Source: an uncultured bacterium (GTDB taxonomy: Bacteria > Patescibacteriota > Saccharimonadia > Saccharimonadales > Saccharimonadaceae). Taken from it: 64,000 nt of DNA. The stretch lies in contig CACWJA010000002.1 of assembly GCA_902761145.1 (NCBI GenBank), positions 124,001 through 188,000 of the forward strand, read 5' to 3'. Below are positions 1 to 64,000 of this stretch, piece by piece. The notes beneath the pieces are model-generated. The model saw nothing but the letters and a program-made list of their open reading frames with translations. It had not been told where the DNA came from and did no database searches. The position numbers and the translations under genes were made by a program. The stretch's first letter is position 1; each line of letters opens with the position of its first letter.

Positions 1-2646
1 GTCCGTAAAGGCAGAGACGAACCAATAACTAAAGGAAACACAGTTAACTTTGCCATAGTCTGACGGGATTACTCCATCCATGAAGTTTGAGGAAGTGACT
101 TGGTTGCTGTTGTAGTAGTCGGCGATTTTTTGGGCTTGTTCTTCGGTGAGGCCATCCATGCTAACAGAGACGTTTGAGCCAGTACCGTTGCATAGCCCAA
201 CACAGGTGTTCTTGCCGCTACCACTGCCACCCTTAATTGCGGTAAATGCGGACAGGGTTTTGGCTTTAGCGACATCATCTAAGGACGATTCTTGATTGCC
301 GCCATAGGCAGGATTTGCCTGCATTACTGTGTCGTTTCCTTCTATGCTGAAGAGGCCGATGATATGACCTGCGGAGCAAACGCCACCATATTCAAAGCCC
401 GGATAACACCCTGCTCCAGTAAAGTGTATCATATAGCCGTCATTGAGATATTTGCGAAACTTGGTCTTGGTCTCCTCGACACTAGATGAATCGTCTTTTA
501 TGACTTCAAAGCCATAATGTTCACCGACCTTTGGGTCGAGCTCGTGCAGGGAAACCGAATCATAATACTGGTCGCCTAGCAGATCGGCTATATCATTTGG
601 ATAAATATCTTGACCAGTGGCAACGGTGGCTAACATAGCCATAGAAGCTGCGCCGCAGCCACTGCGCGCTATCGTGTCTGTACTATAAGGCACGCTACCC
701 CATGGTTCTTCCCATTGTAAATATTCCGGGTATTCGCCTTCGTACGTAGTGCATTTATCCCCACAACCGGAATCTACTATCCTAAAGACCTGGAAGGGAT
801 TATCTACGCACTTAAACGCAGTATTACCGCCCTATTCCGAACACCACTCGTTTTCCAAACTCCCAATGCGACCATAATGGACCCCTTTATTCGCAGAGGC
901 AACTTCGTTGTTACCAAGATATACAAACGTATGATTATATCCAACACCTTCGACTGCTGACACAAGTATATCTCCCGGCTTAAGGTCAGATGTCTTATCA
1001 GCCGTGATTTCTTTCCATTTGCCAGACCCTTTTAGATATTCAGTGAAGCCGATTTCTTTCTTTGTGCTGTCACTTGTTAGCTCGGACGAAACGTCAGCAC
1101 CGGACGATAAGATTACGGTTTTGACAAACGTTAAACAGTCATCTGTGCCATCAGTTCCTACATCTTCTGAAGCCTCAGTAAAGCTCGTTGTTGGGTTAGA
1201 TTTCGCCTTGTCTGCGTTATCTTCAGGCCATGCTAATTCCTTGGCTTTAACTGCAATAGTACCTCCGTCTATACAACTGCCGCCAGCGGATAATAATGCA
1301 TCTTTAATAGTCTGAACGAACATTTTAGATCCTTCTTCTGTGAATTCAATATCACTGCTGTCGATATATTCGTCTTTATAATTTGCGGCTATATCTGCAA
1401 CATAGATGTTAGAATGTTCTTCTGCTATCTTTTTTACAAGATTGTTACTTTCAGTATAGTCTCCTTTTCTATATTTGGTGGTAGTGAGAACTATTTTAGT
1501 GTCTTCTCCTACTAGGTTGAGAAATTTATCCATCGTACTTTGTTCCCAACCGCCATTACCGCCTAGTGCGAAAACTAGGTACTTACGCATTTTCCCTTCA
1601 TTTATTATTCTCTTTAGTATTTCTAAGCCAGAATCATTAGGTTGACTACCGCACCCATCCTGATCTATAAATTTACAACTTTGTATATATGAGGTTGGCG
1701 TGTTGAATGTCGGTCCGTAGCCACCTTTTTTTATACCTGGAAAAGTCTCCTCAAGCAAAGCTTCTCCCGCCGTAGACGAATCCGAATCGCCAATCCAGAT
1801 AATATCGTCACCAGATATCGACTGGCTAGATTCAGAGTTAGAAGACAAGGACGAAGAAGAGGATGAAGAGGAGGAGGACCCGCTGTAGTTGCCAAAGGTT
1901 TTTACGATTGCTTGCCCTTCTGATGAATCTATGTAGCTCTGCAAGGAATCTATGGAGTCCTTCATATACTCAATACTAGTGTATCCTGCGCCATTAGGAT
2001 CGCCTTGCACCCACAATGGACCAAGTTTTTCGAGATACTCTTTAGGGTCTGATATTCCACGAACTGATGAACACCAGTCGCTGGACAGTGTCTCTCCATA
2101 TTGCACAAAACCTTCGCCTAAGTTTTTGCCCTGTATAGTTGAGGCTCCGCAGTAGCTGCTGTGATTGGCGTCACAACCATTACCCCAAAAATTATTCGCA
2201 CCACAGCAGGACATTGGGTCTTCGTATTTCATTTGAACTATAATTGCGACCCATGGTGCACCCACCGCATCCCCTAATTGGTAGGCTAGGTCTCCGTAAT
2301 TCTCAAGTAATTTTTTCATGCCTGCTTTGTCGCCATCAGACCAGCTTGCGTCCCATTTGCTACCGCTGTCGACATTGAAAACTGATTCGTTGGCGTTTTT
2401 GGCTTGCAAGACTTTAGCATAATCACCACTTGCACTCAAAGTACCGGAGGATGACACAGTAATACAATCGGATGGGTCGTAGAATAAGATGTCGTTTTAT
2501 GAAAATTCAGAAAGATCTTGATCGGTCAGCCCAAGGGCTTCATTTGTATTGATGTCAGATGACATTATACCGAAAATGATACTGAATAATATTTCGGTAC
2601 AGACTAGTATGATTTTTTCGTGATTAAATTTTGGTGTCTTGCTCAT
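1..2646 (-). pseudogene. Giant multi-domain secreted cell-wall hydrolase with two in-frame stops; runs off the window
   Basis: One reading frame runs from ATG at 2646 to the window edge, broken only by TAA at 2497-2499 and TAG at 832-834. The N-terminus has a hydrophobic signal segment (KIILVCTEILFSIIFG). A glucosaminidase-like region follows (PWVAIIVQMKYEDP, GANNFWGNGC), then a poly-Ser linker. Next is an SGNH/GDSL-like domain (WIGDSDSS) and an NlpC/P60- or CHAP-like domain (Cys in TDDCLTFV, His in YNHTFVYLG). After the TAG comes a C39-like cysteine peptidase (SGCGAASMAML, His in SAGHIIGLF). All would act on peptidoglycan or surface substrates outside the cell. The SGNH block lacks the usual DxxH (SDIEFTEEG instead). 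The start overlaps the preceding PEGA gene by 23 nt. Domain calls are by motif. Both stops would be Gln codons (CAA, CAG) before one C-to-T change each. Decay, strain-specific nonsense or readthrough cannot be separated here. Confidence 0.72.
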
Positions 2647-3342
2647 ATATATATCCGTAGTCATTTAAATTATAACCTCTGCTTGTCAGCTGGTTGGACA
2701 GCTCTTCGATAACAGTTTCCGTGAGAGATTCTTCTCGCCCTCTGACGATTAGGCATTTTTGATTATTGCATTTTTCCGAAAAGTCATATCTAACTTCTAC
2801 TGCATCACAATTAATGCGCGTAGCTGGCATTCCGCAGATGGAAAAACGGATCGGAGTGAGGTCACTAATAGAATCTTTTTGCTCTTGTTGTAGAATGAAT
2901 TCCTCTGCTGAAGTGTCTTCGTCGGTTGTTTGGTTGTCGCTGGGGGATGCGATTCTAGTGAGCATTAGGTAAGAACTGTTATTGTCTTTATATGTGTAAT
3001 AATCGAAATTGCCATTTTCTGACAAAAAGGTTGTGACGGCAGTAGTGGCGTTGGGCTGGAGGTTGATATTGAATGTTTTTGAATCCAAGCCTTCATGGGA
3101 GATAATCACTTCATAGTCGCCAGGCTGAAATTGATAAGAGCCGTTGTGATAGCTATTGTTTCCATTTACAGCGATCGTCGCGTCGATGGGGGCAATTACG
3201 AATTTTATTATAGCGTTTTTTGTCGAATTATATATAGCAATTGCGACAACTCCGACAATAATGATAACGTTTACCGCTAGAGTTATTATGACCCATTTTT
3301 TACGAAAAAACCTCGGATTAGTGAGATGCTTCCATCTTGCAT
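2624..3342 (-). pseudogene. PEGA-like membrane-anchored protein, one frameshift near the start
   Basis: The long frame contains a transmembrane segment (VIITLAVNVIIIVGVVAIAI) followed by a PEGA-like beta domain (ATIAVNGN, NGSYQFQPGDYEVIIS). An extracellular region of unknown function ends at 2624. This frame has no start codon after its upstream stops. An ATG at 3342, 6 nt behind a TATAAT box at 3349-3354, reads MQDGSISLIRGFF and would join it if one base were added in the T6 (3305-3310) or A6 (3296-3301) run of the message. PEGA domains are generally surface or wall-associated. The gene overlaps the downstream hydrolase, so the two were probably co-expressed. A sequencing error in a homopolymer is equally possible. 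Confidence 0.65.
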
Positions 3343-3429
3343 ATGGTTATTATACCACAAAAGATGAACCGTTGAAGATTTTGTGTTGGTTTTTTGCTTA
3401 CGTTGGCGCGGAATATCTACAGAGGCTGA

Positions 3430-3458
3430 TTGACATTTTGTATGAAGTGTGGTATAAT
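3430..3458 (+). promoter_or_regulatory. Promoter of tandem paralogue 1
   Basis: TTGACA at 3430-3435 and TATAAT at 3453-3458 with a 17-nt spacer, in the context AAGTGTGGTATAATTA. About 40 nt of leader follows, then the Shine-Dalgarno sequence AGGAGGG before ATG 3507. Confidence 0.85.
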
Positions 3459-3506
3459 TATAGTGCAGGCTTCGACCTCGTATATTAACTTAGGAGGGAT
3501 CATTTA

Positions 3507-4118
3507 ATGGTCAATATTTCAGAGAAAACAGTTATTCAGATGATGACGGAAAGACAATTCGATAAGCTTATCAAACTTCTTGACACCATCGGGCTGAACG
3601 GCGACGGTTTGGCACCCTACACACCCGGCACAAAATACCTGACACAAATAACGTTGAGTACCATTGCCGCGATGTGCAATGTCTGCAAAGTCCCCGTAGA
3701 TGTGCAGGAACAGTTAATCAAAAGATTGGCTTGTTGCTGCGACATATTTCCTTTGTTACGCTTGATTAACATCTCGGTAAATATCGTGTCCAACGATGCG
3801 GCTCTACCCGAAGATATCAAACTGTTCTTCATTCGCATGGGGAGAGAACATCCCAAAGCCCCCAATAGCGACATGCTTCGCAGGGTTCAGAACAGGCTCA
3901 GTAAGCTTACCGGCGATGAAGCAAGAGCAGTACTAAGCTTTTTGGCTCGAGGTGAGGAAATGACATCGCTCAGTGTCATGTACAATGCCAACATCCTGCG
4001 TCTAGCATACTACCATACAGATCTTCAAGCAGGTATGCTGTTTGCCTTTATGGCGAGTTGCCTGCATGAGCCCATCAATCCCATGCTCAAGACATTCGAA
4101 GAGATTTTCGGCAGTTGA
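3507..4118 (+). CDS. Tandem family paralogue 1, unknown function (203 aa)
   Basis: I do not recognise this family. The protein looks helical and soluble, with no signal peptide or clear membrane segment. It shares a pattern with the next three units. The N-terminus has a leucine-rich helix followed by a turn (FDKLIKLLDTIGLNGDG). A Cys-rich signature lies near residue 77 (LACCCDIFPLLRLI). The C-terminus is the most conserved part (VMYNANILRLAY, then LFAFMASCLHEP). The start is set by AGGAGGG 7-8 nt upstream. It has its own promoter and terminator, so it is a single-gene cassette. The repeated cassette layout suggests duplication and divergence of one ancestral gene. Function is not inferable; a small adaptor, antitoxin-like or effector role is only speculation. 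Confidence 0.8.
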   Translation: MVNISEKTVIQMMTERQFDKLIKLLDTIGLNGDGLAPYTPGTKYLTQITLSTIAAMCNVCKVPVDVQEQLIKRLACCCDIFPLLRLINISVNIVSNDAALPEDIKLFFIRMGREHPKAPNSDMLRRVQNRLSKLTGDEARAVLSFLARGEEMTSLSVMYNANILRLAYYHTDLQAGMLFAFMASCLHEPINPMLKTFEEIFGS

Positions 4119-4132
4119 TCACTCCGCAAACT

Positions 4133-4158
4133 ATCCCCCTCTCTAAGAGGGGGATTTT
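4133..4158 (+). terminator. Rho-independent terminator
   Basis: ATCCCCCTCT and AGAGGGGGAT form a perfect stem followed by a T run. Confidence 0.9.
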
Positions 4159-4166
4159 ACTAATGA

Positions 4167-4195
4167 TTGACATTTTATACGAAGTGTGGTATAAT
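4167..4195 (+). promoter_or_regulatory. Promoter of tandem paralogue 2
   Basis: TTGACA at 4167-4172 and TATAAT at 4190-4195, 17-nt spacer. The segment from -35 through the leader is nearly a copy of the one before paralogue 1, including the GGTTTCGGCCTTGTAT-like leader and AGGAGGG. Confidence 0.85.
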
Positions 4196-4241
4196 TATAG
4201 GATAGGTTTCGGCCTTGTATTTTTATTTAGGAGGGATTGCC

Positions 4242-4796
4242 ATGCTGGTAATCGGAAGAGATACGTTACACAAAATTATCTCGGAGAACGACGCAGAAAG
4301 CCTAAAAAAAATTTTCGACGCTGTTGGATTTGATGGACAGAATGATTGTAGCTATAATTCCTTCAATAGCGCCACCATTCAAACTATTCTAGTCATTGCG
4401 TCATCGTCGGCCCGCGAAAACACACTTTCTGACGAGATGGCCCATCTTTTGATAAGCCGCCTCGCGATAAGCTGCGATATCTTTAGTTTTCTGGAATTCA
4501 TCGTCTACGATACAGAGACCAAGACAGCAAACTACGATGCCATACAACACATGCTGAAGGAAGCGTTGGCCAGCAATACATATTGCGATCGTGTCAGCAC
4601 TATGATCGGTCGGCTTCACGAGAAGACATTTCACGAGATGGCTATGTTTATCATAGATAGCGATAGAGTCTCTATGCTAAGCCTATGTTTTAACGCGCCA
4701 ATCATGCAGTACGTATATGATCATGAAGTCGTAGCTCGCAACCACATGTTCTTAATATGGGCAAGTACATTGTTATGGCCACGGTTAGGTGCCTGA
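4242..4796 (+). CDS. Tandem family paralogue 2, unknown function (184 aa)
   Basis: Second member of the family. Start at ATG 4242 is chosen because AGGAGGG lies 7 nt upstream; an earlier in-frame ATG at 4215 lies inside the leader conserved between cassettes. It keeps the N-terminal pattern (LKKIFDAVGFDGQND), the middle signature with one Cys (LAISCDIFSFLEFIV) and the C-terminal pattern (LCFNAPIMQYVYDH, then HMFLIWAS). The C-terminal CLHEP motif of copy 1 is lost. Sequence identity to paralogue 1 is low except at these motifs, which implies old duplication. No known domain is recognised. Confidence 0.78.
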   Translation: MLVIGRDTLHKIISENDAESLKKIFDAVGFDGQNDCSYNSFNSATIQTILVIASSSARENTLSDEMAHLLISRLAISCDIFSFLEFIVYDTETKTANYDAIQHMLKEALASNTYCDRVSTMIGRLHEKTFHEMAMFIIDSDRVSMLSLCFNAPIMQYVYDHEVVARNHMFLIWASTLLWPRLGA

Positions 4797-4830
4797 TAGC
4801 ACCACATCATACGTCGTCAACACACCTCCG

Positions 4831-4856
4831 ACGCTCCCTGCAAAGGGGGCGTTTTT
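4831..4856 (+). terminator. Rho-independent terminator
   Basis: ACGCTCCCT and AGGGGGCGT pair around a GCAA loop, followed by TTTTT. Confidence 0.85.
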
Positions 4857-4912
4857 AATGAATCTATCATGAGTAGCTAAGTTTTGTTTAACTACTCTTG
4901 ATTTAAGTAAAA

Positions 4913-5305
4913 TTGACTTGTTGCGATTTGTTCGCTCTACTTCGTCTGGTTGCCATTTCATCGAGTAGTTCTAACCTAAGCTGCACCGTTATTCCTGAGG
5001 ATGTTAAAGAACTTTTCTGCAAGACTACTGAGACTGACGGCTCAATTCCTATTGAAGCAGAGCTTCATAAAGTTCGTTGCAGGCTCAGCACATTGAACAG
5101 AAGCGCCAACATTGCACTATTACACTATCTAACGTTTGCCGATGCTATTGCCACGTTAAACGTGAGATACAATGCTAGTATTGTGCAGCTTATTTATAGC
5201 AGTGCAATTGTTTCTGGTGGATTACTATTCTCTTTAATGGCGAATTGTTTACACGAGCCCTATTCGCTTCTGGAAGAGGAGGAAAAGTTCACTATCCCCT
5301 GCTAA
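4913..5305 (+). pseudogene. Tandem family paralogue 3, N-terminally truncated (130 aa)
   Basis: This frame begins inside the middle signature (MTCCDLFALLRLVA from a TTG). It then follows paralogue 1 closely to the end: IPEDVKELF, VRCRLSTLNR, VRYNASIVQLIY and LLFSLMANCLHEP match IPEDIKLFF, VQNRLSKLTG, VMYNANILRLAY and LFAFMASCLHEP. The first roughly 75 residues are missing. The upstream stretch lacks the promoter-leader-Shine-Dalgarno block of the other copies and instead holds a short inverted repeat around 4870-4897. The terminator is kept. It is best read as a 5'-deleted copy, though a short product from TTG 4913 cannot be excluded. Confidence 0.75.
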
Positions 5306-5313
5306 ATATTTCA

Positions 5314-5342
5314 TACCCCCCTCTGTCGACGAGGGGGTTTTG
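5314..5342 (+). terminator. Rho-independent terminator
   Basis: ACCCCCCTC and GAGGGGGT pair around TGTCGAC, followed by TTTT. Confidence 0.88.
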
Positions 5343-5390
5343 ACTAGGGTTATTCTATTGACAAAATCCTGCAGACCTCACTACGTATGA

Positions 5391-5418
5391 TTGATTTTTC
5401 TTTAGAATATGTTATACT
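5391..5418 (+). promoter_or_regulatory. Promoter of tandem paralogue 4
   Basis: TTGATT with TATACT at 5413-5418, 16-nt spacer. The leader TTGCCTTGTACTTTGAG resembles the leaders of paralogues 1 and 2 and ends in GGAGGGG. Confidence 0.65.
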
Positions 5419-5469
5419 ATAATAAGACGAGGTTATTGCCTTGTACTTTGAGATTGGAGGGGATCACTT

Positions 5470-6036
5470 ATGATGATTTCTAAAAATGACCTTTTGGAGC
5501 TATTCCGGACAGAGAACGTCTTTGACCTGGAGGTGATACTCAATGCTTTTGGACTAACAAAAGACAGCTGCATTATCTATGGATACAACCAAGGATATTT
5601 AGCAAAAGCTATTCTTGGTCTTGCTTCGGCTCACACAAGTGCTATGCCATTAAATACGGATTTCACAAACGAAATCGTAGCCCGCACGGCTTTGTGTTGC
5701 GAGGTACTCCGATTGCTGGACTTAGTGCACCTTGCGGCACCTTTGAAATTCAGAGGCGTAGATAATGCTATACAGCCAAGCATACGCCGTGCGGTTGACA
5801 ACAATGTCTGTTACAACGCAGATACCACTACAGCCATTGCACAATTGAGCGAACCTGAATTTCTTGCTTTTGTTTCTTATTTGCTTGTCAATGCCGAGGG
5901 TATAGTTTTGAGAGTAGGGTACAACTTGCCGATAATCCAGCAGATCCGTAAGTATCAGATCATTGACGACGGTTTACTTTTTAGTTACATGGCTCTGTGC
6001 CTGAGAAATACCCCCGGTCAATATCGTCCTGTATGA
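5470..6036 (+). CDS. Tandem family paralogue 4, unknown function (188 aa)
   Basis: Fourth and most diverged member. It starts at the ATG after GGAGGGGATCACTT; the next codon is also ATG. It keeps the N-terminal element (FDLEVILNAFGLTKDS), the Cys signature (TALCCEVLRLLDLVH) and the C-terminal element (VGYNLPIIQQIRKY, then LLFSYMALCL). No signal peptide or membrane span is seen. Like copies 1 and 2 it is a monocistronic cassette with its own promoter and terminator, just before the cysteine desulfurase gene. Function unknown. Confidence 0.78.
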   Translation: MMISKNDLLELFRTENVFDLEVILNAFGLTKDSCIIYGYNQGYLAKAILGLASAHTSAMPLNTDFTNEIVARTALCCEVLRLLDLVHLAAPLKFRGVDNAIQPSIRRAVDNNVCYNADTTTAIAQLSEPEFLAFVSYLLVNAEGIVLRVGYNLPIIQQIRKYQIIDDGLLFSYMALCLRNTPGQYRPV

Positions 6037-6044
6037 TCTCCCTC

Positions 6045-6067
6045 GCCCCCATTATGGGGGCATTTTT
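6045..6067 (+). terminator. Rho-independent terminator
   Basis: GCCCCC-ATTAT-GGGGGC followed by ATTTTT. Confidence 0.9.
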
Positions 6068-6099
6068 CTATCTGCTAGAAATATGTTATAATATGGATC

Positions 6100-7248
6100 A
6101 TGATATATTTAGATCACGCGGCGGCGACCCCTGTGTCTGATAAAGCACTCAAGGCGATGGAGCCTTATTTTTCGCGTGATTTTTTTAATCCTAGTGCGGC
6201 ATATTTGCCCGCCAAGAGGGTGGCGGCCGATTATGAGCGAGCAAAGGGTGAAATAGCCCATGCTATAGGCGCAAAAGCCACGGATATAGTTATGACTGGC
6301 GGCGCGACAGAGGCGAATAATCTGGCTTTTACCGCTCTAGACAACCAAATGCGGAGCCTGACTGCGTCTGTCCTATATCTAGAAACTGAACATGATTCCG
6401 TGAGAGCGGTTGCCGAGAAATATAACGGCATGGCTATTCGGGTACTACCAAATGGATTGATAGACTTAGATGATTTGAAGGCAAAGATTACGGATGAAAC
6501 TATGCTAGTCTCTGCTTCTTTGGCTAATAACGAACTAGGCACCATCCAGCCAATGGCAGAAATTAGCGCAATACTAAAAAATATAAAAATAGATAGGCTT
6601 AAACGTGGAATAAAACAGCCGCTGTATCTACACTCCGACGCTTCGCAAGCTTTGAATTTGTTAGATATTAATGTTTCTAGGCTAGGAGTAGACATGCTAA
6701 CCCTGAATGCCGCAAAAGTATACGGGCCGAAAGGCGTGGGGGCACTATATGTGGCGCACGACGTAAAACTATCACCAATCAGCGTGGGTGGCGGCCAAGA
6801 ACTGGGGCTAAGAAGCGGTACCGAGAATGTGCCGGGTGCAATAGGATTCGCTGCAGCTATAAAAGAAGCGAAAGAGCACTTAAACGGCAATCGCAAGAGG
6901 TATGCCAAATGGAAACAAACATTATTAAAAGAACTACGAGATTATGAACTGATTAACAAAAAGCATACATTGGATAATTTCGTGGTCTTATGCTATAGCG
7001 GGATTGATGCGGAAAGATTGATTTATCTATTGGAGGACAGGGAAGTATATGTGGCTACTGGTGCGGCATGTGCGGCTAGCAAGGGCCAGAAATCACACGT
7101 ACTAGCTGCGATAGGACTAAGTGATGCCCAGATAGCTGGGTCGCTAAGACTTACGCTAGGTGAAACCAATGACGAGGAGCAGATACACATGGCGGCACAG
7201 ATCATTAATGAAGTAGTAGACGCCGAGAAAGAGAGAGTGCATGGTTGA
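6100..7248 (+). CDS. iscS: Cysteine desulfurase (IscS/NifS class)
   Basis: PLP-dependent enzyme that takes sulfur from cysteine as a persulfide; next to mnmA it most likely supplies sulfur for tRNA 2-thiouridine. The sequence opens with the family start MIYLDHAAATPVS and has TGGATEANN and the PLP-lysine region NAAKVYGPKG, where the usual His before the Lys is Ala. The catalytic Cys is in TGAACAAS. At 382 residues it is normal length. The TATAAT at 6087-6092 is only 7 nt before ATG and there is no Shine-Dalgarno, so the mRNA is probably leaderless. It overlaps mnmA by 8 nt, which suggests coupled expression. Paralogue choice (IscS, NifS or SufS) is uncertain. Confidence 0.9.
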   Translation: MIYLDHAAATPVSDKALKAMEPYFSRDFFNPSAAYLPAKRVAADYERAKGEIAHAIGAKATDIVMTGGATEANNLAFTALDNQMRSLTASVLYLETEHDSVRAVAEKYNGMAIRVLPNGLIDLDDLKAKITDETMLVSASLANNELGTIQPMAEISAILKNIKIDRLKRGIKQPLYLHSDASQALNLLDINVSRLGVDMLTLNAAKVYGPKGVGALYVAHDVKLSPISVGGGQELGLRSGTENVPGAIGFAAAIKEAKEHLNGNRKRYAKWKQTLLKELRDYELINKKHTLDNFVVLCYSGIDAERLIYLLEDREVYVATGAACAASKGQKSHVLAAIGLSDAQIAGSLRLTLGETNDEEQIHMAAQIINEVVDAEKERVHG

Positions 7249-8443
7249 AAAGGTTTTCGTAGGTATGAGTGGAGGGGTGGATTCCTCTGTGTCGGCTTTG
7301 CTTCTAAAAGAACAGGGCTATGATGTAGTAGGCGTTTATATGAAAAATTGGTCTAAGGATCTACCCGGCATGAAATGTCCGTGGGCAGAAGATCTGGCTG
7401 ACGCTAAGCGCGTAGCAGTAAAACTAGGGATAGATTTTGAGGTGTGGGATTTTGAGGAAGCATACCGAGAAAAAGTAGTAGAGTACATGCTGAAAGAATT
7501 TCGCGCTGGCAACACACCAAACCCGGACATAATGTGCAACCAAGAGATAAAGTTTAAATTATTCTATGAAAAAGCTATGGAACGGAGGGCAGACTATATA
7601 GCTACTGGGCATTATGCACGAGTATTTCGGCAAGAAGGGAGTACAGGCTATCTTCTTGCTCGCGCTGTGGACGAAAACAAAGACCAGACGTATTTTCTCT
7701 ACCGAATATATGATGAGGCGCTGGCACATACAATCTTTCCGATTGGCGAGATGACGAAGCCAGAGGTAAAAAAGCTGGCTGAAGAAGAAGGCCTACATAA
7801 TGCCTACAAAAAAGAGTCGATGGGAGTATGCTTTGTGGGTGAGGTGGGGATGAAGGATTTTTTGAAGGAATATATAGAGATCCTCCCAGGCGAGATTCGT
7901 GAAATTGAGAGCGAAAGGGTGCTAGGATACCACGAAGGCGTAATATTCTATACCATCGGACAGAGACACGGATTGTATCTTACCGGTATAGCAGGCGAGA
8001 TAAATGATGGACTGCCGTATTATGTGGTAAAAAAAGATATCGAAAATAATATCGTGTACGTATCGAAAAATCTAAACAATGAGCATATTTGGACAAAGCG
8101 ATTGGAACTGAAGGATGTCGTCTTGAGGGCGCAGGGCCTGGCATCACTATCCCGCTCGGGGGCGCGTCGCTCGCTCCCGTCGCCACGGGGCTCGCGCGCT
8201 ACACCTCAGTTTGCCAACTTCCGGACCCCCCTTCGCCAGGATAGTAACGCCACTCGCGCCAATAATGGAGATATCTTCGTGCGCCTTCGCCATAGAGCGC
8301 CGCTGATCCCGGCAAAAATGACACTCAGTGAGGATGGTGCCGCCACACTGGAATTCGAGAAAGAGGTAAAGCGTCCGGCGGCGGGGCAGTCGGCCGTGAT
8401 ATACGACGGCGAGATATGTCTGGGCGGTGGGATTATACAGTAA
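7241..8443 (+). CDS. mnmA: tRNA-specific 2-thiouridylase MnmA with an internal insertion
   Basis: Adenylates U34 of Lys, Glu and Gln tRNAs and thiolates it with sulfur from the desulfurase encoded just upstream. The PP-loop motif SGGVDSS is at the N-terminus, with catalytic cysteines in NPDIMCNQEIKF and MGVCFVGE, plus the DQTYFL tRNA-binding region. The C-terminal beta-barrel is split by roughly 40 residues rich in Arg, Ser and Pro (from LSRSGARRSLPSPRG to ATRANN). Reading resumes at GDIFVRLRHRAPL. The insertion coincides with a GC-rich inverted-repeat element at about 8144-8246 and keeps the frame. Total length is 400 residues against about 360-370 usually. Confidence 0.93.
   Translation: MVEKVFVGMSGGVDSSVSALLLKEQGYDVVGVYMKNWSKDLPGMKCPWAEDLADAKRVAVKLGIDFEVWDFEEAYREKVVEYMLKEFRAGNTPNPDIMCNQEIKFKLFYEKAMERRADYIATGHYARVFRQEGSTGYLLARAVDENKDQTYFLYRIYDEALAHTIFPIGEMTKPEVKKLAEEEGLHNAYKKESMGVCFVGEVGMKDFLKEYIEILPGEIREIESERVLGYHEGVIFYTIGQRHGLYLTGIAGEINDGLPYYVVKKDIENNIVYVSKNLNNEHIWTKRLELKDVVLRAQGLASLSRSGARRSLPSPRGSRATPQFANFRTPLRQDSNATRANNGDIFVRLRHRAPLIPAKMTLSEDGAATLEFEKEVKRPAAGQSAVIYDGEICLGGGIIQ
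8144..8246. repeat. GC-rich palindromic element inserted in frame in mnmA
   Basis: Starts with ACTATCC and ends with GGATAGT, a perfect inverted pair extended imperfectly inward by G5/C5-6 blocks. The base composition (CGCGTCGCTCGCTCCCGTCG) is unlike the rest of the gene. It encodes an Arg/Ser/Pro-rich stretch with no counterpart in MnmA proteins. Confidence 0.6.
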
Positions 8444-8462
8444 ACTTGATTTGGATAGGAAA

Positions 8463-8484
8463 AATCCCCTCGTGAGAGGGGATT
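8463..8484. terminator. Terminator hairpin between convergent genes
   Basis: AATCCCCT-CGTGAG-AGGGGATT lies between the mnmA end and the end of the minus-strand transglutaminase-like gene, with A-rich sequence upstream. It could serve both strands. Confidence 0.7.
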
Positions 8485-9402
8485 AGTTGGTGATTTGCTG
8501 CTGACTACGCCATACTCGGAATCTTCGTATTCCTAGCTCGGCTAGCCTAATAGATTTGGCTCTGGGTTGACGACGCTTTGGACTCTTGCAAAAATCACGT
8601 ATAATACGAGAGTTTAAAGGCTTTCCTTCTAGATAAAATGGTATCATAAAGGTGTCGTCGGTGTACTTGAGATCCTGCCCAGAATAGCACCATTCAGTGA
8701 AGCCATCTTCTTCCTTGTATGGGCCACTAAATCTGGTTAGTTCTCCAAGTACATAGGAAGTTTTTTGTTTCGTATAGACTTATAGAGAACATTTGGGAAT
8801 GGTAGATCCCAGAAATCTTTATAGTTACAGCTCCACCTTGCTTTGAGCCTACCACCATCTAGATCCCTGAAATAGATTTTCTTCCGAGCAAACCCCTCGT
8901 GTATCCAAGAAAAGTCTGCTACGTACCATCCGCAAAGCGAAATTTTAAATTCCGCCCAACCATGGCGCGTCTGCAATTTGCCGTTTTGATCGTAATAATC
9001 TCCACGGTAGAGCTTGGCGGTCTTGTTGCACTTCAATGCTAGCATTGCTAACGCAGACAGCTCATAACACATACCGCAGCCTAGCCAGGCTTGCAACCGC
9101 GGAAATGCTTCGCTGTCTAGATAACGGTGAATTTTAAAACCGTGAAAATAGAGCATATCTAACTCTTGCCAGATTTTCATGAGATACTTTTTCATTATTT
9201 TGGACCTAATGAGCGAGGTGCACAGAACGACGTAGACGATGGTAAGAGCGATACTCATAAACCAAGCGGAGCACCCCAAAAAGTCGATCTCTCCATGCAG
9301 GTAAACTATAAGAAAATACACATCGATAACCAATGCGATCAGCAACGCTAATAGGAATATAGTTAGCATATGTTTGGTTAGCCAGTTCCCGATTTTCTTC
9401 AC
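8483..9402 (-). pseudogene. Membrane-anchored transglutaminase-like cysteine protein, frameshifted
   Basis: Two N-terminal transmembrane helices (about residues 10-60) precede a papain/transglutaminase-like block. Putative triad: Cys in CGMCYELSALAML, His in TRHGWAEFK, Asp in WYVADFSW. Start is taken at GTG 9402 because AAGGTGG lies 6-8 nt upstream. The upstream frame stops at 8737. A second frame without its own start continues SYVLGELTRFSGPYKEEDG to TAA at 8483, adding about 87 residues. The two join if one base is added in the A6 run of the message at 8761-8766. Substrate unknown. Either a real frameshift, slippage or a sequence error. An extended -10 (ACATGGTATAAC) lies upstream near 9450. 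Confidence 0.65.
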
Positions 9403-9472
9403 TAAAAGCACCACCTTATAAATATACGAGAATTAATCTCTGGTTTAGTTATACCATGTAATGTGGTAAATG

Positions 9473-9504
9473 TCAAAAATCCACCCCTCGGTACGGAGGA
9501 GTGG
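9473..9504 (-). terminator. Terminator for the small Lys-rich membrane protein gene
   Basis: Read on the minus strand, CCACTCCTC pairs with GAGGGGTGG and is followed by ATTTTT. Confidence 0.8.
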
Positions 9505-9523
9505 ATAAGCTTTATATAAAAAG

Positions 9524-9733
9524 CTATGCTACCATCATAAGAATATCCGCAAAGAGCAGAGATGCAGCTAGCACGCTCATCGATATCACGAAGAACATAT
9601 TTGACTGCTGGCCACGCTCGTAGCGCTCATAATGGATGCCTTTTTTGCTGCACTTCTTGGCGCATTTTTTGGTGCCAGTACCAGTGGATCTCTTGGCGGT
9701 TTTGGTTGATGTTTTCTTTTTTGCTTGTGCCAT
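9524..9733 (-). CDS. Small Lys/Thr-rich single-span membrane protein (69 aa)
   Basis: The N-terminal half is highly basic (MAQAKKKTSTKTAKRSTGTG, then KKCAKKCSKKG, with two Cys in CAKKC). The C-terminal half is one hydrophobic span (FFVISMSVLAASLLFADILMMV). The ATG is preceded by AAAAGGATAAAT, a plausible ribosome binding site. Strong hairpin terminator downstream. It could be a membrane-tethered nucleic-acid- or ribosome-binding protein from charge alone, but no family is recognised. Confidence 0.65.
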   Translation of the reverse strand: MAQAKKKTSTKTAKRSTGTGTKKCAKKCSKKGIHYERYERGQQSNMFFVISMSVLAASLLFADILMMVA

Positions 9734-9808
9734 ATTTATCCTTTTATTAAACTTATGTCTATAATATCACAGCTTTACGGCGAATGCAAGAGATGATATA
9801 ATATTTTT

Positions 9809-11728
9809 ATGGACGCAAATACGATTAGGCAAAAATTCTTAGATTTTCAGGCACAGCATGGACATACAGTTATCCAGCCAGCGCCATTGGTACTAGAAAA
9901 TGACCCTACGACGTTATTTACTGGATCTGGCATGCAGCCACTTTTGCCATACTTGCTAGGCAAGGACCATCCTGAGGGCACTAGGCTTTGCGACTCACAG
10001 CCATGCCTGCGTCTGCAAGATATAGAGGATGTAGGTGACCCTCGCCATACTACCGTATTTGAAATGCTTGGCAATTGGTCGCTAGGCGACTATTTTAAGG
10101 AAGAGCAGATTCGTAATTTCTTTACTTTCTTGACCAAGGAAGTTGGGCTAGATCCAAAAAAGATATACGTGACATGCTTTATCGGTAATGAAAAATACGG
10201 CATCCCGCGCGACACGGAAGCGGCGGAGATTTGGCAAAAAGTGTTTGCTGAGGCGGGGATAGAAGCAGGAATAGCCGAGATGGGCTCCGCAGAAGACGGT
10301 AACAAGCGCGGGATCAAGCCTGGTGAAAGAATTTTTTACTACGACGACAAGGAAAACTGGTGGAGTAGAGGCGGCGGGTGCGACAGTACACCAATAGGGG
10401 ACCCGTGTGGGCCAGATAGCGAAGTATTCTATGATTTTGGTGAAGAACTACAAGACGAGGCTAAATACGGACTTGCGCACCCAGCTAGCGACGGTGCTAG
10501 GTTTATGGAAATAGGCAACCAAGTATTTATGCAATATCGTCGGCTTGAAGACGGGAGTTTTGAGGAACTAGAGAAAAAAAATGTAGATTTTGGCGGTGGC
10601 TTAGAGAGAATAGCAGCTGCAGCGATTGGATCCTTTGATGTATTTAAGACATCCATGATGCAGCCGATTATTGAGAAATTGGAAGAAATTTCTGGAAAGT
10701 CATATGACAATAATACCGACGAAATGCGGGTAATTGCCGATCATATCCGTGGTGCGTATTTACTGGCTGCACAGGGGCTTGCTCCATCTAACAAAGCCCA
10801 TGGGTATGCTATGCGGCGGCTAGTTCGCAGGGCGATCTTGCGCGCGCTGGATCTAGGTATATCTGCGAATTTCTTATCCGAAATAGTGCCAATCATAGCA
10901 GAGAATTACCGCGAATTACCTGATTCCATCCTGACGCGTCGGGAAGGTGCATTAGATGCATTACTACGCGAAGAAAATGCGTTTCGTAAGACCCTCAATA
11001 GAGGCCTAAGTGAGCTTAGTAAGCTAGCTAGGATCACAAAAGGTTATCAAGAATTAGGTGAGTTAGCCAAAGATAGCAAGATCCTAAGCGGGAATGATCT
11101 ATTTAAACTACAGGACACTTATGGATTCCCGTTGGAACTATCTGTAGAGGAGTGCTATCGCGAGGGTATTGAACTGACGAAAGATTATTTGAAGGAATTT
11201 GAGGCGGCACTAGCAGAGCAACGTGCACGCTCTCAGACCGCAAGTAAAGGCATGTTTAAGGGTGGGCTAGAAGACCACGGCGAACAAACCGTAAAATACC
11301 ATACAGCGTGCCATCTATTGCTTGCAGCCTTGCAGAAATTGATTAGCCCAGATATCGTACAGAAGGGTTCTAATATCACGGCGGATAGGGTGAGATTTGA
11401 TTTTAACCTGGATCATAAAATGACGCCAGAGGAAAAATCTGCAGTGGAAGACCAAGTCAATGAGTGGATCGAAGCAGATTTGCCTATAGTATTTGACGAG
11501 TACGACAAAGCTTATGCACGTGACACCTTGAAAGCCCATGGGCAATTCTGGGATAAATATCCTGATATCTTGAAGGTATATACGGTAGGCGATTTTGATA
11601 ATCCAATTTCGCGCGAAGTGTGCGGTGGGCCACACGTGGAGCATACTGGTGTACTCGGACATTTCAAGATCAAAAAAGAAGAATCTTCGTCTGCCGGCGT
11701 GAGACGAATTAAAGCTATATTGGAATAA
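9809..11728 (+). CDS. alaS: Alanyl-tRNA synthetase, short form lacking the C-Ala domain
   Basis: Charges tRNA-Ala. The class II catalytic core is at the N-terminus (FTGSGMQPLLPYL, GNWSLGDYF) and the tRNA-recognition and editing part follows, with zinc-site motifs HTACHLLLA and VCGGPHVEHTG near the end. At 639 residues it lacks the roughly 200-residue C-Ala extension of the E. coli-type enzyme. It ends cleanly after the editing motif (VRRIKAILE), so it is a compact natural form rather than a truncation. TATAAT at 9797-9802 is 6 nt before ATG with no Shine-Dalgarno: leaderless. Confidence 0.95.
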   Translation: MDANTIRQKFLDFQAQHGHTVIQPAPLVLENDPTTLFTGSGMQPLLPYLLGKDHPEGTRLCDSQPCLRLQDIEDVGDPRHTTVFEMLGNWSLGDYFKEEQIRNFFTFLTKEVGLDPKKIYVTCFIGNEKYGIPRDTEAAEIWQKVFAEAGIEAGIAEMGSAEDGNKRGIKPGERIFYYDDKENWWSRGGGCDSTPIGDPCGPDSEVFYDFGEELQDEAKYGLAHPASDGARFMEIGNQVFMQYRRLEDGSFEELEKKNVDFGGGLERIAAAAIGSFDVFKTSMMQPIIEKLEEISGKSYDNNTDEMRVIADHIRGAYLLAAQGLAPSNKAHGYAMRRLVRRAILRALDLGISANFLSEIVPIIAENYRELPDSILTRREGALDALLREENAFRKTLNRGLSELSKLARITKGYQELGELAKDSKILSGNDLFKLQDTYGFPLELSVEECYREGIELTKDYLKEFEAALAEQRARSQTASKGMFKGGLEDHGEQTVKYHTACHLLLAALQKLISPDIVQKGSNITADRVRFDFNLDHKMTPEEKSAVEDQVNEWIEADLPIVFDEYDKAYARDTLKAHGQFWDKYPDILKVYTVGDFDNPISREVCGGPHVEHTGVLGHFKIKKEESSSAGVRRIKAILE

Positions 11729-11752
11729 AAAAATAGCCCGCTAAGTGCGGGC
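11728..11752 (-). terminator. Terminator overlapping the stop codon of the 117-aa gene
   Basis: On the minus strand GCCCGC-ACTTA-GCGGGC is followed by TATTTTTTT. The stem includes the stop codon at 11741. Confidence 0.8.
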
Positions 11753-12094
11753 CGGAGAGGGGTGTTTTTTGATCATGCGGACGATTTTCTTGATGAGGAT
11801 AATGATGTGTTCCTCTTCGTACTGCTTGCTTGCAATGTTTATCTCGATGGATATGTGCCCTCGCCGATAGTCGCTAAATAGCGACCTAACGTTCGCGGAG
11901 CCGTGTGTGATAACCGTGGTTATCTCTTGCATCTTTTCAAATAAATCCCAGGTACGACTGTAATCTTCCTTGGGGAAATAGATGTCGATGCCTTTAACTC
12001 TTTTGCGGTAGGCATCTGGCACCACCTGGATGTCCTGCGAGTGATCTGCTGCAGGGAATTGCTCATCTAAAAACTTGATTATTGAACTGGCCAT
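11741..12094 (-). CDS. Unknown soluble protein (117 aa)
   Basis: Start ATG 12094 is chosen because AAAGGAGG precedes it by 7 nt. The protein (MASSIIKFLDEQFPAADHSQ...) alternates strands and helices, e.g. GHISIEINIASKQYEEEH and a basic helix IILIKKIVRMIKKH at the C-terminus. No signal peptide. No family recognised. It sits convergent to alaS and downstream of the ftsA-like gene but has its own leader, so it is probably monocistronic. Its strong Shine-Dalgarno groups it with the accessory genes of this window rather than the leaderless housekeeping set. Confidence 0.7.
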   Translation of the reverse strand: MASSIIKFLDEQFPAADHSQDIQVVPDAYRKRVKGIDIYFPKEDYSRTWDLFEKMQEITTVITHGSANVRSLFSDYRRGHISIEINIASKQYEEEHIIILIKKIVRMIKKHPSPART

Positions 12095-12178
12095 TTGGAT
12101 TCCTCCTTTTGAATGTACAATTTGATCAAAAATCAACCCTGTTTTATAGTCATATCATATATCGTATAAAAAATCAAT

Positions 12179-13402
12179 CTAATTTTGGAGTAGCTTGGTG
12201 AGCTTGGCTTTGAGTTTGTTTTCTTCTGGGGCGCCAGCCAGAGTATCTACACCTACACGGAGGAGCCCTAATGCCGTAGCAAAAGAGTGATCTAGGGCTT
12301 GGTCGTCTTTGATAATAAGATCTGGAAGCTCACTAACATCGAGCAGATGGATGACTGGGCGACGGGCAAATGGCAAATCTTTGTACCAGTCTGACACAGC
12401 CAATGCCTCTTGGAGCAGGGAAAGCCCAGCGCCGCCACCACATAGCAAAACATTGCGTGGCAGGCTGCCAGATGTGTTGAATTCTTCTAGGGCCACCTCT
12501 ACACCAGTGAGCCACACGCTGAGATTGCGAGAAAGAGCTGACTCTACCTTTGCTTTGACACGATCGTCTAGCTTGCCACTGTCAAAATCTAGCTTATAGC
12601 GCTCTGCCGTGGCAGTGTCTACGCCGAGCGACTCGGCGACCTGGTGCGTAAAACTACGGCCGCCGATAGAGAACATTTTGGTGCCCTCTACGCCACCATC
12701 CTCCACTACGGCAACATCAGTAGTACCGCCACCAATATCCATTACTACACTAGAAAAGCTAGATTCAAGATCGTCGCCTAGGCACGCTCGGCAGACAGCG
12801 AATGGCTCTACTGCTACGGTAAGTAGGTCTAGATTGAGCTCGGCGCAGACTTTTTCTATGGCAGCCACATGAATGAGCGGGGCAAAAGCAGTATAAAACT
12901 GGATCACTACGTCAGACCCCTTGAAGCCGATAGGATTTGAGATCTTGTAGCCATCTATCGTAAGAGAAACAATGGCAGAATTAATCAGGCGGACTTCGAC
13001 ATTTTTATTGCCAGTCTCGAGAGCTACTGTCTTTCTGGCTACCTCGCCAGATTTTTCCTGGACCTTGGTGATGATATTATTCATCTCGGCCTCGGTGATG
13101 GGCTTGTTGGGATTTTTACGATTGTAGCGCACTGTGGTAGTATTGCCCTTGATAAGCTCACCAGCTATGCCCACTACGGTAAGCTCGGCGCGCTCTCCAG
13201 CCTGACGCTCTACCTTAGCCAAGGCCTCTTCGCAGGTGGCTACCACGGCAGGAATATCCGCCACGGCACCAGCGTGCATATTGCCCTCGCGCTGCTTGGA
13301 CTTGCCTACACCCAAGATCTGTAGATTGCCTTTCTTGACAGGACGAGCAAGGACAGCCTTTACGAATTCTGTACCAATGTCTAGCGCCAAAATCGTACTC
13401 AT
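12179..13402 (-). CDS. ftsA: FtsA/PilM-type actin-fold ATPase
   Basis: Actin/Hsp70 superfamily motifs are clear: phosphate 1 motif LALDIGTEFVKAVL at the start, connect and phosphate 2 region VVMDIGGGTTDVAVV near residue 225, and adenosine motif VLLCGGGAGLSLL. The SHS2-type 1C subdomain expected for FtsA fits residues about 85-170. FtsA tethers FtsZ to the membrane in division, while PilM binds type IV pilus proteins. The C-terminus (APEENKLKAKLTKLLQN) could be the membrane-targeting helix, which favours FtsA. No pilus or fts genes lie next to it. TATAAT at 13409-13414 (minus) is 6 nt before the start: leaderless. Confidence 0.8.
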   Translation of the reverse strand: MSTILALDIGTEFVKAVLARPVKKGNLQILGVGKSKQREGNMHAGAVADIPAVVATCEEALAKVERQAGERAELTVVGIAGELIKGNTTTVRYNRKNPNKPITEAEMNNIITKVQEKSGEVARKTVALETGNKNVEVRLINSAIVSLTIDGYKISNPIGFKGSDVVIQFYTAFAPLIHVAAIEKVCAELNLDLLTVAVEPFAVCRACLGDDLESSFSSVVMDIGGGTTDVAVVEDGGVEGTKMFSIGGRSFTHQVAESLGVDTATAERYKLDFDSGKLDDRVKAKVESALSRNLSVWLTGVEVALEEFNTSGSLPRNVLLCGGGAGLSLLQEALAVSDWYKDLPFARRPVIHLLDVSELPDLIIKDDQALDHSFATALGLLRVGVDTLAGAPEENKLKAKLTKLLQN

Positions 13403-13512
13403 ACCGTCATTATATCATAAACGTAATTTGGTGCAATGTGGAGAAAATGGAATAGTGATTGTCGCATAATTCGCCTTGTTGCGGAGGCTATAAATAAGCA
13501 TAGTGTAATAGT

Positions 13513-13675
13513 TAGATTATCTACTACATTTCGGAAGCTACGTGATGTGATGATCGAAGATCATATCACATCACTCCGCCCCTAACGCTCGCTTCGCTTC
13601 GCTAGAGCGTCCCAAGGGGCTTACGGCGACAAAATTTATCTAAAGAAAAATTTTGTCTTAATGTTCCTCAGTAAT
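13513..13675 (+). repeat. Structured intergenic repeat, copy 1
   Basis: Shares with 31232-31364 the blocks ATTATCTACTACATTTCGGA, GCTACGTGAT, ATATCAC, CGCCCCT and GTCTTAATGTTCCTCA. Inside is the near-perfect hairpin GTGATGTGATGAT / ATCATATCACATCAC, and a second GC-rich hairpin ACGCTC / GAGCGT flanked by GCCCC / GGGGC. The gene-free stretch 13403-13715 is otherwise the ftsA-like promoter and the ribosome binding site for the next gene. Strand is unknown; the plus sense is used because the next gene lies that way. Confidence 0.65.
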
Positions 13676-13715
13676 GGTGAATTATACACTCGTAACACCA
13701 GAAAGGAAAACAACA

Positions 13716-15389
13716 ATGACAACTATCCCTATAGAAGTCATAGTACAGGATGCTGAAACTCCTGTAATACCAACACCTATTCCAGCGGATCCATCTGTTC
13801 CTGGAGAAAATACAAACATCACAGTGCCGGAGACTGGTGTTGGCGCAGTAGATAGTAATAATGGGAATAGTATGTCATCACCTGCTACTATTATAGTAAG
13901 TATAGTAATAGCAGTATTAGCTATATGTACGGTAATAGCGCTATTAATACGTAAATATAACAAACGCAATAAAACCAACATAGAAGCAGGTAACAATACT
14001 AGGCAAGAAACCAGATCTATGGCAGTAACAAGTATTATAGCAGTACTAGCCCTTACGATGCTCCTGGGCCAACTAGTAGTAGCAGGTGCAGTAAGTCCTA
14101 TAGCCACTAATGCTGCTACAGACGATACAGTTAATGATGAATCAGAACTAGACGTAGACAGTAAGATCACCATCATAGCTACTAGGACAGAAGATGAAGA
14201 TACAGTAGTAGCTACAGTGAAGAATACGTCTACTATCACAGTAGACAAACCTTTTGGTTATGAAGTAGCCATATCTATGGCAAATAATAGCACCAACCTA
14301 TATCTAGATGGAGATGAAACAAGCGAATACTACCTATCTCCAGTAGAAGATAGTACACTAGCGGACAATACTTGGGGCTATACTCTAGATGAAGAAGAGT
14401 ATAATGCAGTGCCACTGGTAGATAATCTAGCAGTAATAGCCAAAGGCACTACCCCAGTAGCAGATGAAGATATAAATATCTACTATGGCATAAAAGTAGA
14501 CAAAGATCTCCCAGCTGGTACCTATACTGGTGAACTAGAATACACTTTATCTGATACTGGCTTCCCACTATCCTTGCGCGCTATGAAAGATATGACTACG
14601 GATATTTGCGACTCTGCACCTACACCAGAACCGTTTAAGGCAGATGGTGCCACCATAGAAGATAATGTACCCACCGTAACACTAAAAGATATAAGAGATA
14701 ATAAAGCCTACACAGTAGCAAAACTGGCTGATGGAAAATGTTGGATGACACAAAATCTGGATCTTCAGAAAGAAAACTTAGTAGTAGCATCACTAGATAG
14801 CACTAATACCGACAATCCAGCAGATGGTTTTGAGCTGCCGGATTCGCAGACGAGCAGTGGCGAGAGTTGGGGTATAAATACAGCCCATATCTACGACCTA
14901 GCTGGTGATGGTCAGGATTACTATTATTGTTCTGAATATTACCCGTGGACTGGTGGGTGTGGCGTATATAGTGATGAAAAGATACCAAAAACAGAACTTG
15001 GGGAATTATTACAACTGGTTTGCCGCTACCGCTGGTACCAGTGCTAGTCTTGCTAGCGATACTGCCACTGGATCTATTTGTCCGGCGGGGTGGGAACTGC
15101 CCACTAATGATTATGGGGACCTAGTAGAAGATTATGGCCTAACTAACACTTCTTTTAACGTCCTTAAGATATTCGGTGCTCCAATGAATATTATACGAGC
15201 AGGCCGGTATCGGATTAATGCTACTTTTGGGGTTGGATCTCCGATGCTAGTTTGTGGACATCCATGAATAGCAGTTCTACGCAGACTGTCGGAACCGGTT
15301 TTTATATCTATGAAACTGGGTTGTATCCGAGATCGTCTCATGATAAAACTAGCGGGTTATCGGTTCGATGTTTGGCACAGCAGCCTTGA
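13716..15389 (+). pseudogene. FISUMP-type surface protein with an N-terminal sorting-like segment, two frameshifts
   Basis: Start ATG 13716 follows AGAAAGGAAAAC. Residues about 35-85 look like a sorting signal (VPETG, hydrophobic span, basic RKYNKRNK). A second hydrophobic signal-like segment then follows (VTSIIAVLALTMLLGQLVVAG), a beta-rich region and a Fibrobacter-paralogous (FISUMP) domain (LADGKCWMTQNLDL, SICPAGWELPT, GLSVRCLAQ). The frame breaks at GGGG 15000-15003 (LGELLQ should read LGNYYNWFA) and again at TTTTGGGG near 15226-15233, after which FWGWISDASLW continues to TGA 15389. An intact relative is encoded at 43806-45407. Both breaks are at homopolymers. Confidence 0.72.
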
Positions 15390-15402
15390 AAACAAAGTAG
15401 TA

Positions 15403-15427
15403 TTACGGGCGCCCTCCGCGCCCGTAA
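15403..15427. terminator. Strong terminator-like hairpin
   Basis: ACGGGCG and CGCCCGT pair around CCCTCCG, followed by AATTT. Confidence 0.8.
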
Positions 15428-15448
15428 TTTCGTCTGACCAACTAGATA

Positions 15449-15481
15449 ACCGCCCAAAGGATACATAAAAGGGCGGTTTTT
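15449..15481 (+). terminator. Second terminator hairpin
   Basis: ACCGCCC and GGGCGGT separated by 15 nt, then TTTTT. Confidence 0.75.
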
Positions 15482-15488
15482 GATACAA

Positions 15489-16256
15489 CTACACTTTAGT
15501 GACTGGCTCGCATTTGCCTGGAGCGAGGCTGGCGAGCTGGTAGGGGCCGAACTGAGTACGATGTAGGGCAGTGACACGGTAGCCAAGTGCAGCAAATGTG
15601 CGGCGAATCTGGCGATTGCGACCTTCCGATAGAATTACGGTGAAATATATTCTTTCAGCGGGTCCTGTCGCCACAGATTCCCCCACTGTCCTCGGTATGC
15701 GCCTGCGCGCGGCGGGGGTCCCCCCAGTGGCGCCACCCGCTGACGCTACTACTGTGAATTTTGATGGGCCGTCGTCTAGCATTATGCCGTAGTCGGAAAT
15801 CATTTGCTGGTGGAGCGGCTCAAGCGAGCGGTCTAATTCTACTTCGTAAATCTTTTCTTTGTGAAACTTAGGATGAGTCATTTGGTAGGCAAAATCGCCA
15901 TCGTTGGTGAGGATTATTAAACCAGAGCTATCTTTGTCTAGACGGCCGACAGTTTTCAGCTGGAGGTACTTAGCCGGCAACAAATCGTAGATAGTAGGGG
16001 CACTGCCCTGAGCACGACGTGAGCATACATAGCCCACTGGCTTGTTGAACGCTATATACAAGTAATCCGTATCGAACGGTATTATATTACCATTATACCA
16101 TACTTTACTAGAAAAGTCAACCCTAGCGCCTAGCTGGGCCGTCTGGCCGTCTATCTTTACCTTACCAGCAGAGATAATCTCGTCGGCTTCGCGACGAGAT
16201 AGGCCTAGGCGTTCGGCGAGGAATTTATTGAGCCGGATTGGCTGTGGCTGGCTCAT
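15489..16256 (-). CDS. rluB: RsuA/RluB-family pseudouridine synthase with internal insertion
   Basis: Isomerises specific uridines in rRNA to pseudouridine. An S4 domain comes first (IRLNKFLAERLGLSRREADEII). The catalytic domain has the family motif VGRLDKDSSGLIILTNDG with the catalytic Asp, and GRNRQIRRTFAALGYRV near the end. ATG 16256 is chosen as the start because it gives a normal RsuA/RluB N-terminus; the frame upstream is non-homologous and lies within the response-regulator gene. About 29 residues rich in Gly, Ala and Arg (from ASAGGATGGTPAARRR) interrupt the fold between FTVV and RIYFTVILSEG. They are coded by a GC-rich palindromic element. The start overlaps the response regulator by 32 nt. 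RsuA, RluB, RluE and RluF cannot be told apart here. Confidence 0.85.
   Translation of the reverse strand: MSQPQPIRLNKFLAERLGLSRREADEIISAGKVKIDGQTAQLGARVDFSSKVWYNGNIIPFDTDYLYIAFNKPVGYVCSRRAQGSAPTIYDLLPAKYLQLKTVGRLDKDSSGLIILTNDGDFAYQMTHPKFHKEKIYEVELDRSLEPLHQQMISDYGIMLDDGPSKFTVVASAGGATGGTPAARRRIPRTVGESVATGPAERIYFTVILSEGRNRQIRRTFAALGYRVTALHRTQFGPYQLASLAPGKCEPVTKV
15656..15742. repeat. GC-rich palindromic element inserted in frame in the pseudouridine synthase gene
   Basis: Bounded by the perfect inverted pair CAGCGGGT / ACCCGCTG, with further pairing of CGCCAC and CCCCC blocks. It is 87 bp, exactly 29 codons, far richer in G+C than its surroundings, and interrupts a conserved domain without breaking the frame. 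Confidence 0.6.
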
Positions 16257-16707
16257 AGTTTGCTTGCGGTTGATACGTTTGCTCTGGCATAGAGTCGGAT
16301 GGATTTGCTGGCTGCTCTGGCTCGGGCGCCTTGGTGGATTTGTCGTGAAGTACATCATGGATGGCGTTGACCATATCTTCGATACCGACCTGCGACTTGA
16401 CTAGGTATCTATCTGCACCCAGGCGTTCTCCACGACGACGCTGCTCGTCACCGGAAAGCGCCGTCATCATAATAACCTTGATATAAGCAGTCTCCGGGGT
16501 GGAACGTAGAATATCTAACATATCAAAACCAGAGATCTTAGGCATCATGATATCAGCTAAGATCAGATCTGGCTTTTCTCGTACTGCCATGGCGAGGGCT
16601 TCCTCTCCGTCACCAGCAGATACGATATCGTAACCTTCTGCGGCGATACGTATACCGTATATTTCTCTAAGACTTGCGTCGTCTTCGACAACCATTATTT
16701 TGCTCAT
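16225..16707 (-). CDS. Single-domain response regulator (CheY-like)
   Basis: A receiver domain fills residues 1-125: acidic pair D9-D10 in MVVEDDAS, phospho-acceptor D52 in LILADIMMPK, the Thr of MMTALSGD and the Lys of YLVKSQ. There is no DNA-binding output domain; the last roughly 30 residues are a Pro/Glu/Gln-rich tail. The ATG overlaps the end of the histidine kinase gene by 4 nt, so the two form a two-component pair made from one transcript. Output is probably by protein contact rather than direct gene control. Confidence 0.92.
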   Translation of the reverse strand: MSKIMVVEDDASLREIYGIRIAAEGYDIVSAGDGEEALAMAVREKPDLILADIMMPKISGFDMLDILRSTPETAYIKVIMMTALSGDEQRRRGERLGADRYLVKSQVGIEDMVNAIHDVLHDKSTKAPEPEQPANPSDSMPEQTYQPQANYEPATANPAQ

Positions 16708-18260
16708 TTTTGTGCTCCTTTTACATTATTATTAACTTGGGTGGCAGAAATGGGTGGGGCCGTAGGGGCTCGGGGCTGCACTATAGGGCGCTGAGGTTGA
16801 GGCGGCACTGGAGGACGAGTGGACGGGATCGGTGGTTGTGGCCCAGCGGGGGGAGCTGGTGCGGATTGAGGTCTAGCTGATGCGAATGGTAACGGCTGTG
16901 GGTTGTTATGATGGGTTGAAACCGGGCGAGGACTAGCGGGTGGAGCCGGAGTTGGCCGATGATCTGCAGGTGGAAGCGTTGTCGGCTGAGGGTTGGCAGG
17001 CGGAATAGGCGCGGGCTGAGGTGGGAAAGGAGGCTGTGGTGATAGCGGAGAATGCGAGAATAATGGCTGCTCTAAGGATTGAGCCTGGGCTAGATTTTGC
17101 TCGGCTATCATGCGCTTATTGTATTCATCTTCGGACAGGCGCGGCAAAGATACATAAAAGGTGGAGCCTTCACCAAATGACGATTCCGCCCAAACTTTAC
17201 CGCCCATGGCTTCAGCACGCTGCTTTACTAGATAAAGACCAAGACCGGTGCCACCAATAGAGCGAGTGTCCGAGTTGTCGGCACGATAAAATTTTTGAAA
17301 AATATGAGCCAGGTCTTCCGCAGAAATACCAATACCCGTGTCGGTCACGTTAATAAGTGCCTTATCGCCATCGCCACGCACGTTAACGTAGATAGAACCA
17401 CCAGCGGGCGTGTATTTGATGGCGTTGTCGATAAGGTTGTTGAGTATTTCGCGCATAAAATTAACGTCAACGTAGCTATAGACGGCTTGATTGATACGAA
17501 GACCGCCGCCAGTGCCATGGCTATTGGCGCCAAAAGTGAGCTTAAGCTTGGAAGCTTTGATTTGTGAAGAGTAATCCTCTACGACACTACCAACAAAGGC
17601 GATCATGTCTATTGGCCTAAAATGAGGTCGGATTTTGCCGTCGTCCAGCCTAGTGATATCTAGTAGATTACGGAATAGTTTGCCCAGATGCTGGGATGCA
17701 GCATGCGCAGCAACGAGATAATTGCGAGCGCGGTCATCTATGGTGGCCGTCTGAGGGTTAAGCGCAAGAGAAATATAGCCATCGATAGTAGCCACCGGGG
17801 TGCGCATCTCGTGAGAGGCTGTAGAGATAAACTCTGTCTGCTCGCCTTCTTCGGCCAACTCCTTAGTGATGTCGCGCATCGTGATAATGCGACTTTGGCT
17901 TTTGTCGTCTACTGGTAGCACCGTTATAGCTACAGGTAGACGCTTGCCGGACTGACTATCAATAAGACAGGCCTGATAACGCTCTAATGCTTGGCCAGAA
18001 CGAATAGCCTGAGCGATAGGATTCTCGATGTCGGGAATCTCTCGGCCTTCTTTAGACTCTATTTTAATAATCAATCCATAATCTAGGCCGGTAGCGTGGT
18101 CAGCAGAACCGCATCCAGTCATGCGCACGGCGGCAGGATTAATAAAAACAATGGCACCGGATGAATCTGTGATAATGACACCATCATGTATGGCGTGCAA
18201 GACCATTTCCGCCTGGCTATCGGTGGATTTGGGTGAGTTGTCGCGCTTGAATATACTCAT
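16704..18260 (-). CDS. Soluble PAS-domain sensor histidine kinase
   Basis: A PAS domain (about residues 18-135) precedes a HisKA dimerisation helix with phospho-His H150 in TASHEMRTPVATI. The HATPase domain has the N-box NLIDNAIKYTPAGG, G1 box DTGIGIS, F box FQKFYRADN and G2 box GGTGLGLYLVKQ. The last roughly 120 residues are extremely Pro/Gln-rich, a disordered tail unusual for the family. No transmembrane segment is visible, so the signal is cytosolic. It phosphorylates the receiver encoded immediately downstream. Confidence 0.92.
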   Translation of the reverse strand: MSIFKRDNSPKSTDSQAEMVLHAIHDGVIITDSSGAIVFINPAAVRMTGCGSADHATGLDYGLIIKIESKEGREIPDIENPIAQAIRSGQALERYQACLIDSQSGKRLPVAITVLPVDDKSQSRIITMRDITKELAEEGEQTEFISTASHEMRTPVATIDGYISLALNPQTATIDDRARNYLVAAHAASQHLGKLFRNLLDITRLDDGKIRPHFRPIDMIAFVGSVVEDYSSQIKASKLKLTFGANSHGTGGGLRINQAVYSYVDVNFMREILNNLIDNAIKYTPAGGSIYVNVRGDGDKALINVTDTGIGISAEDLAHIFQKFYRADNSDTRSIGGTGLGLYLVKQRAEAMGGKVWAESSFGEGSTFYVSLPRLSEDEYNKRMIAEQNLAQAQSLEQPLFSHSPLSPQPPFPPQPAPIPPANPQPTTLPPADHRPTPAPPASPRPVSTHHNNPQPLPFASARPQSAPAPPAGPQPPIPSTRPPVPPQPQRPIVQPRAPTAPPISATQVNNNVKGAQK

Positions 18261-18308
18261 CTAGATATATTTTAACACAAGCGAGTAAAAATGTGTTATT
18301 ATTTTTAT

Positions 18309-20024
18309 ATGAACAAGGATGTGATATATATAGAACCTGAAGATGATATCACTGATATCATCACTAAAATAGAAAATTCCAAGGAAAAGATTATAGCACT
18401 GGTTCCACCTAAAAAAGCTGGTGTTTTTCGTAGTGCCGTTAATATTAAACTAATGTCAAAGGCAAGCAAGGCAGCCGAAAAGACCGTAGTGCTTGTAACT
18501 GTAGATCCATCCATTGTAAAACTAGCCGCGGCCGTACGCATACCAGTGACAAAAAATTTGCAAACTGCGCCGGTAATACCTACCGTTGACACAGAGATCG
18601 AGGAGACTATGCAGGAAGAAATTATCGATGATCCAGATGAGGCTATAGAAGAGGAGATCAAGAAAACCACAGAGGCTGATGAGCACAAAAAGTCCGATGA
18701 CGAGAGACAAGACAAAGAAGAAGATGACGACGATCTTCCAGTAAAAGCTAAAGGTAAAAAAGAGAAAAAATCCAATAAAGGCGCCACTGATGCTGCTGAT
18801 AAATCTGGCAACCCAGTTATTAATTGGATAAAAGCCCACAAGAAAACTACGATATTTGGGTGTATAGGCGTGATAGCGTTGACAGTCGCACTCGTATGGG
18901 CCTTTACGATAGCTCCTGCTGTGGATATAGCAGTAGGTATTAGCACAGAGCCAAATAATTTCGCTGAGATGATAACATTTACCACTAATATGGCAGAAGA
19001 AAATGTAGGGGAAGGTAAATTCTTCTTAGAAGAAAAGAAGCTTGAGTCTGTAGCAGAGGTAAATTTTGAGGCTACAGGACAGAAAAATAATGGCGAAAAG
19101 GCAACTGGTGAAGTAATTGTCTACTCATTCTTTAAGAAAGAGGGGACTATCGCTATAAATGCCGGTTCTACTTTTACTATTAACGGGCTTTCATACACTT
19201 CCAATAAAGACGCTGCTCTCACATGGAATGGCGAGGACTTTAAGAACTGTGACAACAAGAACAATGCCACCCAGATAACTAATTCTGGCTGTCAGGTATC
19301 TACCAGTGTGACTGTAACCGCGACAAGTGCCGGCACGAAATACAATATCGCACCGTCGAATTCTGGATGGAGTACTACCGCTAATGTAAGCGTTTATTCC
19401 GATAAGTCCATGAGCGGTGGTACAGACGACATTATCAAGGTAGTAGAACAAGCAGATATTGAAAAGGCCAAAAATGAGCTGAAGTCCGCAAATGGAGACG
19501 AGAATAAGGCTAAATTAATCTCCAGTATAGATGGCGAAGCTTTGGTCTTAGAAAATAGCTTTGATCAAGAGACTTCCGCCGCAGTAGCCACTCCAGCGGC
19601 CGGAGAAGAAGTAAAAGATGGGGTAACACCTACCCTAAAGGCTACCACTACTGCTGTTGTGTATGCGGTAGACAAGTCTAAGCTTCAGGAGTATATTACA
19701 GAAAAAGCCAAATTAGAAGACGATCAAAAAGTCTACGAAGTTAAGGACCCTTATATCGAGAATTTTGTCAAAGGCGATACAGGATATGCAGGCAAACTAA
19801 AGGCTGTATATGCAGTGGGGCCGAAAGTAACCGATAATGATGTGCTAGAAATGGTAAAAGGTAAGGGTATTGGTGATGCCAGGCATGACTTAAGTAGTAT
19901 TAACGGCGTTACTTCTGTAACTATAACCCCGTCATACCCATGGGTGAGTGCAATACCAAGCGATACAAATAAAATAACCATAAAAATGGAAGTGAAAAAT
20001 AATAGTGATAAAGAAGGTAAGTAG
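18309..20024 (+). CDS. Membrane-anchored protein with a baseplate-J-like extracellular region (571 aa)
   Basis: Start ATG 18309 is chosen because TATTAT at 18297-18302 ends 6 nt before it (leaderless). The first 95 residues form a small alpha/beta domain (IIALVPPKKAGVF). A long acidic/basic linker (about 100-180) and one transmembrane helix (TTIFGCIGVIALTVALVWAFTIA, about 185-207) follow. The C-terminal roughly 370 residues are predicted outside; blocks such as KNNGEKATGEVIVY and GTKYNIAPSNSGW resemble CPR proteins annotated baseplate-J-like. Function unknown; an attachment or secretion-surface role is inference. It is upstream of ruvX-mltG. Confidence 0.7.
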   Translation: MNKDVIYIEPEDDITDIITKIENSKEKIIALVPPKKAGVFRSAVNIKLMSKASKAAEKTVVLVTVDPSIVKLAAAVRIPVTKNLQTAPVIPTVDTEIEETMQEEIIDDPDEAIEEEIKKTTEADEHKKSDDERQDKEEDDDDLPVKAKGKKEKKSNKGATDAADKSGNPVINWIKAHKKTTIFGCIGVIALTVALVWAFTIAPAVDIAVGISTEPNNFAEMITFTTNMAEENVGEGKFFLEEKKLESVAEVNFEATGQKNNGEKATGEVIVYSFFKKEGTIAINAGSTFTINGLSYTSNKDAALTWNGEDFKNCDNKNNATQITNSGCQVSTSVTVTATSAGTKYNIAPSNSGWSTTANVSVYSDKSMSGGTDDIIKVVEQADIEKAKNELKSANGDENKAKLISSIDGEALVLENSFDQETSAAVATPAAGEEVKDGVTPTLKATTTAVVYAVDKSKLQEYITEKAKLEDDQKVYEVKDPYIENFVKGDTGYAGKLKAVYAVGPKVTDNDVLEMVKGKGIGDARHDLSSINGVTSVTITPSYPWVSAIPSDTNKITIKMEVKNNSDKEGK

Positions 20025-20057
20025 CGCAGGCTATCTAGTGGTTGGAGGTAACACGAG

Positions 20058-21503
20058 ATGAAGATAATAGCGCTGGATGTGGGCGAAAAGCGCATCGGTG
20101 TAGCCCGTGCAGATTCAGCCACTCGTATAGCGGTACCTGTAGGGTATGTAGGAGTGGACGGTTCAGAGTGGCAGGAAATTATAAAAATCGCACGACTAAA
20201 TAACACAAACTTCTTCGTGCTGGGATTACCACGAAGTAATGAGGGCAAAGAGACTGCACAATCTATGTACGTGAGGCAATTTGCAAAGAAATTATCAGAG
20301 AAAATACCGGGGATTAGAGTACGTTTCCAGGATGAATCTCTTACTTCTGTAATAGCTGAGGAGCGATTGAGGGCGCGTAAGAAACACTACGAAAGGGGCG
20401 AAATAGATGCCGAAGCAGCAAGTATTATATTGCAAGATTTCCTTGAGGGCCTTAGAGCAGAACAAGCCTTTAATGATACGCTTACGGACGTGCGTCCAAA
20501 GCCCAGTGATGGCTCTAGGGTTGCTAGGGTTGCTACTGGGGTAAAAACTGCAGTATCAGAAGCAAAAGACAGTGCAACAAATATTACCAAAAAGGAGGCG
20601 GACAGAGTGAAGCTAAATGCCAAGAAAGCAAAACACAAGATGAAGACAGCTACAAAATGGATTACGGGAATAGTAATAATGGTCATCCTGGCCTTGGCGG
20701 CTACCGGGATAGCACTTTTTATTAGAGATCAACGATATAAAGAGTACGGGGAATACTTTGCTAGGCAAGAGGCTCAGATAAATGAAAATTCTGTATTTAG
20801 TTTCCATATCAGTCCTGGTGAAACTATATTTGATATAAAGAAGAAGCTTGTGGCCCTAGGATATACTGAGGAGGAGGTAGAGGATGCATTCTCGGCAAAT
20901 TATGATTTTGATTTTTTGAAAGAGCGGCCGGCCGGCGCGACCTTGGAAGGATATTTGTACGGCGAGACCTATGAGTTCTATAAAGACTCTTCGGTGAAGG
21001 ACATCATAAAAAAATATCTGAGCGGAATGGGGGAGATAATTATCTCTAATAACCTAGAGGAGAAATATACTGACAGAGGATTATCACTACATGAAGGTAT
21101 CACTCTTGCTTCCGTAGTGCAAAAGGAAGCCAAGGCGCCAGACCAACCAACTGTAGCGCAGGTATTTTTGACTCGACTTGATAACGGAATAATGCTAGGA
21201 AGTGATGTAACTGTATCTTATGCATTGGATGTAGTAGACCCCGATAGATCCGAATATGTAGATAATCAGGCCGCACTTACCCTTGATTCGTGCTATAACA
21301 CACGCCTTTACGCTGGGTTGCCTTGTGGGCCTATCTCTAATCCTGGACTATCAGCTTTACTTGCTGTAGCGGAGCCTTCTGATTCTTCTTATCTTTACTT
21401 CTTGACAGGAGACGACGGAATGATGTATTATAGTTACACGGAGGAAGAACATGTTCAGAATATTTATGAGCATTGTCAAACCCTCTGTGATGTATCATTA
21501 TGA
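20058..21503 (+). CDS. RuvX (YqgF) - MltG (YceG) fusion protein
   Basis: Residues 1-132 are a full RuvX/YqgF domain of RNase H fold: Asp in IIALDVGEKRIGVA, FFVLGLPRSNEG, RFQDESLTS and the C-terminal DAEAASIILQDFL. In other bacteria this acts in 16S rRNA end processing. A basic linker and a transmembrane helix (about 200-220) lead to an MltG domain. Its catalytic Glu is in LASVVQKEAKAPDQPTVAQVFLNR-like sequence, and NTRLYAGLPCGPISNPG is also present. MltG is an inner-membrane endolytic transglycosylase that ends glycan strands. The RuvX part would be cytosolic and MltG outside. It overlaps the LysM-CHAP gene by 4 nt. Confidence 0.92.
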   Translation: MKIIALDVGEKRIGVARADSATRIAVPVGYVGVDGSEWQEIIKIARLNNTNFFVLGLPRSNEGKETAQSMYVRQFAKKLSEKIPGIRVRFQDESLTSVIAEERLRARKKHYERGEIDAEAASIILQDFLEGLRAEQAFNDTLTDVRPKPSDGSRVARVATGVKTAVSEAKDSATNITKKEADRVKLNAKKAKHKMKTATKWITGIVIMVILALAATGIALFIRDQRYKEYGEYFARQEAQINENSVFSFHISPGETIFDIKKKLVALGYTEEEVEDAFSANYDFDFLKERPAGATLEGYLYGETYEFYKDSSVKDIIKKYLSGMGEIIISNNLEEKYTDRGLSLHEGITLASVVQKEAKAPDQPTVAQVFLTRLDNGIMLGSDVTVSYALDVVDPDRSEYVDNQAALTLDSCYNTRLYAGLPCGPISNPGLSALLAVAEPSDSSYLYFLTGDDGMMYYSYTEEEHVQNIYEHCQTLCDVSL

Positions 21504-22585
21504 TAAAGAAATTCGATTTTAAACGTTATAAGAGCATAATTCCTTATGTTGCGGTGGGAATTATTACACTAGCATTAGTTTCTATAGGTTCTATAGATAA
21601 ACATAGTTCTGAAGTAAGCCTTAGTCTGGATACTTTTGCGGCCAATGATTACAATGTATCAACAGACCAGCTTACTGAACTTTATATGGTGGCAGATCTT
21701 TCTGATACACTAGGGTTGGCCAGTGCACCCGATGTAGCTTCCAATTACATCATTACTAATACTATGTATGACTCCGGACAGACTGCTACAGGCAAGCTTG
21801 AGAAGCCCAACATTACAGATATAGCAGTGTCGAGAGGCGTGATAGAGTACACCGTTGAAGAGGGTGAAAGCATGGATACCATTGCAGCTAAGTATGGCAT
21901 AACAACTGATGATATTAGGTGGAGTAACAATCTCAAGGACACCGATGTGAGCCCAGGTACGGTACTATATATTCCTAGTACGTCTGGAATAGTCTATACA
22001 GTAAAAGCTGACGATACAGTGGAATCTATCGCCGAAAAATATGGTTCGAGCGCCGCAGAGATTATCGCATTGAATGACCTTGAGGTATCCGGTGTTTCCG
22101 AGGGAATGCGAATAGTAGTAAAGGATGGTTCACTACCAGAAACAGAACGCCCAGAATACGAACCACCTCGGCCAGTAGTGCAACAGCAACCCACTACTAC
22201 TTACACTTATACTTATCTTGGTAATAGTTCTGTAAGGCAGAATATAGAGGTGGTAGGGTACTTCTATAACCTAGGTGGCACCTATGGAGCTGGGCAATGT
22301 ACTCAGTGGGCATGGTACAAGCGCCAGGATTTACCAAATCAGTTAGGTAATGCTAACGCGTGGGCGCGTAGCGCGGCAGCATTAGGATATCGAGTAGATA
22401 ATGTACCTTCAGCAGGTGCCGTTATCCAGACTTCCGCCGGATGGTACGGACACGTAGGCTATGTGGAGTCAGTAAATCCAGACGGATCTATAGTAGTTAC
22501 AGAAATGAACTATGGCGTGCCATATCGAGTAATAAAATCTACTATACCTGCTAGCGCGGTGGGCGGCTTCAATTACATCCATTAG
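21500..22585 (+). CDS. Secreted LysM-LysM-CHAP peptidoglycan hydrolase
   Basis: An N-terminal hydrophobic segment (IIPYVAVGIITLALVSIG) serves as signal or anchor. Two LysM repeats follow (IEYTVEEGESMDTIAAKYGI and VYTVKADDTVESIAEKYGS), then a Pro/Gln linker. The C-terminal CHAP domain has catalytic Cys in GAGQCTQWAW, His in GWYGHVGYVE, and Asn/Glu in VTEMNYG. LysM binds glycan and CHAP cleaves peptide stems. Translationally coupled to ruvX-mltG by an ATGA overlap, pairing a glycan cutter with a peptide cutter. At 361 residues the domains are complete. Confidence 0.92.
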   Translation: MIKKFDFKRYKSIIPYVAVGIITLALVSIGSIDKHSSEVSLSLDTFAANDYNVSTDQLTELYMVADLSDTLGLASAPDVASNYIITNTMYDSGQTATGKLEKPNITDIAVSRGVIEYTVEEGESMDTIAAKYGITTDDIRWSNNLKDTDVSPGTVLYIPSTSGIVYTVKADDTVESIAEKYGSSAAEIIALNDLEVSGVSEGMRIVVKDGSLPETERPEYEPPRPVVQQQPTTTYTYTYLGNSSVRQNIEVVGYFYNLGGTYGAGQCTQWAWYKRQDLPNQLGNANAWARSAAALGYRVDNVPSAGAVIQTSAGWYGHVGYVESVNPDGSIVVTEMNYGVPYRVIKSTIPASAVGGFNYIH

Positions 22586-22595
22586 TGGCTGCCGG

Positions 22596-23636
22596 TTAAT
22601 TGAGCGCCCATTGATTGGCGCCTAAGGAACGAATCTGCCCTTTGATCTCGAGTAGTGTTACTGCTTGATTAAAATCAGACACACTGAGGCTAAGTGCGCT
22701 CATAATATCTTCGCCAGCGCGCATACCTTCTGAGAGAGCACATAGTATGGCAGTTTCAATATCCGTATCGCCAAATAGTAACATTTGCCCGGGTTTTTTA
22801 TGTTTTTTCATATATGCTTCCGGGAAGAGAACTCGCAGCAGATCGCTGATGTCAGTATATGGGTTAGCGCCTTGACGGATCAGTTTATTGCATCCTTGAG
22901 AATACGGATTCGTGATGTTGCCCGGCACAGCAAAAACTTCTTTACCTTGATCAAGCGCATGTGCGGCTGTATTAAGCGAGCCAGACTTTTCCGCCGCTTC
23001 TACTACCACCACTATATCGGCAAGCCCAGACACCAAGCGATTGCGATGTAAGAATGCGCCTTTGGGGTCCTGTCGGCGTTCGCCCGTGAGCTTATCTATA
23101 AACTCGCCCGGTGCAAGCGGGACCTTAATGGATGTGCCCCTGGGTGCATATTCGCTAATAATAGCGCCGCTTTTTTCTAATATATTACGGGCAAGTGGCT
23201 TATGTTGGGCCGGATATATTTGATCTATAGGCGTGCCGAGAACCGCAATTGTGATACCGCCAGCATCTAGACATGCCTGATGCGCGATACTGTCTATGCC
23301 AAAGGCTAGTCCTGACACTATTATTACGCCTTTTTTAGCAAGCTCGTAGGCCATCTTGTACGCGACTTCTTCGCCGTAGCGGGTATTATGTCTTGATCCT
23401 ACTATAGCTACAGTTTTGGGACGAAGTGTTCGGGAATTTTGACTTGACACAATATTTGTATCATTTCGTGACTCAACTTTAGTTTCACTCGTTTCTGACA
23501 TATTTTCCGGCATTTTACCATAGAAATACAATATTTTAGGCTTAAGCGCAATAGTACTTAACACCTCTGTAAAATCGCTTTCTTGGGGTGAGATTTGATT
23601 GATTTTTTGAAAAAAGTGTGAAAAAAGTGTTGACAT
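22596..23636 (-). CDS. dprA: DNA-processing protein DprA
   Basis: Loads RecA on incoming single-stranded DNA during natural transformation. The Rossmann-like core starts near residue 72 (KTVAIVGSRHNTRYG) and includes IIVSGLAFGIDSIAHQACL, TIAVLGTPIDQIYP, FLHRNRLVSGLADIVVVVEA and GSLNTAAHALDQGKEVFAVPGN. The C-terminus fits the small winged-helix domain (LCALSEGMRAGEDIMSALS). A roughly 15-residue insertion (VPLAPGEFIDKLTGER) sits before FLHRN. The start codon overlaps the -35 box of a divergent RNA promoter at 23630-23635, so the two may interfere. Confidence 0.92.
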   Translation of the reverse strand: MSTLFSHFFQKINQISPQESDFTEVLSTIALKPKILYFYGKMPENMSETSETKVESRNDTNIVSSQNSRTLRPKTVAIVGSRHNTRYGEEVAYKMAYELAKKGVIIVSGLAFGIDSIAHQACLDAGGITIAVLGTPIDQIYPAQHKPLARNILEKSGAIISEYAPRGTSIKVPLAPGEFIDKLTGERRQDPKGAFLHRNRLVSGLADIVVVVEAAEKSGSLNTAAHALDQGKEVFAVPGNITNPYSQGCNKLIRQGANPYTDISDLLRVLFPEAYMKKHKKPGQMLLFGDTDIETAILCALSEGMRAGEDIMSALSLSVSDFNQAVTLLEIKGQIRSLGANQWALN

Positions 23637-23658
23637 ATTTGCTCCCGTGTGCTATAAT
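23630..23658 (+). promoter_or_regulatory. Promoter of the 23.7-kb RNA, overlapping the dprA start codon
   Basis: TTGACA 23630-23635, 17-nt spacer, extended -10 TGCTATAAT ending 23658. The ATG of dprA (minus, 23634-23636) lies inside the -35 box. Confidence 0.85.
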
Positions 23659-23664
23659 GAGTTC

Positions 23665-23977
23665 AGTTGGGGCACAAAAACGTGCACCACACCGCACCTA
23701 AATAAATTATAATTTCGGTTGTACTACCTAGTAGTATAACAGAAGTTGCGTGCTTTTGAAACCCTTTCGGATTTAAAATTTCTTCATGGTTTTAAATTTA
23801 TTAAGTATTACCTCCACTTAGAGAGGGCCACTTCGAAAGCATAGCAATCCCTCTAACCGGCGGGCCCCAATTTTGTGTGAGGTGGGTCGCGCTTCCGGGG
23901 TTCACCCGGTATAGTAGTGAAGTGTTAGAGGGCCAAAATACCCTCAGGTGATGCCCACCCTTACCTGAGGGTTTTTT
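23665..23977 (+). ncRNA. Structured non-coding RNA of about 310 nt, class not identified
   Basis: A consensus promoter leads into a gene-free stretch that ends in a textbook terminator (CCCTCAGGT / ACCTGAGGG then TTTTTT). Hairpins visible: GCAC-AAAAAC-GTGC, GTTGTACTAC-CTA-GTAGTATAAC, TTTAAAA/TTTTAAA and CCGGG-GTTCA-CCCGG. Longer pairings are 5' TTGGGGC with GCCCCAA near 23866, and CCCTCTAAC with GTTAGAGGG. No open frame of note. Length would suit RNase P RNA, tmRNA or a large SRP RNA, but I do not find the conserved core motifs of any of them. It is probably an independent RNA gene, because the next gene has its own promoter. Confidence 0.7.
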
Positions 23978-23998
23978 GATTATGCTATAATGATTTAT

Positions 23999-24625
23999 AT
24001 GAATGACGTTAATTCTTATGAAGCCAACAGCAACGACGACTCCGTCGAGCAGCCGCCTAGGATCCACGTAGAGAATGTCATGCAACAGGAACTTGTAGTT
24101 AATGATGAGAATAATAAAGCCAATACGACAACTTCTGTTATTAAAAAAATCCTAAAATATGTATTTGTTGTGGCAGTTTATGGCGCAGCTATCGCCTCGA
24201 CGCCTTTGGCTATTTTCTCCATAATGTATGGCCTCCAAGAGGGCAATGACTCGCGAGTTTTTACTATGATAGCAGCAGTGGCAATATGCCTTACGGTGAT
24301 ATTGGTAAACTTAGCCATCAAAAATTCCCAACAACTATCACAATATATTGAGCAGAGACTAAACTCACTCCTATTGATACATAGTGTTGTTTGTTTTATA
24401 TCATTAGCAATAGCGTCATTGACACTTACCAGTACTATAATGATGATTATTCAAATAAATACAGGGTGCGAAGGGTCTAGTTGTGCTGCAGGGCTGATTG
24501 TGCCCGCCATCGCATCGACTCCAATACTACCTTTTGCTGTGCTGTCAATTTTTTCGGCTATAAAAATGTCCAAAATAAACAGACAGATAGCACATCAAAT
24601 GCAAGTTGATACTGGGCAAGGATAG
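23999..24625 (+). CDS. Four-helix membrane protein of unknown function (208 aa)
   Basis: Start ATG 23999 is preferred: TATAAT 23986-23991 ends 7 nt before it, and the earlier ATG at 23990 overlaps the -10 box. The N-terminal roughly 45 residues are soluble (SNDDSVEQPPRIHVENVMQQ). Four hydrophobic spans follow (VFVVAVYGAAIASTPLAIF, FTMIAAVAICLTVILVNLAI, VVCFISLAIASLTLTSTI, GLIVPAIASTPILPFAVLSI). Two Cys (GCEGSSCAAG) lie in the loop before the last span. No family is recognised. It lies between the structured RNA and topA and appears monocistronic. Confidence 0.75.
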   Translation: MNDVNSYEANSNDDSVEQPPRIHVENVMQQELVVNDENNKANTTTSVIKKILKYVFVVAVYGAAIASTPLAIFSIMYGLQEGNDSRVFTMIAAVAICLTVILVNLAIKNSQQLSQYIEQRLNSLLLIHSVVCFISLAIASLTLTSTIMMIIQINTGCEGSSCAAGLIVPAIASTPILPFAVLSIFSAIKMSKINRQIAHQMQVDTGQG

Positions 24626-24772
24626 CTGGCTAATAAAGTAATGATATTAAGCCTCAGATGACAGTCATCTTTTGCCTGAAGGTATCCTAGTATTATTTAT
24701 TATCCTCATTTTATAAGCAAGCCCAAAATTCGCAAAGTGTTTATACTTGCATGCTATGGTATTATAGTATAT

Positions 24773-27133
24773 ATGGCAAAAAACTTAGTGATAGTAGAGA
24801 GCCCGGCAAAAGCACACACTATCGAGAAATATCTCGGTAGTGATTTTAAGGTGCTAGCCAGCGTGGGCCATATTCGTAAAGATACAAAAGTAGATAAAAG
24901 TACATTTGACGTAACCTATGAAATAGATCCTGGGCATAAGTCAATTATCTCGGAGCTAAAAAAAGAAGCTAAGACTGCTGAAAAAGTTTGGCTAGCAACC
25001 GATGAAGACCGCGAAGGGGAGTCTATATCGTGGCACCTATGCGAAGTACTAAAATTACCAAAAGATACCGCTCGCATCACATTTCACGAAATTACTAAAC
25101 CAGCGCTAGAGAACGCCATCCAGAACCCCCGTACTGTAGATATGGATATGGTGTCTAGCCAGCAAGCACGACAAACACTGGATATGCTAGTAGGGTATGA
25201 CCTTTCTGATATGGTACGAAAAAAGGTGCCAGGCGCAGTATCGGCGGGGCGCGTGCAGAGTCCAGCTCTTAGACTAATAGTGGAGCGAGAAAAAAGCATC
25301 GAAAAATTTGATAGTAAATATAGTTTTAAGCTGACTGGCACATTTACGGCCGACGGTACAGATTTTAATGCAGTGCTTGATGGCGACGCGCCAGAGGATG
25401 AAAAAGGTACCGTTTCGTTATTAGAAGCACTTGGGAAGGCTGATTATATTGTGGCAGAAGTCGATGACGCAGAGGGTAGCAAGGCAAACCCAGTGCCTTT
25501 CACCACCGCAGCCTTGCAAATAGAAGCTAACTCTAAGCTAGGCTTTAGCTCGCGCACCACTATGAGCGCAGCACAAGGGTTGTACCAGGCTGGGCTTATT
25601 ACATATCACAGAACAGATTCCCTTAATCTATCTAGCCAAGCAATAGGAGCCATATCTGGATATATAGAAAGTAATTTCGGTAAGGAATATCTAAAAGTAC
25701 GGCATTTCAAAACAAAAGATGCCAGTGCGCAAGAAGCCCATGAGGCGATACGCCCTACAAATATCTCCAATCTAGCAGCAGGGAAGAATGACTACGAAAA
25801 ACGCTTATATAAACTAATCTGGGCCAGGACGGTAGCCACACAGATGGCAAACGCAAAAGTAGCAAAGACCACTATAAAGATAGATGCCAAGGGGCCAACG
25901 CCTGCAAAGACATTCATAGCTAAAGGTGAGGTGGTAATATTTGATGGATTTTTACGTGTATACGGAAAAAGCAAAGATTTGGAACTGCCAAAAGTGTCAA
26001 AAGGCGATAAGTTGGAGTGCAAAGATATCATCGCACGACAGGTGTTTGCCAAACCACCAGCTAGATATACTGAAGGATCGTTAGTTAAAAAGCTTGAGGA
26101 ATTAGGTATTGGCCGGCCATCGACTTATGCTTCGATTATGACCGCCATACAAGCTCGCGGTTATGTGATAAAGGGTGAGAGCGAAGGAGAAGAGCGTGAG
26201 GTTATAGAATTAAAAATTTTTCCTAGCGCGCAGAAAAGTTCCGAAAAAACAGAGGTAGAGCGTAATACGGTAAAGGAAAAGTTTGGCGCGAACAAGGGTA
26301 AATTAGTGCCTACACCCATAGGTGAATTAGTATCGGGATTTTTAATCGATAATTTTAAAAATATAGTGGATTATAAGTTTACCGCCAATATCGAGAAAGA
26401 CCTAGATCTTGTGGCCGATGCTAAGCTGGAGAGAGTCAAGATGCTGCGGGATTTTTATGGGCCGTTCCATGACACCGTACTAGTGGCAAATGGTGTAGAA
26501 AGATATAATAATGCTAGATTATTAGGACACGACCCAGAGACAGGGAAGCCGATCTATGCTAAGGTAGGGAAAAACGGCGGTTTTATACAATTGGGTGATA
26601 ATGAAAAGGAGTCTGGCGAAAAGCCTAGGTTTGCGCCGCTGCCAAAAAGAAAATCTGTCAAGACAGTAAACTTGGAGCAAGCACTCAAGCAACTAGCCTT
26701 GCCTGCTTTGCCTCGGGTACTAGGGAATGCGCCCGACGGCGCAGAAATCATAGCAGCAAATGGACCGTTTGGGCCATATCTTAAGGGGGGAAAATATAAC
26801 ATTCCAATGAAAGATTTAGATCCATACACCGTGAGCCTAGCAGAAGCGTTGCCGCTATATCAGGCTAAGGTTGATTCTATTATAGCCGACTGGGGAGAAA
26901 TACTTATCATAAATGGCGCCTATGGACCATACGTCAAGGGGCCAGGGCGACGCAATAATGTTAAAATCCCGAAAGAAACCGATCCAAAAACCATTACGCG
27001 CGAACAGGCAGAAGAAATGCTTGCCAATAAACCTAAAGCTACCCGCAGAGGAGCAAGGGGCGGAACAAAAAAGAAATCGACAAAGAAAACTACTACAAAA
27101 AAGACCACGAAAAAGACATCGGCGAAGAAATAG
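24773..27133 (+). CDS. topA: DNA topoisomerase I (type IA)
   Basis: Relaxes negative supercoils. A Toprim domain comes first (LVIVESPAKAHTIEKYLG, DEDREGE). The catalytic Tyr is in GLITYHRTDSLNLS, where His replaces the usual Met, and GRPSTYASIMTAI follows. The C-terminus carries topoisomerase-C-type repeats (ANGPFGPYLKGGKYN, INGAYGPYVKGPGRRNN) without Cys4 zinc fingers. It ends in a Lys/Thr tail (KKKSTKKTTTKKTTKK). ATG 24773 is chosen because TATTAT 24760-24765 is 7 nt upstream; an earlier in-frame ATG at 24737 lies before the promoter. Confidence 0.96.
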   Translation: MAKNLVIVESPAKAHTIEKYLGSDFKVLASVGHIRKDTKVDKSTFDVTYEIDPGHKSIISELKKEAKTAEKVWLATDEDREGESISWHLCEVLKLPKDTARITFHEITKPALENAIQNPRTVDMDMVSSQQARQTLDMLVGYDLSDMVRKKVPGAVSAGRVQSPALRLIVEREKSIEKFDSKYSFKLTGTFTADGTDFNAVLDGDAPEDEKGTVSLLEALGKADYIVAEVDDAEGSKANPVPFTTAALQIEANSKLGFSSRTTMSAAQGLYQAGLITYHRTDSLNLSSQAIGAISGYIESNFGKEYLKVRHFKTKDASAQEAHEAIRPTNISNLAAGKNDYEKRLYKLIWARTVATQMANAKVAKTTIKIDAKGPTPAKTFIAKGEVVIFDGFLRVYGKSKDLELPKVSKGDKLECKDIIARQVFAKPPARYTEGSLVKKLEELGIGRPSTYASIMTAIQARGYVIKGESEGEEREVIELKIFPSAQKSSEKTEVERNTVKEKFGANKGKLVPTPIGELVSGFLIDNFKNIVDYKFTANIEKDLDLVADAKLERVKMLRDFYGPFHDTVLVANGVERYNNARLLGHDPETGKPIYAKVGKNGGFIQLGDNEKESGEKPRFAPLPKRKSVKTVNLEQALKQLALPALPRVLGNAPDGAEIIAANGPFGPYLKGGKYNIPMKDLDPYTVSLAEALPLYQAKVDSIIADWGEILIINGAYGPYVKGPGRRNNVKIPKETDPKTITREQAEEMLANKPKATRRGARGGTKKKSTKKTTTKKTTKKTSAKK

Positions 27134-27162
27134 GAATTAGATCTAAATTAAACATCAACAGA

Positions 27163-28461
<1,299 letters not shown>

Positions 28462-28496
28462 TCAGGGGAGATAAAGCACCGTGCGTGGCAGGCTGA

Positions 28497-28525
28497 TTGA
28501 CTTTTTATGTTAAGTGTGATATAAT
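28497..28525 (+). promoter_or_regulatory. Promoter of the flotillin-like gene
   Basis: TTGACT 28497-28502 and TATAAT 28520-28525, 17-nt spacer, in the context TAAGTGTGATATAATTATAG. This is nearly the same as the promoters at 3430 and 4167. About 95 nt of leader and AAAGGAG precede the start. Confidence 0.85.
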
Positions 28526-28624
28526 TATAGGTTATGGGCGTACTTTAGCATTTTTGTGAGTTTTATGCGAAGCGCGATCTTTTCATCCGAACACACACAG
28601 ATATATTATTGAAAGGAGATTCAA

Positions 28625-30238
28625 ATGTTTGAATTGCTTTTACCTATCGTAATTGGAATAGCTGTTATTGTAGCAGTGGTAATACTGCTCTTTTCAATGA
28701 TAAGAACAGCTAATGGTAACGAAGCCCTTGTGGTTTCTGGTGTTGGTGCCACTGATAAAAATGGCAATCCGAAGATAAAGCGTGCTGGCGGCAGAGTCGT
28801 CGTTCCTTTCATCCAGAAGGCCAAGTATTTTGACCTCTGCGTTCGCACGGCAAAAGTGTCAGACGACATCACCAAAACTGTGAGCGGTGTCCCTATCAAG
28901 ATTGATTGGGCCATCGCATATAATCCGGATACTTCTCCAGAAGGCCTACAAAAGGCGGTATGCAATTTTCTCGACAAGAGCGACGAGGAGTTAGAACGCG
29001 TTATGCTTGATGTATCCTCTGGCGGCGTACGTGCAGTTATTGCCAAGATGACTCCTGAGGAGGTCATGAACGGCAAGGATAAGCTTGACGACCAAGTTAA
29101 AGCATCTATTTCTAATCAGATGAGGGAACTTGGATTTAATATCATTCTCTCTATACATGAAGTTGAAGATGCACCCGGTAGCACCTACTACAAGGATTTG
29201 GCCGCAAAAGACCGCGAAACCAAACGACGCGAAGCAGCCAATATTACAGCCGAAAATGATCAACAGGTTCGCGAAACAAAGGCCGAGACGGACAGAGCGG
29301 CACAAGAGAAGGAATTGGCAACCCAGGTTATTATTGCCGAGAAACAGCGCGATACTGATGTCAAAAAGGCTCAGTTCAAAGCAGAAACTGCCCGCGAGCA
29401 GGCAAAATCAGAAATGGCCGGCGAACTTGAACAGCAAGAAATCGAAAGACAGCTCGAGGAACGCAAGGGTGCCGTAGCGGTTACAAAAGCCGAGCAGCAA
29501 AACCTCGCAGCAATGAAAGAACAAGAAGTTGCGGTCACGAAGGCGGAAACCGAAAAACGTACTACCATCATCAATGCAGAAGCTGAGGCGGGTAAGAAGA
29601 AAGCTGAGGCTGAAGGTGAAGCTGAAGCTGATGCAACCCGCAAGACACGTGAAGCTGAAGCTGCTGCTACGGCGCGCAAAACTGAGGCCGAAGGTAATGC
29701 TGAAGCTACAAAAATTGAGGCTGTAGCCGACGCTGAAGCTACCAAGATTCAGGCCAGTGCCGACGCCGAGGCCACCAAGCTGAAGGGTGAGGCTGAAGCT
29801 ACTGCTATCGCAGCTAAAGGTAAAGCGGAGGCCGAAGCTATCAAGGCCAAAGGCACAGCTGAGGCTGAAGCTGCAAAGGCTCTCTCTGATGCGCAGGCTG
29901 CGAACGACAAGGTCAACTTTGAACTAAAGAAGATCGAGATCGAGCAAAACACCAGAGTCCAGATAGCTACGAGCGTAGCTACCGTAATGGCCGAAGTCGG
30001 AAAGAATGCCAAGTTCTATGATTTTGGCAGCGGAGCCAAAAGCGAAGGCGGTGGTGATCTTCTCACCAGTGTCATAGGACGACTGCCTAAGATATTCGCA
30101 CAGGCAGACCTTACTGGGCAGGCACTTAATGGCGAAAATGTAGACGAGACAATTAAACGTCTCGTCTCGTCTATTGCAGAGCCCATCAAAGGACAAAACG
30201 TCACCCCATCGCCAGAAATAGATGGCACCGCGGAATAA
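28625..30238 (+). CDS. Flotillin-like SPFH-domain membrane scaffold protein
   Basis: One N-terminal transmembrane helix (LLLPIVIGIAVIVAVVILLF, residues 4-23). The SPFH/band-7 domain spans about residues 30-200 (NEALVVSG, RVVVPFIQKAKYFDL, MRELGFNIILSIHEVED). Residues 205-440 are a very long Ala/Glu/Lys coiled coil with EAEA-type repeats. The C-terminus fits the flotillin end (KNAKFYDFGSG, LLTSVIGRLPKIFAQ). Flotillins organise membrane microdomains; partners are unknown here. Start has AAAGGAG 7 nt upstream. Codons look more GC-rich than in neighbouring genes. Confidence 0.9.
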   Translation: MFELLLPIVIGIAVIVAVVILLFSMIRTANGNEALVVSGVGATDKNGNPKIKRAGGRVVVPFIQKAKYFDLCVRTAKVSDDITKTVSGVPIKIDWAIAYNPDTSPEGLQKAVCNFLDKSDEELERVMLDVSSGGVRAVIAKMTPEEVMNGKDKLDDQVKASISNQMRELGFNIILSIHEVEDAPGSTYYKDLAAKDRETKRREAANITAENDQQVRETKAETDRAAQEKELATQVIIAEKQRDTDVKKAQFKAETAREQAKSEMAGELEQQEIERQLEERKGAVAVTKAEQQNLAAMKEQEVAVTKAETEKRTTIINAEAEAGKKKAEAEGEAEADATRKTREAEAAATARKTEAEGNAEATKIEAVADAEATKIQASADAEATKLKGEAEATAIAAKGKAEAEAIKAKGTAEAEAAKALSDAQAANDKVNFELKKIEIEQNTRVQIATSVATVMAEVGKNAKFYDFGSGAKSEGGGDLLTSVIGRLPKIFAQADLTGQALNGENVDETIKRLVSSIAEPIKGQNVTPSPEIDGTAE

Positions 30239-30264
30239 GTAAGCTCACAAGAAAACTCACACTA

Positions 30265-30292
30265 TGCCTCATCTTTGGATGGGGCATTTTTA
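30265..30292 (+). terminator. Terminator of the flotillin-like gene
   Basis: TGCCTCATC-TTT-GGATGGGGCA followed by TTTTT. Confidence 0.88.
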
Positions 30293-30303
30293 TAAAAAAG
30301 TAC

Positions 30304-30332
30304 TTGACAACCATAAGCTTATGCTTTATCAT
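30304..30332 (+). promoter_or_regulatory. Promoter of a small-RNA candidate
   Basis: TTGACA 30304-30309 and TATCAT 30327-30332 with a 17-nt spacer. Confidence 0.6.
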
Positions 30333-30338
30333 TGAATT

Positions 30339-30493
30339 AAGCTGATACGCTTCACGGGGTTCCACTGAGCAATTAGTGGAGTGTGGAGACTTACATTAAA
30401 AACAAAAACAGCGGATTAAAACAAACCAATGTGCCCCAGGGTGGGCGCGCATCAGCGCGAAGAAGATGATCGGAAGATCATCTTCTTTTTTTC
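30339..30493 (+). ncRNA. Candidate small RNA, about 150 nt
   Basis: It lies between a promoter and a perfect terminator (GAAGATGATC-GGAA-GATCATCTTC then T7). Internal hairpins: CCACT-GAGCAATT-AGTGG and CGCGC-ATCA-GCGCG. No open frame with a ribosome binding site. The terminator may also face the minus strand. It fills the gap between the flotillin-like and FISUMP-like genes. No known class recognised. Confidence 0.5.
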
Positions 30494-30505
30494 TTTCGTA
30501 CTTGC

Positions 30506-30529
30506 AAAAGCCAGCACTGAGTGCTGGCT
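30506..30529 (-). terminator. Terminator of the minus-strand FISUMP-like gene
   Basis: On the minus strand AGCCAGCACTCAGTGCTGGCT forms a perfect stem followed by TTTTG. Confidence 0.85.
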
Positions 30530-30534
30530 GATGT

Positions 30535-31071
30535 TTAAGTGGAGGTAGCTCGGTATACCAACCGAACTGAGCCGGTGGCACTGATATCACAAGGTGCAAC
30601 GTATATGCCGCTATCGCTATCATTGAGAAAAAGCATCCAAGGAATGGCCGGGTCGTCGACATCCGTACAAAGGTAATGTCCGAGCGTATTCCGCCCTATG
30701 ACGCAAGAATCTCCTATGCTTGGATCATTATTGTACCGATCGAAATCGCTGCTAATTAATGATCCTTCTAAGCTGAGGCCGAGGGAAGTCATGAGATTGT
30801 GTACGTGCAAGGTGCCACGCTTGGTGCCATATTTAGCAACAACTGCTTCGAGCTCTAAGCGGGTGGGGATGTCCCAACCTTCCGGGAGTTCCCCCGCGAG
30901 CTTAAGTGCATTCAGCTCTGCCAAAGTGAAAATTTTTTTTCCTTTCTTGACGACGGAACTATCGCCGAGCACAACATCTTTAGCGATGCAGTAATTGCTC
31001 GGTGCGATAAAGACACCGTCGCCGATGGCTGTGGCATTCTCGGGTAAGTATGTGGTGGATGAGTTTTTCAT
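30535..31071 (-). CDS. FISUMP-like domain protein without a signal peptide (178 aa)
   Basis: The core matches the Fibrobacter-paralogous surface domain in outline: KIFTLAELNALKLAGELPEGWDIPTRLELEAVVAKYG, followed by a short strand-rich C-terminus. There is no signal peptide or transmembrane span, so it is probably cytosolic or exported by a non-standard route. A paralogue with the same layout is encoded at 36159-36662. AAGGAGG sits 8 nt before ATG, and TATATAATA lies about 60 nt upstream, giving a leadered transcript. Function unknown. Confidence 0.72.
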   Translation of the reverse strand: MKNSSTTYLPENATAIGDGVFIAPSNYCIAKDVVLGDSSVVKKGKKIFTLAELNALKLAGELPEGWDIPTRLELEAVVAKYGTKRGTLHVHNLMTSLGLSLEGSLISSDFDRYNNDPSIGDSCVIGRNTLGHYLCTDVDDPAIPWMLFLNDSDSGIYVAPCDISATGSVRLVYRATST

Positions 31072-31231
31072 TTTAACGCCTCCTTAATGTACTATTATGG
31101 ATAGTTGTTTGTCCTACAATCTTAGTTATTATATACTGCATAAAAAATAGAAAGTCAACTCTGCATCTATGCCAAGGTATGTTACATAATTCACCGTATT
31201 CTATAAGTCATAAATGGATAAGTGCGGTAGC

Positions 31232-31364
31232 TATATTATCTACTACATTTCGGAGGCTACGTGATATGGTAAGTAATTTTATCATATCACTTCGCCCCTC
31301 CGGCGGCTGAACTCGCTAAAGTCAAGCTTGGTCTTAATGTTCCTCAATTGCAGTAGATAATATA
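31232..31364 (+). repeat. Structured intergenic repeat, copy 2
   Basis: Ends form an inverted pair (TATATTATCTACT / AGTAGATAATATA). It shares the conserved blocks of copy 1 at 13513-13675. The inner hairpin is GTGATATG / CATATCAC where copy 1 has GTGATGTGATGAT / ATCATATCACATCAC, so sequence changes while pairing is kept. The rest of the gap 31072-31532 holds the upstream gene's leader and the promoter below. Confidence 0.68.
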
Positions 31365-31455
31365 ACTTTACTTTGGCTTTCTGGCGAAAAAACTGAGATT
31401 TTTTATGCTCATCAATACTAGAAAATTGTGCAGCAGTGCCATACGTCTATAGTAA

Positions 31456-31484
31456 TTTGACAACATGCATCTAAAGTGATATTA
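31456..31484 (+). promoter_or_regulatory. Promoter of the 192-aa unknown gene
   Basis: TTGACA followed by a 17-nt spacer and TATTAT, about 50 nt before the start codon at 31533. Confidence 0.7.
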
Positions 31485-31532
31485 TTACTACTATTGGTAT
31501 TTCTCACTAAGACAAAACGGAGGTGTGACTAT

Positions 31533-32111
31533 ATGAAAAATGCCAATTCGAACATTACCACCCAACATACCACCCATCACGGGATTTTTATCCCGGCGAT
31601 ACCAGGACTTGTCGACGATTTCAAGAAGTTCGTCGCCATGGTGAATGACTACCTTTACTTCCAGCAGGATGACGTGTGTTATCGTCCGTCGAAGACCAAG
31701 GGTCAGGCGAGACACCGTATTATCACTATTGGCAACGACAACTGGAGATTCTCTGGACAGCTCGTTCGCGAGGATATGCCCTATACTGATACGGCCGCGT
31801 TTTACTACTGTGACCAAAAAGTCTGGGAGATGAAGCGAGTGATAACACTGCTACCCTCTGATTCTCGTTCGCACGAAAGCAAAATCGACGACAAGGTGCG
31901 TTTCTGCATCCTGGCTGTATCAAAAAATTACAACCAGGACATACCGTGGTGCGGCCCAAGATATTTCACCGATGTCAACACTGGCTTGCACTACGAAGCG
32001 GAATACTACAATAACGAAGATGATGCCAGCTTTTCCATCGAGGAATCCATCAGAGATCCTGAAGGAGTAGTAGTATGGTCCGCCGTTTGCGAAGGGAGGT
32101 ATGAGGATTAA
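31533..32111 (+). CDS. Unknown soluble protein (192 aa)
   Basis: ATG 31533 is chosen because CGGAGGTG lies 7-8 nt upstream; the open frame before it lies in the promoter region. The sequence is rich in aromatic and charged residues (YLYFQQDDVCYRPS, NDNWRFSGQL, TDTAAFYYCDQKVWEMKR, CGPRYFTDVNTGLHYEAEYYN) and looks like a mixed alpha/beta fold. No signal peptide. No family recognised. It is a monocistronic cassette with promoter and terminator, like the tandem family at 3.5-6.0 kb. Confidence 0.72.
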   Translation: MKNANSNITTQHTTHHGIFIPAIPGLVDDFKKFVAMVNDYLYFQQDDVCYRPSKTKGQARHRIITIGNDNWRFSGQLVREDMPYTDTAAFYYCDQKVWEMKRVITLLPSDSRSHESKIDDKVRFCILAVSKNYNQDIPWCGPRYFTDVNTGLHYEAEYYNNEDDASFSIEESIRDPEGVVVWSAVCEGRYED

Positions 32112-32117
32112 TGATTT

Positions 32118-32145
32118 GCCGTCGCTTTCTAGCGGCGGCTTTTTA
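32118..32145 (+). terminator. Rho-independent terminator
   Basis: GCCGTCGC-TTTCTA-GCGGCGGC followed by TTTTT. Confidence 0.85.
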
Positions 32146-32189
32146 ATGGTTTATTTGATAGATAATAAGAAAAATGTTATAATATGCAC

Positions 32190-32849
32190 ATGATTAAATT
32201 TACGATTATAACACTATTCCAAGAAGCTCTAGAACCATACCTTAAGACTTCAATGATGTGGAAGGCTACCGAAAAAGGCTTGGCCGAGTATAATTTTGTA
32301 AATTTGAGGGAGTTCGGCCTGGGGCCACATAGGTCTGTGGACGATACGCCATATGGTGGCGGAGACGGAATGTTGCTGAGGTGCGAACCGGTTTTTACTG
32401 CCATCGAGTCCGTGAAAGATAAAGACCCTACCGCGAAGGTAATTATTCCAACGCCAGTAGGAAAAACTTGGAACCAAGAAATGGCACGCAATTTTGCTAG
32501 TGAGGTCAAAAACGTACATTATATTATCCTGTGTCCGCACTATGAGGGGTACGATGAGCGGATTCTATCAATCGTAGATTACAAAATATCCCTAGGAAAA
32601 TACGTGCTGACTGGAGGAGAACTGCCAGCACTTATAATTATTGACTCTGTAGTACGGCTAATCCCAGGGGTACTTGGCGGCGAAAAGTCGGCTGAAATTG
32701 AGAGTTTTTCAGACGGAGATAATCTAGAATATCCGCAGTACACTAAGCCATATGATTTTCGCGGCATGACGGTACCGGATATCTTATTGTCTGGGAACCA
32801 TGGCGAGATAGCCAAGTGGCGTGCAGAGCATAGCGGCAAAGTGATATAA
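32190..32849 (+). CDS. trmD: tRNA (guanine-N1)-methyltransferase TrmD
   Basis: Methylates G37 next to the anticodon of CCN/CUN/CGG-reading tRNAs, preventing frameshifts. The knotted SPOUT fold is recognisable by YGGGDGMLLR, HYEGYDERI, LTGGELPALIIIDSVVRLIPGVLG and LLSGNHGEIAKWR. ATG 32190 is chosen: TATAAT 32178-32183 is 6 nt upstream, and the earlier in-frame ATG abuts the -10 box. Followed 8 nt later by recG, which has its own TATAAT inside the trmD end. Confidence 0.95.
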   Translation: MIKFTIITLFQEALEPYLKTSMMWKATEKGLAEYNFVNLREFGLGPHRSVDDTPYGGGDGMLLRCEPVFTAIESVKDKDPTAKVIIPTPVGKTWNQEMARNFASEVKNVHYIILCPHYEGYDERILSIVDYKISLGKYVLTGGELPALIIIDSVVRLIPGVLGGEKSAEIESFSDGDNLEYPQYTKPYDFRGMTVPDILLSGNHGEIAKWRAEHSGKVI

Positions 32850-32857
32850 TCTAGCAT

Positions 32858-34873
32858 ATGGATCTATTCGCTGGAGTGGAGGAATTAAAAGGCGTCGGGC
32901 CGAAGACGGCCGAAGCCCTAAAGAAGGCTGGCATACGTACGGTACGGGACTTTTTTTATAATTTACCAAAAGATTATGAGAATTATGAAACCCCTACCTC
33001 TATAGCCGAGATGCGCCCAGGCAAGGTGGTGATAAAAGGCAAAATAGACAGCCTATCTACCCGACAGGCGAAGAGGCGACGATTATCCATTACTGAAGGA
33101 GTAATCAGGGATAACACTGGCGCAGTAAAGGTAGTATGGTTTAACCAGAGATACAGAGCGCGACAATTTTCACCAGAAAAAGAATACTACTTTACTGGCA
33201 ATTTTGAGCTCAAAAACGGCCGTTACAGCCTAATATCACCATCTGCGGCCGAAGTAGCCGATATAGATCCCCATACAGGCCTAAGCCCTATTTATGTGGC
33301 TCACGGAGCAATTAAATCTCACGATTTCAAACGTTTAATAGCTAATTCGCGCGACAAATTCGCCAAAATACCTGATTTATTACCTACGGTGAGGCCTGGT
33401 ACGCGTAAAAATGCACTTTTTTTTGTGCATTTTCCAAATTCTTTAAAATCCGCCCAGGGAGGACGAGATTACTTGGCGTACGAAGAATTATTTGAGCTGA
33501 TACTGGCAGCAAAATTAAATCGTCAAGAGAATGAAAAATTAAAAGCAACAGAGATACCATTTACAGCGAAGAAAATCAAGGATTTTGTGGCTGATCTACC
33601 CTTTAAGCTGACTGGAGCGCAGAGATTAGCAGCCTGGGAGATATTTCAGGACATGGAAAAAAATACCCCTATGAATAGATTACTCCAGGGAGATGTAGGC
33701 TCAGGCAAGACTATGGTAGCGGCGCTAGCAGCATATGAAGCTGCGATTCAAGGACACCAAACGGCGCTTTTAGCTCCCACAGCAATACTCGCCACGCAAC
33801 ACTATGAAGGCTTAAATAGTACCCTAAGTAAATTCGACGTAAAAGTCGCGTTACTTACTGGGGCAACAAAGAAAAAAGACGATCTAAAAAAACAGATCTC
33901 AAGTGGTAAAATAGACCTCGTGATAGGCACACACGCGCTCTTGACCGATGATACTGAATTCAGAGATTTAACTCTAGCGATAATAGATGAACAGCATAGA
34001 TTTGGAGTAGAGCAACGACAAAAATTACTGCTAAAATCCCCAAGGGGATTAGCACCGCACCTTCTCGCAATGACGGCTACTCCTATACCGCGATCTTTGC
34101 AACTAACAATCTTTGGCGATCTAGACGTATCTATTTTGAACGAAATGCCAAAAGGCAGACAGCCTATCGTCACAAAGATACTTACAGAATTAGAAATAAG
34201 AGAATCTCTATATCCTAATATTCAAGAGACTTTAGCTAGCGGCAGTCAAGCATATTGGATTTGTAAAGCCATAGATGACGATCCACGCACCGAGACCACT
34301 TCCGTGAAATCGCGCTGTGCGAAATTACAGCGGGATTTTCCGGGGGCACAGATTGATTTTCTCCATGGACGAATGAAACAAGCAGAAAAGGATGCTGTGA
34401 TGGAAAGATTTTCTAAAGGCGAAATTCAGATGCTGGTGTCCACCACGGTGGTGGAAGTAGGTGTAGACGTACCAAATGCCACCTTGATTGTAATAGAAAA
34501 CTCTGAGAGCTACGGACTAGCACAGCTGCACCAGTTAAGGGGCCGAGTGGGCCGAGGAAGTAAAGCATCATATTGCTACCTAGTCACTTCTGGCGACACT
34601 AGACCTTCGCAACGATTAAGGGAATTAGAAAAATCTACTGACGGTTTTCATCTGGCGGAAGTGGATTTGAAGTTGCGTGGCCCTGGCGAGATATACGGCG
34701 CTTTGCAACACGGAGCTCTGGACCTACGCATAGCTACGTTGTCGGACACAAAGCTTATTCATAGGGCGCAAGCGGATGTACAAAAGTTTTTACAACACCC
34801 GGAAAAAATGGTAAAATATAAAGAGCTAATGAATGGTATCGCTAGATACCAACAAATTACAACACTGAACTAA
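32858..34873 (+). CDS. recG: ATP-dependent DNA helicase RecG
   Basis: Remodels stalled replication forks and branched DNA. The N-terminal wedge/OB region (VGPKTAEALKKAGIRTVRDF, then KVVIKGKI) precedes the SF2 helicase: motif I LQGDVGSGKTMVAALAA, motif II DEQHRFGV, motif III TATPIPRSL and motif VI QLRGRVGRG. 671 residues, full length. TATAAT 32845-32850 lies 7 nt before ATG, within the end of trmD. The stop overlaps the rsmD start (TAATG). Confidence 0.96.
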   Translation: MDLFAGVEELKGVGPKTAEALKKAGIRTVRDFFYNLPKDYENYETPTSIAEMRPGKVVIKGKIDSLSTRQAKRRRLSITEGVIRDNTGAVKVVWFNQRYRARQFSPEKEYYFTGNFELKNGRYSLISPSAAEVADIDPHTGLSPIYVAHGAIKSHDFKRLIANSRDKFAKIPDLLPTVRPGTRKNALFFVHFPNSLKSAQGGRDYLAYEELFELILAAKLNRQENEKLKATEIPFTAKKIKDFVADLPFKLTGAQRLAAWEIFQDMEKNTPMNRLLQGDVGSGKTMVAALAAYEAAIQGHQTALLAPTAILATQHYEGLNSTLSKFDVKVALLTGATKKKDDLKKQISSGKIDLVIGTHALLTDDTEFRDLTLAIIDEQHRFGVEQRQKLLLKSPRGLAPHLLAMTATPIPRSLQLTIFGDLDVSILNEMPKGRQPIVTKILTELEIRESLYPNIQETLASGSQAYWICKAIDDDPRTETTSVKSRCAKLQRDFPGAQIDFLHGRMKQAEKDAVMERFSKGEIQMLVSTTVVEVGVDVPNATLIVIENSESYGLAQLHQLRGRVGRGSKASYCYLVTSGDTRPSQRLRELEKSTDGFHLAEVDLKLRGPGEIYGALQHGALDLRIATLSDTKLIHRAQADVQKFLQHPEKMVKYKELMNGIARYQQITTLN

Positions 34874-35409
34874 TGGAAAAGTTAAGAATTACATCTGGGA
34901 AATATCGTGGACGGGTTATCAAATCTCCTACCTCTGCTACTACGCATCCGATGGGTTCGAGAGAAAAGATCGCATTGTTCAACATAATTTCTGACTTTTT
35001 GCCAGGTGCGGTAGTGTTAGATGCTTTTGCTGGCTCTGGAGCACTAGGGATAGAGGCGTTGTCACGCGGAGCAGACCGCGTGGTATTTGTGGAAAAAGAT
35101 CCACGCGCCGCAAAAACAATTCGCAATAATCTAGACGAACTAGGGGCAGCTAGTTATGGCAAGGTGTACACGTGCAGCGTGACGAAGTTTACATCGAAGG
35201 AAGATTTTGACATCGTAATCGCTGATCCTCCCTATGATCGGTTCGAGATTAGTGATATTGGCAGCTTGGCTGGCCTAGTGAAAACGTCTGGCGTATTTGT
35301 ATTGTCACACCCGGAGGAGTCACCGAAGATAGACGGTCTCTCGCTTTTGCAGACAAGAAAGTATGCTAGGGCTAGAATATCAATTTATAGAAATATTGCT
35401 TTTTTCTAA
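34873..35409 (+). CDS. rsmD: 16S rRNA m2G966 methyltransferase RsmD
   Basis: Methylates G966 (E. coli numbering) of 16S rRNA. Rossmann methyltransferase with SAM motif I VLDAFAGSGALGIEALSRGA, acidic FVEKDPRA and catalytic motif IV IVIADPPYDRF. The N-terminus ITSGKYRGRVIKSP and GSREKIALFNII are typical. 178 residues, normal size. The ATG overlaps the recG stop, so it is translationally coupled. Confidence 0.94.
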   Translation: MEKLRITSGKYRGRVIKSPTSATTHPMGSREKIALFNIISDFLPGAVVLDAFAGSGALGIEALSRGADRVVFVEKDPRAAKTIRNNLDELGAASYGKVYTCSVTKFTSKEDFDIVIADPPYDRFEISDIGSLAGLVKTSGVFVLSHPEESPKIDGLSLLQTRKYARARISIYRNIAFF

Positions 35410-35488
35410 GAAAAGTGGTATAATAGAAGGACGGCCTGACGTCCGTACCAAGCGGAAACTTGGAAAAGCACTTTAGGAGGAAAAAAGA

Positions 35489-35951
35489 ATGAAGACTAAG
35501 ATTTTTCGAGCCGACCATAAGAAGCTATTACCTGGAGTCTATGTGTCAAAAAAAAGCGTTATCTGGTAATCTTGTGATCGCTACATTTGATCTGCGGTTT
35601 AAGCAACCGAGCATAGATGATCCGATAAGCCCCAGCGCTCTCCACACATTAGAACACTTGGGTGAGCTTTATCTCAGGACGCTCTCACCGCGTAAGGACG
35701 AAATGATTCATTTCGGCCCCATGGGAAGCCGCACCGGGTTCCACCTCATTATGAAGGGGGACCTCAGAAGTCAAGACGTATACGAGATGGTCGTCAAGAT
35801 GTGCGATTTTATCATCATGCACAGTGGAGAGATCCCTGGAGCGAATGAACATGAGTGTAGCAACTGTCTGGACCACGATCTGACCGGCGCAAAACTTTGT
35901 GCCATTGAATATTCAGATTGGTTGAGAAACGACCCCCATTACGAATATTAG
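35489..35951 (+). pseudogene. luxS: LuxS (S-ribosylhomocysteine lyase) homologue, frameshifted and with catalytic Cys replaced by Ser
   Basis: ATG 35489 after AGGAGG reads MKTKIFRADHKKLLPGVYVS, the LuxS N-terminus, then hits TAA at 35567 after an A8 run (35548-35555). With seven A's the frame continues as KKALSGNLVIATFDLRF and reaches the stop at 35951. The metal motif HTLEH and the later EC (NEHECSN) are kept. The family motif GPMGCRTGF reads GPMGSRTGF, so the Cys equivalent to B. subtilis Cys84, needed for catalysis, is Ser. LuxS makes homocysteine and the autoinducer-2 precursor. Promoter GTGGTATAAT at 35415-35424 is followed by a short hairpin leader (ACGG/CCGT). Likely inactive or repurposed. 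Confidence 0.8.
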
Positions 35952-35969
35952 TCCAAAACAGTCACCTCC

Positions 35970-35994
35970 GCCAGCATTAAATGCTGGCTTTTTT
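35970..35994 (+). terminator. Terminator after luxS
   Basis: GCCAGCATT-A-AATGCTGGC followed by TTTTTT. Confidence 0.9.
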
Positions 35995-36076
35995 CTTGGA
36001 AATATGGTATAATAATACGCGAGCTTATAGCTACCGTACTGAGCGGTTCTCAGAATAGCACATTAAGGAGGAAAGA

Positions 36077-36145
36077 TTGGAAGGGAGCAAACACGTATTT
36101 TTGAACGATAAAAAGCTCAGATCAACGCCAAAATATTATCTTTAA
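36077..36145 (+). CDS. Possible 22-aa upstream leader peptide
   Basis: AAGGAGG stands 5 nt before a TTG that opens MEGSKHVFLNDKKLRSTPKYYL, ending 13 nt before the ATG of the FISUMP-like gene. It lies on the transcript from the TATAAT at about 36009. It could be a translated leader controlling the next gene, or a relic: its VFLNDKKLRS-YYL pattern loosely recalls the LuxS N-terminus upstream. Weak evidence. Confidence 0.35.
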   Translation: MEGSKHVFLNDKKLRSTPKYYL

Positions 36146-36158
36146 GAGGTGATTTCAG

Positions 36159-36662
36159 ATGAAAAAATACGGTAGCAATTGGGAAAACAGTGGCGTAACA
36201 CTTCCCGAATTAGGCATAATTATCGCTCCGGAGATATTTACAGTTCGTAGGAACGTAGCCTTAAGGACCGGCATGCTTATTTTGAAAGGGACAAAGTATT
36301 TTACCTGGGATACAGCGAGGGAGCTAGTGTGGAATAACTACACACCAAAAGGATGGCGCCTACCTACAGCGGAAGAAACAGACATTATCTGTAAGTATGC
36401 TAACGACGAAAACAGCATTTTCCCGGAATATGGGCTGCACGGCTTCATCCGTGCGGACAATATGGTAGAATACTACCGCAACCCCACCGCAAAAGAATCC
36501 CTAGCAATAAGTAGCGGCAAAGTGGGATACTATTGGACGGGCAGCCTAAAAGAACCTTTATATCCGTATGCGATCTTCTCCTCCGACATATCAATGGGGG
36601 GCAATGTGTCGATACATTCTAACTATGGATTATCCATGTTCTTAGTGAAAGATATGAAGTAA
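36159..36662 (+). CDS. FISUMP-like domain protein without a signal peptide (167 aa)
   Basis: Contains the FISUMP hallmarks TKYFTWDTARELVWNNYTPKGWRLPTAEETDIICKYA and a closing strand block (KVGYYWTGSL, NYGLSMFLVKD). As in the minus-strand paralogue at 30535-31071 there is no signal peptide and the N-terminal roughly 45 residues form a separate small segment (IIIAPEIFTVRRNVALRTG, compare VFIAPSNYCIAKDVVLGD). AGAGGTG precedes ATG. The pair suggests a soluble FISUMP subfamily. Function unknown. Confidence 0.72.
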   Translation: MKKYGSNWENSGVTLPELGIIIAPEIFTVRRNVALRTGMLILKGTKYFTWDTARELVWNNYTPKGWRLPTAEETDIICKYANDENSIFPEYGLHGFIRADNMVEYYRNPTAKESLAISSGKVGYYWTGSLKEPLYPYAIFSSDISMGGNVSIHSNYGLSMFLVKDMK

Positions 36663-36681
36663 AACAGTGGTTTCGACCTTG

Positions 36682-36708
36682 GGCCAGTACATAGATGCTG
36701 GCCTTTTT
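36682..36708 (+). terminator. Rho-independent terminator
   Basis: GGCCAG-TACATAGATG-CTGGCC followed by TTTTT. Confidence 0.85.
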
Positions 36709-36810
36709 GAATGCCCTTTAGTACTAATGAATTATACAACAATGTCGGGCTAATACACTATTTTGACATTTGGCTTAAAGTGTGGTATAATGGAAGAATA
36801 AGGAGTTTTT

Positions 36811-37338
36811 ATGTATAATCAAACAGAGGTGGAAAAGAAAGAACGCCGCAAGATTATAGCTGCTGCTACGGCTATAGTTGTGGTTATATTGATACTAATA
36901 GTAGCTATTATTGTGGTCGCCACAAAGAAATCTGCAAATTCTAACAACGGCAGAGAAGAGAACAATACTTCCGTAGCAAAGGATGACAACACAGAAAATA
37001 CCACCAACAGCGTAAGTACCGAAAATGGCAATAATGACGACAACAAAGAAAATACAGGCACTAACGAGAATAGTGACTCCAGCAATACTTCCAACACCAC
37101 AAATACTGGAACACTATCGAACAAAAAAAATTCAACAGCAAACAATAATAATAGCAACAGCAAAGACAGCGATAGCAACAACACCAACAATACTGACACC
37201 TCCACCCAAAAACCTACAACAAATAAGTCCGACAATATGCCCACCACTGGTCCAGAGGATTTTATTCCTCTAGCTATACTTGCAGGTATGTTTACTATGT
37301 ATATTTCCTCGGCAATACTAGCCAAAAGGGACGCATAA
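36811..37338 (+). CDS. Small surface protein: signal anchor, Asn/Ser/Thr linker, MPTTG sorting-like tail (175 aa)
   Basis: Residues 12-38 are a hydrophobic anchor (KIIAAATAIVVVILILIVAIIVVATKK). The next roughly 105 residues are almost wholly Asn, Ser, Thr, Asp and Glu. The C-terminus has MPTTG, a hydrophobic span and a basic end (LAKRDA), the layout of a sortase substrate with Met in place of Leu. Both ends could be membrane-embedded before processing. Promoter AAAGTGTGGTATAAT near 36778-36791, ribosome binding site AAGGAG. Possibly a flexible wall stalk; no globular domain is present. Confidence 0.75.
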   Translation: MYNQTEVEKKERRKIIAAATAIVVVILILIVAIIVVATKKSANSNNGREENNTSVAKDDNTENTTNSVSTENGNNDDNKENTGTNENSDSSNTSNTTNTGTLSNKKNSTANNNNSNSKDSDSNNTNNTDTSTQKPTTNKSDNMPTTGPEDFIPLAILAGMFTMYISSAILAKRDA

Positions 37339-37354
37339 CATAAAAACAACACGT

Positions 37355-37385
37355 AAAAAAGCGGGGCACGAATGTCTCGCTTTTT
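37355..37385 (+). terminator. Terminator between the sorting-signal protein and tRNA-Leu
   Basis: AAAAAGCGGG and TCTCGCTTTTT pair around CACGAATG. Confidence 0.7.
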
Positions 37386-37412
37386 GGTGAAAGTGTGTTA
37401 TAATAGATTTAC

Positions 37413-37497
37413 GCCCGGATGGTGGAATTGGTAGACACGTATGCCTTAGGAGCATATGCCGCAAGGTGTGCAGGTTCAAATCCTGTTCCGGGCACCA
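37413..37497 (+). tRNA. tRNA-Leu (anticodon UAG)
   Basis: 85 nt including an encoded CCA. Acceptor stem GCCCGGA / TCCGGGC, D arm GTGGAATTGGTAGACAC, anticodon arm TATGC-CTTAGGA-GCATA giving anticodon TAG, a long class II variable arm, T arm CAGG-TTCAAAT-CCTG. A TATAAT at 37399-37404 sits so that transcription would start about at the mature 5' end. Confidence 0.95.
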
Positions 37498-37550
37498 TTA
37501 CAGCAAAGCACTCCATGAGTGTTTTTTTGTACATGAGATTTGGACCTAAC

Positions 37551-37575
37551 GGTACGAGTCCTGTTCCGGGTACCA
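37551..37575 (+). repeat. Degenerate copy of the tRNA-Leu 3' end
   Basis: GGTACGAGTCCTGTTCCGGG plus TACCA matches the tRNA-Leu 3' end at 21 of 25 positions. Such copies beside a tRNA are what integrases leave as attachment-site remnants. Confidence 0.6.
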
Positions 37576-37705
37576 GAATTCTTGCTATATCCGCCCATTT
37601 GGGCTTTTTTCAGTTTCACTCAATGGCATATCGCGCTTCAGCCGAAGAAATCGCCCAACTAAACGGATAGTAGCTAAGAATTTCAATTAAGCACTGAGTG
37701 CCTTC

Positions 37706-37730
37706 GGTGCAAATCCCGTTCCGAGCACTA
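37706..37730 (+). repeat. Second degenerate copy of the tRNA-Leu 3' end
   Basis: GGTGCAAATCCCGTTCCGAG plus CACTA matches the tRNA-Leu 3' end at 21 of 25 positions. The roughly 260 nt from the tRNA to the next gene holds no other gene I can support. Confidence 0.55.
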
Positions 37731-37758
37731 ATTTTGTTTTTATGCTCTGGCGTTGTGC

Positions 37759-40680
37759 CTAGAATTTACGGTGCCTAATGCTTTTTTTATGAAATACATA
37801 GAAGACAGCCGGGGCGACGGACGAGCATAATAGCAAAACGTGCACCATATCCAGCGTAAAATCATTGCTATTTTCAGAACTGACACCCGTATCTGGAACA
37901 GCAACGCCATCTTGACTGGTTTTGCTCTGGGTCGAACCGCTAGCTTTATTGTAATTGGTATTAGGAACAACTATATCGGGTTCATCTGATTGCTCTGGAA
38001 CGTCTGGAGTAACTGGGGTATCTGGGGTATCTGGAGTATCTGGAGTATTTGGGGTGTCTGGCGTATTTGGGGTGTCTGGCGTATTTGGGGTGTCTGGCGT
38101 ATTTGGGGTGTCTGGCGTATTTGGGGTGTCTGGCGTATCTGGAACATATGATGCATTTGCAACCGTGAACTTTGCCGTAGCTATGCCAAAATCACCGAAT
38201 TTTATAGTGAAAAGATGTTGGCCTATAGCTAAATTGTCCATATATGCTTTCTTAAGGCTAATAATGGTGCTACCGTACTCGGCTCTGTAAAAATCCGACG
38301 ATAGCGGTTGTTCGTCAATATAGATACCTCCAAACTCCTCGAATAAAGAGAGGTCTGCATTGATCCTAAAAGACGCAACTTCACTCTCGCCCTTGATATA
38401 AACTTGCTGGTCACCTTCTAGCACTAAATACACGTGGATGACTCCCTTCACGGTAACTGTAAATGTTTCGGTGACGTAATTATTAGTGTCGTTATTTTGA
38501 GCATAGTATACCTGATATTCATTTTCGCCAGGCATTATTGTAGCATCACCATCCACCCAATAGATGCCATCAGTTGAAAAAGATATTGAAGAAAGCGGTG
38601 TGCCGATGGTGCCAACAATAACATCCTCTATTTCGCTTGGCTTTGATGAAGTAGCTTTAGCAATAGACAGAACATATGATGCAGTTCCTTCGTAATAAGC
38701 TTCGGTTTGCGATGCTGTAGCGATAATATTTGCTGTACCTGCACCTATTATGGTCACTTCCCCAGTGGCAGGGTTTACTTCTGCCACAGCTGTATTGTCG
38801 GACACGTACGAGATAGCACCATCACCATTAGTGGTAGCGACATTGGTAAAGCTCGCGTCGCCATAAAATTTGTTGACGGAATCACTTGAAAAAACTACGG
38901 ATTGATTTTGTCTATATGAAGTATTGATATGAGATATATTGACATTGGAGCAATTAGAATAGCGATCACATACTTGCACTACTTCGCTGATGGATTCTGA
39001 ATATACTGTTTTGCTCATGCTGTATTCGCTCGAAACACGAGTAAATCCAGTTGCCAACTCTAGCGGGTCGTTTGAAGATACTGTTATAGTGGTGGAGTCT
39101 GGAGTGTCTACATATGTTACATCAGTTCGAAGATCTATCGACATATTGGAATACGGGAAATGATAAAAGACATAACACAGCTCGTTCCCGCCGGCGTCAG
39201 TATTAACACAAGCATTACTTGGTCTGTAGTTTGTGAAGCCTAAGAAAACCTCATCGTCGCGGAAAGAGATGGACTCCAACTCACCCATGTTAGCGGTGCC
39301 GTTAATATATATTTCCTTGACGCGCCGTCCGAAGTCTTTGCTGGGTACGCCTTCACTATCAAACTTAGCATTATAGATATTTATTATTCCAGATCCGTCT
39401 GGTAGGTTGTCGCAATATAGGTGATTAGCGGTGCAGTCGTAGGTCTTCCATCCGGTTTGATAGATATATCCGTTACGATATTCTAACCCTTGCGTGTATT
39501 CATTATGTGGCATATCTACACTATATTGTACTCCTTCAAATCTATCATTCGTCAGATATGCAGTTTTTTTACTTCCGGCTACGTATTTATTGTCCACTCT
39601 ATCATAGCCTATTTGGCCAAACGTGAACCCCATCTTGTTTGCGTCGGAGACATCGATGTTGCTCTCATAGGCTAATGTATCACCATTAAGTACCCAGAGA
39701 TCATTTGCTGCCGTCAGAATGATTTTATTGATGTTTGGATTAAAGGTCATATCATTTCCATGCCCGCCACCTTCTGCGTAGTAAGGGGTACCAGACACGA
39801 CGCTTGTCAAATCATTTCCTCCATACCCAAACACGAGTCCGTTATCTGGATTGCCCGCGTTCGATGAATAAAACGCTAAGTTGTTATTTGATAAGGTGAA
39901 TCCCTGTAACTGTCTGTAGGTGTAGCCGTGAGAACTTACGGATTTGTATTTTAACGGAGTAGAATTATCAAGTGTGCTAGTTAGGTCCTTGGCTGCTGGA
40001 GCGTTTGTTAATTTATCTTTTTCAATCTCTATGACTGGACGCACACCTCTATCTTTGTAGACTTCCGCCAATCTATTGTTGCCGAATTCTGTTATCGTAT
40101 ATGCATAGCCATTATCATCTGGATATAGCGTAGATGACCAAAAGCCATGATTGTCATATCTCTGCCCGGCAATATCGTATATAGTGTTTGTTGTGTAGTT
40201 GAAGTTTACTTCTATACCCTTGACGCTGATACTATCTAACGTGGGTCTAGTATTTAGCTTCAGCAATGAATAAATATCATCCTCTGTTAGTATACTGATC
40301 TCGCCATCATAGTTGCCCCATACTGTTCCTATATCAGCTAGGGCTGCCTCAATCCCACTGAAATTTGTATTCACTACATTATGATCCAATATTAAACGGA
40401 CAGTAGATTTGGAAGTGTTGTCGTTTAGTTCAGCTAGAAACCATCGGTAGCAGGTGGTATCGCTAGAAAAAAGTGTCCAATAATTTGTTTCGTTGCAGGT
40501 ACTGTCCGGATTGACTGGATCGAAGAATACCCAGCTGCTCATATTGTACTTGGGATAAGACCCCGCGGCGAATGTTTCGAATGAATTATTTATTTTAGCC
40601 GCAACAAAACCCGCAGATATGACAGTTATTACTATCGATAACACGATAAATAGTCCTTTTTTTGTTTTTTGTATTTTCAT
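37759..40680 (-). CDS. Large wall-anchored surface protein with Ig-like domains, PDTPNT repeats and VPDTG tail (973 aa)
   Basis: Signal peptide MKIQKTKKGLFIVLSIVITV at the start. A long N-terminal region of unknown fold (residues about 40-540) includes WVLNGDTLAYESN and MGFTFGQIGYDRV, which look beta-propeller-like. A Big2-type bacterial Ig domain follows (ISYVSDNTAVAEVNPATGEV, ASYVLSIAKAT) and a second beta domain near residues 760-850. Then come about eight DTPNTP-type hexapeptides, and VPDTG, a hydrophobic span and a basic tail (HKKSIRHRKF), a sortase-type signal with Val for Leu. Probably a host-contact or adhesion protein. GC content and codons match the genome. Confidence 0.82.
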   Translation of the reverse strand: MKIQKTKKGLFIVLSIVITVISAGFVAAKINNSFETFAAGSYPKYNMSSWVFFDPVNPDSTCNETNYWTLFSSDTTCYRWFLAELNDNTSKSTVRLILDHNVVNTNFSGIEAALADIGTVWGNYDGEISILTEDDIYSLLKLNTRPTLDSISVKGIEVNFNYTTNTIYDIAGQRYDNHGFWSSTLYPDDNGYAYTITEFGNNRLAEVYKDRGVRPVIEIEKDKLTNAPAAKDLTSTLDNSTPLKYKSVSSHGYTYRQLQGFTLSNNNLAFYSSNAGNPDNGLVFGYGGNDLTSVVSGTPYYAEGGGHGNDMTFNPNINKIILTAANDLWVLNGDTLAYESNIDVSDANKMGFTFGQIGYDRVDNKYVAGSKKTAYLTNDRFEGVQYSVDMPHNEYTQGLEYRNGYIYQTGWKTYDCTANHLYCDNLPDGSGIINIYNAKFDSEGVPSKDFGRRVKEIYINGTANMGELESISFRDDEVFLGFTNYRPSNACVNTDAGGNELCYVFYHFPYSNMSIDLRTDVTYVDTPDSTTITVSSNDPLELATGFTRVSSEYSMSKTVYSESISEVVQVCDRYSNCSNVNISHINTSYRQNQSVVFSSDSVNKFYGDASFTNVATTNGDGAISYVSDNTAVAEVNPATGEVTIIGAGTANIIATASQTEAYYEGTASYVLSIAKATSSKPSEIEDVIVGTIGTPLSSISFSTDGIYWVDGDATIMPGENEYQVYYAQNNDTNNYVTETFTVTVKGVIHVYLVLEGDQQVYIKGESEVASFRINADLSLFEEFGGIYIDEQPLSSDFYRAEYGSTIISLKKAYMDNLAIGQHLFTIKFGDFGIATAKFTVANASYVPDTPDTPNTPDTPNTPDTPNTPDTPNTPDTPNTPDTPDTPDTPVTPDVPEQSDEPDIVVPNTNYNKASGSTQSKTSQDGVAVPDTGVSSENSNDFTLDMVHVLLLCSSVAPAVFYVFHKKSIRHRKF
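38012..38140. repeat. 18-bp tandem repeat coding DTPNTP
   Basis: The unit GGTGTCTGGCGTATTTGG recurs almost perfectly, with diverged units at both ends. The near-identity of the central units suggests recent expansion by slippage. Confidence 0.85.
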
Positions 40681-40786
40681 GTTTGTGTATAACCTTTGTC
40701 TTATATGATATTAGCATAATTATTATATATAATCAACAACTTTTTATTTTTTTTATTACACAATTTGTGTTATAATCATAAACAGG

Positions 40787-42373
40787 ATGGGCAAAATCAC
40801 GAAGTATTTAAATCAGCTAATTGTCGGAAGTGTTTTTGATACGCCGGAGATATTGGAGAGTTATTCTACTGATGGTTCTGCGCTCAAAATTAGACCTAAG
40901 TTTGTAGCCTTTCCTGAATCGACTGATGATATTTGTAAGTTGATGAGATTTTTTAATCAGATCGCCACCAAAAACATACCAGTGTCAGTGACCGTACGTG
41001 GTGCTGGACAAGACGCTGGCGGCGCAGACCTTTCTACCGGGCTAGTGATATCTACCGAGAAACTTAATCGAATGCTAGAGATAGATCCACGCGAAAAGCT
41101 TGTTCGCGTGCAAGCCGGGATGACTTTACGCGAACTAAATACAGCCTTGTCGGTGTCTGGCTTAACTATTCCAATTGGCGCACACGGCGACGACACAATT
41201 GGTGGGCTAATATCAAATTCGCCTATAGATACTAAGTCTGCCAAATATGGCGGCATTATGAATTACGTAGAAAGACTTGAAGTTGTCCTCGCTAATGGCG
41301 AATGCTTGCAGACTAGCCACATGAAAAGATATCATGTCGCAAAAAAGGCAGCTGAAAAGTCCCTTGAGGGTGAGATATACCGTAAATTGTCAAGATTATT
41401 GTACGATAAGACAGAATCAATTGCCAGTATTGGTAAGGATTCTCGTGATCGTAGTGGGTATCCCAATATCTCCAAGATTCAATATAAGGATACTCTTGAC
41501 TTGGCCCCATTATTTGCTGGAGCACAAGGCACGCTTGGCATTATATCGGAAGTGATTCTGCGTGCGGTACCACTGCAGAAGAGGCCGTTTCGCGTGATAG
41601 CTACATTTAAAGAGCTAGATTCTGCTCTGGATTATGCATATACATTGAGAGCACTGAAACCTAGTGAAATAAACTTTTATGATCTCAAGATGATACAAGA
41701 AGCGCGTGAGTCTGGCAAAAATCTAGACGGCATTCTAAGGAAGCAAGAAAATGGGTTTGTAATTTTTGCGAGATTCGACGAGCGTGTGGGTAGCTGTGCC
41801 AAAAAGATTGCATCGATAAGAAGCCGTTTTCCTCGTAGTACCAGGTTTGTCATCGAATCCCAAGACACTAGAGCCACCATCAACGAATTTGAAAATTTGT
41901 TGCTGATATATCTAAATACCCCCAAGAGTGGGGAGCGTGTACCTGTGCTGACAGATTTTTATTTGCCATCGCATAATTTAGGGAATTTCTTGAGTGACCT
42001 AAGGATACTAGAGCAAAAACTAGGGTTGGATTTGGCATTGTATGGCTCGTATGCTACATCTATATATAGCCTGCGACCTAAGTTCCAGCTGGACGACAAG
42101 GATTACGCCAAGAAGGTTGCTACTTTCCTACGTGCGGGGGCGTATATCATCGACAGGCAAGATGGCAAGCTAGCTGGAGGTTCACCAGAAGGCCGCTTGA
42201 AGGCCGTGGTTACTAATGCCGACATGCGCGATTCCGAAAAAGCCATACATACCAGAGTCAAAGAAATATTTGACCACAATAATATTCTAAATCCAGATAT
42301 CAAGCTGGGCGCTAGTTCGAAATTTACCTTGACTCACTTCCGGACTACTGGTCTGCCTAAAATTATGATATAA
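40787..42373 (+). CDS. FAD-binding oxidoreductase (FAD/FMN-containing dehydrogenase, GlcD-like)
   Basis: The N-terminal half is a PCMH-type FAD domain: FVAFPESTDDICKLMRF, VTVRGAGQDAGGADLSTG, VRVQAGMTLRELNTALS and TIGGLISNSP. The C-terminal half fits the FAD-oxidase C domain and ends with HNNILNPDIKLG. The family oxidises 2-hydroxy acids, lactones or alcohols; the substrate cannot be told. No iron-sulfur extension is fused. TATAAT 40771-40776 is 10 nt before ATG. It is followed by tig after a short gap with its own TATAAT. Confidence 0.85.
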   Translation: MGKITKYLNQLIVGSVFDTPEILESYSTDGSALKIRPKFVAFPESTDDICKLMRFFNQIATKNIPVSVTVRGAGQDAGGADLSTGLVISTEKLNRMLEIDPREKLVRVQAGMTLRELNTALSVSGLTIPIGAHGDDTIGGLISNSPIDTKSAKYGGIMNYVERLEVVLANGECLQTSHMKRYHVAKKAAEKSLEGEIYRKLSRLLYDKTESIASIGKDSRDRSGYPNISKIQYKDTLDLAPLFAGAQGTLGIISEVILRAVPLQKRPFRVIATFKELDSALDYAYTLRALKPSEINFYDLKMIQEARESGKNLDGILRKQENGFVIFARFDERVGSCAKKIASIRSRFPRSTRFVIESQDTRATINEFENLLLIYLNTPKSGERVPVLTDFYLPSHNLGNFLSDLRILEQKLGLDLALYGSYATSIYSLRPKFQLDDKDYAKKVATFLRAGAYIIDRQDGKLAGGSPEGRLKAVVTNADMRDSEKAIHTRVKEIFDHNNILNPDIKLGASSKFTLTHFRTTGLPKIMI

Positions 42374-42398
42374 TATAGCTAAATTTATAGGAGTATTT

Positions 42399-43673
42399 AT
42401 GAAAACCACAGTGAAGAAGCTGTCTGATTCGCGTGTAGAGATTACCGTTACTTTGGACGCAGAAGATTTGAAACCAATCAAAAATAAGGCGCTAGAAAAG
42501 CTCGCCAAGGAAATACATGTAGAAGGCTTCCGTAAGGGTAAAGTGCCAGTAGATGTAGCTAAGAAATTTATCCCAGAAAACGATCTCAATGCCGAGACTG
42601 TAGATGCGGCTGTACGTGCCACCGTAATAGAGGCTTTCGCTAAGCATGAGAAATCTCCGCTGGTATTACCTAGCATTAATGTTACCAAATATGTACCAGA
42701 TGAGATAGTAGAATATACTGCTACAGCAGACATCATTCCAGAGGTAAAGTTGGGGGACTACAAGAATCTCGGTGTCAAGCGCCCAGAAACAAAAGTAACC
42801 AAGAAAGACGTAGATGGCGTACTAGACGACCTAGCTACGAATTTCGCCGAAAAGAAAGTGGTAAAGCGCGCTGCAGCCGAAGGCGATGAGGTAATCATAG
42901 ATTTTGTAGGCAAGAAAGGAGGCGAAGCTTTTAAGGGTGGTTCCGCCAAAGATTATCATCTTGCACTAGGCTCACATACTTTTATTCCAGGGTTCGAAGA
43001 GGGAATTATTGGCCACGAGCCAGGTGATAAGTTTGACCTGAAGCTTACTTTCCCGAAAGATTACGGTGTAGCAGATCTGGCTGGAACTAAGACTGTGTTT
43101 GAAGTGCTGCTAAAGCAAGTAAATGAAGTAAAGAAAGCCAAGCTGGACGATGAACTAGCTACCAAGTGCGGATTAAAGACTATAGACGAGCTAAAGAAAG
43201 ATATAGAGAAAAACATCGCAGCACGTAATGGACATCAGCAAGAAGAGAAGTTTAAAGATGGCCTAGTAAACGCGCTAGTAAAAAAATCTAAGATTCCAGC
43301 ACCAGAAATATTGATAGATGATCAACTCAGGATGATCCGCGATGATATGACCCGCAACGCTGCTAGCCAGGGAATGAGTTTTGAAGAATTCCTAGAAGCC
43401 AACAAAGAAACTATGGAAAGCTGGGAAAAGCAAGCCCGCAAGATAGCCGAAGCACGCGTAAAAGCATCTCTCGCGCTCCAGACTCTAGCTGTGGAGCAAA
43501 AAATCACCGTATCAGACGACGTTGTGGCAGCTAAAATCGCCGAGCTGAAGGATGTATACAAAAAATCACCCGAAGCTCTCAAAAATCTAAAAGATCCGAA
43601 TGTTAAAATGGATATCAAAAATCGCCTCACCATAGAGAAGACGCTAGATTTCTTAGTAGATGCAAATAAATAA
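42399..43673 (+). CDS. tig: Trigger factor
   Basis: Ribosome-bound chaperone and peptidyl-prolyl isomerase. The N-terminal ribosome-binding domain has the signature GFRKGKVP. The FKBP domain is at about residues 155-245 (GDEVIIDFVGKKGGEAFKGGSAKDYHLALGSHTFIPGFEEGIIGHEPGD). The C-terminal helical arms run to the end. 424 residues, full length. Promoter GATATAAT at 42367-42373 gives a short leader with TAGGAG before ATG. Confidence 0.95.
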   Translation: MKTTVKKLSDSRVEITVTLDAEDLKPIKNKALEKLAKEIHVEGFRKGKVPVDVAKKFIPENDLNAETVDAAVRATVIEAFAKHEKSPLVLPSINVTKYVPDEIVEYTATADIIPEVKLGDYKNLGVKRPETKVTKKDVDGVLDDLATNFAEKKVVKRAAAEGDEVIIDFVGKKGGEAFKGGSAKDYHLALGSHTFIPGFEEGIIGHEPGDKFDLKLTFPKDYGVADLAGTKTVFEVLLKQVNEVKKAKLDDELATKCGLKTIDELKKDIEKNIAARNGHQQEEKFKDGLVNALVKKSKIPAPEILIDDQLRMIRDDMTRNAASQGMSFEEFLEANKETMESWEKQARKIAEARVKASLALQTLAVEQKITVSDDVVAAKIAELKDVYKKSPEALKNLKDPNVKMDIKNRLTIEKTLDFLVDANK

Positions 43674-43690
43674 TCCACTAGAAAAAGTGA

Positions 43691-43713
43691 AATAGCCCTG
43701 CGGGGCTATTTTT
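43691..43713 (+). terminator. Terminator of tig
   Basis: AATAGCC-CTGCGG-GGCTATT followed by TTT. Confidence 0.85.
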
Positions 43714-43805
43714 GTTCAACTATGAAGATATTTATAAAATAATAATGAACTGCATAGTAAAAATGTAATCTATGTTATAATGGTAATGTAAAATATAGGA
43801 TATGT

Positions 43806-45407
43806 ATGAAGATGCATAGCAAAAAGGCAAAGACAATACGTACTACATTTAGCGTGGTGGGTACATTAGGTTTAGCAGGTATATTTGGCATAGGAATATA
43901 CAATGCTACTAATATAGCGAATACTAGTAATGCAAATGCCTTATCCTATAGCACCAGTAACGATATCTCCTTCACCTTTGCTCCTACATTATCTATAGGC
44001 TTATCTACTGACTCTCTCGCTATAGACAATCTAGTACCAGGTACTACAAGCGATAGTAATAAAGTATCAGTCACAGTATCATCCAATACTCCATATGGCT
44101 ATGTATTATCAGCTGGAGTAGGTAGTACATTATCTACAGACCCATACTACAATACATCAGACTTAGTGCATGATAACTCTACTACAACAGTACCTACAAC
44201 CAACAAATTCAGCAGTATAGCTACATCAGCAAGCCTACAAACCTTAGACACAGACAATACCTGGGGCTACAGTACTTCTACTGACGGTGGTGCTAACTGG
44301 AGTACCTACTCAGGTCTATCCAACACAGCTACTAAGCCACTCCTAGACATATCCGACCCTGCTACGCCTAGTACTATAGACTTTAAAATAGCCGCAAGAT
44401 CAGCCTCCACCCAAGCCAGTGGTACTTACAACAACGTCATCACCTTTTATGCGGTGGGGAAACCGAAACCACCCGAATTAATGCAGAACACTGCCACGAT
44501 AAAAGCCGAACTAAAAAATGTTGGCGACGAGATCCAGGTACAGGATGTGCGTGATGGTAACATATATTGGATTGCTAAACAAGCAGACGGAAATATTTGG
44601 ATGACTCAAAACCTAGATCTTTGCATAGGTTGCAAGGACACCGCCACACTCAACTCACAGAACACAGACCTCAATGTGTCTGGTGTTAGTGCATATAGTG
44701 GTGGTTATAAAAAAATCGATAATTTAATTACCTGGACCCCCGTATCCACGGCAGTAACTTCTAATTATCCAATAGTAAATAACTATGCAAATGGCTGGAG
44801 GTATGACGACTATATCCCATTTTCTGCCGAGGGAGGTGACACTTATGTATATACATCAAATTCTACTAGCATTGATATCATTTTTTCTTCCCTGGATCAA
44901 TGCAGTTCAGCTGGTCACAGCCCAGACGACTGCAGCCACTATCATGTTGGCAATTATTATAATTGGTCCGCAGCAATAGCTAGCAATTCGTCAGGAAACG
45001 CATCTGCAAATTTTGCCACGGCTAGCAATTCTATATGTCCTGCTGGCTGGAGACTACCAACGGTTACTGGCAGCGGCACTGCTGTTACCAATAGAGAGTT
45101 CGGTGAGCTCTTTTCTGCTTCGGGAATCATATCAGACTTGAACTCTACTAATCTTAGTCTTAGTAGTTTTAACAGTATTCGAGCTAATCCAATTTATTCC
45201 GTACGTGGAGGATACCTAGCTGGTCCCGCCCTAAACGGACGTTCTCAATATGGCGAATATTGGTATGGTACTTCCGCTGGGTATAACAGTACAAGCGATA
45301 GCAGCAGTGCCTATAGCTTTGATTTTGGAAATCAATCAATTCACACTATCTATGCTAGCAGATATCGCGATACCGGTTTTTCTATCCGTTGTCTGATGCG
45401 GCAATAG
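43806..45407 (+). CDS. Secreted FISUMP-domain surface protein (533 aa)
   Basis: Basic N-terminus and hydrophobic signal (FSVVGTLGLAGIFGIGIYNA). Residues 40-215 are a Ser/Thr-rich beta region (SFTFAPTLSIGLSTDS, VSSNTPYGYVLSAG). Residues 235-533 form a FISUMP domain: VRDGNIYWIAKQADGNIWMTQNLDL, GNYYNWSAA, SICPAGWRLPT, FWG-type segment EYWYGTSAG and GFSIRCLMRQ at the end. It is the intact relative of the frameshifted gene at 13716-15389. No sorting motif; attachment route unknown. ATGTTATAAT near 43777, ribosome binding site ATAGGAT. Confidence 0.82.
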   Translation: MKMHSKKAKTIRTTFSVVGTLGLAGIFGIGIYNATNIANTSNANALSYSTSNDISFTFAPTLSIGLSTDSLAIDNLVPGTTSDSNKVSVTVSSNTPYGYVLSAGVGSTLSTDPYYNTSDLVHDNSTTTVPTTNKFSSIATSASLQTLDTDNTWGYSTSTDGGANWSTYSGLSNTATKPLLDISDPATPSTIDFKIAARSASTQASGTYNNVITFYAVGKPKPPELMQNTATIKAELKNVGDEIQVQDVRDGNIYWIAKQADGNIWMTQNLDLCIGCKDTATLNSQNTDLNVSGVSAYSGGYKKIDNLITWTPVSTAVTSNYPIVNNYANGWRYDDYIPFSAEGGDTYVYTSNSTSIDIIFSSLDQCSSAGHSPDDCSHYHVGNYYNWSAAIASNSSGNASANFATASNSICPAGWRLPTVTGSGTAVTNREFGELFSASGIISDLNSTNLSLSSFNSIRANPIYSVRGGYLAGPALNGRSQYGEYWYGTSAGYNSTSDSSSAYSFDFGNQSIHTIYASRYRDTGFSIRCLMRQ

Positions 45408-45463
45408 TCTCCTTTTTGCACTACGTTCACTTTCTTCTTGTAGACTTTGAGAGATAAGTGTGG

Positions 45464-45469
45464 TATAAT
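45464..45469 (+). promoter_or_regulatory. -10 element of the rpsL-rpsG operon
   Basis: TATAAT in the context AAGTGTGGTATAATTA, the same extended -10 as the accessory cassettes. Confidence 0.8.
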
Positions 45470-45475
45470 TAGGTC

Positions 45476-45628
45476 AAGAGTTTCGGCTGGTTTGGGATTG
45501 CTGTAAACAAACCAGCAAGTAGTGGCCACTAGATATGGTGTACTGTAGTTGTGAATTGACCATACAGACGCTATATATAGCGTAGTGGAACTACTATATA
45601 TAATATATTAATCTAAAAGGAAGAAAGA
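45476..45628 (+). promoter_or_regulatory. Structured leader of the rpsL-rpsG operon
   Basis: About 150 nt between the -10 and rpsL with stems GCTGGTTTG / CAAACCAGC, TATGGT / ACCATA and the palindrome ACGCTATATATAGCGT. The length and folding suggest a ribosomal-protein autoregulatory leader, with S7 the usual regulator of this operon, but I do not recognise a known motif. AAAAGGAAGAAAG precedes the start. Confidence 0.5.
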
Positions 45629-46042
45629 ATGCCAACTATCAATCAGTTGATCCGCAAGCCTCGCAAAAAGGCTGCGAAAAAGTCCAAATCTCCAGCACTT
45701 GGGTCCATAGTGAATACTCTAAAGACCAAGCGCTACGAGAAAGCTGCACCACTGAAGCGTGGTGTGTGTATAAAAGTAACTACCAAGACGCCAAAAAAGC
45801 CTAACTCCGCTATGCGTAAGGTAGCACGTGTGCGCCTAACCAATGGCCAAGAAGTCTGGGCTTACATCGGTGGCGAAGGTCACAATCTGCAGGAGCACGC
45901 CGTAGTGCTAGTACGCGGTGGCCGTGTACCAGATTTGCCTGGTGTACGTTATCATATAGTACGCGGTACACTAGATCTCCAGGGTGTACAAGGTCGCAAG
46001 CAAGGGCGCAGTAAATATGGCGCCAAAAAGGAGGGTAAGTAA
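45629..46042 (+). CDS. rpsL: Ribosomal protein uS12
   Basis: Decoding-centre protein. Conserved [61 protein letters not shown] and the basic C-terminus are all present. Residue 43 in the streptomycin region (TPKKPNSA) is the sensitive-type Lys. Starts the str-type operon and overlaps rpsG by one base (TAATG). Confidence 0.98.
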
Positions 46043-46518
46043 TGCCACGTAAAACTACCAAATCATTAGTGCGAAAAGTAAATCCTGATCGCAAATATCA
46101 GTCTATCCTAGTACAAAGACTCATCAATAAGTCTATGCTAGATGGGAAAAAGCAAGTAGCCGAACGCGCAGTATATAGCGCTATAGAAGGTGCTGCCAAG
46201 AAGCTAAAGTCCGAGAACCCAGTAGAAGTACTAGAAAAAGCTATCGCCAATGTATCACCGGATTTTGAAGTAAAATCTCGCCGTGTAGGTGGTGCTAACT
46301 ACCAGATACCTTTCCCAATTCATGGACACAGACAGCTGCATTTCGCTTTCTCATGGCTAGTGCAGTCTGCAAGAGCCCGCAGCGGTATGCCATATGCGAA
46401 GCGCCTAGAGGCTGAAATAGTAGATGCCTACAACGAAACTGGCGCTGCCTTCAAGAAGAAGGAAGATTGCCATAGGATGGCAGAAGCCAACCGCGCCTTC
46501 GCACACTTTGCGCGCTAG
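46042..46518 (+). CDS. rpsG: Ribosomal protein uS7
   Basis: Primary 16S rRNA binder of the small-subunit head. Typical [71 protein letters not shown] and KKEDCHRMAEANRAFAHFAR. 158 residues. fusA and tuf do not follow, unlike the usual str operon. Confidence 0.98.
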   Translation: MPRKTTKSLVRKVNPDRKYQSILVQRLINKSMLDGKKQVAERAVYSAIEGAAKKLKSENPVEVLEKAIANVSPDFEVKSRRVGGANYQIPFPIHGHRQLHFAFSWLVQSARARSGMPYAKRLEAEIVDAYNETGAAFKKKEDCHRMAEANRAFAHFAR

Positions 46519-46570
46519 CGCTCTGGACTCTCTTTGAAAAGAAAGTCCAACAAAGAAACTAAGTTTGAAA

Positions 46571-46604
46571 AAGAAGACAGGCGCATGTCCTGATCTTCTT
46601 TTTT
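46571..46604 (+). terminator. Terminator of rpsL-rpsG
   Basis: AAGAAGACAGG and CCTGATCTTCTT pair around CGCATGT, then T run. Confidence 0.8.
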
Positions 46605-46704
46605 GATTATAATATTTTATAAAATTATAATTATAGACAATATTAAGTATTAATTATTTTTTATAAAGTATGCTATAATTACCTTAAGAAGATTAGGAGG
46701 TAAA

Positions 46705-47709
46705 ATGGTAAAGGTAGCTATTAATGGGTTCGGGAGGATCGGACGTAATGCGCTAAAAATATTATTGGAGCGACACGACGTACAGGTGGTAGCGATTAAT
46801 GACATTACTGACGCTGCGACTTTGGCGCATCTACTAAAGCACGACTCGTCGTACGGAGCTTATGACAAAAATGTATCCGCAAAAGAAAATTCTATCATCG
46901 TGAATACTCGTGAAATACCGGTATTTGCAGAGAAAGATCCAGCAAACTTGCCCTGGGCGAAGCTCGGCGTAGATGTGGTGATAGAATCTACGGGATTTTT
47001 CACCAAGCCAGAAGATGCACGTGCGCATATAAAAGCTGGTGCTAAGAAAGTGGTAATATCTGCCCCAGCCAAGGGCGAAGGTGCTAAGACGGTCGTACTT
47101 GGCGTAAATGAAGAAGTAGTAGACGCGAGCGACGAGATCATCTCTAACGCATCGTGCACTACCAACTGTATCGCGCCTATTATGAAAGTACTTGAAGACA
47201 CATATGGCATAGACAAGGCTATGATGACCACAGTGCACTCTTACACTGGATCTCAACGGATATTGGATGCTCCAGCAAAGGACTTGCGCGAAGCCAGAAG
47301 TGCCGCCGAGAATATTGTGCCCACCACTACGGGCGCCTCCAAAGCCGCTGCACTCACTATACCTAGCTTAGCTGGCAAGTTTAACGGGCTATCGGTGCGT
47401 GTACCTACGCCAGTAGTATCGTTATCTGACATTACCGCTATACTCAAGACAGATGTTTCCAGGGAAGATCTTATCAAAACATTCAAAAAAGCCGCAAAAG
47501 AGCCCTACTACGAAGGTATACTTGGAGTAACAGAAGAAGAGCTAGTGTCGTCTGATTTTATCGGTGATCCACATTCTTGTATAGTAGATTTGCCACTAAC
47601 GGATGTAGTGGGTGGTAATATGATAAAAATAGTTGCCTGGTACGACAACGAGTGGGGATATTCTAATAGACTAGTGGAGCTAGCAGTAGATTTTGGGAAG
47701 GAGAGTTAA
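46705..47709 (+). CDS. gap: Glyceraldehyde-3-phosphate dehydrogenase
   Basis: Oxidises glyceraldehyde-3-phosphate with phosphate. NAD-binding start KVAINGFGRIGRNALK, catalytic Cys in SNASCTTNCIAP, catalytic His in TTVHSYTGSQ, phosphate site GASKAAALTIPSL, and the C-terminal WYDNEWGYSNR. 334 residues. Promoter TGCTATAAT at about 46671-46679 with AGGAGGT before ATG. First gene of a sugar-phosphate operon whose members abut or overlap. Confidence 0.97.
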   Translation: MVKVAINGFGRIGRNALKILLERHDVQVVAINDITDAATLAHLLKHDSSYGAYDKNVSAKENSIIVNTREIPVFAEKDPANLPWAKLGVDVVIESTGFFTKPEDARAHIKAGAKKVVISAPAKGEGAKTVVLGVNEEVVDASDEIISNASCTTNCIAPIMKVLEDTYGIDKAMMTTVHSYTGSQRILDAPAKDLREARSAAENIVPTTTGASKAAALTIPSLAGKFNGLSVRVPTPVVSLSDITAILKTDVSREDLIKTFKKAAKEPYYEGILGVTEEELVSSDFIGDPHSCIVDLPLTDVVGGNMIKIVAWYDNEWGYSNRLVELAVDFGKES

Positions 47710-48155
47710 TGGAGATATTCGTCGGAGCGGACTATAAAGGGCTCGAAAAAAAGCAGAAAGTACTGGGATTTCTGGCCAAAAAAGATTACAACGTAAATGA
47801 CTTAGGCACTTACGACTCTTCCGAAAATGACTATAATGATCCTGCTATAGCGGTGTCCAAGATGGTACGCAAGAATCGCGATGCGAGAGGAATACTGATT
47901 TGCGATTCTGCGCACGGCATGACTATCCAAGCCAATAGATTTAAAGGTATCCGCGCAGCAAATTGCGATTCGGAAGAGTCGGTCAAGCTAGCGCGCGAGC
48001 ATGACGATATTAATGTGCTTTGTCTGGCAGCACATTTCTTGGAGTTAGACAAAATGCAGGAGCTGATCGAAGTATTTCTAAACACTAAATTTATAGATTA
48101 TGAGCGCCGGATTCGACGAATAAATAGATTGGACGAAAGGGGTGATTATGATTAG
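47709..48155 (+). CDS. RpiB/LacAB-family sugar-phosphate isomerase
   Basis: The start IFVGADYKGLEKKQKVLGFL, RGILICDSAHGMTIQANRFKGIRAANCDS and AREHDDINVLCLAAHFLE match RpiB. This family interconverts ribose-5-P and ribulose-5-P or related sugars. The catalytic Cys (ILIC) and the His of REHDD are kept. The anion-binding GTGIG loop reads DSAHG, so substrate or activity may differ. Overlaps gap by one base and the rpe-like gene by 8 nt. Confidence 0.82.
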   Translation: MEIFVGADYKGLEKKQKVLGFLAKKDYNVNDLGTYDSSENDYNDPAIAVSKMVRKNRDARGILICDSAHGMTIQANRFKGIRAANCDSEESVKLAREHDDINVLCLAAHFLELDKMQELIEVFLNTKFIDYERRIRRINRLDERGDYD

Positions 48156-48804
48156 GACAGTATCAATAGTGCCATCGATTTTGTCTGCCGACAAAGAAGA
48201 ATACCGCATGCAGGTAGAAAGAATCAATATTTTTACACGTAGGGTCCAGATAGATGTAACAGACGGAGTATTTGCACCAAGCCAAACGCTAGATATTACT
48301 GATGTATGGTGGCCAAAAAATTGGCAAGCAGACTTGCATCTAATGGTAGCGCAGCCATCACTATACCTAGATACGATATTAAAATTAAATCCGTCACTAT
48401 GCATACTGCACGCCGAGGCTAGCGAGAATCTTTTTCCAGTGTTTGACAGCCTTAAAAGTGCTGGAATCAAAACTGGCGTGGCGCTACTGCCATCTACTTA
48501 TCCTGGCAATGCGAAAGCCTATATAGATGTAGTTGATCACGTATTAATATTTGCTGGGCAACTAGGAGCTCAGGGTGGACAAGCCGATTTAATGCAAATG
48601 GAAAAAATCCCTCTAGTACGAAACATGAAGCCAGAGCTAGAGATAGGATGGGATGGTGGCGCAAATGTGTCAAACGTCAGGGCATTAGCGCATGCAGACC
48701 TAGACGTAATAAATGTGGGTTCTGCGATATCTATGTCACCGAACCCAGCTGAAACATTTCAGGAGCTAGTAGCAGAAATAGACAAGAATGGAGTGGCGTT
48801 GTAA
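48148..48804 (+). CDS. Ribulose-phosphate 3-epimerase-like protein
   Basis: TIM-barrel start VPSILSADKEEY, VQIDVTDGVFAP, ADLHLMVAQP, AGQLGAQGG and IGWDGGANVSNV align with Rpe. Of the metal ligands, the Asp of IDVTD, the His of LHLMV and the Asp of WDGG are kept. The first His (family HFDVMD) is Gln. It is therefore Rpe-like, with possibly altered metal use. ATG 48148 is preferred over GTG 48142 because AAAGGGG lies at the right distance. Confidence 0.78.
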   Translation: MIRTVSIVPSILSADKEEYRMQVERINIFTRRVQIDVTDGVFAPSQTLDITDVWWPKNWQADLHLMVAQPSLYLDTILKLNPSLCILHAEASENLFPVFDSLKSAGIKTGVALLPSTYPGNAKAYIDVVDHVLIFAGQLGAQGGQADLMQMEKIPLVRNMKPELEIGWDGGANVSNVRALAHADLDVINVGSAISMSPNPAETFQELVAEIDKNGVAL

Positions 48805-49766
48805 TGGCAAGGATAGTATCATTGGGGTCAGCACTGCAAGATGTCTACCTTATAGACCACGATGACCTTAGGCCTACAAGTATAGGCGACGCGGCAATAT
48901 TTGGCAAAGTATTGGTGGGGTCTAAGGTTGATATAGATAAAATATCATATGAGGTGGGCGGGGGAGGAGTAAATTCTGCCATTACTTTTGCGAGACATGG
49001 GCATGAAGCTATATTTATAGGCAATACTGGTAAAGATGCGGCTAGCTATGCCATAACCAAGACGCTAGATAAAGAAGGTATAGACACTAGCTACATCAAT
49101 GTGCTAGAAAGAAAGTCTACAGGCACATCGGTGATACTTCTAGACAGCGAGAGCGGAGAACGTACTATTTTGACTTGCAGGGGGGCAAGTGATCAGTTTG
49201 GGAATTTTTCCGAAAACGATCTAGACATGATATGTCCAGAATGGCTATATGTGACCACGCTAGGTGGAGACATGGATACACTGGAAAGATTTTTGATCAA
49301 AGCACAGGCTATGGGAATAAAGGTAATGTTTAACCCTGGAGTGAAGGAACTGCGAAACGCTAAAGAGTTGGCAAGGCTACTAAAGTACATAACAATACTT
49401 AATGTTAATAAGTCTGAGGCGTCGGAGCTGGTGCCCGGCAATACGCTGGTAGAATTACTCTATCGCCTAAATAATTACGTAGATATTGTCATCATCACGG
49501 ACGGGGCTATGGGCGGAATAGCTGGCAATAGTGAGGAGATTTATCGATTTGGAATATACGAAGATCGCAAGGTGAAGGACGCCACTGGGGCGGGCGATGC
49601 TTTTGGTTCTGGGTTCTTGGCCCACTATGCAAGTGGCAAATCATTCCGCAGTTCACTGATATTTGCCTCAGCAAATTCTACTGCCGTAGTATCTAAATTG
49701 GGAGCTAATCGCGGGATCCTGAGTGGCAACGAGCCGCTACATCCAATGCCAATACAAAAAATATAA
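48804..49766 (+). CDS. PfkB-family carbohydrate or nucleoside kinase
   Basis: Ribokinase fold: YEVGGGGVNSAITFARHG near residue 50 and the PfkB signature DATGAGDAFGSGFLAHYAS with catalytic Asp near residue 265. Substrate cannot be read from sequence; ribose, fructose-6-P, adenosine or tagatose-6-P kinases share these motifs. Operon context with RpiB- and Rpe-like genes suggests a pentose or hexose phosphate. Start overlaps the preceding stop (TAATG). Confidence 0.88.
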   Translation: MARIVSLGSALQDVYLIDHDDLRPTSIGDAAIFGKVLVGSKVDIDKISYEVGGGGVNSAITFARHGHEAIFIGNTGKDAASYAITKTLDKEGIDTSYINVLERKSTGTSVILLDSESGERTILTCRGASDQFGNFSENDLDMICPEWLYVTTLGGDMDTLERFLIKAQAMGIKVMFNPGVKELRNAKELARLLKYITILNVNKSEASELVPGNTLVELLYRLNNYVDIVIITDGAMGGIAGNSEEIYRFGIYEDRKVKDATGAGDAFGSGFLAHYASGKSFRSSLIFASANSTAVVSKLGANRGILSGNEPLHPMPIQKI

Positions 49767-49775
49767 GGAGAAGAC

Positions 49776-50483
49776 ATGCTGAAAGCTGAACAAGAATTAT
49801 TAAAAAAATTAACGATTGCTGACCTAGAACGTGCAAATGCTTATGCTAAAGATCTAGGCAGTGGACTACAGATAGTGCGCTCTTTTCCACAGGGTGTAAC
49901 AGTATTTGGATCGGCAAGGTTGTCACAGAAGGATAAATACTGCGAAAAAGCCTTTAAGCTGGGGCATCTGCTGGCCGAGCATGGACATACAGTAATTACT
50001 GGTGGTGGACCAGGTATAATGGAGGCAGCAAATCACGGCGCTTACGAAATAGGCGGTAGGTCCATCGGCCTCAATATCACGCTTACACACGAACAACACC
50101 CCAATCCTTATCTTACGGATTGCATTACTTTTGAATACTTTTTTGCGCGTAAAGTATCTTTGGCTATGTCGGCCAAAGTATTCGTATTTTTTCCAGGAGG
50201 ATTCGGCACTATGGATGAATTATCAGAGATATTATGTTTAATGCAGGAAGCTAAGATGCCAAAGATGCCAGTATTCTTAGTAGGGAAGGAGTACTGGAAA
50301 GGCTTTGATAAAATAATCGAGAAGATGGTATTAATGAAACTAATCAATGCGCGCGACACAAAAATATTTACAATCACCAATAAAGTGGAAGATATCGTAA
50401 AAGCCGCCGATAAAATCGGACACCCTAAAGTGTCCGAGAACTTCTATGATGGATTTCGCGAAGCGAATTTTATGCAAAGGTAG
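49776..50483 (+). CDS. LOG-family nucleoside-5'-monophosphate phosphoribohydrolase
   Basis: Rossmann protein with the LOG signature GGGPGIMEAANHGAYEIGG and the active-site motif PGGFGTMDELSEIL. Family members cleave the N-glycosidic bond of (cytokinin-)nucleotides, releasing ribose-5-phosphate, which would suit the sugar-phosphate operon. ATAAGGAGAAGAC precedes ATG. Its 3' end overlaps the convergent eno gene by 14 nt. Confidence 0.88.
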   Translation: MLKAEQELLKKLTIADLERANAYAKDLGSGLQIVRSFPQGVTVFGSARLSQKDKYCEKAFKLGHLLAEHGHTVITGGGPGIMEAANHGAYEIGGRSIGLNITLTHEQHPNPYLTDCITFEYFFARKVSLAMSAKVFVFFPGGFGTMDELSEILCLMQEAKMPKMPVFLVGKEYWKGFDKIIEKMVLMKLINARDTKIFTITNKVEDIVKAADKIGHPKVSENFYDGFREANFMQR

Positions 50484-51765
50484 TTTTGAAAGGATCTCGC
50501 AACCCCAGGCGCGAATTGCCTTCGGCGATACGGATAAGTTCGTTGTATTTGGCTATGCGTTCGCTGCGAGAAAGGGAACCTGTTTTGATCTGACCAGTGC
50601 CTAGCCCCACGGCGAGGTGAGCTATGGATACATCCTCGGTCTCGCCAGATCGATGAGACATGACAGTACGAAAGCCGGATTTTTTGGCGAGAAGCACAGC
50701 GTCGATGGTTTCGCTTAGGCTACCGATTTGATTAGGCTTAATAAGTATGGCGTTGCCAGCGTGTTCGGTAATACCACGCTCTAATAATTTGACGTTTGTA
50801 ACAAAGAGGTCGTCGCCTACTAGCTGCACGCGACTACCTATACGCTCGGTCATATTTTTCCAGTTATTCCAGTCGTTTTCTGCCAAACCATCTTCTATGG
50901 ACACTACTGGATAATTATCGATGATCCATGTATACCAATTGATAAGATCATCAGCAGATTTCCAGTCGCCGTTGGTTTTGAGAACATAATGATCCTGATC
51001 GTAAAACTCGCTTGATGCAATATCCATAGCTATAGCGATATCTTTGCCGAATTGATAACGAGTCTTGTCTACTGCGTATTTGATACACTCTAGTGGCTCG
51101 TTGTTACCGTCGCGCACCTTAGGAGCATAGCCACCCTCATCGCCTACAGTAGTAGGGTAGTTACGCTCTTCCAGGACTTTCTTAAGAGCATGGAATACTT
51201 CTGCGCCCATTTGTACAGCCTCCGCTATATTGCCAGCGCCCAGCGGCATAATCATGTATTCTTGGAAATCCGTTGCCCATGAGGCGTGTTCGCCGCCATT
51301 CATTACATTCATCATTGGCATGGGGATAGACATTTCGCCCTCAGTACCAGCTAGTTCTGCTATGTATTTATAAAATGGCACACCCTCAGCATCGGCATTG
51401 GCTTTGGCTGTAGCCAGCGACACTGCCAAAATAGCGTTAGCGCCGAGGTTGCTTTTATTATCAGTACCATCAATCTCGAACATCATCTGATCAACCGCAC
51501 GTAATTCGGAGGTATTACCCACTAGCACATCGCGGATCTTGGAGTTGATATTCCAGACCGCCTTTAGGACACCTTTGCCACCGTAGCAATTTTTGTCACC
51601 GTCACGAAGTTCTAGGGCCTCAAGCGTACCAGTAGATGCGCCGGATGGTACAATGGCGCGGCCAAAACCGCCATTTTCCAAAAAGACTTCAGCTTCCACT
51701 GTAGGATTGCCTCTGGAGTCTAAGACTTGTCTTGCTTTGATATTGCTTATCGTATTCTTTTCCAT
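50470..51765 (-). CDS. eno: Enolase
   Basis: Converts 2-phosphoglycerate to phosphoenolpyruvate. ARQVLDSRGNPTVEAEVFL at the start, catalytic Glu in DGLAENDW, metal Asp in VGDDLFVTN, catalytic Lys in LIKPNQIGSLSET and VMSHRSGETEDV. 431 residues. TATAAT (51772-51777, minus) is 6 nt before ATG: leaderless. Confidence 0.97.
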   Translation of the reverse strand: MEKNTISNIKARQVLDSRGNPTVEAEVFLENGGFGRAIVPSGASTGTLEALELRDGDKNCYGGKGVLKAVWNINSKIRDVLVGNTSELRAVDQMMFEIDGTDNKSNLGANAILAVSLATAKANADAEGVPFYKYIAELAGTEGEMSIPMPMMNVMNGGEHASWATDFQEYMIMPLGAGNIAEAVQMGAEVFHALKKVLEERNYPTTVGDEGGYAPKVRDGNNEPLECIKYAVDKTRYQFGKDIAIAMDIASSEFYDQDHYVLKTNGDWKSADDLINWYTWIIDNYPVVSIEDGLAENDWNNWKNMTERIGSRVQLVGDDLFVTNVKLLERGITEHAGNAILIKPNQIGSLSETIDAVLLAKKSGFRTVMSHRSGETEDVSIAHLAVGLGTGQIKTGSLSRSERIAKYNELIRIAEGNSRLGLRDPFKTTFA

Positions 51766-51836
51766 ATTGTTATTATAACTTATTTTGCCATAAAGTATGG
51801 TACAATATGCTTAAGATTTAATAAGTAAGGAGTGGC

Positions 51837-53189
51837 ATGAACCAAGATCCAAGCAATATGATGAGTAACTCTTTACCCGCTGCGCAAGGGGCTAATTATA
51901 CGGCCGTTAGTGCATCATCACTAGATAGGCCGATGCAACAGGCCGCGCCTATAAATGCCGCACCCAAAAAACATAAAACCAAACTTGTAGTTGGCATTAT
52001 TGCCGCGATCATCATTCTGATCGGTGGCGGCGTTGCGGCTGCTGTGATATTACTCAATATAAAAGATCCAGTAGCTGAAGCAATGACAAAAATGGTAAGT
52101 GGTGGAGCGCCAGATAAAATAGCAATCAGTGGAGATATTAAGGTAACCGCAAACGATCCAGGTGCACTAATATCTGAAATAAAAGTTTCTTTAAACTCCA
52201 AATTTAGAGAGTGGTCGCTAATAAACAATTCTAGTGCTACAATAACTGCAACTATTCGTAATGTGGGGAATGTGGAAATAAAACTTGATGAGGTGTATGC
52301 CTCCGGCGATGATTTATTTATCAAACTTGAAGGATTGACTAATGCAATTGAAGACTCTGGATTATCGTATTTGTTGGATGCAGCAAAAAGACTTAACGAG
52401 ATGGAGGACTGTGGAGATGATGCGGCTTGTCAAGGCAGTAATCCAAGTCTGTTACAATGTATTGGCGGCGAAGAATGCGACGAATCCAATATAGTCAACG
52501 CGGGTATAGAATCTTTAATTACTTCCGGGCAGATAGTACTAGATGAGGGAACTATCGCTATGATTTCATCCATAATAGATGCCGCAGAAGTGATAGATGG
52601 CGAATGGCTCAAGATATCATCTAGCGACCTAAAATCGTTCGCGGGGTTCGTACTGCCTACAGATGATACTAGTTGCGTAGTGGACTTAGCTAGTGCTATA
52701 TATACAAATAGACACAGCACTGCAGACCTTTACAACAAATATCCATTTGTAAAATCTGATGACAATAACATTACTATATCTAGTGTTCAATATCCTGTAC
52801 ATAAAGTGGGTATTGACTCTAAGAATTTTGCTGATTTTGTCAACTCAATCCGTAGCACTGCTATACTAGATCGTATATATTCCTGCCTTAATTTGGAAAA
52901 TGACGCGCTACTGGAGGATGGAGACGTTGCTGGTATTCTAGAGGGCTCGCCAGACATGTATGTAGAAGTAGACAATGACGATATTTTCACTAGGCTATAC
53001 TTTAGTGCGAAGATAGAAGAGGGCGTAGTAACGGCGGATTTGAACTTTACATACCCATCCAGCATAAGCGTGCCGGAGCCTCCAGAATATATAGATCTTT
53101 CTGATGTTGAACAAGATATTTCCACTAATATTTATGAGGCCGAAACTGTGGAAGACACCGAGAGTGAGCCTAGTAAGATTGACAAATAG
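51837..53189 (+). CDS. Single-span membrane protein with extracellular domain, unknown function (450 aa)
   Basis: Residues 1-47 are a Pro/Ala/Asn-rich cytosolic tail. Residues 50-73 are a transmembrane helix (LVVGIIAAIIILIGGGVAAAVILL). The remaining roughly 375 residues are outside and strand-rich, with paired cysteines (CGDDAACQGS, CIGGEECDE) suggesting disulfides. The architecture recalls CPR lipoprotein-like or LppX-type folds, but no motif proves this. AAGGAG precedes ATG; -10 GGTACAAT upstream. No operon partner. Confidence 0.75.
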   Translation: MNQDPSNMMSNSLPAAQGANYTAVSASSLDRPMQQAAPINAAPKKHKTKLVVGIIAAIIILIGGGVAAAVILLNIKDPVAEAMTKMVSGGAPDKIAISGDIKVTANDPGALISEIKVSLNSKFREWSLINNSSATITATIRNVGNVEIKLDEVYASGDDLFIKLEGLTNAIEDSGLSYLLDAAKRLNEMEDCGDDAACQGSNPSLLQCIGGEECDESNIVNAGIESLITSGQIVLDEGTIAMISSIIDAAEVIDGEWLKISSSDLKSFAGFVLPTDDTSCVVDLASAIYTNRHSTADLYNKYPFVKSDDNNITISSVQYPVHKVGIDSKNFADFVNSIRSTAILDRIYSCLNLENDALLEDGDVAGILEGSPDMYVEVDNDDIFTRLYFSAKIEEGVVTADLNFTYPSSISVPEPPEYIDLSDVEQDISTNIYEAETVEDTESEPSKIDK

Positions 53190-53213
53190 CCGTAAGTGTG
53201 ATATAATTAGAAG

Positions 53214-54470
53214 ATGATAGAGTCTCTCAAACAAAAACTGACAAAACTCCCCGTACAGCCGGGGGTTTATTTTCATAAGAACTCTGATGGAGAGATAATA
53301 TACGTAGGAAAAGCCGCGGTACTAAGGAACCGCGTTCGTCAATACTTTCAAAACTCAAAGAAGGATACAAAAACAGCTGCTTTGGTAGCGGAAATCGCAG
53401 ATACTGATTGGATAGTAGTAGACACCGAGATGGATGCGCTCTTCCTAGAGGCAGAAATGATAAAACGCTATATGCCAAAGTGGAATATTTTACTAAGGGA
53501 CGATAAATCTGTAAGCTATGTGCGTATTAATATGAACGATGAAATCCCATATGTATCTTTTACGAGAAACCCCCTAGATGATAAAGCTACATATATAGGC
53601 CCATTTTATGGGAAAGTGGCAGTAGAGAAAGCTCTTAGGATAATGCGAAAAATCTTCCCATATTACGTAAAGCCATATAACGGTAACAAAACTTTGGATA
53701 CCGATCTCGGGCTTACGCCGGGAATAGAAGTAGACAAGTCCACAGCAAAGGATTACAAGCGAAATTTACGCAAGCTGATCCGTTATTTAGAAGGCGACGG
53801 GAAGAAGATACTACATGATCTAGAAAACACCATGCATGATGAGGCCTTGAAGGGTAATTATGAGCTAGCAGCGGAAGCAAGAGATCAATTATTTGGACTA
53901 AGAGAGCTGAAGAAAAAGATCGTCTTTTCGGATAAGGAATTCCTGGACATATCTAGTGATCAAGCCTTGAAACAATTGCAAGATTCGTTAGGACTTGAAA
54001 AACCACCTCGCAGAATTGAGGGATATGATATTTCACATCAGTCTGGAGAGAATACCGTTGGAAGCATGGTGGTATTTATTAATGGCGCTGCGGTCAGAAG
54101 CGAATATCGCAAGTTTAAAATACACACAAGTAGAAATGACGACCTTAAAAGTATGAAAGAAATACTAACCAGGAGGCTGAGACATAAAGATTGGGACTAT
54201 CCAGACCTAATTATTCTTGACGGTGGAGCTACCCAGGTTGGGGCAGTATTGCCACTAGTAGAAGAATATAACATTCCCGTAATTGGCAGAGACAAGTCTG
54301 GTGATCACTCAAAATCGGCAAAGGTAAAAATAGTGACATCTACCGGCAATACAATAGAGCTTTCGGGAAGTTCTCATATAGCCAGATTAATAGCACGAGT
54401 AGACGAAGAGTCGCATCGTTTTGCGATCACATATCATACTTTACTTAAGCGAAAGAGTATGCTAAAGTAG
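53214..54470 (+). CDS. uvrC: UvrC, short form without HhH domain
   Basis: Dual-incision endonuclease of nucleotide excision repair. GIY-YIG domain residues 1-95 (PGVYFHKNSDGEIIYVGKA), UVR motif about 195-230 (MHDEALKGNYELAAEARDQL), then the RNase H-like domain (IEGYDISHQSGENTVGSMVVF, LIILDGGATQVGAV, DEESHRFAITYH). It ends right there at 418 residues. The Cys-rich insert and C-terminal helix-hairpin-helix of the usual roughly 600-residue protein are absent. TATAAT 53202-53207 is 6 nt before ATG. Confidence 0.93.
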   Translation: MIESLKQKLTKLPVQPGVYFHKNSDGEIIYVGKAAVLRNRVRQYFQNSKKDTKTAALVAEIADTDWIVVDTEMDALFLEAEMIKRYMPKWNILLRDDKSVSYVRINMNDEIPYVSFTRNPLDDKATYIGPFYGKVAVEKALRIMRKIFPYYVKPYNGNKTLDTDLGLTPGIEVDKSTAKDYKRNLRKLIRYLEGDGKKILHDLENTMHDEALKGNYELAAEARDQLFGLRELKKKIVFSDKEFLDISSDQALKQLQDSLGLEKPPRRIEGYDISHQSGENTVGSMVVFINGAAVRSEYRKFKIHTSRNDDLKSMKEILTRRLRHKDWDYPDLIILDGGATQVGAVLPLVEEYNIPVIGRDKSGDHSKSAKVKIVTSTGNTIELSGSSHIARLIARVDEESHRFAITYHTLLKRKSMLK

Positions 54471-54488
54471 GTGTAGGAGTTATTGAAT

Positions 54489-54716
54489 ATGCAATTAGGA
54501 AGTTTTTTAGAAGTAGTTACTTTTGTGTCGGCGGTGTTGACTATTTTGTTGATTTTGTTACAGCAGCGTGGCGCTTCGCTTGGGGCTGGCTTTGGTAGTT
54601 CTGGAGAGCTTTATACTACTCGTCGCGGATTGGAGAAATCCTTGTTTGTAGCAACGATAGTTTTTGCTGTGATATTTGTATTATCTATATTGGGGCTTTT
54701 GTTAATTCCGGCATAA
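54489..54716 (+). CDS. secG: Preprotein translocase subunit SecG
   Basis: 75 residues with two membrane helices and the family core ILLILLQQRGASLGAGFGSSGE. ATG 54489 is preferred; a TTG six bases earlier is also possible behind the AGGAG. It follows uvrC closely and is 1 nt ahead of the peptide-binding protein gene. Confidence 0.93.
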   Translation: MQLGSFLEVVTFVSAVLTILLILLQQRGASLGAGFGSSGELYTTRRGLEKSLFVATIVFAVIFVLSILGLLLIPA

Positions 54717-54717
54717 T

Positions 54718-56454
54718 ATGAGTGATTCAATAAAAAAGCGTGGGCAAAGATTCTTGAGGAATGTTTTTCGTGTCACTTCACGAGCAAGTGAAGATAGTAA
54801 AGAACACATAAAAGACAATTTGATCGGACGCGTATCGCACATCCATAGTATTCGACTCTTAATTCTAGAGTGGGGGCTGCTGGTGGCTGCATTGATATTG
54901 CTTGCTATTACACAATCTATGTGGTTTATAGAGTCCTACGCGGAAGATGTGTTTGCTAGTGGTGGTAATTACACAGAAGCTACTTTAGGGGAAGTTAATT
55001 CGCTAAATCCGCTGTTTGCTACCACAAATAGTGAACGTATACTAAGTAAACTGTTGTTTGCAACTATTTCTGCGACAGATTACTCTGGACATCCAGGTAT
55101 AGGTCTAGCCGAATCAATACTGCCAAGCGAAAATGGCAAGGTATGGACTATGCACTTAAGAGAGGGACTAAAGTGGTCCGATGGGCATCCAATAACAAAT
55201 GAGGATGTGATATTTACACTTGATCTAATAAAGAGCCCCGCCGTAAATTCTGTATATGATTCTAGCATTTCAAATGTAGAAATAACAGAAAACGACAATG
55301 GAGACATAGTATTTTCTCTTCCAACAATTTATGCTGATTTTGTTTCTGCACTAAATATACCAGTAGTTCCAAAGCACGAGTTAGAAGACAGCGATCCTAG
55401 AAATTTGATTGAGGACACTTTTTCTAATGCTCCAATTACTTCTGGTGCTTTTAGCTTTAACGCACTACAATCCGTGCCTAGTAGCAACGAAAAGGTGTAT
55501 TATTTGTCGGCAAATCCATATTATTATAAGGGTGAGCCCTTGCTGAGTAGTTTTGCTGTGCATACTTATAGTGATAAGGAGTCGATCATTGGAGCATTAA
55601 ACAGCGGGACAGTAACGGCGACAGCAGAGCTGTCCGGAGCGGATAGTTCCAAGATAACAGCTGGGCAGTATCAGCAAAAAGATTCTAGCATTAGTTCTGG
55701 AGCATATATATTTTTCAATACTTCCAGCTCATCTTTAAAGAAATCTGAGTTTCGCGCGGCGATCCGCCAGGGTATAGATATCGAAAAAATTCGTGAAGCC
55801 GCACCTGATACTACAGATTTAGATTATCCACTTTTGGCATCCCAGATCGAGTTGACAGCTTACCCAGAGATCCCAGGCAAGGATGTAGAATCGGCAAAAA
55901 CAAAAATATCTGAGTTATCCGGTGACGATTCCGTCGGCTTGGAGATTGCCACTGTTAATTCCAGGTATTTACCCGAAGTTGCAGATGCATTAAAAGCTGA
56001 ACTAGAATCCTTGGGAGTACAAGCACACGTATCGATATATGAGGAAAACCAAGATTTTATTAATAACATCATTAGCAAGCGTAGCTATGACATATTGTTA
56101 TACGAAATAGAGCTCGGTGCCGATCCAGACCTGCTGCCTTATTACCACTCATCCCAGACATCTGGAGCAGGCCTGAATTTATCTAATTATCGCAATGCAT
56201 TAGTGGATGATCTACTGTTGGGAGCAAGAGACACTCTAGATGAGGCGCTGCGAGCTAAGAAGTATGAAGCATTCCTGGAATACTGGGTGAACGACGTTCC
56301 AGCCATTGGAATCTACCAGCCATCTCTTACTTATTATTATAACCGCAATGTCCGAACGTTCAGTAATAACGTACGGTTAGTCACGCCGCTGGATAGATTT
56401 ACTGATATAACAAGCTGGGCAACAGTAAAAGAGACCAAGAATAAAACCCCGTAA
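54718..56454 (+). CDS. Peptide/oligopeptide ABC transporter substrate-binding protein (SBP family 5), membrane-anchored
   Basis: A basic N-terminus and one transmembrane helix (IRLLILEWGLLVAALILLAIT) anchor a DppA/OppA-type domain outside. Family signatures are YTEATLGEVNSLNPLFAT, MHLREGLKWSDGHPITNEDVIFTLDLIK and FRAAIRQGIDIEKI, plus the C-terminal SYDILLYEIELGADPDLLPYYHSSQ. Anchoring by a helix instead of a lipid fits CPR bacteria. The permease genes are not next to it. Peptide uptake would suit a host-dependent organism. Confidence 0.9.
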   Translation: MSDSIKKRGQRFLRNVFRVTSRASEDSKEHIKDNLIGRVSHIHSIRLLILEWGLLVAALILLAITQSMWFIESYAEDVFASGGNYTEATLGEVNSLNPLFATTNSERILSKLLFATISATDYSGHPGIGLAESILPSENGKVWTMHLREGLKWSDGHPITNEDVIFTLDLIKSPAVNSVYDSSISNVEITENDNGDIVFSLPTIYADFVSALNIPVVPKHELEDSDPRNLIEDTFSNAPITSGAFSFNALQSVPSSNEKVYYLSANPYYYKGEPLLSSFAVHTYSDKESIIGALNSGTVTATAELSGADSSKITAGQYQQKDSSISSGAYIFFNTSSSSLKKSEFRAAIRQGIDIEKIREAAPDTTDLDYPLLASQIELTAYPEIPGKDVESAKTKISELSGDDSVGLEIATVNSRYLPEVADALKAELESLGVQAHVSIYEENQDFINNIISKRSYDILLYEIELGADPDLLPYYHSSQTSGAGLNLSNYRNALVDDLLLGARDTLDEALRAKKYEAFLEYWVNDVPAIGIYQPSLTYYYNRNVRTFSNNVRLVTPLDRFTDITSWATVKETKNKTP

Positions 56455-56489
56455 TTGGTTAACATTATAAAATAAGCTTGACTTTTATA

Positions 56490-56609
56490 CTAATCTGTGA
56501 TCTTCTCGATAATGGCTGGGCTTAAATTTTTAGTTTCAGAAGTTTTACCAATAGTTATCGCCAATTCGTTCTTTAATAGATTAGCTAGATTATATTTATT
56601 AAACCTCAC
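56490..56609 (-). pseudogene. AbiEii-type toxin gene remnant (N-terminal 39 codons)
   Basis: From a GTG overlapping the antitoxin stop, the frame reads NLANLLKNELAITIGKTS and LSPAIIEKITD then TAG. AbiEii toxins (nucleotidyltransferase fold) begin with a helix of this kind and a motif like LSPxxIEKDYWVT. The match is short, so this is inference from both sequence and position. Confidence 0.45.
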
Positions 56610-56916
56610 AAATCTTCTTTATTACTTCGTAAATCCAATTCGTAGTAGGCTTTGCTTCGATTAGTAGCTTCTCTTTTTCTGCGGGCGAAGTTTTTTCGGC
56701 TAATTGGTTAATAATATCTTTCGAAATATGTTCAGGACCTAAAGCCTTGATAGCTTGAATGACAAGCATCGTTTTTCTCGACATGCCGTTTAATTCTCGG
56801 TCTACGCGATGGATAAAACTAATGGAACGATTGCCGACTTGATAACTTTTTGTGTCGCCACTACTAAGATATTCCCACTTTGCCGGAACTTGCATAGAAA
56901 AACCGAGTAAACTCAT
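56599..56916 (-). pseudogene. AbiEi/DUF6088-type antitoxin remnant (C-terminal part, 105 aa)
   Basis: Reads LGFSMQVPAKWEYLSSGDTKSYQVGNRSI, RVDRELNGMSRKTMLVIQAIKALGPEHI and the closing EKEKLLIEAKPTTNWIYEVIKKI. These fit the C-terminal half of AbiEi-like antitoxins of type IV toxin-antitoxin loci. The N-terminal winged-helix part is missing. AAGGAG before ATG 56916 might still allow translation. It overlaps the toxin remnant as AbiE pairs do. Confidence 0.55.
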
Positions 56917-57107
56917 ATTTTTCTCCTTAAATCCATTAAGCCACATGTCAGGAAAATTGGGTAGTTTTCATGACAAAATATCAACAAATACGCTACGAAC
57001 TTTGATTATGAAAAACCTTGGGCCAAGAATAGCATGGTGTGGACGTAAATGCTAAATTATGGTATAATAAAAGAAGTACATTAACATGGCCGAAAGGGGG
57101 AAATTCT

Positions 57108-58292
57108 ATGATTAGACTATTGAAGCCGGCAATCGAGCGAAGATACGATGCCGCGGAAAACGGCATAGGAACACGGAAAAGGGCGGCTGAAGATATCTGC
57201 CGTTTCCTCGAAGCAAATCCGAGAGTCGCCTACGATATGCCACTCGAACGCGAATGCTATTATAGCGCCTGCAAAAATCTGCTTAGGGATAGAGATTCTG
57301 AAAGAATCCTGTTATATCTCCCATTAAGATTTCTCGAAGATGCTCCAGAAACGTTCAAGAAAGCATATCGCGATGCATGGTACAGGCTTCTCAACACAAG
57401 AGATGTACGTGAAAACTTCCATACCGGCGACTGCTTCGAACTCGATGCTAGGCCGCGCGGCGGACTTGAGCGCGTAGTAAAATGCGTTCACCTCACGCCA
57501 TGGTTGCTCAAGTATGGTTACATTAATGAGCGACAAATCCTGAGGATCCTGAGAGAAAATAGCGACGATGAAGTTTTGCTCCAAAGTTTTAAAGACACCT
57601 GGAAATACATTCGTGTGAATAAAATCCTGGGGAGTGAAGATTTATACCAGCTTACTTCAAAAACAGCTCATTTGCCCGTCAGAAAGAAACCAGAACCGCT
57701 CTATGTTTCAAAAAAGCGATTAGAGTGGCTCAATGAGCGCAACAAACCAGCAGAGCTTTTAACGCCCTCGGCTAAGCTTGAGGGACCGTTCTCAGATAAT
57801 ATACCAGCAATTGAGGCTCAGCTTGAAGAAATTGCGGCACGACTAAAACCGTCAGAAATCGTATTGGTCGGTGGTTCGCAACTTAAAGGTTACGGGACTA
57901 CAAACTCCGATTTGGATGTTTGGAGTTATAACAAACTACTATCCAGTATTGCGTCCCAGCCCGGAAATCCGCATACTGTCCATATTTGTTTCAACACAAT
58001 ATGGCTTGGCGGGAAAGATGTAAACATAGAAGAATTGGAACGTTTCTCTGACTTATTATCTGGTAATTATACCGAATATGCAAAAATCGCCACTAAACTC
58101 CACAGGCGCCAAGCAATTGAGCGCCTAGAGAGCGATTTGCTCCAATACAGACTGTTGCATAAAGGTTTCTCCAGGTTTACTGGCATAGACGAGTTTTATA
58201 TTCCGCCGGAGATGGATGGTGATTGCCCGTTCTATGTCGATGAATACCGTCGAATCGCAACCATGCTTTATGCAAAATACGTTTGGCTTTAA
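57108..58292 (+). CDS. Nucleotidyltransferase-fold protein with long helical N-terminus (394 aa)
   Basis: ATG 57108 lies 8 nt after GAAAGGGGG; TATAAT near 57063 is the -10. Residues 1-235 are helical and unassigned (Arg-rich, RERECYYSACKNLLRDRDSER-like). Around residues 250-268 is a Pol-beta/MNT-type nucleotidyltransferase motif (VLVGGSQLKGYGTTNSDLDVW: GGS plus SDLDV). A third acidic residue is likely in KDVNIEELE. Such enzymes transfer nucleotides to proteins, RNA or small molecules. It faces the GC-rich operon and shares a terminator with it. Linkage to that system is only suggested. Confidence 0.72.
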   Translation: MIRLLKPAIERRYDAAENGIGTRKRAAEDICRFLEANPRVAYDMPLERECYYSACKNLLRDRDSERILLYLPLRFLEDAPETFKKAYRDAWYRLLNTRDVRENFHTGDCFELDARPRGGLERVVKCVHLTPWLLKYGYINERQILRILRENSDDEVLLQSFKDTWKYIRVNKILGSEDLYQLTSKTAHLPVRKKPEPLYVSKKRLEWLNERNKPAELLTPSAKLEGPFSDNIPAIEAQLEEIAARLKPSEIVLVGGSQLKGYGTTNSDLDVWSYNKLLSSIASQPGNPHTVHICFNTIWLGGKDVNIEELERFSDLLSGNYTEYAKIATKLHRRQAIERLESDLLQYRLLHKGFSRFTGIDEFYIPPEMDGDCPFYVDEYRRIATMLYAKYVWL

Positions 58293-58300
58293 GGTCATGA

Positions 58301-58331
58301 AAAAGGCCCCCGAAAAGGGGGCCTAATTTTA
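58301..58331. terminator. Bidirectional terminator
   Basis: GGCCCCC-GAAAA-GGGGGCC flanked by A5 and TAATTTT, between convergent genes. Confidence 0.9.
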
Positions 58332-58347
58332 TAGGTGCGTTGATTTC

Positions 58348-59541
58348 TTACAGGACACGCTTGCCGGTCAGACCGGTCATGCCGGTGGCATCACCGCCGC
58401 CCAGCTCGTTCCAGTTGATCTGAGTACCCAGCTGCCACAGCGCAACGAAGTAGTTGACCTCCACATCGGAAGTAACCGTGTCGTGCTTGGCGAACGCCAG
58501 AACGTACTTGACCAGATTCTGCTCCAGACGGATGTAGTTGCTGGAAACGCTCGCGCCGATCTTCTTCAGCATCATCTCGCGGTTCTTCACGCCAATCATG
58601 GACGGCAGGCGGGTATCTTCCAGAGTATTGCGGATAACGTTCGCGTCGTAGGCCATAGCGGCCGCAACCTGAACGCCAGTACCACGGAAAATGCGGTTGA
58701 TGGAATCGACCAGCGTGTCGCCGGCGTCATGCAACTGAGCCGTGTCGGGCGGAGTAATCATACTCATACCCGCGGCACCACCGCTGAAACCGCCGCCGAT
58801 AGCCGCGATCAGCATAGAGGGGTCAGAGAAGCTTGCGCGCCAGGTCTGATACCAGCCGTCCAGCGTACGATAGCTTTCGGCGATTGCCGGCCACAGAGTG
58901 TTGCGGATACGACTCAGGAACTCCTTACGGCGTCCTTCCGTGATAAAAGTGCCGTCCAGACCATCAATCGCGGCGAAGATGTCGCCATAGGCACGACGCG
59001 TCAGAGACTTACGCAGAGCGTAGAAGGTCGGGTCGACCTGTTCTTCGGTCTCATCAGCATACTTCTCCATTTCCTTGGAGAGAGCGTCGGGAACATTGTA
59101 GAGTCCAGCACGGTCAGCCAGAGCCGCACGAATAGCGGCGATGTAGGACGATTCGTCCACCTTTAAGATACCGCCGGTCTTCAGGGCATTCAGCCAGGAT
59201 TCGTCGGTCGGGATGGACGGAAGCAGAGCCTCGAACTGGCTCTGAATCGCACGCGTTTCCGCGGCGGCCACAGCCGGAGCGGCGGCAGGCTTTGCAGCGG
59301 CCTTCAGCTCGCTCAAGAGCTTGCGGGCCTTTGCCAGCTTCATGCCGGCGCCGGTCAGATCAGCAACTTCCAGAGAAGTCAGATCATCGATATCTTCAAC
59401 GCCGAGATCATTCACGACTTTGTCGATCGTAGCTTCATCGGCGCCGTATTCGGCGAGCTTGGTGCGCACTTCGCTTGCGACAGGAGCCGCAGCAGGTTCG
59501 GTTTCAGCCTCGGGAACAACTTTCTTGATTTCTTCACTCAT
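58348..59541 (-). CDS. Unknown protein with HhH/SAM-like N-terminal domain (397 aa), last gene of the GC-rich operon
   Basis: An acidic and Ala/Pro-rich start leads to a small helical domain, residues about 25-80 (LAEYGADEATIDKVVNDLGVEDIDDLTSLEVADLTGAG...). It resembles an HhH or SAM fold by its helix-Gly-helix spacing. An Ala/Pro linker follows, then a helical region about 100-300 and a Gly-rich segment (AAIGGGFSGGAAGMSM). The C-terminus ends GGGDATGMTGLTGKRVL. No enzyme motif seen. GGAGGAAAAACCC precedes ATG. GC content is clearly higher than the chromosome around it. Probably a structural or adaptor component. Confidence 0.75.
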   Translation of the reverse strand: MSEEIKKVVPEAETEPAAAPVASEVRTKLAEYGADEATIDKVVNDLGVEDIDDLTSLEVADLTGAGMKLAKARKLLSELKAAAKPAAAPAVAAAETRAIQSQFEALLPSIPTDESWLNALKTGGILKVDESSYIAAIRAALADRAGLYNVPDALSKEMEKYADETEEQVDPTFYALRKSLTRRAYGDIFAAIDGLDGTFITEGRRKEFLSRIRNTLWPAIAESYRTLDGWYQTWRASFSDPSMLIAAIGGGFSGGAAGMSMITPPDTAQLHDAGDTLVDSINRIFRGTGVQVAAAMAYDANVIRNTLEDTRLPSMIGVKNREMMLKKIGASVSSNYIRLEQNLVKYVLAFAKHDTVTSDVEVNYFVALWQLGTQINWNELGGGDATGMTGLTGKRVL

Positions 59542-59555
59542 GGGTTTTTCCTCCT

Positions 59556-60875
59556 TTAATTTTTATTCGAGCTGACTTTGTCTAGCTCGGTTGGCCCAAT
59601 TGAGAGTAATTTAAGCGGAACTTTTAAGAACCCTTCGAGAGTATTACCGACGAATTCGAAAAGTTCCTGCTTATGGATAGGTTTCTTGATGGAATATTCA
59701 ATTGTGTTAGGCTTAGCCTTCTTGAGAAAATCAACATACGATTCATTGGTCGCTGGTGCATTTTTATAATTGACGCAAAGCGGCCAAATACGATCGCACG
59801 CCAAAATCTGGTCAAACCAGGTAAGGCAAAGCCCGTCAAATGGAGTATCACTACTCATGTTAAGAGCATATCGCAAAAGATTCAAATCAAGTGCTCCGGC
59901 ACGGATAATGCCTTGCCAGCGATTTTCATCCTTGTGACTGCCCGGGAGCATCCGTGCCGTGAACTCCGGATCATAAGTCGGCATTGGGCCGGCTCCATGA
60001 CGGATTTCATAGGCACGATGGATGGCGTAATTGATTATTTCACCGTCATACCCAGCTGCTCTCAACATCTCCATAGTGAACTTTGGGAGAGTTCTGATCG
60101 CGCTTACGTGGGGCTTTAACCCTGTCTCTGCGTCGGTCAGAACTCCATGCGAACATTCGACGACAGCTACACCATCACCCTTTAGAACCTCGCTCAAGCT
60201 TTCTAAACGAAGCTTCTTGCCTACGTCTTCGAATAAATCGAGGCAATACGGCAGGAATCCGTCGTCATAAAGCAAATCAAGATTCTCGGCGATTAGCTCA
60301 GCGTCACCAGGTAAACCATCTTCTTGAGAGATTCTGGCATACCTTTCTCTGTAATAATCGAGCTGTTTTTGGAGTTTAATGCGGACAACCTCACGGTTCC
60401 GAAGCTCAGAGGCCCGAATCGTTGCTTCTTTGCCCAAAGCATTATGCATACGATAGGCTTGTCCAACACCAGTTCCAATCGTGCCGCGCGGATTATTCCT
60501 AAGCAGAAGCTCCTCAAGTTGAGAAGAAATCCGATGAAAAGGCGTAGCACAAATACAGGACGGGTCGACACTTAAAAGCGTGAATGGGTCATAGATTCCG
60601 AGCCGCTTTAAGGCTTCCGATTCGTTGCCGAGCCCAACTGGCGAAATTACCATTTGCTCGGAAAGAAAAGTTGGTACCCCCTCAAACGTTCCGCAACCCC
60701 ATTGTGAGAAATTGAAGCTTTCTCCGTAGGAAGTGCGTACGCCATGAGAGCCTTGTGCGCCACCGCGCTTAATGATGACTGAAGCGTCAAAATTGCGCGA
60801 GAGTGCGTGTACTACGCCGCCCTTGCCTCCATCACCCGGACCGAGGTCAGTAACGACATAAATTTTCTCAAGCAT
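59556..60875 (-). CDS. Divergent adenylosuccinate-synthetase-like enzyme (439 aa)
   Basis: ATG 60875 is set by AGGAGGTG 6 nt upstream. The fold is PurA: residues 7-22 VVTDLGPGDGGKGGVV correspond to the GTP loop GDEGKGK, keeping Asp15 and Lys18 but not Glu. H44 (GAQGSHGV) replaces the NAGHT His. GTIGTGVGQAYRMH matches GTTGRGIGPAY, RHGAGPMPT matches the GPFPTE region, and RAGALDLNLLRYALN matches RCGWLDLVxLRYA. PurA joins aspartate to IMP. Here the altered loops and the operon with kinase-like and vWA genes suggest a different substrate, as in DNA-base or phage PurZ-type relatives. De novo purine genes are not nearby. Confidence 0.82.
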   Translation of the reverse strand: MLEKIYVVTDLGPGDGGKGGVVHALSRNFDASVIIKRGGAQGSHGVRTSYGESFNFSQWGCGTFEGVPTFLSEQMVISPVGLGNESEALKRLGIYDPFTLLSVDPSCICATPFHRISSQLEELLLRNNPRGTIGTGVGQAYRMHNALGKEATIRASELRNREVVRIKLQKQLDYYRERYARISQEDGLPGDAELIAENLDLLYDDGFLPYCLDLFEDVGKKLRLESLSEVLKGDGVAVVECSHGVLTDAETGLKPHVSAIRTLPKFTMEMLRAAGYDGEIINYAIHRAYEIRHGAGPMPTYDPEFTARMLPGSHKDENRWQGIIRAGALDLNLLRYALNMSSDTPFDGLCLTWFDQILACDRIWPLCVNYKNAPATNESYVDFLKKAKPNTIEYSIKKPIHKQELFEFVGNTLEGFLKVPLKLLSIGPTELDKVSSNKN

Positions 60876-60941
60876 AACACACCTCCTAGAGTCTGTAAAA
60901 ACCAAGTTGTTAACAGATCTTGATTGCTGGAGGAGCCGAAC

Positions 60942-60967
60942 GAAAAGAAAAACAAGTTTTTCTTTTC
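60942..60967. other. Perfect 12-bp inverted repeat inside the GC-rich operon
   Basis: GAAAAGAAAAAC-AA-GTTTTTCTTTTC lies in the 115-nt gap between the vWA and adenylosuccinate-synthetase-like genes. It may be an mRNA hairpin or a weak terminator modulating the two downstream genes. Confidence 0.6.
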
Positions 60968-60990
60968 TGAGGCGACGCTCAGCATTCTAC

Positions 60991-62076
60991 TTACAGATAC
61001 TCAATACGATCCGGAGATTCCACGGACTCATCGTCACCAGAGGCTTCTCCCGGCTGAATCGGCCAGGTATCACCCTTATTGGCGAAGACGTCGCCCGCTT
61101 TGGGAACCGGATGCGGCAACGCATGACGAAGTTTCGCCTGCGCGCCGATGTCGATGCTGGAAAGCTGAGCAATCAGCTCAGGACTTGCATGGGCGCCACC
61201 CAGATGTTGCTTGAGGCCAGTAACGTCCATCGTCCCCTCGGTCAAACCGATGATGGCAGAAATGACTGCCGGCAGCTGACGCGTGGAATCGATCTTGATC
61301 ACCGACTTTTCGCCGCAGAGATCACGCCAAAAATCAGCGGTGTCGTGTGATTTGACGACCAAGATAAACTGGTGCGACTTCTTCTTCAGCTCTTCGATCA
61401 TCTTCTTCATCGTGGGAACTTTTCTCATGTTTTTCAGCTCGTTGTTAAAGACTTCCTTGCCGAAAATGCGCTTGATATCCTCAAGATTAAGCCGGTCGTG
61501 ACAGATGGCGTCGGTTACGATGAAGTGATAGCCTTTAAGGCCGATACGATTGGTGTATGTGTCGGTCAGATAGGCACGAGCGAACATGGCGTACTGCGGG
61601 TCTTCCGGAAAATCTCCGCCGCCGCGCTGAGGCGCCATTTCCTTGAGGTAGTTCACGATCTTGGGCGCTTCCATCTCGAACTGCGGACGGCACATAACAA
61701 AATTGTCACAAACATCGCCGAAGATACCAAGACAAAGCTGCGGATCGTAACCCGGCAGAACTTTCGCCACGGCCTCATAGAGGTCGGGCAGAACTGCCAT
61801 CTCTGTATCGACTTCGCCGCCCATAGAGCCGGTGGTGTCGCAACTGACCTCGATGTCCATCGGACAGCCGAGCGTAGCAATCCACTTCTTCTGATGAGGG
61901 TTCAGGCGAATCTTCGAAAACCGCATGGGGTTCACCGCGGGATCGACGATCTCGCTGAGGTGTCCGGTGTCACGAGCGCGCTGTTCTGCCTTCTTGGTCA
62001 CACCACTGTCATGCGTTACGCCATAATCACGGCGTGCTGTGCGGTAGCTTTCTACCGAAAAAGTTTCTCGTCCCAT
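60991..62076 (-). CDS. von Willebrand factor A domain protein (361 aa)
   Basis: After about 70 N-terminal residues the vWA domain begins (MDIEVSCDTTGSMGGEVDTEM) with an intact metal-binding DxTGS motif near residue 80. GYHFIVTDAICHDRL probably supplies the later MIDAS Asp. The C-terminal roughly 90 residues are Pro/Gly-rich. No signal peptide or membrane span, so cytosolic. vWA proteins act as metal-dependent assembly platforms. In TerY-P-type conflict modules a vWA protein is encoded with a kinase, the pairing seen here. AAAGGAGG lies in the end of the upstream kinase-like gene, 4 nt away: translational coupling. Confidence 0.85.
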   Translation of the reverse strand: MGRETFSVESYRTARRDYGVTHDSGVTKKAEQRARDTGHLSEIVDPAVNPMRFSKIRLNPHQKKWIATLGCPMDIEVSCDTTGSMGGEVDTEMAVLPDLYEAVAKVLPGYDPQLCLGIFGDVCDNFVMCRPQFEMEAPKIVNYLKEMAPQRGGGDFPEDPQYAMFARAYLTDTYTNRIGLKGYHFIVTDAICHDRLNLEDIKRIFGKEVFNNELKNMRKVPTMKKMIEELKKKSHQFILVVKSHDTADFWRDLCGEKSVIKIDSTRQLPAVISAIIGLTEGTMDVTGLKQHLGGAHASPELIAQLSSIDIGAQAKLRHALPHPVPKAGDVFANKGDTWPIQPGEASGDDESVESPDRIEYL

Positions 62077-62079
62077 CTT

Positions 62080-62886
62080 CTAATCCTCCTTTATAGTTTT
62101 CCAAATGATGGTACTACGATCGCGATAAGTAAAAGGGTGGTACTGGATACCCCAAAGCCTTTCAACAAGGCGATAAAGGTCTCCGTGTGCTTCCTCAAAC
62201 GAATCGCAACCAAATTCCGAGAAATCCTTGAGCAGTTCAAGATATTCCTGCTCAGCGGGATCATCTCTGACAACAACCCAGTCGAGGATAAACTTTGAGA
62301 TGGCCTTAACAAAGTCATAAGCCACCACATCAGCCATATCCCCAGAGAAGTTGTAGTAGATCAAACGATGTCTTTCCGGTCCAATGAGATAATCATCGGG
62401 CGAGAAAATCGGGTATCTGACAATAGGATTGTCTCCATCAGCGGCTGACAGCTCGAAAAAGCTGTAGAACTTAAAGAAACGCCCCAGAATCCAGATACTG
62501 GTACGGGTGTCGATTTCGGCTTCAGCGTGAAGCTTCGTCAGAGGGATTAACTTGCTGAGGTCGACATCGGGTGTCGCGAAGACATTGATACGACGATCTC
62601 CCTGGGTAGATTCCATGAACGAGGACAACAGGTTCGCGAACAGCCAATCATAGTGGGAGTTGCTTCCGCCCTGGTCCGCCTCAAACTTCGCCACCTGTTC
62701 TTCGAAAGAGCGCAGAATATTGAATTTGCCGGCCTCCCGTGCGAGGATGTCGCCATCTTCAAATGTCTTCGCTACCTTCAAGATTACCGGTTGCTCGTCA
62801 TCCATCGTGCCAAGGTAGATACGGAACTTCGGGGCTTCGCCAATGCGAGACCCCACTTCGATATTCCTGACTCTCAATCTAATCAC
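62080..62886 (-). CDS. Protein-kinase-like fold, N-lobe recognisable, catalytic loop not found (268 aa)
   Basis: From GTG 62886 the sequence has a Gly-rich loop (EVGSRIGEAPKFRIYLG, residues 10-26), a VAIK-like Lys37 in PVILKVAKTF and a helix-C Glu51 in LAREAGKFNIL. The remaining 200 residues are helical. I do not find HRD or DFG motifs, only PERHRLIYYNFSGDMADVVAYD where the catalytic segment might lie. It may be a pseudokinase or a diverged small-molecule kinase. First gene of the operon, behind a TTGACT/TAAATT promoter with about 60 nt leader. The GTG start is tentative. Confidence 0.65.
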   Translation of the reverse strand: MIRLRVRNIEVGSRIGEAPKFRIYLGTMDDEQPVILKVAKTFEDGDILAREAGKFNILRSFEEQVAKFEADQGGSNSHYDWLFANLLSSFMESTQGDRRINVFATPDVDLSKLIPLTKLHAEAEIDTRTSIWILGRFFKFYSFFELSAADGDNPIVRYPIFSPDDYLIGPERHRLIYYNFSGDMADVVAYDFVKAISKFILDWVVVRDDPAEQEYLELLKDFSEFGCDSFEEAHGDLYRLVERLWGIQYHPFTYRDRSTIIWKTIKED

Positions 62887-62949
62887 TTCCTTTCCATAGT
62901 AGAATCAAGACATTAAATAACTATGCCCCGCGTACGGCGCATTATGCAT

Positions 62950-62978
62950 AATTTAGCATATTTAAGAGAAAAAGTCAA
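62950..62978 (-). promoter_or_regulatory. Promoter of the GC-rich operon
   Basis: On the minus strand TTGACT (62978-62973), 17-nt spacer, TGCTAAATT with -10 TAAATT at 62955-62950. Confidence 0.7.
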
Positions 62979-63019
62979 GCGTCTGACCGTTTCTGCCGCC
63001 AAAAACGCAAAAATCTAGT

Positions 63020-63105
63020 GGGACGTGGTATACTAGAATCGACTTCGAGTTAGAGATACTCTCGAAGCCCAAGTAATGCGGCAGTTGAAAAATTGCGCGT
63101 TTTTT
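63020..63105 (+). ncRNA. Leader or small-RNA candidate
   Basis: GTGGTATACT (-10) is followed by the hairpin CTTCGAG-TTAGAGATA-CTCTCGAAG and then GCAGTT-GAAA-AATTGC-GCG-T7, which looks like a terminator. It could be an attenuated leader for the gene at 63238 or a short RNA. The rest of the gap 62887-63237 shows nothing else. Confidence 0.4.
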
Positions 63106-63237
63106 TGTTTGCACGCATAAATACTAATTGCGGAGCGTTTATGTCACATCTAAGCTCGTAAACTCTATGAGTTAAGCAAGTAGTTTTAGACGCACTCTAT
63201 AAAACGTTAGACAATCTAAATTTTACAAAGAGAAACA

Positions 63238-63627
63238 ATGCGAAAGATCCAGAACAGCTTGACGTATTACATTGATGTCCGTCAAAACGAGCTTATTGAA
63301 GAAAAACTCCGCGTTAATGCTGCTATCAAAGCCAAGAAACGCCGTCAGGACAAATTAACCCAAGCTTTTATAGACCTCGGCAAAGACGCGCCAAGAGAAG
63401 CGAAACAGATGATAAACGAGCAGCTTGGGGAATGCCGGAACGATATAGCGATTTTGCAAACCGAGCGCGATGAAATTAACGCTAAGATCTTCGATCCAGA
63501 CCAGGTTCGCGAAATTATGGATGAGCTTACGAACCAGTTAGATTCCATCGGTGAAAAGATGGAATCTGCCGATTCTCGGCAAAAAAGACCCGTTGGCCAG
63601 AAATATGCTTACGAACTTAGAAATTAA
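63238..63627 (+). CDS. Coiled-coil protein resembling the C-terminal part of a large serine recombinase (129 aa)
   Basis: Nearly all helical and charged (LIEEKLRVNAAIKAKKRRQDKL, DIAILQTERDEINAKIFDPDQV, MDELTNQLDSIGEKMES). It has the heptad pattern of the coiled coil that follows the zinc ribbon in large serine recombinases. No catalytic domain is present. A weak AAAGAGAAAC precedes ATG. If the resemblance is right, it is a remnant of the element that brought the GC-rich operon. A free-standing coiled-coil protein is the alternative. Confidence 0.45.
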   Translation: MRKIQNSLTYYIDVRQNELIEEKLRVNAAIKAKKRRQDKLTQAFIDLGKDAPREAKQMINEQLGECRNDIAILQTERDEINAKIFDPDQVREIMDELTNQLDSIGEKMESADSRQKRPVGQKYAYELRN

Positions 63628-63638
63628 CAACAAAAAAT

Positions 63639-63666
63639 GAGGTCTCTTTCAGATGAAAGAAACCTC
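63639..63666 (-). terminator. Hairpin with terminator character on the minus strand
   Basis: GAGGTTTCTTTC-ATCT-GAAAGAGACCTC followed by ATTTTTTG when read on the minus strand. Confidence 0.5.
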
Positions 63667-63955
63667 TAAAGTATATATTTAACAATGCTTTGACCAGAGA
63701 ATTTCGGTCTGGTGCGCCAAATCCAAATATTTACGAACCACTCTGTAAGGTAATTGATTACGTAATTATGAACCCTGCATGGCGGCCTACTTATGTTTTG
63801 GTTGATAGGGTAATCGACCTCCAGTCAAGCGATTTCAACTATTAGTATTACGATAGCCAAAGATGCTACGAACTAATAACTGGTGCATAACAAGTTTGAA
63901 GGGTTCTCCATCAGAGCTAGCCAAGATTATAATAAACCTGAGCCTTCAAATTGCC
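63667..63955. other. Gene-free stretch at the window edge
   Basis: No gene longer than about 50 codons. A short plus-strand frame (GAPNPNIYEPLCKVIDYVI... ending at 63843) may be a gene remnant. An inverted repeat TTTGAAGG / CCTTCAAA spans about 63890-63950. Confidence 0.4.
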
Positions 63956-63983
63956 TTGACTTTTATCGGGGGGAGGATATAAT
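63956..63983 (+). promoter_or_regulatory. Promoter for a gene beyond the window
   Basis: TTGACT 63956-63961, 16-nt spacer, TATAAT 63978-63983, with AAGCATAAG following. Confidence 0.75.
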
Positions 63984-64000
63984 TAAAGCATAAGTTAAAG

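Follow-up and report, generated by a model that had tools for sequence, protein, structure and literature searches.

Four diverged paralogs span positions 3430-6061 of the window (the whole 64,000-nucleotide stretch of DNA analyzed here), with copies 1, 2 and 4 intact and copy 3 truncated. We tentatively interpret the array as a set of accessory-gene cassettes encoding helical binding proteins, immunity-like or decoy in role, behind a portable and exchangeable 5' leader; our confidence is moderate in the description of the cassettes, the leader and the exchange, and low in the biochemical role. The window is part of an 872 kb genome (G000), 98% complete, of a Saccharibacterium, a very small bacterium of parasitic type, and the named relatives with a gene of this family are 'Candidatus Saccharibacteria' MAGs, with two stated sources, roe deer omasum and goat jejunum. 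A nifS-type cysteine desulfurase gene (6100-7248), followed by mnmA, lies just downstream of the array, whose features are as follows.

3430..3458, + strand: promoter of copy 1, TTGACA-17-TATAAT with extended -10 (TGTGG); 12/12 consensus positions
3459..3506, + strand: 5' leader of copy 1; hairpin AGGC-UUCG-ACCU, U-rich spacer, AGGAGG
3507..4118, + strand: copy 1, 203 aa, all-helical; AlphaFold pTM 0.83
4137..4153, + strand: terminator of copy 1, 7-bp stem and T tract
4167..4195, + strand: promoter of copy 2, TTGACA-17-TATAAT, 12/12; near-copy of the copy 1 promoter
4196..4241, + strand: 5' leader of copy 2; very few differences from that of the sister-species ortholog
4242..4796, + strand: copy 2, 184 aa; ortholog in sister species G078 93% identical, dN/dS 0.21
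4835..4849, + strand: terminator-like hairpin of copy 2
4913..5305, + strand: copy 3, pseudogene; residual -35-like TTGACTTGTT fused to the C-terminal ~130 aa codons
5317..5337, + strand: terminator-like hairpin of copy 3
5391..5418, + strand: promoter of copy 4, TTGATT-16-TATACT; 9/12
5422..5469, + strand: 5' leader of copy 4; hairpin more stable than shuffles (z -4.2)
5470..6036, + strand: copy 4, 188 aa; G078 ortholog 44% identical; AlphaFold pTM 0.82
6045..6061, + strand: terminator-like hairpin of copy 4

With copy 1 as query against its own genome, copy 3 (E 3.7e-20), copy 4 (7.8e-11) and copy 2 (6.4e-8) are recovered well above chance, so that the relatedness of the four open reading frames proposed in the initial annotation holds, even at pairwise protein identities of just 22-37%. 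The same search finds a fifth paralog between nusG and rplK (G000:C2:74165-74842, E 8.5e-6). The three intact copies share a leader that aligns without gaps over 43 columns, and a terminator-like hairpin stands 3' of all four copies, both as first described. The promoter, which had been called the same throughout, is so for copies 1 and 2, whose promoter regions form a 74-nt direct repeat (85%); that of copy 4 is different and weaker. Independent transcription units of old divergence are supported, and paralogy, cassette structure and leader conservation can all be read from the sequence. An intact cassette consists of a promoter, a short leader with a 5' hairpin, a strong Shine-Dalgarno sequence, one protein of 184-203 aa, predicted to be helical and cytosolic, and a terminator. 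The earlier suggestion of dose-tuning finds little footing, the intact leaders being nearly identical and only the copy 4 promoter clearly weaker.

Copy 3, correctly singled out as the one missing its 5' part, has no promoter, no leader and none of its first ~72 codons. Instead TTGACTTGTT, which in the sister species serves as the -35 region of the following cassette, is joined directly to the C-terminal codons; copy 1 at the equivalent position reads TTGGCTTGTTGC. The junction repeats the TTG-CTTGTTG that occurs inside copy 1, and copy 3 looks like the product of a deletion between such short matching sequences.

The locus also differs in G078, in which there are only two copies, orthologs of copies 2 and 4. 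The block from 4166 to 4922 is 94% identical to G078, and dS for copy 2 is 0.145 as against 0.90 for nifS and 0.97 for mnmA in the flanks; identity to G078 is 44% for copy 4, 84% for nifS and 92% for mnmA. In the copy 2 promoter 10 of the 11 informative sites match copy 1, and in the leader eight of nine match the sister ortholog (Fisher p 9e-4). In the simplest reading the copy 2 body is a recent transfer, with a crossover or gene conversion around 4200; the same pattern would arise if copy 1 had converted the copy 2 promoter. The dS values show recent exchange of copy 2 with the sister species. The window copies and the two sister-species copies form one group in the tree (support 94/82), a local expansion, and the row of genes appears to have been reshuffled between the species. 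Reshuffling of this kind is typical of genes in an arms race.

By iterative profiles, 25 of the 174 genomes in the genus carry the family (14 of the 110 good ones), at 1-5 copies per genome, and so does one sister genus, with up to five copies; profile searches of class, family and phylum samples found no members outside these two genera. The family is therefore not confined to the array from which it was described. Single-copy genomes are common among the carriers, and this, together with the variable copy number and the two-copy sister locus, agrees with the initial view that the copies are not subunits of one complex. The nifS-DUF1846-like gene interval holds several subfamilies in different genomes and in either orientation. 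Both genera also use a second site, beside genes for VanZ and an HdeD-like membrane protein, and the two locations have the look of recurrent accessory sites. Other paralogs sit near rplA or nifS. As a separate observation, positions 8131-8257 of the window hold a GC-rich repeat of ~125 bp, in frame inside mnmA and present also in the sister species' mnmA, with five matches in its own genome (three long, two partial). Palindromic elements within coding sequences are known from Rickettsia, and the mnmA repeat resembles that idea.

Alignment gives a family-wide signature, F(N/S/T)xPI...LF(A/S)YMAxxL, which is the general form of the YNxxI...LFxxMA ending noted at first. Copies 1, 3 and 4 carry the C-C-[DE] signature, and copy 2 has S-C-D instead; in most of the wider family C-C-[DE] is missing, and the signature is local to the array. 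Searches of Pfam, NCBIfam, PHROGs and PADLOC revealed no family common to the members and a PDB sequence search gave marginal hits only; the family is, as initially supposed, previously unrecognized. Isolated weak hits to Cas5d (0.001), phrog_27318 (0.0013) and YxzE (0.008) each came from one of 26 members and are regarded as fortuitous. Viral contig searches with copies 1 and 2 and with one close relative group returned no match and thus give no sign of a phage gene.

AlphaFold models of copy 1 (pLDDT 85, pTM 0.83) and copy 4 (83, 0.82) are confident, all-helical and in mutual agreement. Foldseek searches with both against PDB and viral models gave no match at E <= 0.001, and the best VIA-align scores (Z 5.0 for copy 1 and 5.7 for copy 4, over 61-102 residues) are to unrelated proteins. 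Most conserved columns belong to the hydrophobic core, none holds a near-invariant polar residue, and no conserved catalytic residues were found; given these columns and the agreement of the two models, the family proteins are predicted to be binders rather than enzymes. The pI lies at about 4.1-5.9 for 41 members out of 43; G026a (9.2) and copy 1 (6.8), which is near neutral, fall outside this range, so not every member is acidic. Inspection of the N-termini by eye showed neither a signal peptide nor a membrane segment. Being mostly acidic and without conserved catalytic residues, the proteins look like cytosolic binders. Ortholog dN/dS values of 0.07-0.47 (0.21 for copy 2, and 0.07-0.18 in an orthologous group elsewhere) indicate real genes under constraint and show purifying selection; all are below 0.5, with no sign of positive selection. 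In some members (L021, L029, L030, L007, L018) the C-terminus is an acidic stretch and then a Cys/His/Gly-rich, SlyD-like tail, which suggests that these few relatives bind metal.

The layout of the leader is the same in both genera: a -35 element and TATAAT about 17 nt apart, then, after 5-12 nt, a hairpin, followed by a U-rich spacer, AGGAGG and ATG, which places a conserved, covarying hairpin near the inferred transcription start of the mRNA. Among 31 mostly diverged family leaders the mean z against shuffles is -1.5 with a Stouffer value of -8.6, a sum that is optimistic since the leaders are related; 16 control leaders with similar promoters give -0.5 and -2.0, some of these having hairpins too. 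The stem covaries, with 96% of cells paired and four double changes. The leader was modeled from the gapless core and extended by covariance-model alignment, as MAFFT by itself misplaced the hairpin's 5' arm; model R1 was built from five core leaders and R2 from 13 rows, and matches are counted as independent when they lie outside both sets. The copy 1 leader, one of the five R1 training leaders, scores 51 bits against R1 (E 3e-11 in its own genome), and the three window cassettes, all in the training set, score E 2e-14 to 2e-10 with the covariance model. The next match in this genome precedes a relA/spoT-like gene (L115 around 1500, E 0.09 to 0.03), and Rfam yielded nothing near gathering score for the leader.

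With only three cassettes matching strongly in their own genome, the leader was first taken to be specific to the helical family. A search of 170 genomes of the genus ruled this out, as matches outside the training set precede both family members and unrelated small genes, including those for a 102-aa protein (2e-6), an 84-aa protein (8.5e-6), a signal-peptide protein (1.5e-4) and a Cys-rich pair (G119, 1e-4; G002, 3e-3). Nine of ten non-family products behind the leader have no Pfam family, and an exact TATAAT is correctly placed at 14 of 25 non-family sites compared with 1.3% of random positions. These unrelated genes and the enrichment of TATAAT indicate that the leader is a portable expression module, placed by the lineage before unrelated orphan genes as well. 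Its role is probably in mRNA stability and efficient translation, 5' hairpins commonly protecting mRNA (PMC7509114), and a promoter and leader sequence held in common would allow cassettes to be exchanged, lost or fused by recombination. High expression, mRNA stabilization and binding are in this scheme the inferred functions, and the identity of the bound partner is speculative.

Several further orphan genes were seen beside these elements. The Cys-rich ~210-aa proteins of G119 and G002 are mutually homologous (L200, L205), and a NADAR-domain gene (Pfam E 2e-26) has a leader-like 5' region (L203, G128:C5, leader match 32483-32528). A second unrecognized family of small proteins (~160 aa, 'HYELE') adjoins the helical family in both genera (L105 5613-6116, L100 6162-6647), and its G152 gene carries the helical-family leader. 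In the sister genus a helical-family gene has next to it several tandem copies of a further orphan family (MG[IV]YF..., ~200 aa; L094 365-4059).

Two relatives, G001 and G009, have a C10 tract near codon 35 of the family gene that breaks the frame (L007 1489-1498 and L010 1489-1498). C9 in place of C10 would restore the TPPHF motif of the relatives, both halves being otherwise open, and phase variation of these two genes by C10 slippage is predicted as a possibility. The window copies have no such tract, and other hits of the pattern in the genus fall mostly in unrelated sequence, so such tracts also arise by chance. G355 has a third frameshift close to this codon, at a G5 run, and it may be plain mutation.

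The leader could alternatively act as a transcription attenuator or translational switch, in which the hairpin and U-rich stretch terminate early or the CCU arm pairs with AGGAGG, rather than as an enhancer of expression. The minimum-energy fold does pair CCU with the Shine-Dalgarno sequence in the leaders of copies 1 and 2 and of the sister species, and two weak leader-model matches are terminator-like (L206, after a tRNA end, and L192). Several stems, however, lack CCU (AGACUU/AAGUCU, GCG/CGC) and would be unable to mask the site, the U tract often lies apart from the stem, and the hairpin is the part that is kept, leaving a switch a rather unlikely function. A broader account of comparable, doubtful standing is a lineage-specific system in which one portable promoter-hairpin leader drives many unrelated small orphan proteins, their cassettes swapped between species at the leader and some members switched on and off by C-tract slippage, with the helical family as its most expanded payload.

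For the proteins themselves, an immunity-type or decoy binder fits best, the genes being tandem, diverged, exchanged and independently expressed and their products mostly acidic and non-enzymatic. Such binders would most likely act on protein partners, whether incoming or endogenous, by neutralizing them or serving as decoys for them, much as orphan immunity arrays do, and the array has the diverged, independently retained small paralogs and the evidence of recombination and exchange that mark tandem or orphan immunity arrays. Against this reading weigh the C tracts and metal-like tails of relatives and the dN/dS values without positive selection. Frame-breaking tracts are more usual in surface or host-interaction genes. 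Immunity and antitoxin families in Pfam, NCBIfam and PADLOC, including Imm and SUKH, gave no sequence match, and no toxin partner was identified near the array.

Exported effectors directed at an actinobacterial host, with several versions kept to match host variation, a form of the alternative small effectors of the initial annotation, are the second-best fit and on balance unlikely. Cultivated Saccharibacteria are epibiotic (PMC10633639), and the patchy distribution, multiple copies, fast divergence (copy 4 as compared with nifS and mnmA) and possible ON/OFF tracts in two relatives would all suit this role. The N-termini, as read by eye, and the mostly acidic, cytosolic-type composition speak against the term 'effectors', although export may be by a non-Sec route, and no secretion genes were recognized in the flanks read. 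A mostly acidic cytosolic binder fits immunity or decoy at least as well as it fits an exported effector. Less probable still are regulatory or housekeeping-type adaptors, for instance to RNA polymerase, ribosome or metal-handling partners, drifting as accessory paralogs with no role in conflict. The paralog between nusG and rplK, those near rplA or nifS, the metal-binding-like tails of a few members and the purifying selection are in keeping with adaptors, but about 85% of the genomes of the genus lack the family, and its rapid divergence and recent exchange are not those of housekeeping genes. Ordinary decay of old, functionless tandem duplicates would accommodate the copy 3 pseudogene and the frameshifts in two relatives, but is highly improbable given the low ortholog dN/dS, the conserved leaders and the open frames of copies 1, 2 and 4.

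A good part of a Saccharibacterial genome lacks annotation, and the common leader offers a sequence handle for lineage-specific small genes that homology cannot connect; the leader-bearing genes also supply candidates that can be tested for a part in the epibiotic lifestyle. The sister-species exchange, with dS six-fold below the flanks, suggests that new variants are selected for. Should the C-tract prediction prove true, it would be the first slippage-type switch described in Saccharibacteria, according to a limited literature search.

Slipped-strand contingency genes carry simple sequence tracts in coding sequence, and the G001 and G009 genes, each from one genome per species, are like them in that C10 breaks a frame that C9 keeps open; the window copies differ in having no tract. 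The all-helical folds recall alpha-solenoid or HEAT-type scaffolds, with which the N-terminal helices align locally at Z 4-6, although the match is weak and partial and there is no hit to a Pfam repeat family. The tandem esaG and tipC T7SS immunity paralogs of Firmicutes recombine at shared blocks, and the array is similar in its tandem, non-identical small paralogs and in loss, gain and mosaics through shared-block recombination (PMC9484751). It differs in that the clearest shared block is the promoter and leader rather than coding sequence, promoter and terminator are separate for every intact copy, no cognate toxin was identified nearby, and the protein is unrelated by library search. The orphan immunity genes of recombinase-associated interbacterial defense clusters are likewise fast-diverging small binders without an adjacent toxin, and their products act through an acidic patch (PMC12247911); acidic character is frequent in the helical family too, whereas here no recombinase was recognized beside the array, there is no SUKH match, and the phylum is different. 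The leader itself is like the 5' stem-loop stabilizers of recA in Acinetobacter and vacA in Helicobacter (PMC7509114) in placing a 5' UTR hairpin upstream of a strong Shine-Dalgarno sequence. It is unlike them in that stabilization is here a presumed function, and in that a single leader design is found in front of many unrelated orphan genes of one lineage.

Follow-up and report, generated by a model that had tools for sequence, protein, structure and literature searches.

A kinase-vWA-PurA-like gene module shared by Saccharibacteria and phages: a candidate GTP-driven ligase system

Organisation and origin of the locus

The window analysed here, a stretch of 64,000 nucleotides, belongs to a Saccharibacteria-like genome of 872 kb, and the cassette under study sits within a core region of that genome. 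Four intact open reading frames occupy the minus strand at 58348-62886, each preceded by a purine-rich stretch resembling a ribosome binding site: a pseudokinase-like gene (62080-62886, 268 aa, GTG start), a vWA-domain gene with the MIDAS motif DTTGSMG (60991-62076, 361 aa), a gene for a predicted GTP-dependent ligase that is PurA-like but belongs to a clade of its own (59556-60875, 439 aa) and a gene for a SAM/HhH-like, Ala/Gly-rich, all-helical protein (58348-59541, 397 aa). The start of the PurA-like gene is probably the ATG at 60875, with AGGAGG upstream, the TTG at 60905 also being possible. The preliminary description had recognised these four genes, which proved to be real, but overlooked a fifth member of the cassette, the convergent gene at 57108-58292 on the plus strand (394 aa), whose product resembles Pol-beta-type nucleotidyltransferases and carries the motif GGSQLKGYGTTNSDLDV, identified by eye.

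Promoter-like hexamers (TTGACT-17-TAAATT, with TG ahead of the second) precede the kinase-like gene on the minus strand at 62950-62978. This putative promoter is unproven, since such sites do not exceed the shuffled expectation (9 in the region against 6.7 +/- 2.6), and its proposed sharing by all four genes is equally so, a second promoter-like site lying ahead of the PurA-like gene at 60899-60871. Between the convergent genes, at 58304-58324, there is a hairpin of the intrinsic terminator type with 8 pairs, 7 of them G-C, and, having T-rich tails on both strands, it could serve the operon and the convergent gene alike. Terminator-like sites over the whole region are no more numerous than in shuffles (8 against 7.3 +/- 2.2). 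For the cassette itself chance is ruled out by the conservation of its gene order in other genomes.

The G+C content of 58348-62886 is 51.9%, against 43.7% in the rest of the window, and 4.5-kb windows to the left of the operon average 44.0% (s.d. 1.7, maximum 47.5%). In comparison with congeneric genomes, the inserted island extends from 56455 to the end of the window at 64000, with its right edge at about 65029, outside the window. The corresponding site is without the cassette in all five congeneric genomes inspected, out of 34 matching some part of the left flank (gene names at these empty sites were taken from translations). The higher G+C and the absence from the site in the congeners support the horizontal acquisition of the cassette, in agreement with the recent transfer originally suggested. 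One of the five genomes, L237, is also without two secreted-protein genes which adjoin in the others.

Conservation and spread of a three-gene core

By vWA similarity alone, 159 loci were gathered (the best 80 of 111 and the best 80 of 95; L128, on the same contig as L002, was left out of the counts), spanning Patescibacteria, Chloroflexota, Actinomycetota, Planctomycetota and phages. Within 6 kb of the vWA gene, and always on its strand, a PurA-like gene is found in 148 of these listed loci and a kinase-like gene in 130, several of the counted viral contigs being near copies and many of the Actinomycetota loci closely related. Rather than being scattered without synteny, the homologues keep the order kinase-vWA-PurA in 118 of the 123 listed loci with all three genes. 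Eight of the 11 listed loci without a PurA-like gene lie at contig ends, and 23 of the 79 listed viral loci are without a recognised kinase. An apparent kinase-vWA fusion in L122 was rejected, as it spans a run of unknown bases.

The other two genes are more restricted. The nucleotidyltransferase-like gene lies beside the cassette in all 26 listed Saccharibacteria loci (four of which, L051, L053, L065 and L066, share contigs with the profile-training loci) and, among the counted loci, occurs in Patescibacteria-type loci only. The HhH protein is confined, among the counted loci, to Saccharibacteria, and it is also found on the phage contig L002, which carries all five cassette genes. Searches of named phages by tblastn gave no match to the kinase-like, HhH or nucleotidyltransferase protein. 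The conserved system comprises three genes, kinase-vWA-PurA; of the four-gene set first described, it is this core that is widely conserved.

The module is carried by dozens of IMG/VR contigs, the viral contigs reaching 513 kb, and by the mycobacteriophages Tonenili and Nappy. Within the family of the host, strong matches to the vWA profile (E<1e-30) occur in 39 of 344 genomes. A gene order shared by Saccharibacteria, Actinomycetota and mycobacteriophages implies that the module must do something selectable. Searches of an open-access library turned up no description of it.

The PurA-like protein

The window protein matches PF00709 (E=5e-32) and receives the PHROG label '2-aminooxy adenylosuccinate synthetase', although in each of the 14 control genomes the same PHROG also matches the ordinary PurA. 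The GDxxKG motif (catalytic Asp and P-loop) is kept in 148/148 module proteins, as in 20/20 canonical PurA, whereas the aspartate-binding loop TTGRxR (TTGRxRR), searched with a pattern that also accepted V in first position, is found in 0/148 and 20/20, respectively. Conversely, RHGxG is present in 146 of the 148 module proteins and in none of the 20 canonical ones, and 13 of the 148 deviate from the pattern drawn up for the new loop. The catalytic His and the guanine-site Asp are invariant in an 11-row alignment, while the NAGH, GTTG and RVG motifs of PurA are replaced. The roles of these residues are presumptive, being assigned from the PurA literature.

In a 'quick' tree (82 rows, two long branches, root imposed on canonical PurA), all 64 module rows fall on one side of a branch with SH-aLRT 100, and the module and canonical proteins are split by branches with SH-aLRT 97 and 100. 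Of the 64 rows, 62 were drawn at random after thinning 151 proteins to 70 at 55% identity, the other two being the window's protein and one from a Vibrio phage. The tree shows the PurA-like proteins as a clade distinct from both PurA and PurZ, which bears out the diverged adenylosuccinate synthetase originally proposed and gives the PurA family a third branch, with testable substrate predictions. At the sequence level, the catalytic Asp and P-loop are kept and the nucleotide and amino-acid loops remodelled. As purine-enzyme chemistry seems to be retained in rebuilt substrate pockets, the enzyme probably makes or attaches a product not yet described.

The pseudokinase, vWA and accessory proteins

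The kinase-like protein has a PHROG 'kinase' match (E=1e-4) and its family profile matches CK2 kinases, so the kinase-like fold reported earlier is retained, but in a degenerate form: the Asp positions of HRD and DFG are changed in the window protein, and the HRD position holds Asp in only 11 of 134 aligned proteins. Most of the kinase-like proteins carry the J-domain HPD motif (41/47 from bacteria, 48/56 from viruses); it is absent from the window protein and present in most relatives outside Patescibacteria. No Pfam match of the window kinase, zinc ribbon and OB-fold included, was obtained at E up to 1. Judged by these motifs, the protein is a degenerate pseudokinase and, across the family, mostly a J-domain pseudokinase.

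For the vWA protein, Pfam gave no sequence match, nor did the vWA profile against PDB sequences. The AlphaFold2 model (pLDDT 93.8) aligns with an integrin beta chain (Z 15.4, rmsd 2.9, 188 residues), and D80, T82, S84, D121 and D189 are invariant in 48 sequences, in keeping with a DxTxS...D metal site. The modelled structure confirms a Rossmann-like vWA fold, and the MIDAS assignment held.

The HhH-like character attributed to the fourth protein is limited to a weak SAM/HhH-like N-terminal part (about 22-90), below the Pfam cut-off. Foldseek of its model against PDB and viral models returned nothing at E<=0.001; VIA-align gave SAM/HhH-type matches at about 1-90 (Z up to 6.9) and AhlC/ClyA-type bundle matches at 136-376 (Z about 5), helical resemblances too weak to be used. 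As for the nucleotidyltransferase-like protein, its own Pfam match has E=0.036, and that of a relative in L022 to PF18765 (Polbeta), also below the cut-off, E=3e-4.

Neighbouring genes

A NUDIX gene lies within 4 kb of the module in 43 of 50 listed bacterial loci, always on its strand, and beyond 4 kb in 0/50, an outer control which under-detects other NUDIX families because the profile was trained on module-linked proteins (five each for NUDIX and NadV). In viral loci there is no enrichment (4/79 near the module against 5/79 farther out), while NadV adjoins the module in 6/79. Locus L163 has the order NrtR-NadV-vWA-PurA-Kin-cytidylyltransferase-like gene, NUDIX and NadV both lie inside the module in L145, and L101 has a single ORF with PurA-like and NUDIX-like regions; the one downstream-type NUDIX scanned (L110) barely reaches the Pfam cut-off. 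Neither NUDIX nor NAD-salvage genes occur within 4 kb in any of the 26 Saccharibacteria loci, nor in the window's own cassette.

The scan of cassette neighbours in Saccharibacteria covered 123 of 151 proteins of at least 120 aa, from 17 of 26 loci, and among the 25 commonest families per library these are mostly housekeeping proteins. PADLOC matched 36 families among the 123, 21 of the 25 commonest hitting one protein each, which makes these matches weak evidence on a defence role either way.

Proposed function and alternatives

From these data we infer the product and the role of the module. Our best explanation, held tentatively and put as a whole at somewhat less than an even chance, is that the window's operon represents the Saccharibacteria form of a three-gene module that is mobile and borne by phages, an undescribed GTP-driven ligase system connected with nucleotide/NAD metabolism in the conflict between phage and host. 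With GTP, the PurA-like enzyme would activate an oxygen of some substrate that is not IMP and couple this substrate to an amine that is not free aspartate; the pseudokinase and the vWA protein would hold and position a client, Hsp70 joining where a J-domain is present; and a NUDIX, NrtR-like or nucleotidyltransferase accessory might sense, make or remove the product. The setting would be phage-host or phage-phage competition over nucleotide/NAD pools. Such a module would connect nucleotide/NAD chemistry with J-domain pseudokinases and vWA adaptors. In a fuller version, unlikely as a whole, the PurA-fold enzyme would have new pockets for acceptor and amine and would attach a group derived from a purine or from NAD to a client, either a protein or a small molecule, held by the MIDAS vWA adaptor and the Hsp70-recruiting J-pseudokinase; NUDIX or nucleotidyltransferase proteins would read, make or erase the product, and phages and bacteria would deploy the system against each other.

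Antiphage defence or superinfection exclusion, in which the core triad would sense infection and the effector role would fall to the variable gene (HhH/nucleotidyltransferase, NUDIX or others), is unlikely, though a serious contender. The cassette is patchy in the family, as the distribution of vWA matches indicates, mobile, phage-borne and inserted among differing, mostly housekeeping genes. However, none of the five cassette proteins has a PADLOC match at E up to 1, the defence matches among its largely housekeeping neighbours are scattered, and the module is frequent on viral contigs as well, up to those of 513 kb.

A PurZ-like role, in which the enzyme would supply phage DNA with a modified (deoxy)nucleotide, would suit a PurA-family protein in large phages with that PHROG label, which ordinary PurA shares, but is improbable given the separate clade, the GD kept in 148/148 against the GS of four PurZ-type proteins inspected, and the presence of the module on bacterial chromosomes. 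This presence, together with the intact GDxxKG, also makes it quite improbable that J-domain and vWA proteins form a chaperone unit for virion assembly or client folding with the PurA-like protein as scaffold, a reading that draws on the J-domain motif of most relatives outside Patescibacteria and on the Bixzunavirus module, which lies some 3 kb away from the terminase gene. A variant of the TerY-P phosphorylation switch would explain the adjoining kinase-fold and vWA genes, and is very improbable: the catalytic Asp is lost in most of the kinases, zinc ribbon and OB-fold are unmatched in the window protein, and a PurA-like partner takes the place of PP2C, of which a scan of eight window proteins, those of the cassette among them, found none. 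Ordinary purine synthesis by a spare PurA would fit the window's genome in so far as this has PurB and no other PurA, but was rejected as extremely improbable: PurH was not found in that genome, only one of the seven genomes of the genus that strongly match the vWA profile has PurB, and the aspartate and IMP loops are replaced.

Comparison with known systems

With PurA (PF00709) the module protein shares the fold, the GDxxKG P-loop, the catalytic His and the guanine-site Asp; it differs in the replaced TTGRxRR aspartate loop, NAGH, GTTG and RVG, and in its separate clade. PurZ and PurZ0 of Z-genome phages are likewise PurA-fold enzymes in phages. PurZ has Ser instead of the catalytic Asp (PMC12884076), the module keeps Asp throughout and falls in another clade, and identity with PurZ was rejected on both counts. 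Of 481 viral PF00709 proteins in that work, 147 belong to the PurZ group, the section concerned leaving the remainder undiscussed.

The TerY-P triad consists of a vWA protein, a PP2C and a Ser/Thr kinase with zinc ribbon (PMC11090510). The likeness is a MIDAS vWA gene adjoining a kinase-fold gene; the third gene of the module is PurA-like instead, and its pseudokinase has a J-domain motif in most relatives. TerY-P kinship, suggested in the preliminary description, does not hold in the strict sense, and membership was rejected for the want of PP2C in the window and of an active-looking kinase.

ARG-centred anti-ADP-ribosylation systems combine Nudix regulators with vWA chaperones (PMC9503650), and the occurrence of NrtR-type Nudix proteins together with vWA is the point of likeness, whereas the module's cassette has no ADP-ribosylglycohydrolase (no match among eight window proteins scanned). 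An ADP-ribosylglycohydrolase-like gene cluster lies near five other loci. The words PurA, adenylosuccin and DnaJ are absent from the main text of that paper.

Finally, the kinase, vWA and PurA-like genes of Bixzunavirus (for example Tonenili gp106-gp104) are the same module annotated piecemeal, its members being labelled 'hypothetical', 'kinase' or 'PurA-like' in the phage records inspected. They differ in the longer kinase with a J-domain-like start, no HhH or nucleotidyltransferase gene being recognised beside them. Since these phages of Mycobacterium smegmatis carry the module, genetic testing is possible now.

The three-gene core and its lineage-specific partners

Loci were gathered by the vWA protein family alone, from genome contigs (best 80 of 111) and viral contigs (best 80 of 95). 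After the viral contig L002, which recurs among the viral loci, had been dropped, 159 remained: 26 from Saccharibacteria, four in or near Patescibacteria (one titled just 'bacterium'), 50 from other bacteria (Chloroflexota, Actinomycetota and Planctomycetota) and 79 viral. With partner-family profiles trained on 6 to 11 early sequences and a search radius of 6 kb, a PurA-like gene was found near the vWA gene in 148 of the 159 loci and a kinase-like gene in 130, on the same strand in every case; eight of the 11 loci without PurA lie at contig ends. Where the triad is complete, its order is kinase-vWA-PurA in 118 loci, vWA-PurA-kinase in four and vWA-kinase-PurA in one. Among the counted loci, the helical HhH protein is confined to Saccharibacteria (25 of 26 loci, against 0 of the other 133). 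The nucleotidyltransferase, on the opposite strand throughout, is found in 26/26 Saccharibacteria and 4/4 Patescibacteria-group loci, with none in the other 129 counted loci, some of which end early. Both are also present in L002, outside the count. Since these partners are confined by lineage and the triad is widespread, the 'four-gene operon' of the preliminary description holds as a conserved gene set, although its core consists of three genes with lineage-specific partners.

One Saccharibacteria locus (L055:6761-9073) has kept only the vWA and nucleotidyltransferase genes of the cassette. In L074, L075 and L204, none of which has a recognised kinase-like gene, the vWA and PurA-like genes have members of one family close by, for which Pfam shows an AAA ATPase domain in L075. 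Another family is found close to the vWA genes of some Patescibacteria and one phage contig (L023:13856-14893, L024:13150-14256, L026:7403-8338, L074:2036-2956, L075:15152-16084 and L201:8790-9740); its member in L026 matches the pyruvate-kinase barrel.

The cassette in the window and its mobility

In the window's genome (872 kb, 98% complete), five intact genes occupy 57108-62886: those for the kinase-like, vWA, PurA-like and Ala/Gly-rich helical proteins on the minus strand, and the nucleotidyltransferase-like gene on the plus strand, convergent with the other four. Four start with ATG and one with GTG, all preceded by a purine-rich stretch resembling a ribosome-binding site. The junction of the two convergent transcription units is marked by a GC-rich hairpin of 8 pairs, followed in both directions by T-rich tails (58304-58324); across the cassette region, terminator-like and promoter-like sites are not above shuffled expectation. 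The closest relatives elsewhere of the vWA protein belong to Candidatus Saccharibacteria (profile scan of genome contigs, best 80 of 111). The four-gene block has 51.9% G+C, versus 44.0 +/- 1.7% (maximum 47.5%) in other 4.5-kb windows leftward; the cassette exceeds its flanks in 22 of the 26 Saccharibacteria loci, with a mean difference of 2.5 points, so a contrast as large as the window's is not the rule.

An empty site in relatives, differing neighbours elsewhere and the distribution in the family show that the cassette is mobile and patchily distributed. Some part of the left flank (the peptide-binding-protein gene ending at 56454 and the next 650 bases) is matched in 35 of 40 genus genomes, the window's own included. 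Reading onward from this gene in five other congeneric genomes (gene names read from translations), four have two or three secreted-protein-like genes followed by EF-Ts and ribosomal protein S2, and the fifth (L237) has S2 and EF-Ts about 2.5 kb after it; when window 54-64 kb was compared by blastn with these five genomes, each matched just the end of the gene for the peptide-binding protein. The same downstream genes resume on the far side of the cassette in the window's genome (L242), displaced by about 8.6 kb. Moreover, in four other genomes the cassette adjoins different genes (read from translations), such as ribosomal-protein genes in L019, named by reading; those in L020 and L021 are glycolytic genes, named likewise and borne out by a family scan of the same contig. 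The vWA profile matches 51 of the 344 genomes of the GTDB family, strongly (E<1e-30) in 39.

Two nearby stretches were also observed. A short DUF6088 protein inside the inserted island (56599-56946), matching only positions 89-161 of the 172-position model, may be left over from another mobile gene. The sequence to the right of the cassette (63198-63718), which contains an ORF of 129 aa, is present again in a few congeneric genomes, two of which have it on one contig with the gene for the peptide-binding protein; it looks like a separate mobile piece.

Phage carriage

All five genes recur, arranged as in the window and with 76-93% protein identity, on the 30-kb contig L002 (IMG/VR IMGVR_UViG_3300028454_000294). 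From a reading of its translations, this contig also has apparent genes for a terminase, a LysM-containing lysozyme and a DNA methylase. Furthermore, Bixzunavirus (Mycobacterium phages) has the kinase, vWA and PurA-like genes in identical order, as gp106-gp105-gp104 in Tonenili and as the series gp260-gp261-(gp262)-gp263 in Nappy. The Nappy vWA gene gp261 (L014:6903-8684; 593 aa, its Tonenili counterpart 340 aa; vWA profile 322 bits) seems to contain an intein, judging from Hint and Intein_splicing matches below Pfam's cut-offs. The PurA-like protein matched 215 phage records, 189 of them from Mycobacterium phages, as are all 13 matched by the vWA protein.

The vWA, kinase-like and fourth proteins

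By sequence the vWA protein has no Pfam or PDB match; its model, of high confidence (pLDDT 93.8), resembles integrin beta domains (Z 15.4, rmsd 2.9 over 188 residues), and the metal-site residues D80, T82, S84, D121 and D189 are invariant across 48 sequences. The kinase-like family, as a profile, matches protein kinases, but just 11 of the 134 proteins aligned have Asp at the catalytic Asp position, five of them from Saccharibacteria and missing the preceding His. The ATP-site Lys is kept in 46/46 bacterial, 18/24 Saccharibacteria and 16/21 viral proteins (aligned ones; 35 viral proteins are unaligned). An N-terminal J-domain-like HPD motif occurs in 41/47 bacterial and 48/56 viral proteins, in both named phages, in 1/5 Patescibacteria and in 0/25 Saccharibacteria; for Tonenili and Nappy, Pfam gives a weak DnaJ match (E ~0.001, below cut-off). 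Finally, the fourth protein (58348-59541, minus strand) gives an all-helical model of moderate confidence (pLDDT 68.6), the N-terminal part of which has a weak SAM/HhH likeness (PF22931, E=0.002, below cut-off; Z up to 6.9 to SAM/HhH-type domains by model comparison); beyond this part no match stands out in the model comparison. Its role may be that of an effector or of a tether for nucleic acids.

The PurA-like enzyme

The PurA-like profile aligns with PurA structures over almost the full length (E down to 4e-47). In a tree of 82 rows, one branch (SH-aLRT 100) sets off the 64 module proteins, another (97) the 14 canonical PurA and a third (99) the four PurZ-type proteins. Among 148 module and 20 canonical proteins, GDxxKG is kept in all of both, TTGRxR in none and all, respectively, and NAGH in two and all; RHGxG is present in 146 and none, and a new loop pattern (an aromatic or similar residue, Q, three residues, R or K) in 135 module proteins. 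In aligned columns, xQG..R.G.(L/F)D stands at the position of PurA TTGRxRRxGWLD, and mostly HGSCG or RGT(V/I)G at that of GTTG. In PurA enzymology, the residues kept are those moving the GTP phosphate, and those altered are the aspartate and IMP binders; this pattern suggests that GTP chemistry is retained with a new acceptor and amine.

The enzyme is unlikely to serve purine synthesis, because PurB is rare in the genus (2/40 genomes, including the window's; among the seven with a known strong vWA match, only the window's) and neither PurH nor another PurA was found in the window's genome. The PurB of this genome (G000:C7:26927-28327; L243, L276), unaccompanied there by a canonical PurA or PurH, lies in an apparently housekeeping setting.

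NUDIX, NAD-salvage and ADP-ribose neighbours

Because of neighbouring genes in bacteria and some phages, the best lead to the module's chemistry is NAD/ADP-ribose. With NUDIX and NadV profiles each trained on five linked proteins, NUDIX genes were found within 4 kb of the module, always on its strand, in 43/50 bacterial loci (related Actinomycetota loci counted individually) and further out in 0/50 (388 kb inner versus 561 kb outer sequence); viral (4/79 inner versus 5/79 outer) and Saccharibacteria loci (0/26 versus 1/26) gave no NUDIX signal. Some NUDIX proteins, those of L108, L163 and L077, resemble NrtR and have a winged helix; the single downstream-type protein scanned (L110) barely reaches Pfam's NUDIX cut-off. 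NadV-type genes lie within 4 kb in 6/79 viral loci and further out in 0/79. Phage contig L163 combines NrtR, NadV, vWA, PurA-like, kinase and cytidylyltransferase-like genes in one set, and phage contig L145 vWA, NUDIX, NadV, PurA-like and kinase genes. In L101 the PurA-like and NUDIX-like regions (the latter named from reading by eye and a 33-bit profile match) share one reading frame.

ADP-ribosylglycohydrolase-family genes lie near the module in four Saccharibacteria loci, L057, L058, L059 and L061 (about 15.8 kb), and also in phage contig L201 (2305-3228), which has an EF-G-like gene as well.

Proposed mechanism and comparison with known systems

From the module, the PurA-like clade, the vWA fold, the pseudokinase and the neighbours, all shown by the analysis, we infer a mechanism in which the pseudokinase and the vWA protein would bind a client, joined by Hsp70 in versions that have the J-domain; the PurA-like enzyme would spend GTP joining a nucleotide-like acceptor to an amine, and the partner genes would read, make or erase its product. 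Phage carriage and patchiness agree with a conflict role, which may be defence, to the benefit of the host or directed at competing phages, or else counter-defence.

No description of the module was found in the open-access literature, and one may exist in a subscription journal. The nearest texts concern other systems (PMC7824862, PMC9503650, PMC11090510, PMC12884076). The section on PurZ in the last of these counts 481 viral homologues, of which those outside PurZ are not discussed there, and reports Ser in place of the catalytic Asp in all 147 phage PurZ (PMC12884076). The same replacement is seen in the four PurZ-type proteins compared here; the module enzymes, which all keep GDxxKG, are thus excluded from being PurZ.

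Follow-up and report, generated by a model that had tools for sequence, protein, structure and literature searches.

The closest described relatives of the locus considered here belong to the adenylosuccinate synthetase (AdSS) superfamily, for which two branches, PurA and PurZ, have been distinguished. PurA joins IMP and aspartate into adenylosuccinate, and the parts of its pocket that are altered in the protein described below hold the IMP 5'-phosphate and L-aspartate. One of its residues, R303, touches both the IMP ribose and aspartate, according to the passage of the source drawn on here (PMC8342488). PurZ/PurZ0, the 2-amino-adenylosuccinate synthetase of Z-DNA phages, is a phage-borne paralogue within the same superfamily (PHROG 1211). 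In the relevant passages of a published survey, phage PurZ has serine in place of the PurA aspartate D13 in 147 of 147 sequences, and of 767 homologues 251 are assigned to a group with E. coli PurA and 151 to a group with PurZ (PMC12884076).

Here we analyzed a 64,000-nucleotide stretch of bacterial DNA (hereafter, the window), in which a minus-strand frame running from an ATG at 60875 to a stop at 59556 encodes a protein of 439 aa that contains TDLGPGDGGKGG and KRGGAQGSHGV; AGGAGG lies 6 bases 5' of the ATG. The protein matches PF00709 (E 4.4e-32; 111.8 bits against a Pfam gathering cut-off of 27), which places it in the AdSS superfamily, and its close relatives carry the name Candidatus Saccharibacteria. 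Every match to the NCBIfam PurA equivalog models is far under the cut-off, with the top one at 80.2 versus 402 bits. The loop motifs GDGGKGG and AQGSHGV, from which the original prediction started, are indeed present in this frame. The GDGGKG loop (residues 14-19; 60819..60836, minus strand) includes D15 and K18, which correspond to D13 and K16 of E. coli, and the GAQGSHG loop (residues 39-45; 60741..60761, minus strand) has Q41 for N38 and H44 for H41. Further along, WQG (residues 320-322; 59910..59918, minus strand) stands where the aspartate-binding loop has TTG. The retention of the Asp and His equivalents of D13 and H41, also part of the prediction, holds well beyond this one protein, as D15, K18, and H44 never vary among the 22 sequences that make up alignment A1 or across all 37 rows of what we call the third clade. 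Together with the intact frame, this invariance rules out a chance motif, a pseudogene, or a sequencing accident.

Residues were compared across 15 PurA, 5 PurZ, and 37 third-clade rows, the last comprising 20 of a Patescibacteria group and 17 others, including L013. The numbering is that of E. coli PurA in what we take to be its published form, that is, the frame index minus one, which agrees with the use of Asp13 in the literature. The third clade shares with PurA the fold, D13, K16, and H41, and mostly D333 (34 of 37 rows), but differs in much of the surrounding pocket. N38 is replaced by Gln in 35 of 37 rows, and V273 and T301 by His and Gln, respectively, in every row (H293 and Q321 in the window protein, where T300-T301 reads W320-Q321); T129 remains Thr in just two rows, the window protein having Ile (I133), and K331 is Lys in none (Trp in the window protein). 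The R303-R305 stretch is one residue shorter, with the gap at R305 in one alignment and at R303 in another, so we claim only that one of these two arginines lacks a counterpart; a basic residue occupies R306 in all 37 rows. Loss of the phosphate-binding R143 is alignment-dependent: no Arg appears in the third-clade rows shown in one alignment, in a column so unstable that PurZ has Arg in five of five rows or two of five across alignments. The Patescibacteria group alone shows Gly for E14, A39, and T42, Ser for G40, His for Q224, and Ser for T239 (20 of 20 rows each); Q224 and T239 are kept in all 17 rows outside this group, indicating that part of the nucleotide pocket survives there. The original prediction had noted changed neighbors beside the catalytic residues, and the comparison extends this to more positions than were first listed (N38, T129, V273, T300-T301, R303-R305, and K331); the window protein lacks the substrate residues of PurA at N38, T129, V273, T301, and the R303-R305 stretch.

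The phylogeny agrees with this division. A first maximum-likelihood tree of 47 rows sets the window group apart from PurA and PurZ, and in a second of 50 rows, which adds six PurA rows and four phage or plasmid rows, the third clade comprises 30 rows with support of 100/99 and is found in 100% of 200 bootstrap trees. The 50-row tree omits seven nearly identical Saccharibacteria rows, which the residue counts include, and the fragment L050 was excluded from both trees. A constraint grouping the Patescibacteria rows with PurA is rejected (log-likelihood lowered by 117.7, p-AU 4.3e-8), and so is one grouping them with PurZ (lowered by 96.6, p-AU 1.6e-7). As the tree is unrooted, it shows the separateness of the clade and not the order of branching; in the 50-row tree no single branch sets PurA apart, and L013 is a long basal row (end branch 1.58 in the 47-row tree) whose placement is less sure. 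Alongside PurA, PurZ, and phage relatives, the window protein thus does not fall inside ordinary PurA, the placement against which the original prediction had staked itself.

Members of the third clade are scattered over very small bacteria that depend on hosts, plasmids, and large phages. A protein search of 151 genomes of the family found 14 with a match, 13 of them third-clade by motif and one PurA (L014); a profile search of 294 genomes of the class found 27, namely 23 third-clade and four PurA (L074-L077); and 25 loci on genome contigs comprised 24 of the third clade (L017-L040), among them one Parcubacteria and one Uhrbacteria contig, and one PurA (L041). The motifs used, RHGxGP and [WFYH]QGxx[RK], are both present in the window protein. 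Outside these genomes, 215 annotated phage records match the window protein, 189 of them from Mycobacterium, and so do 56 plasmid records, which are a mixture with true PurA.

The third-clade gene has a characteristic neighborhood. Profile HMMs were run over all fetched loci within 4.5 kb or less of the AdSS-like gene, and in the 24 loci L017-L040 they recovered a gene for a von Willebrand factor A (vWA)-like protein in 23 (not L029), a kinase-like gene in 22 (L034 and L038 stop at a contig end), the family of the window gene at 58348-59541 in 23 (not L037), and that of the gene at 57108-58292 in 22 (it lies farther away in L026, and L029 ends). In L029, positions 401-2566, the kinase-like gene abuts the AdSS-like gene directly where the vWA gene is missing. 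Eighteen loci of other origin, from plasmids, mycobacteriophages, and Vibrio and Rhizobium phages (L048-L050, L081-L089, L098, and L121-L125), all have the vWA gene, and 12 of the 18 have the kinase-like gene, counts to be read with the facts that several of these loci are closely related to one another and that L048-L050 were fetched through the vWA search itself. Neither gene occurs in nine PurA loci (L014, L041, L074-L077, L090, L091, and L095; most with about 1.5 kb of flank) or in another six PurA loci, for which the flanks reach 5 kb. Conversely, the vWA profile matches 8 of 379 genomes of the phylum, and all eight matches adjoin a third-clade gene (the copy in L050 is truncated where the fetched segment stops). 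No vWA gene was found within about 1.5 kb in L013 and L015; the latter (also L078, positions 1519-2571) is a second, shortened third-clade copy in its genome, G089, in which the C-terminal motifs are missing. An IMG/VR-listed contig bears the entire cassette, and L039 has, some 6 kb away from its cassette, another kinase-like gene belonging to the cassette family (14836-15681). The window gene itself adjoins a vWA gene; it very likely belongs to a separate, vWA-associated branch of the AdSS superfamily, which would then have three branches instead of two.

The partner proteins in the window can be described to different depths. The vWA-fold protein (361 aa; 60991..62076, minus strand) gives no Pfam hit and was assigned by its MIDAS-like motif DTTGSMGG, an assignment then backed by an AlphaFold2 model (pLDDT 81.9, pTM 0.85), for which Foldseek against the PDB returns integrin beta I and vWA folds at the top (E 1.8e-6, with modest TM-scores of about 0.4). 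The phage vWA partner corresponds to PHROG 2971, of unassigned function in PHROG, and the phage and plasmid vWA partners align with the window family at a probability of 99.7. Beside it is a pseudokinase-like protein (268 aa; 62080..62886, minus strand), which matches the phage and plasmid kinase-like partners in profile-profile comparison (probability 98.5). The aspartate of HxD is missing in all 27 rows of this family, the partner in phage I3 has a Pkinase match (E 8.7e-9), and five of six rows from outside Patescibacteria have an HPD motif like that of J-domains, with Pfam DnaJ matches under the cut-off. Two further families complete the window cassette. One is a helical protein with a SAM/HhH-like N-terminus (397 aa; 58348..59541, minus strand), seen only in Patescibacteria cassettes, whose AlphaFold2 model (pLDDT 70, pTM 0.58) has no PDB match at E <=0.001. 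The other, encoded convergently (57108..58292, plus strand), carries the nucleotidyltransferase motif GGS..KGY..SDxD; among 21 members the top Polbeta Pfam match has E 3.1e-4, S257, D268, and D270 are invariant, and no conserved third Asp was seen. Sequence-profile searches of the PDB with the four cassette families other than the AdSS-like one gave nothing significant.

In Saccharibacteria, these five genes form a patchy, probably mobile accessory island. The inserted segment begins at 56455 and continues through the window end at 64000 to about 65029 in window numbering (no strand assigned), following a gene for a peptide-binding protein. Five relatives without the cassette, none of which has a PF00709 match, served to delimit it: in four of them the genes that lie beyond the island here come immediately after the peptide-binding-protein gene, an empty site, whereas the fifth (G548) has other small frames there; a sixth genome (G644) carries the cassette at the identical site in reversed orientation. 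The window and the 24 loci together give 238 flanking frames, of which just four families are found in at least three loci, near-identical contigs included, and no convincing pair of flanking or terminal repeats marks the island ends within 56440-63300. Inside the island, 56599-56946 (minus strand) is a fragment resembling the C-terminal half of an AbiEi antitoxin (PADLOC E 5.1e-27), with no AbiEii seen adjoining. Two other features of the window lie far from the island: an mnmA-like frame (7241-8443) with an unusual low-complexity segment some 50 residues long at 8120-8290 and no second copy in the window, and a 74-base repeat, 85% alike (3427-3500 and 4164-4237), upstream of two similar small-protein genes.

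How might such an enzyme act? By analogy with PurA, GTP-Mg would be bound by the conserved Asp, Lys, and His, and the AdSS-like enzyme would activate an oxo group through phosphorylation, after which an amine would displace the phosphate. With pocket parts for the IMP 5'-phosphate and L-aspartate replaced (Gln41, His293, Trp320-Gln321, and one deletion), the acceptor and the donor may be bound differently; the acceptor is probably not IMP held in the PurA fashion, nor the donor aspartate so held. The suggestion of a different substrate in the original prediction is therefore likely to be correct, since a PurA homologue outside PurA has kept its catalytic Asp and His while its acceptor and amino-acid pockets were rebuilt. 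The vWA protein would most likely hold the enzyme or its target, making this nearly constant partner a direct handle on the substrate, and the pseudokinase may be a non-catalytic regulator. In Saccharibacteria, the helical and nucleotidyltransferase-like proteins would join them in an accessory island of conflict or signaling type. We give about even chances to the view that the protein is a GTP-dependent ligase, adding an amine to an oxo group of altered substrates within a mobile conflict- or signal-type cassette.

This view has to be weighed against the known activities of the superfamily. A divergent but ordinary PurA making adenylosuccinate for purine salvage would explain the PF00709 match and the retained catalytic residues, and the window gene is the only PF00709 match in its 0.87 Mb genome assembly, where a PurB-like gene is also present. 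This reading nevertheless has to accommodate a clade outside PurA, a placement within which the AU test rules out, rebuilt IMP and aspartate residues, equivalog scores far below the cut-offs, and a patchy occurrence in 13 of 151 family genomes. Moreover, among eight cassette genomes checked, PurB is absent from the seven other than the window genome and PurH from all eight, which rules out PurB as a general cassette partner (one of eight) and speaks against a general IMP-to-AMP role, to which the window genome may be an exception; PurB is sporadic in the family at large (8 of 101). On balance, we regard an ordinary PurA function as improbable. The PurB-like gene of the source genome (L127, 6898-8406, contig C7) scores 338 against a cut-off of 326 bits, its neighbors look like genes for acetate kinase, GroEL, and aspartyl-tRNA synthetase, and the genome has no match to ordinary PurA or PurH. 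A PurZ-like enzyme acting on dGMP toward 2-aminoadenine, the analogy offered by the original prediction, is highly improbable. It would fit the names of the phage relatives, as RefSeq and PHROG 1211 call third-clade phage proteins 2-aminooxy adenylosuccinate synthetase and lump them with PurZ. The window protein, however, has Asp where PurZ has Ser (five of five rows here, in line with the published survey), PurZ retains N38, V273, and T301, and grouping the two lineages as sisters fails the AU test; this analogy was thereby abandoned. Nor do DatZ, MazZ, or DpoZ (the HD phosphohydrolase, MazG, and DNA polymerase) occur among the seven neighbors scanned with Pfam. Read from sequence, the residues contradict the PurZ-derived names, and for well over 100 phage proteins (the matches from Mycobacterium by themselves number 189 records) they probably denote the wrong enzyme. 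The remaining 365 homologues of the survey, a number obtained by subtraction for sequences unnamed in its passage, may include third-clade phage proteins (PMC12884076).

Two other readings depart further from the enzymes already described. The nearly constant vWA partner, the pseudokinase, and the altered substrate pocket would suit a former ligase that now serves as a GTP-binding switch or scaffold and is assembled by the vWA protein, like conflict complexes containing vWA; we consider this unlikely, given that a scaffold has no need of the Asp, Lys, and His that are invariant throughout the clade. Alternatively, the activated oxo group might sit on a tRNA or DNA base or on a vWA-held protein. 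A seemingly changed phosphate site for free nucleotides, a nearly constant candidate partner for holding the substrate, and the presence of the gene in large phages are consistent with such a modifier, but NUDIX genes, which adjoin the cassette in five of the six plasmid loci with annotation (some of these loci being closely related), point to free nucleotides, and we find it decidedly unlikely.

Extending the ligase reading, we tentatively entertain, as a possibility on the doubtful side, a new nucleotide-modifying system of bacteria, plasmids, and lytic phages, in which a vWA-held and pseudokinase-gated third AdSS would make an amine-purine (or amine-macromolecule) adduct that serves as a signal, as a poison, or for protection when virus and host are in conflict, expanded in Saccharibacteria with nucleotidyltransferase-like and SAM/HhH proteins. 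In Saccharibacteria, the cassette is a candidate mobile accessory system. None of the five cassette proteins of the window matches PADLOC, which, outside the window, matched the cassette proteins scanned only through the seemingly generic kinase domains of the kinase-like ones; any conflict role is thus putative. Among the matches listed in searches of the open-access literature, no paper describes the cassette.

Among known systems, the vWA-MoxR ternary conflict systems (PMC7159879) share with the cassette a vWA protein and inactive kinase domains, as far as the relevant passages of that paper describe them, but no MoxR ATPase was found among the seven window neighbors scanned with Pfam. The word adenylosuccinate is absent from the main texts of that paper and of PMC7824862. 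PurA shares the fold and the catalytic residues, whereas only the third-clade gene travels with a vWA gene. The nearest counterparts are the PurA-like proteins of Bixzunavirus mycobacteriophages (I3 and Tonenili), encoded with a PHROG 3043 kinase and PHROG 2971. Roughly 30% of residues are identical between these proteins and that of the window, their kinase-like partner has a J-domain-like (HPD) N-terminus, and genes of the 58348-59541 and 57108-58292 families were not found beside them. Nevertheless, they too belong to the third clade, and their kinase-like and vWA-like genes lie immediately upstream in an order identical to that of the window.
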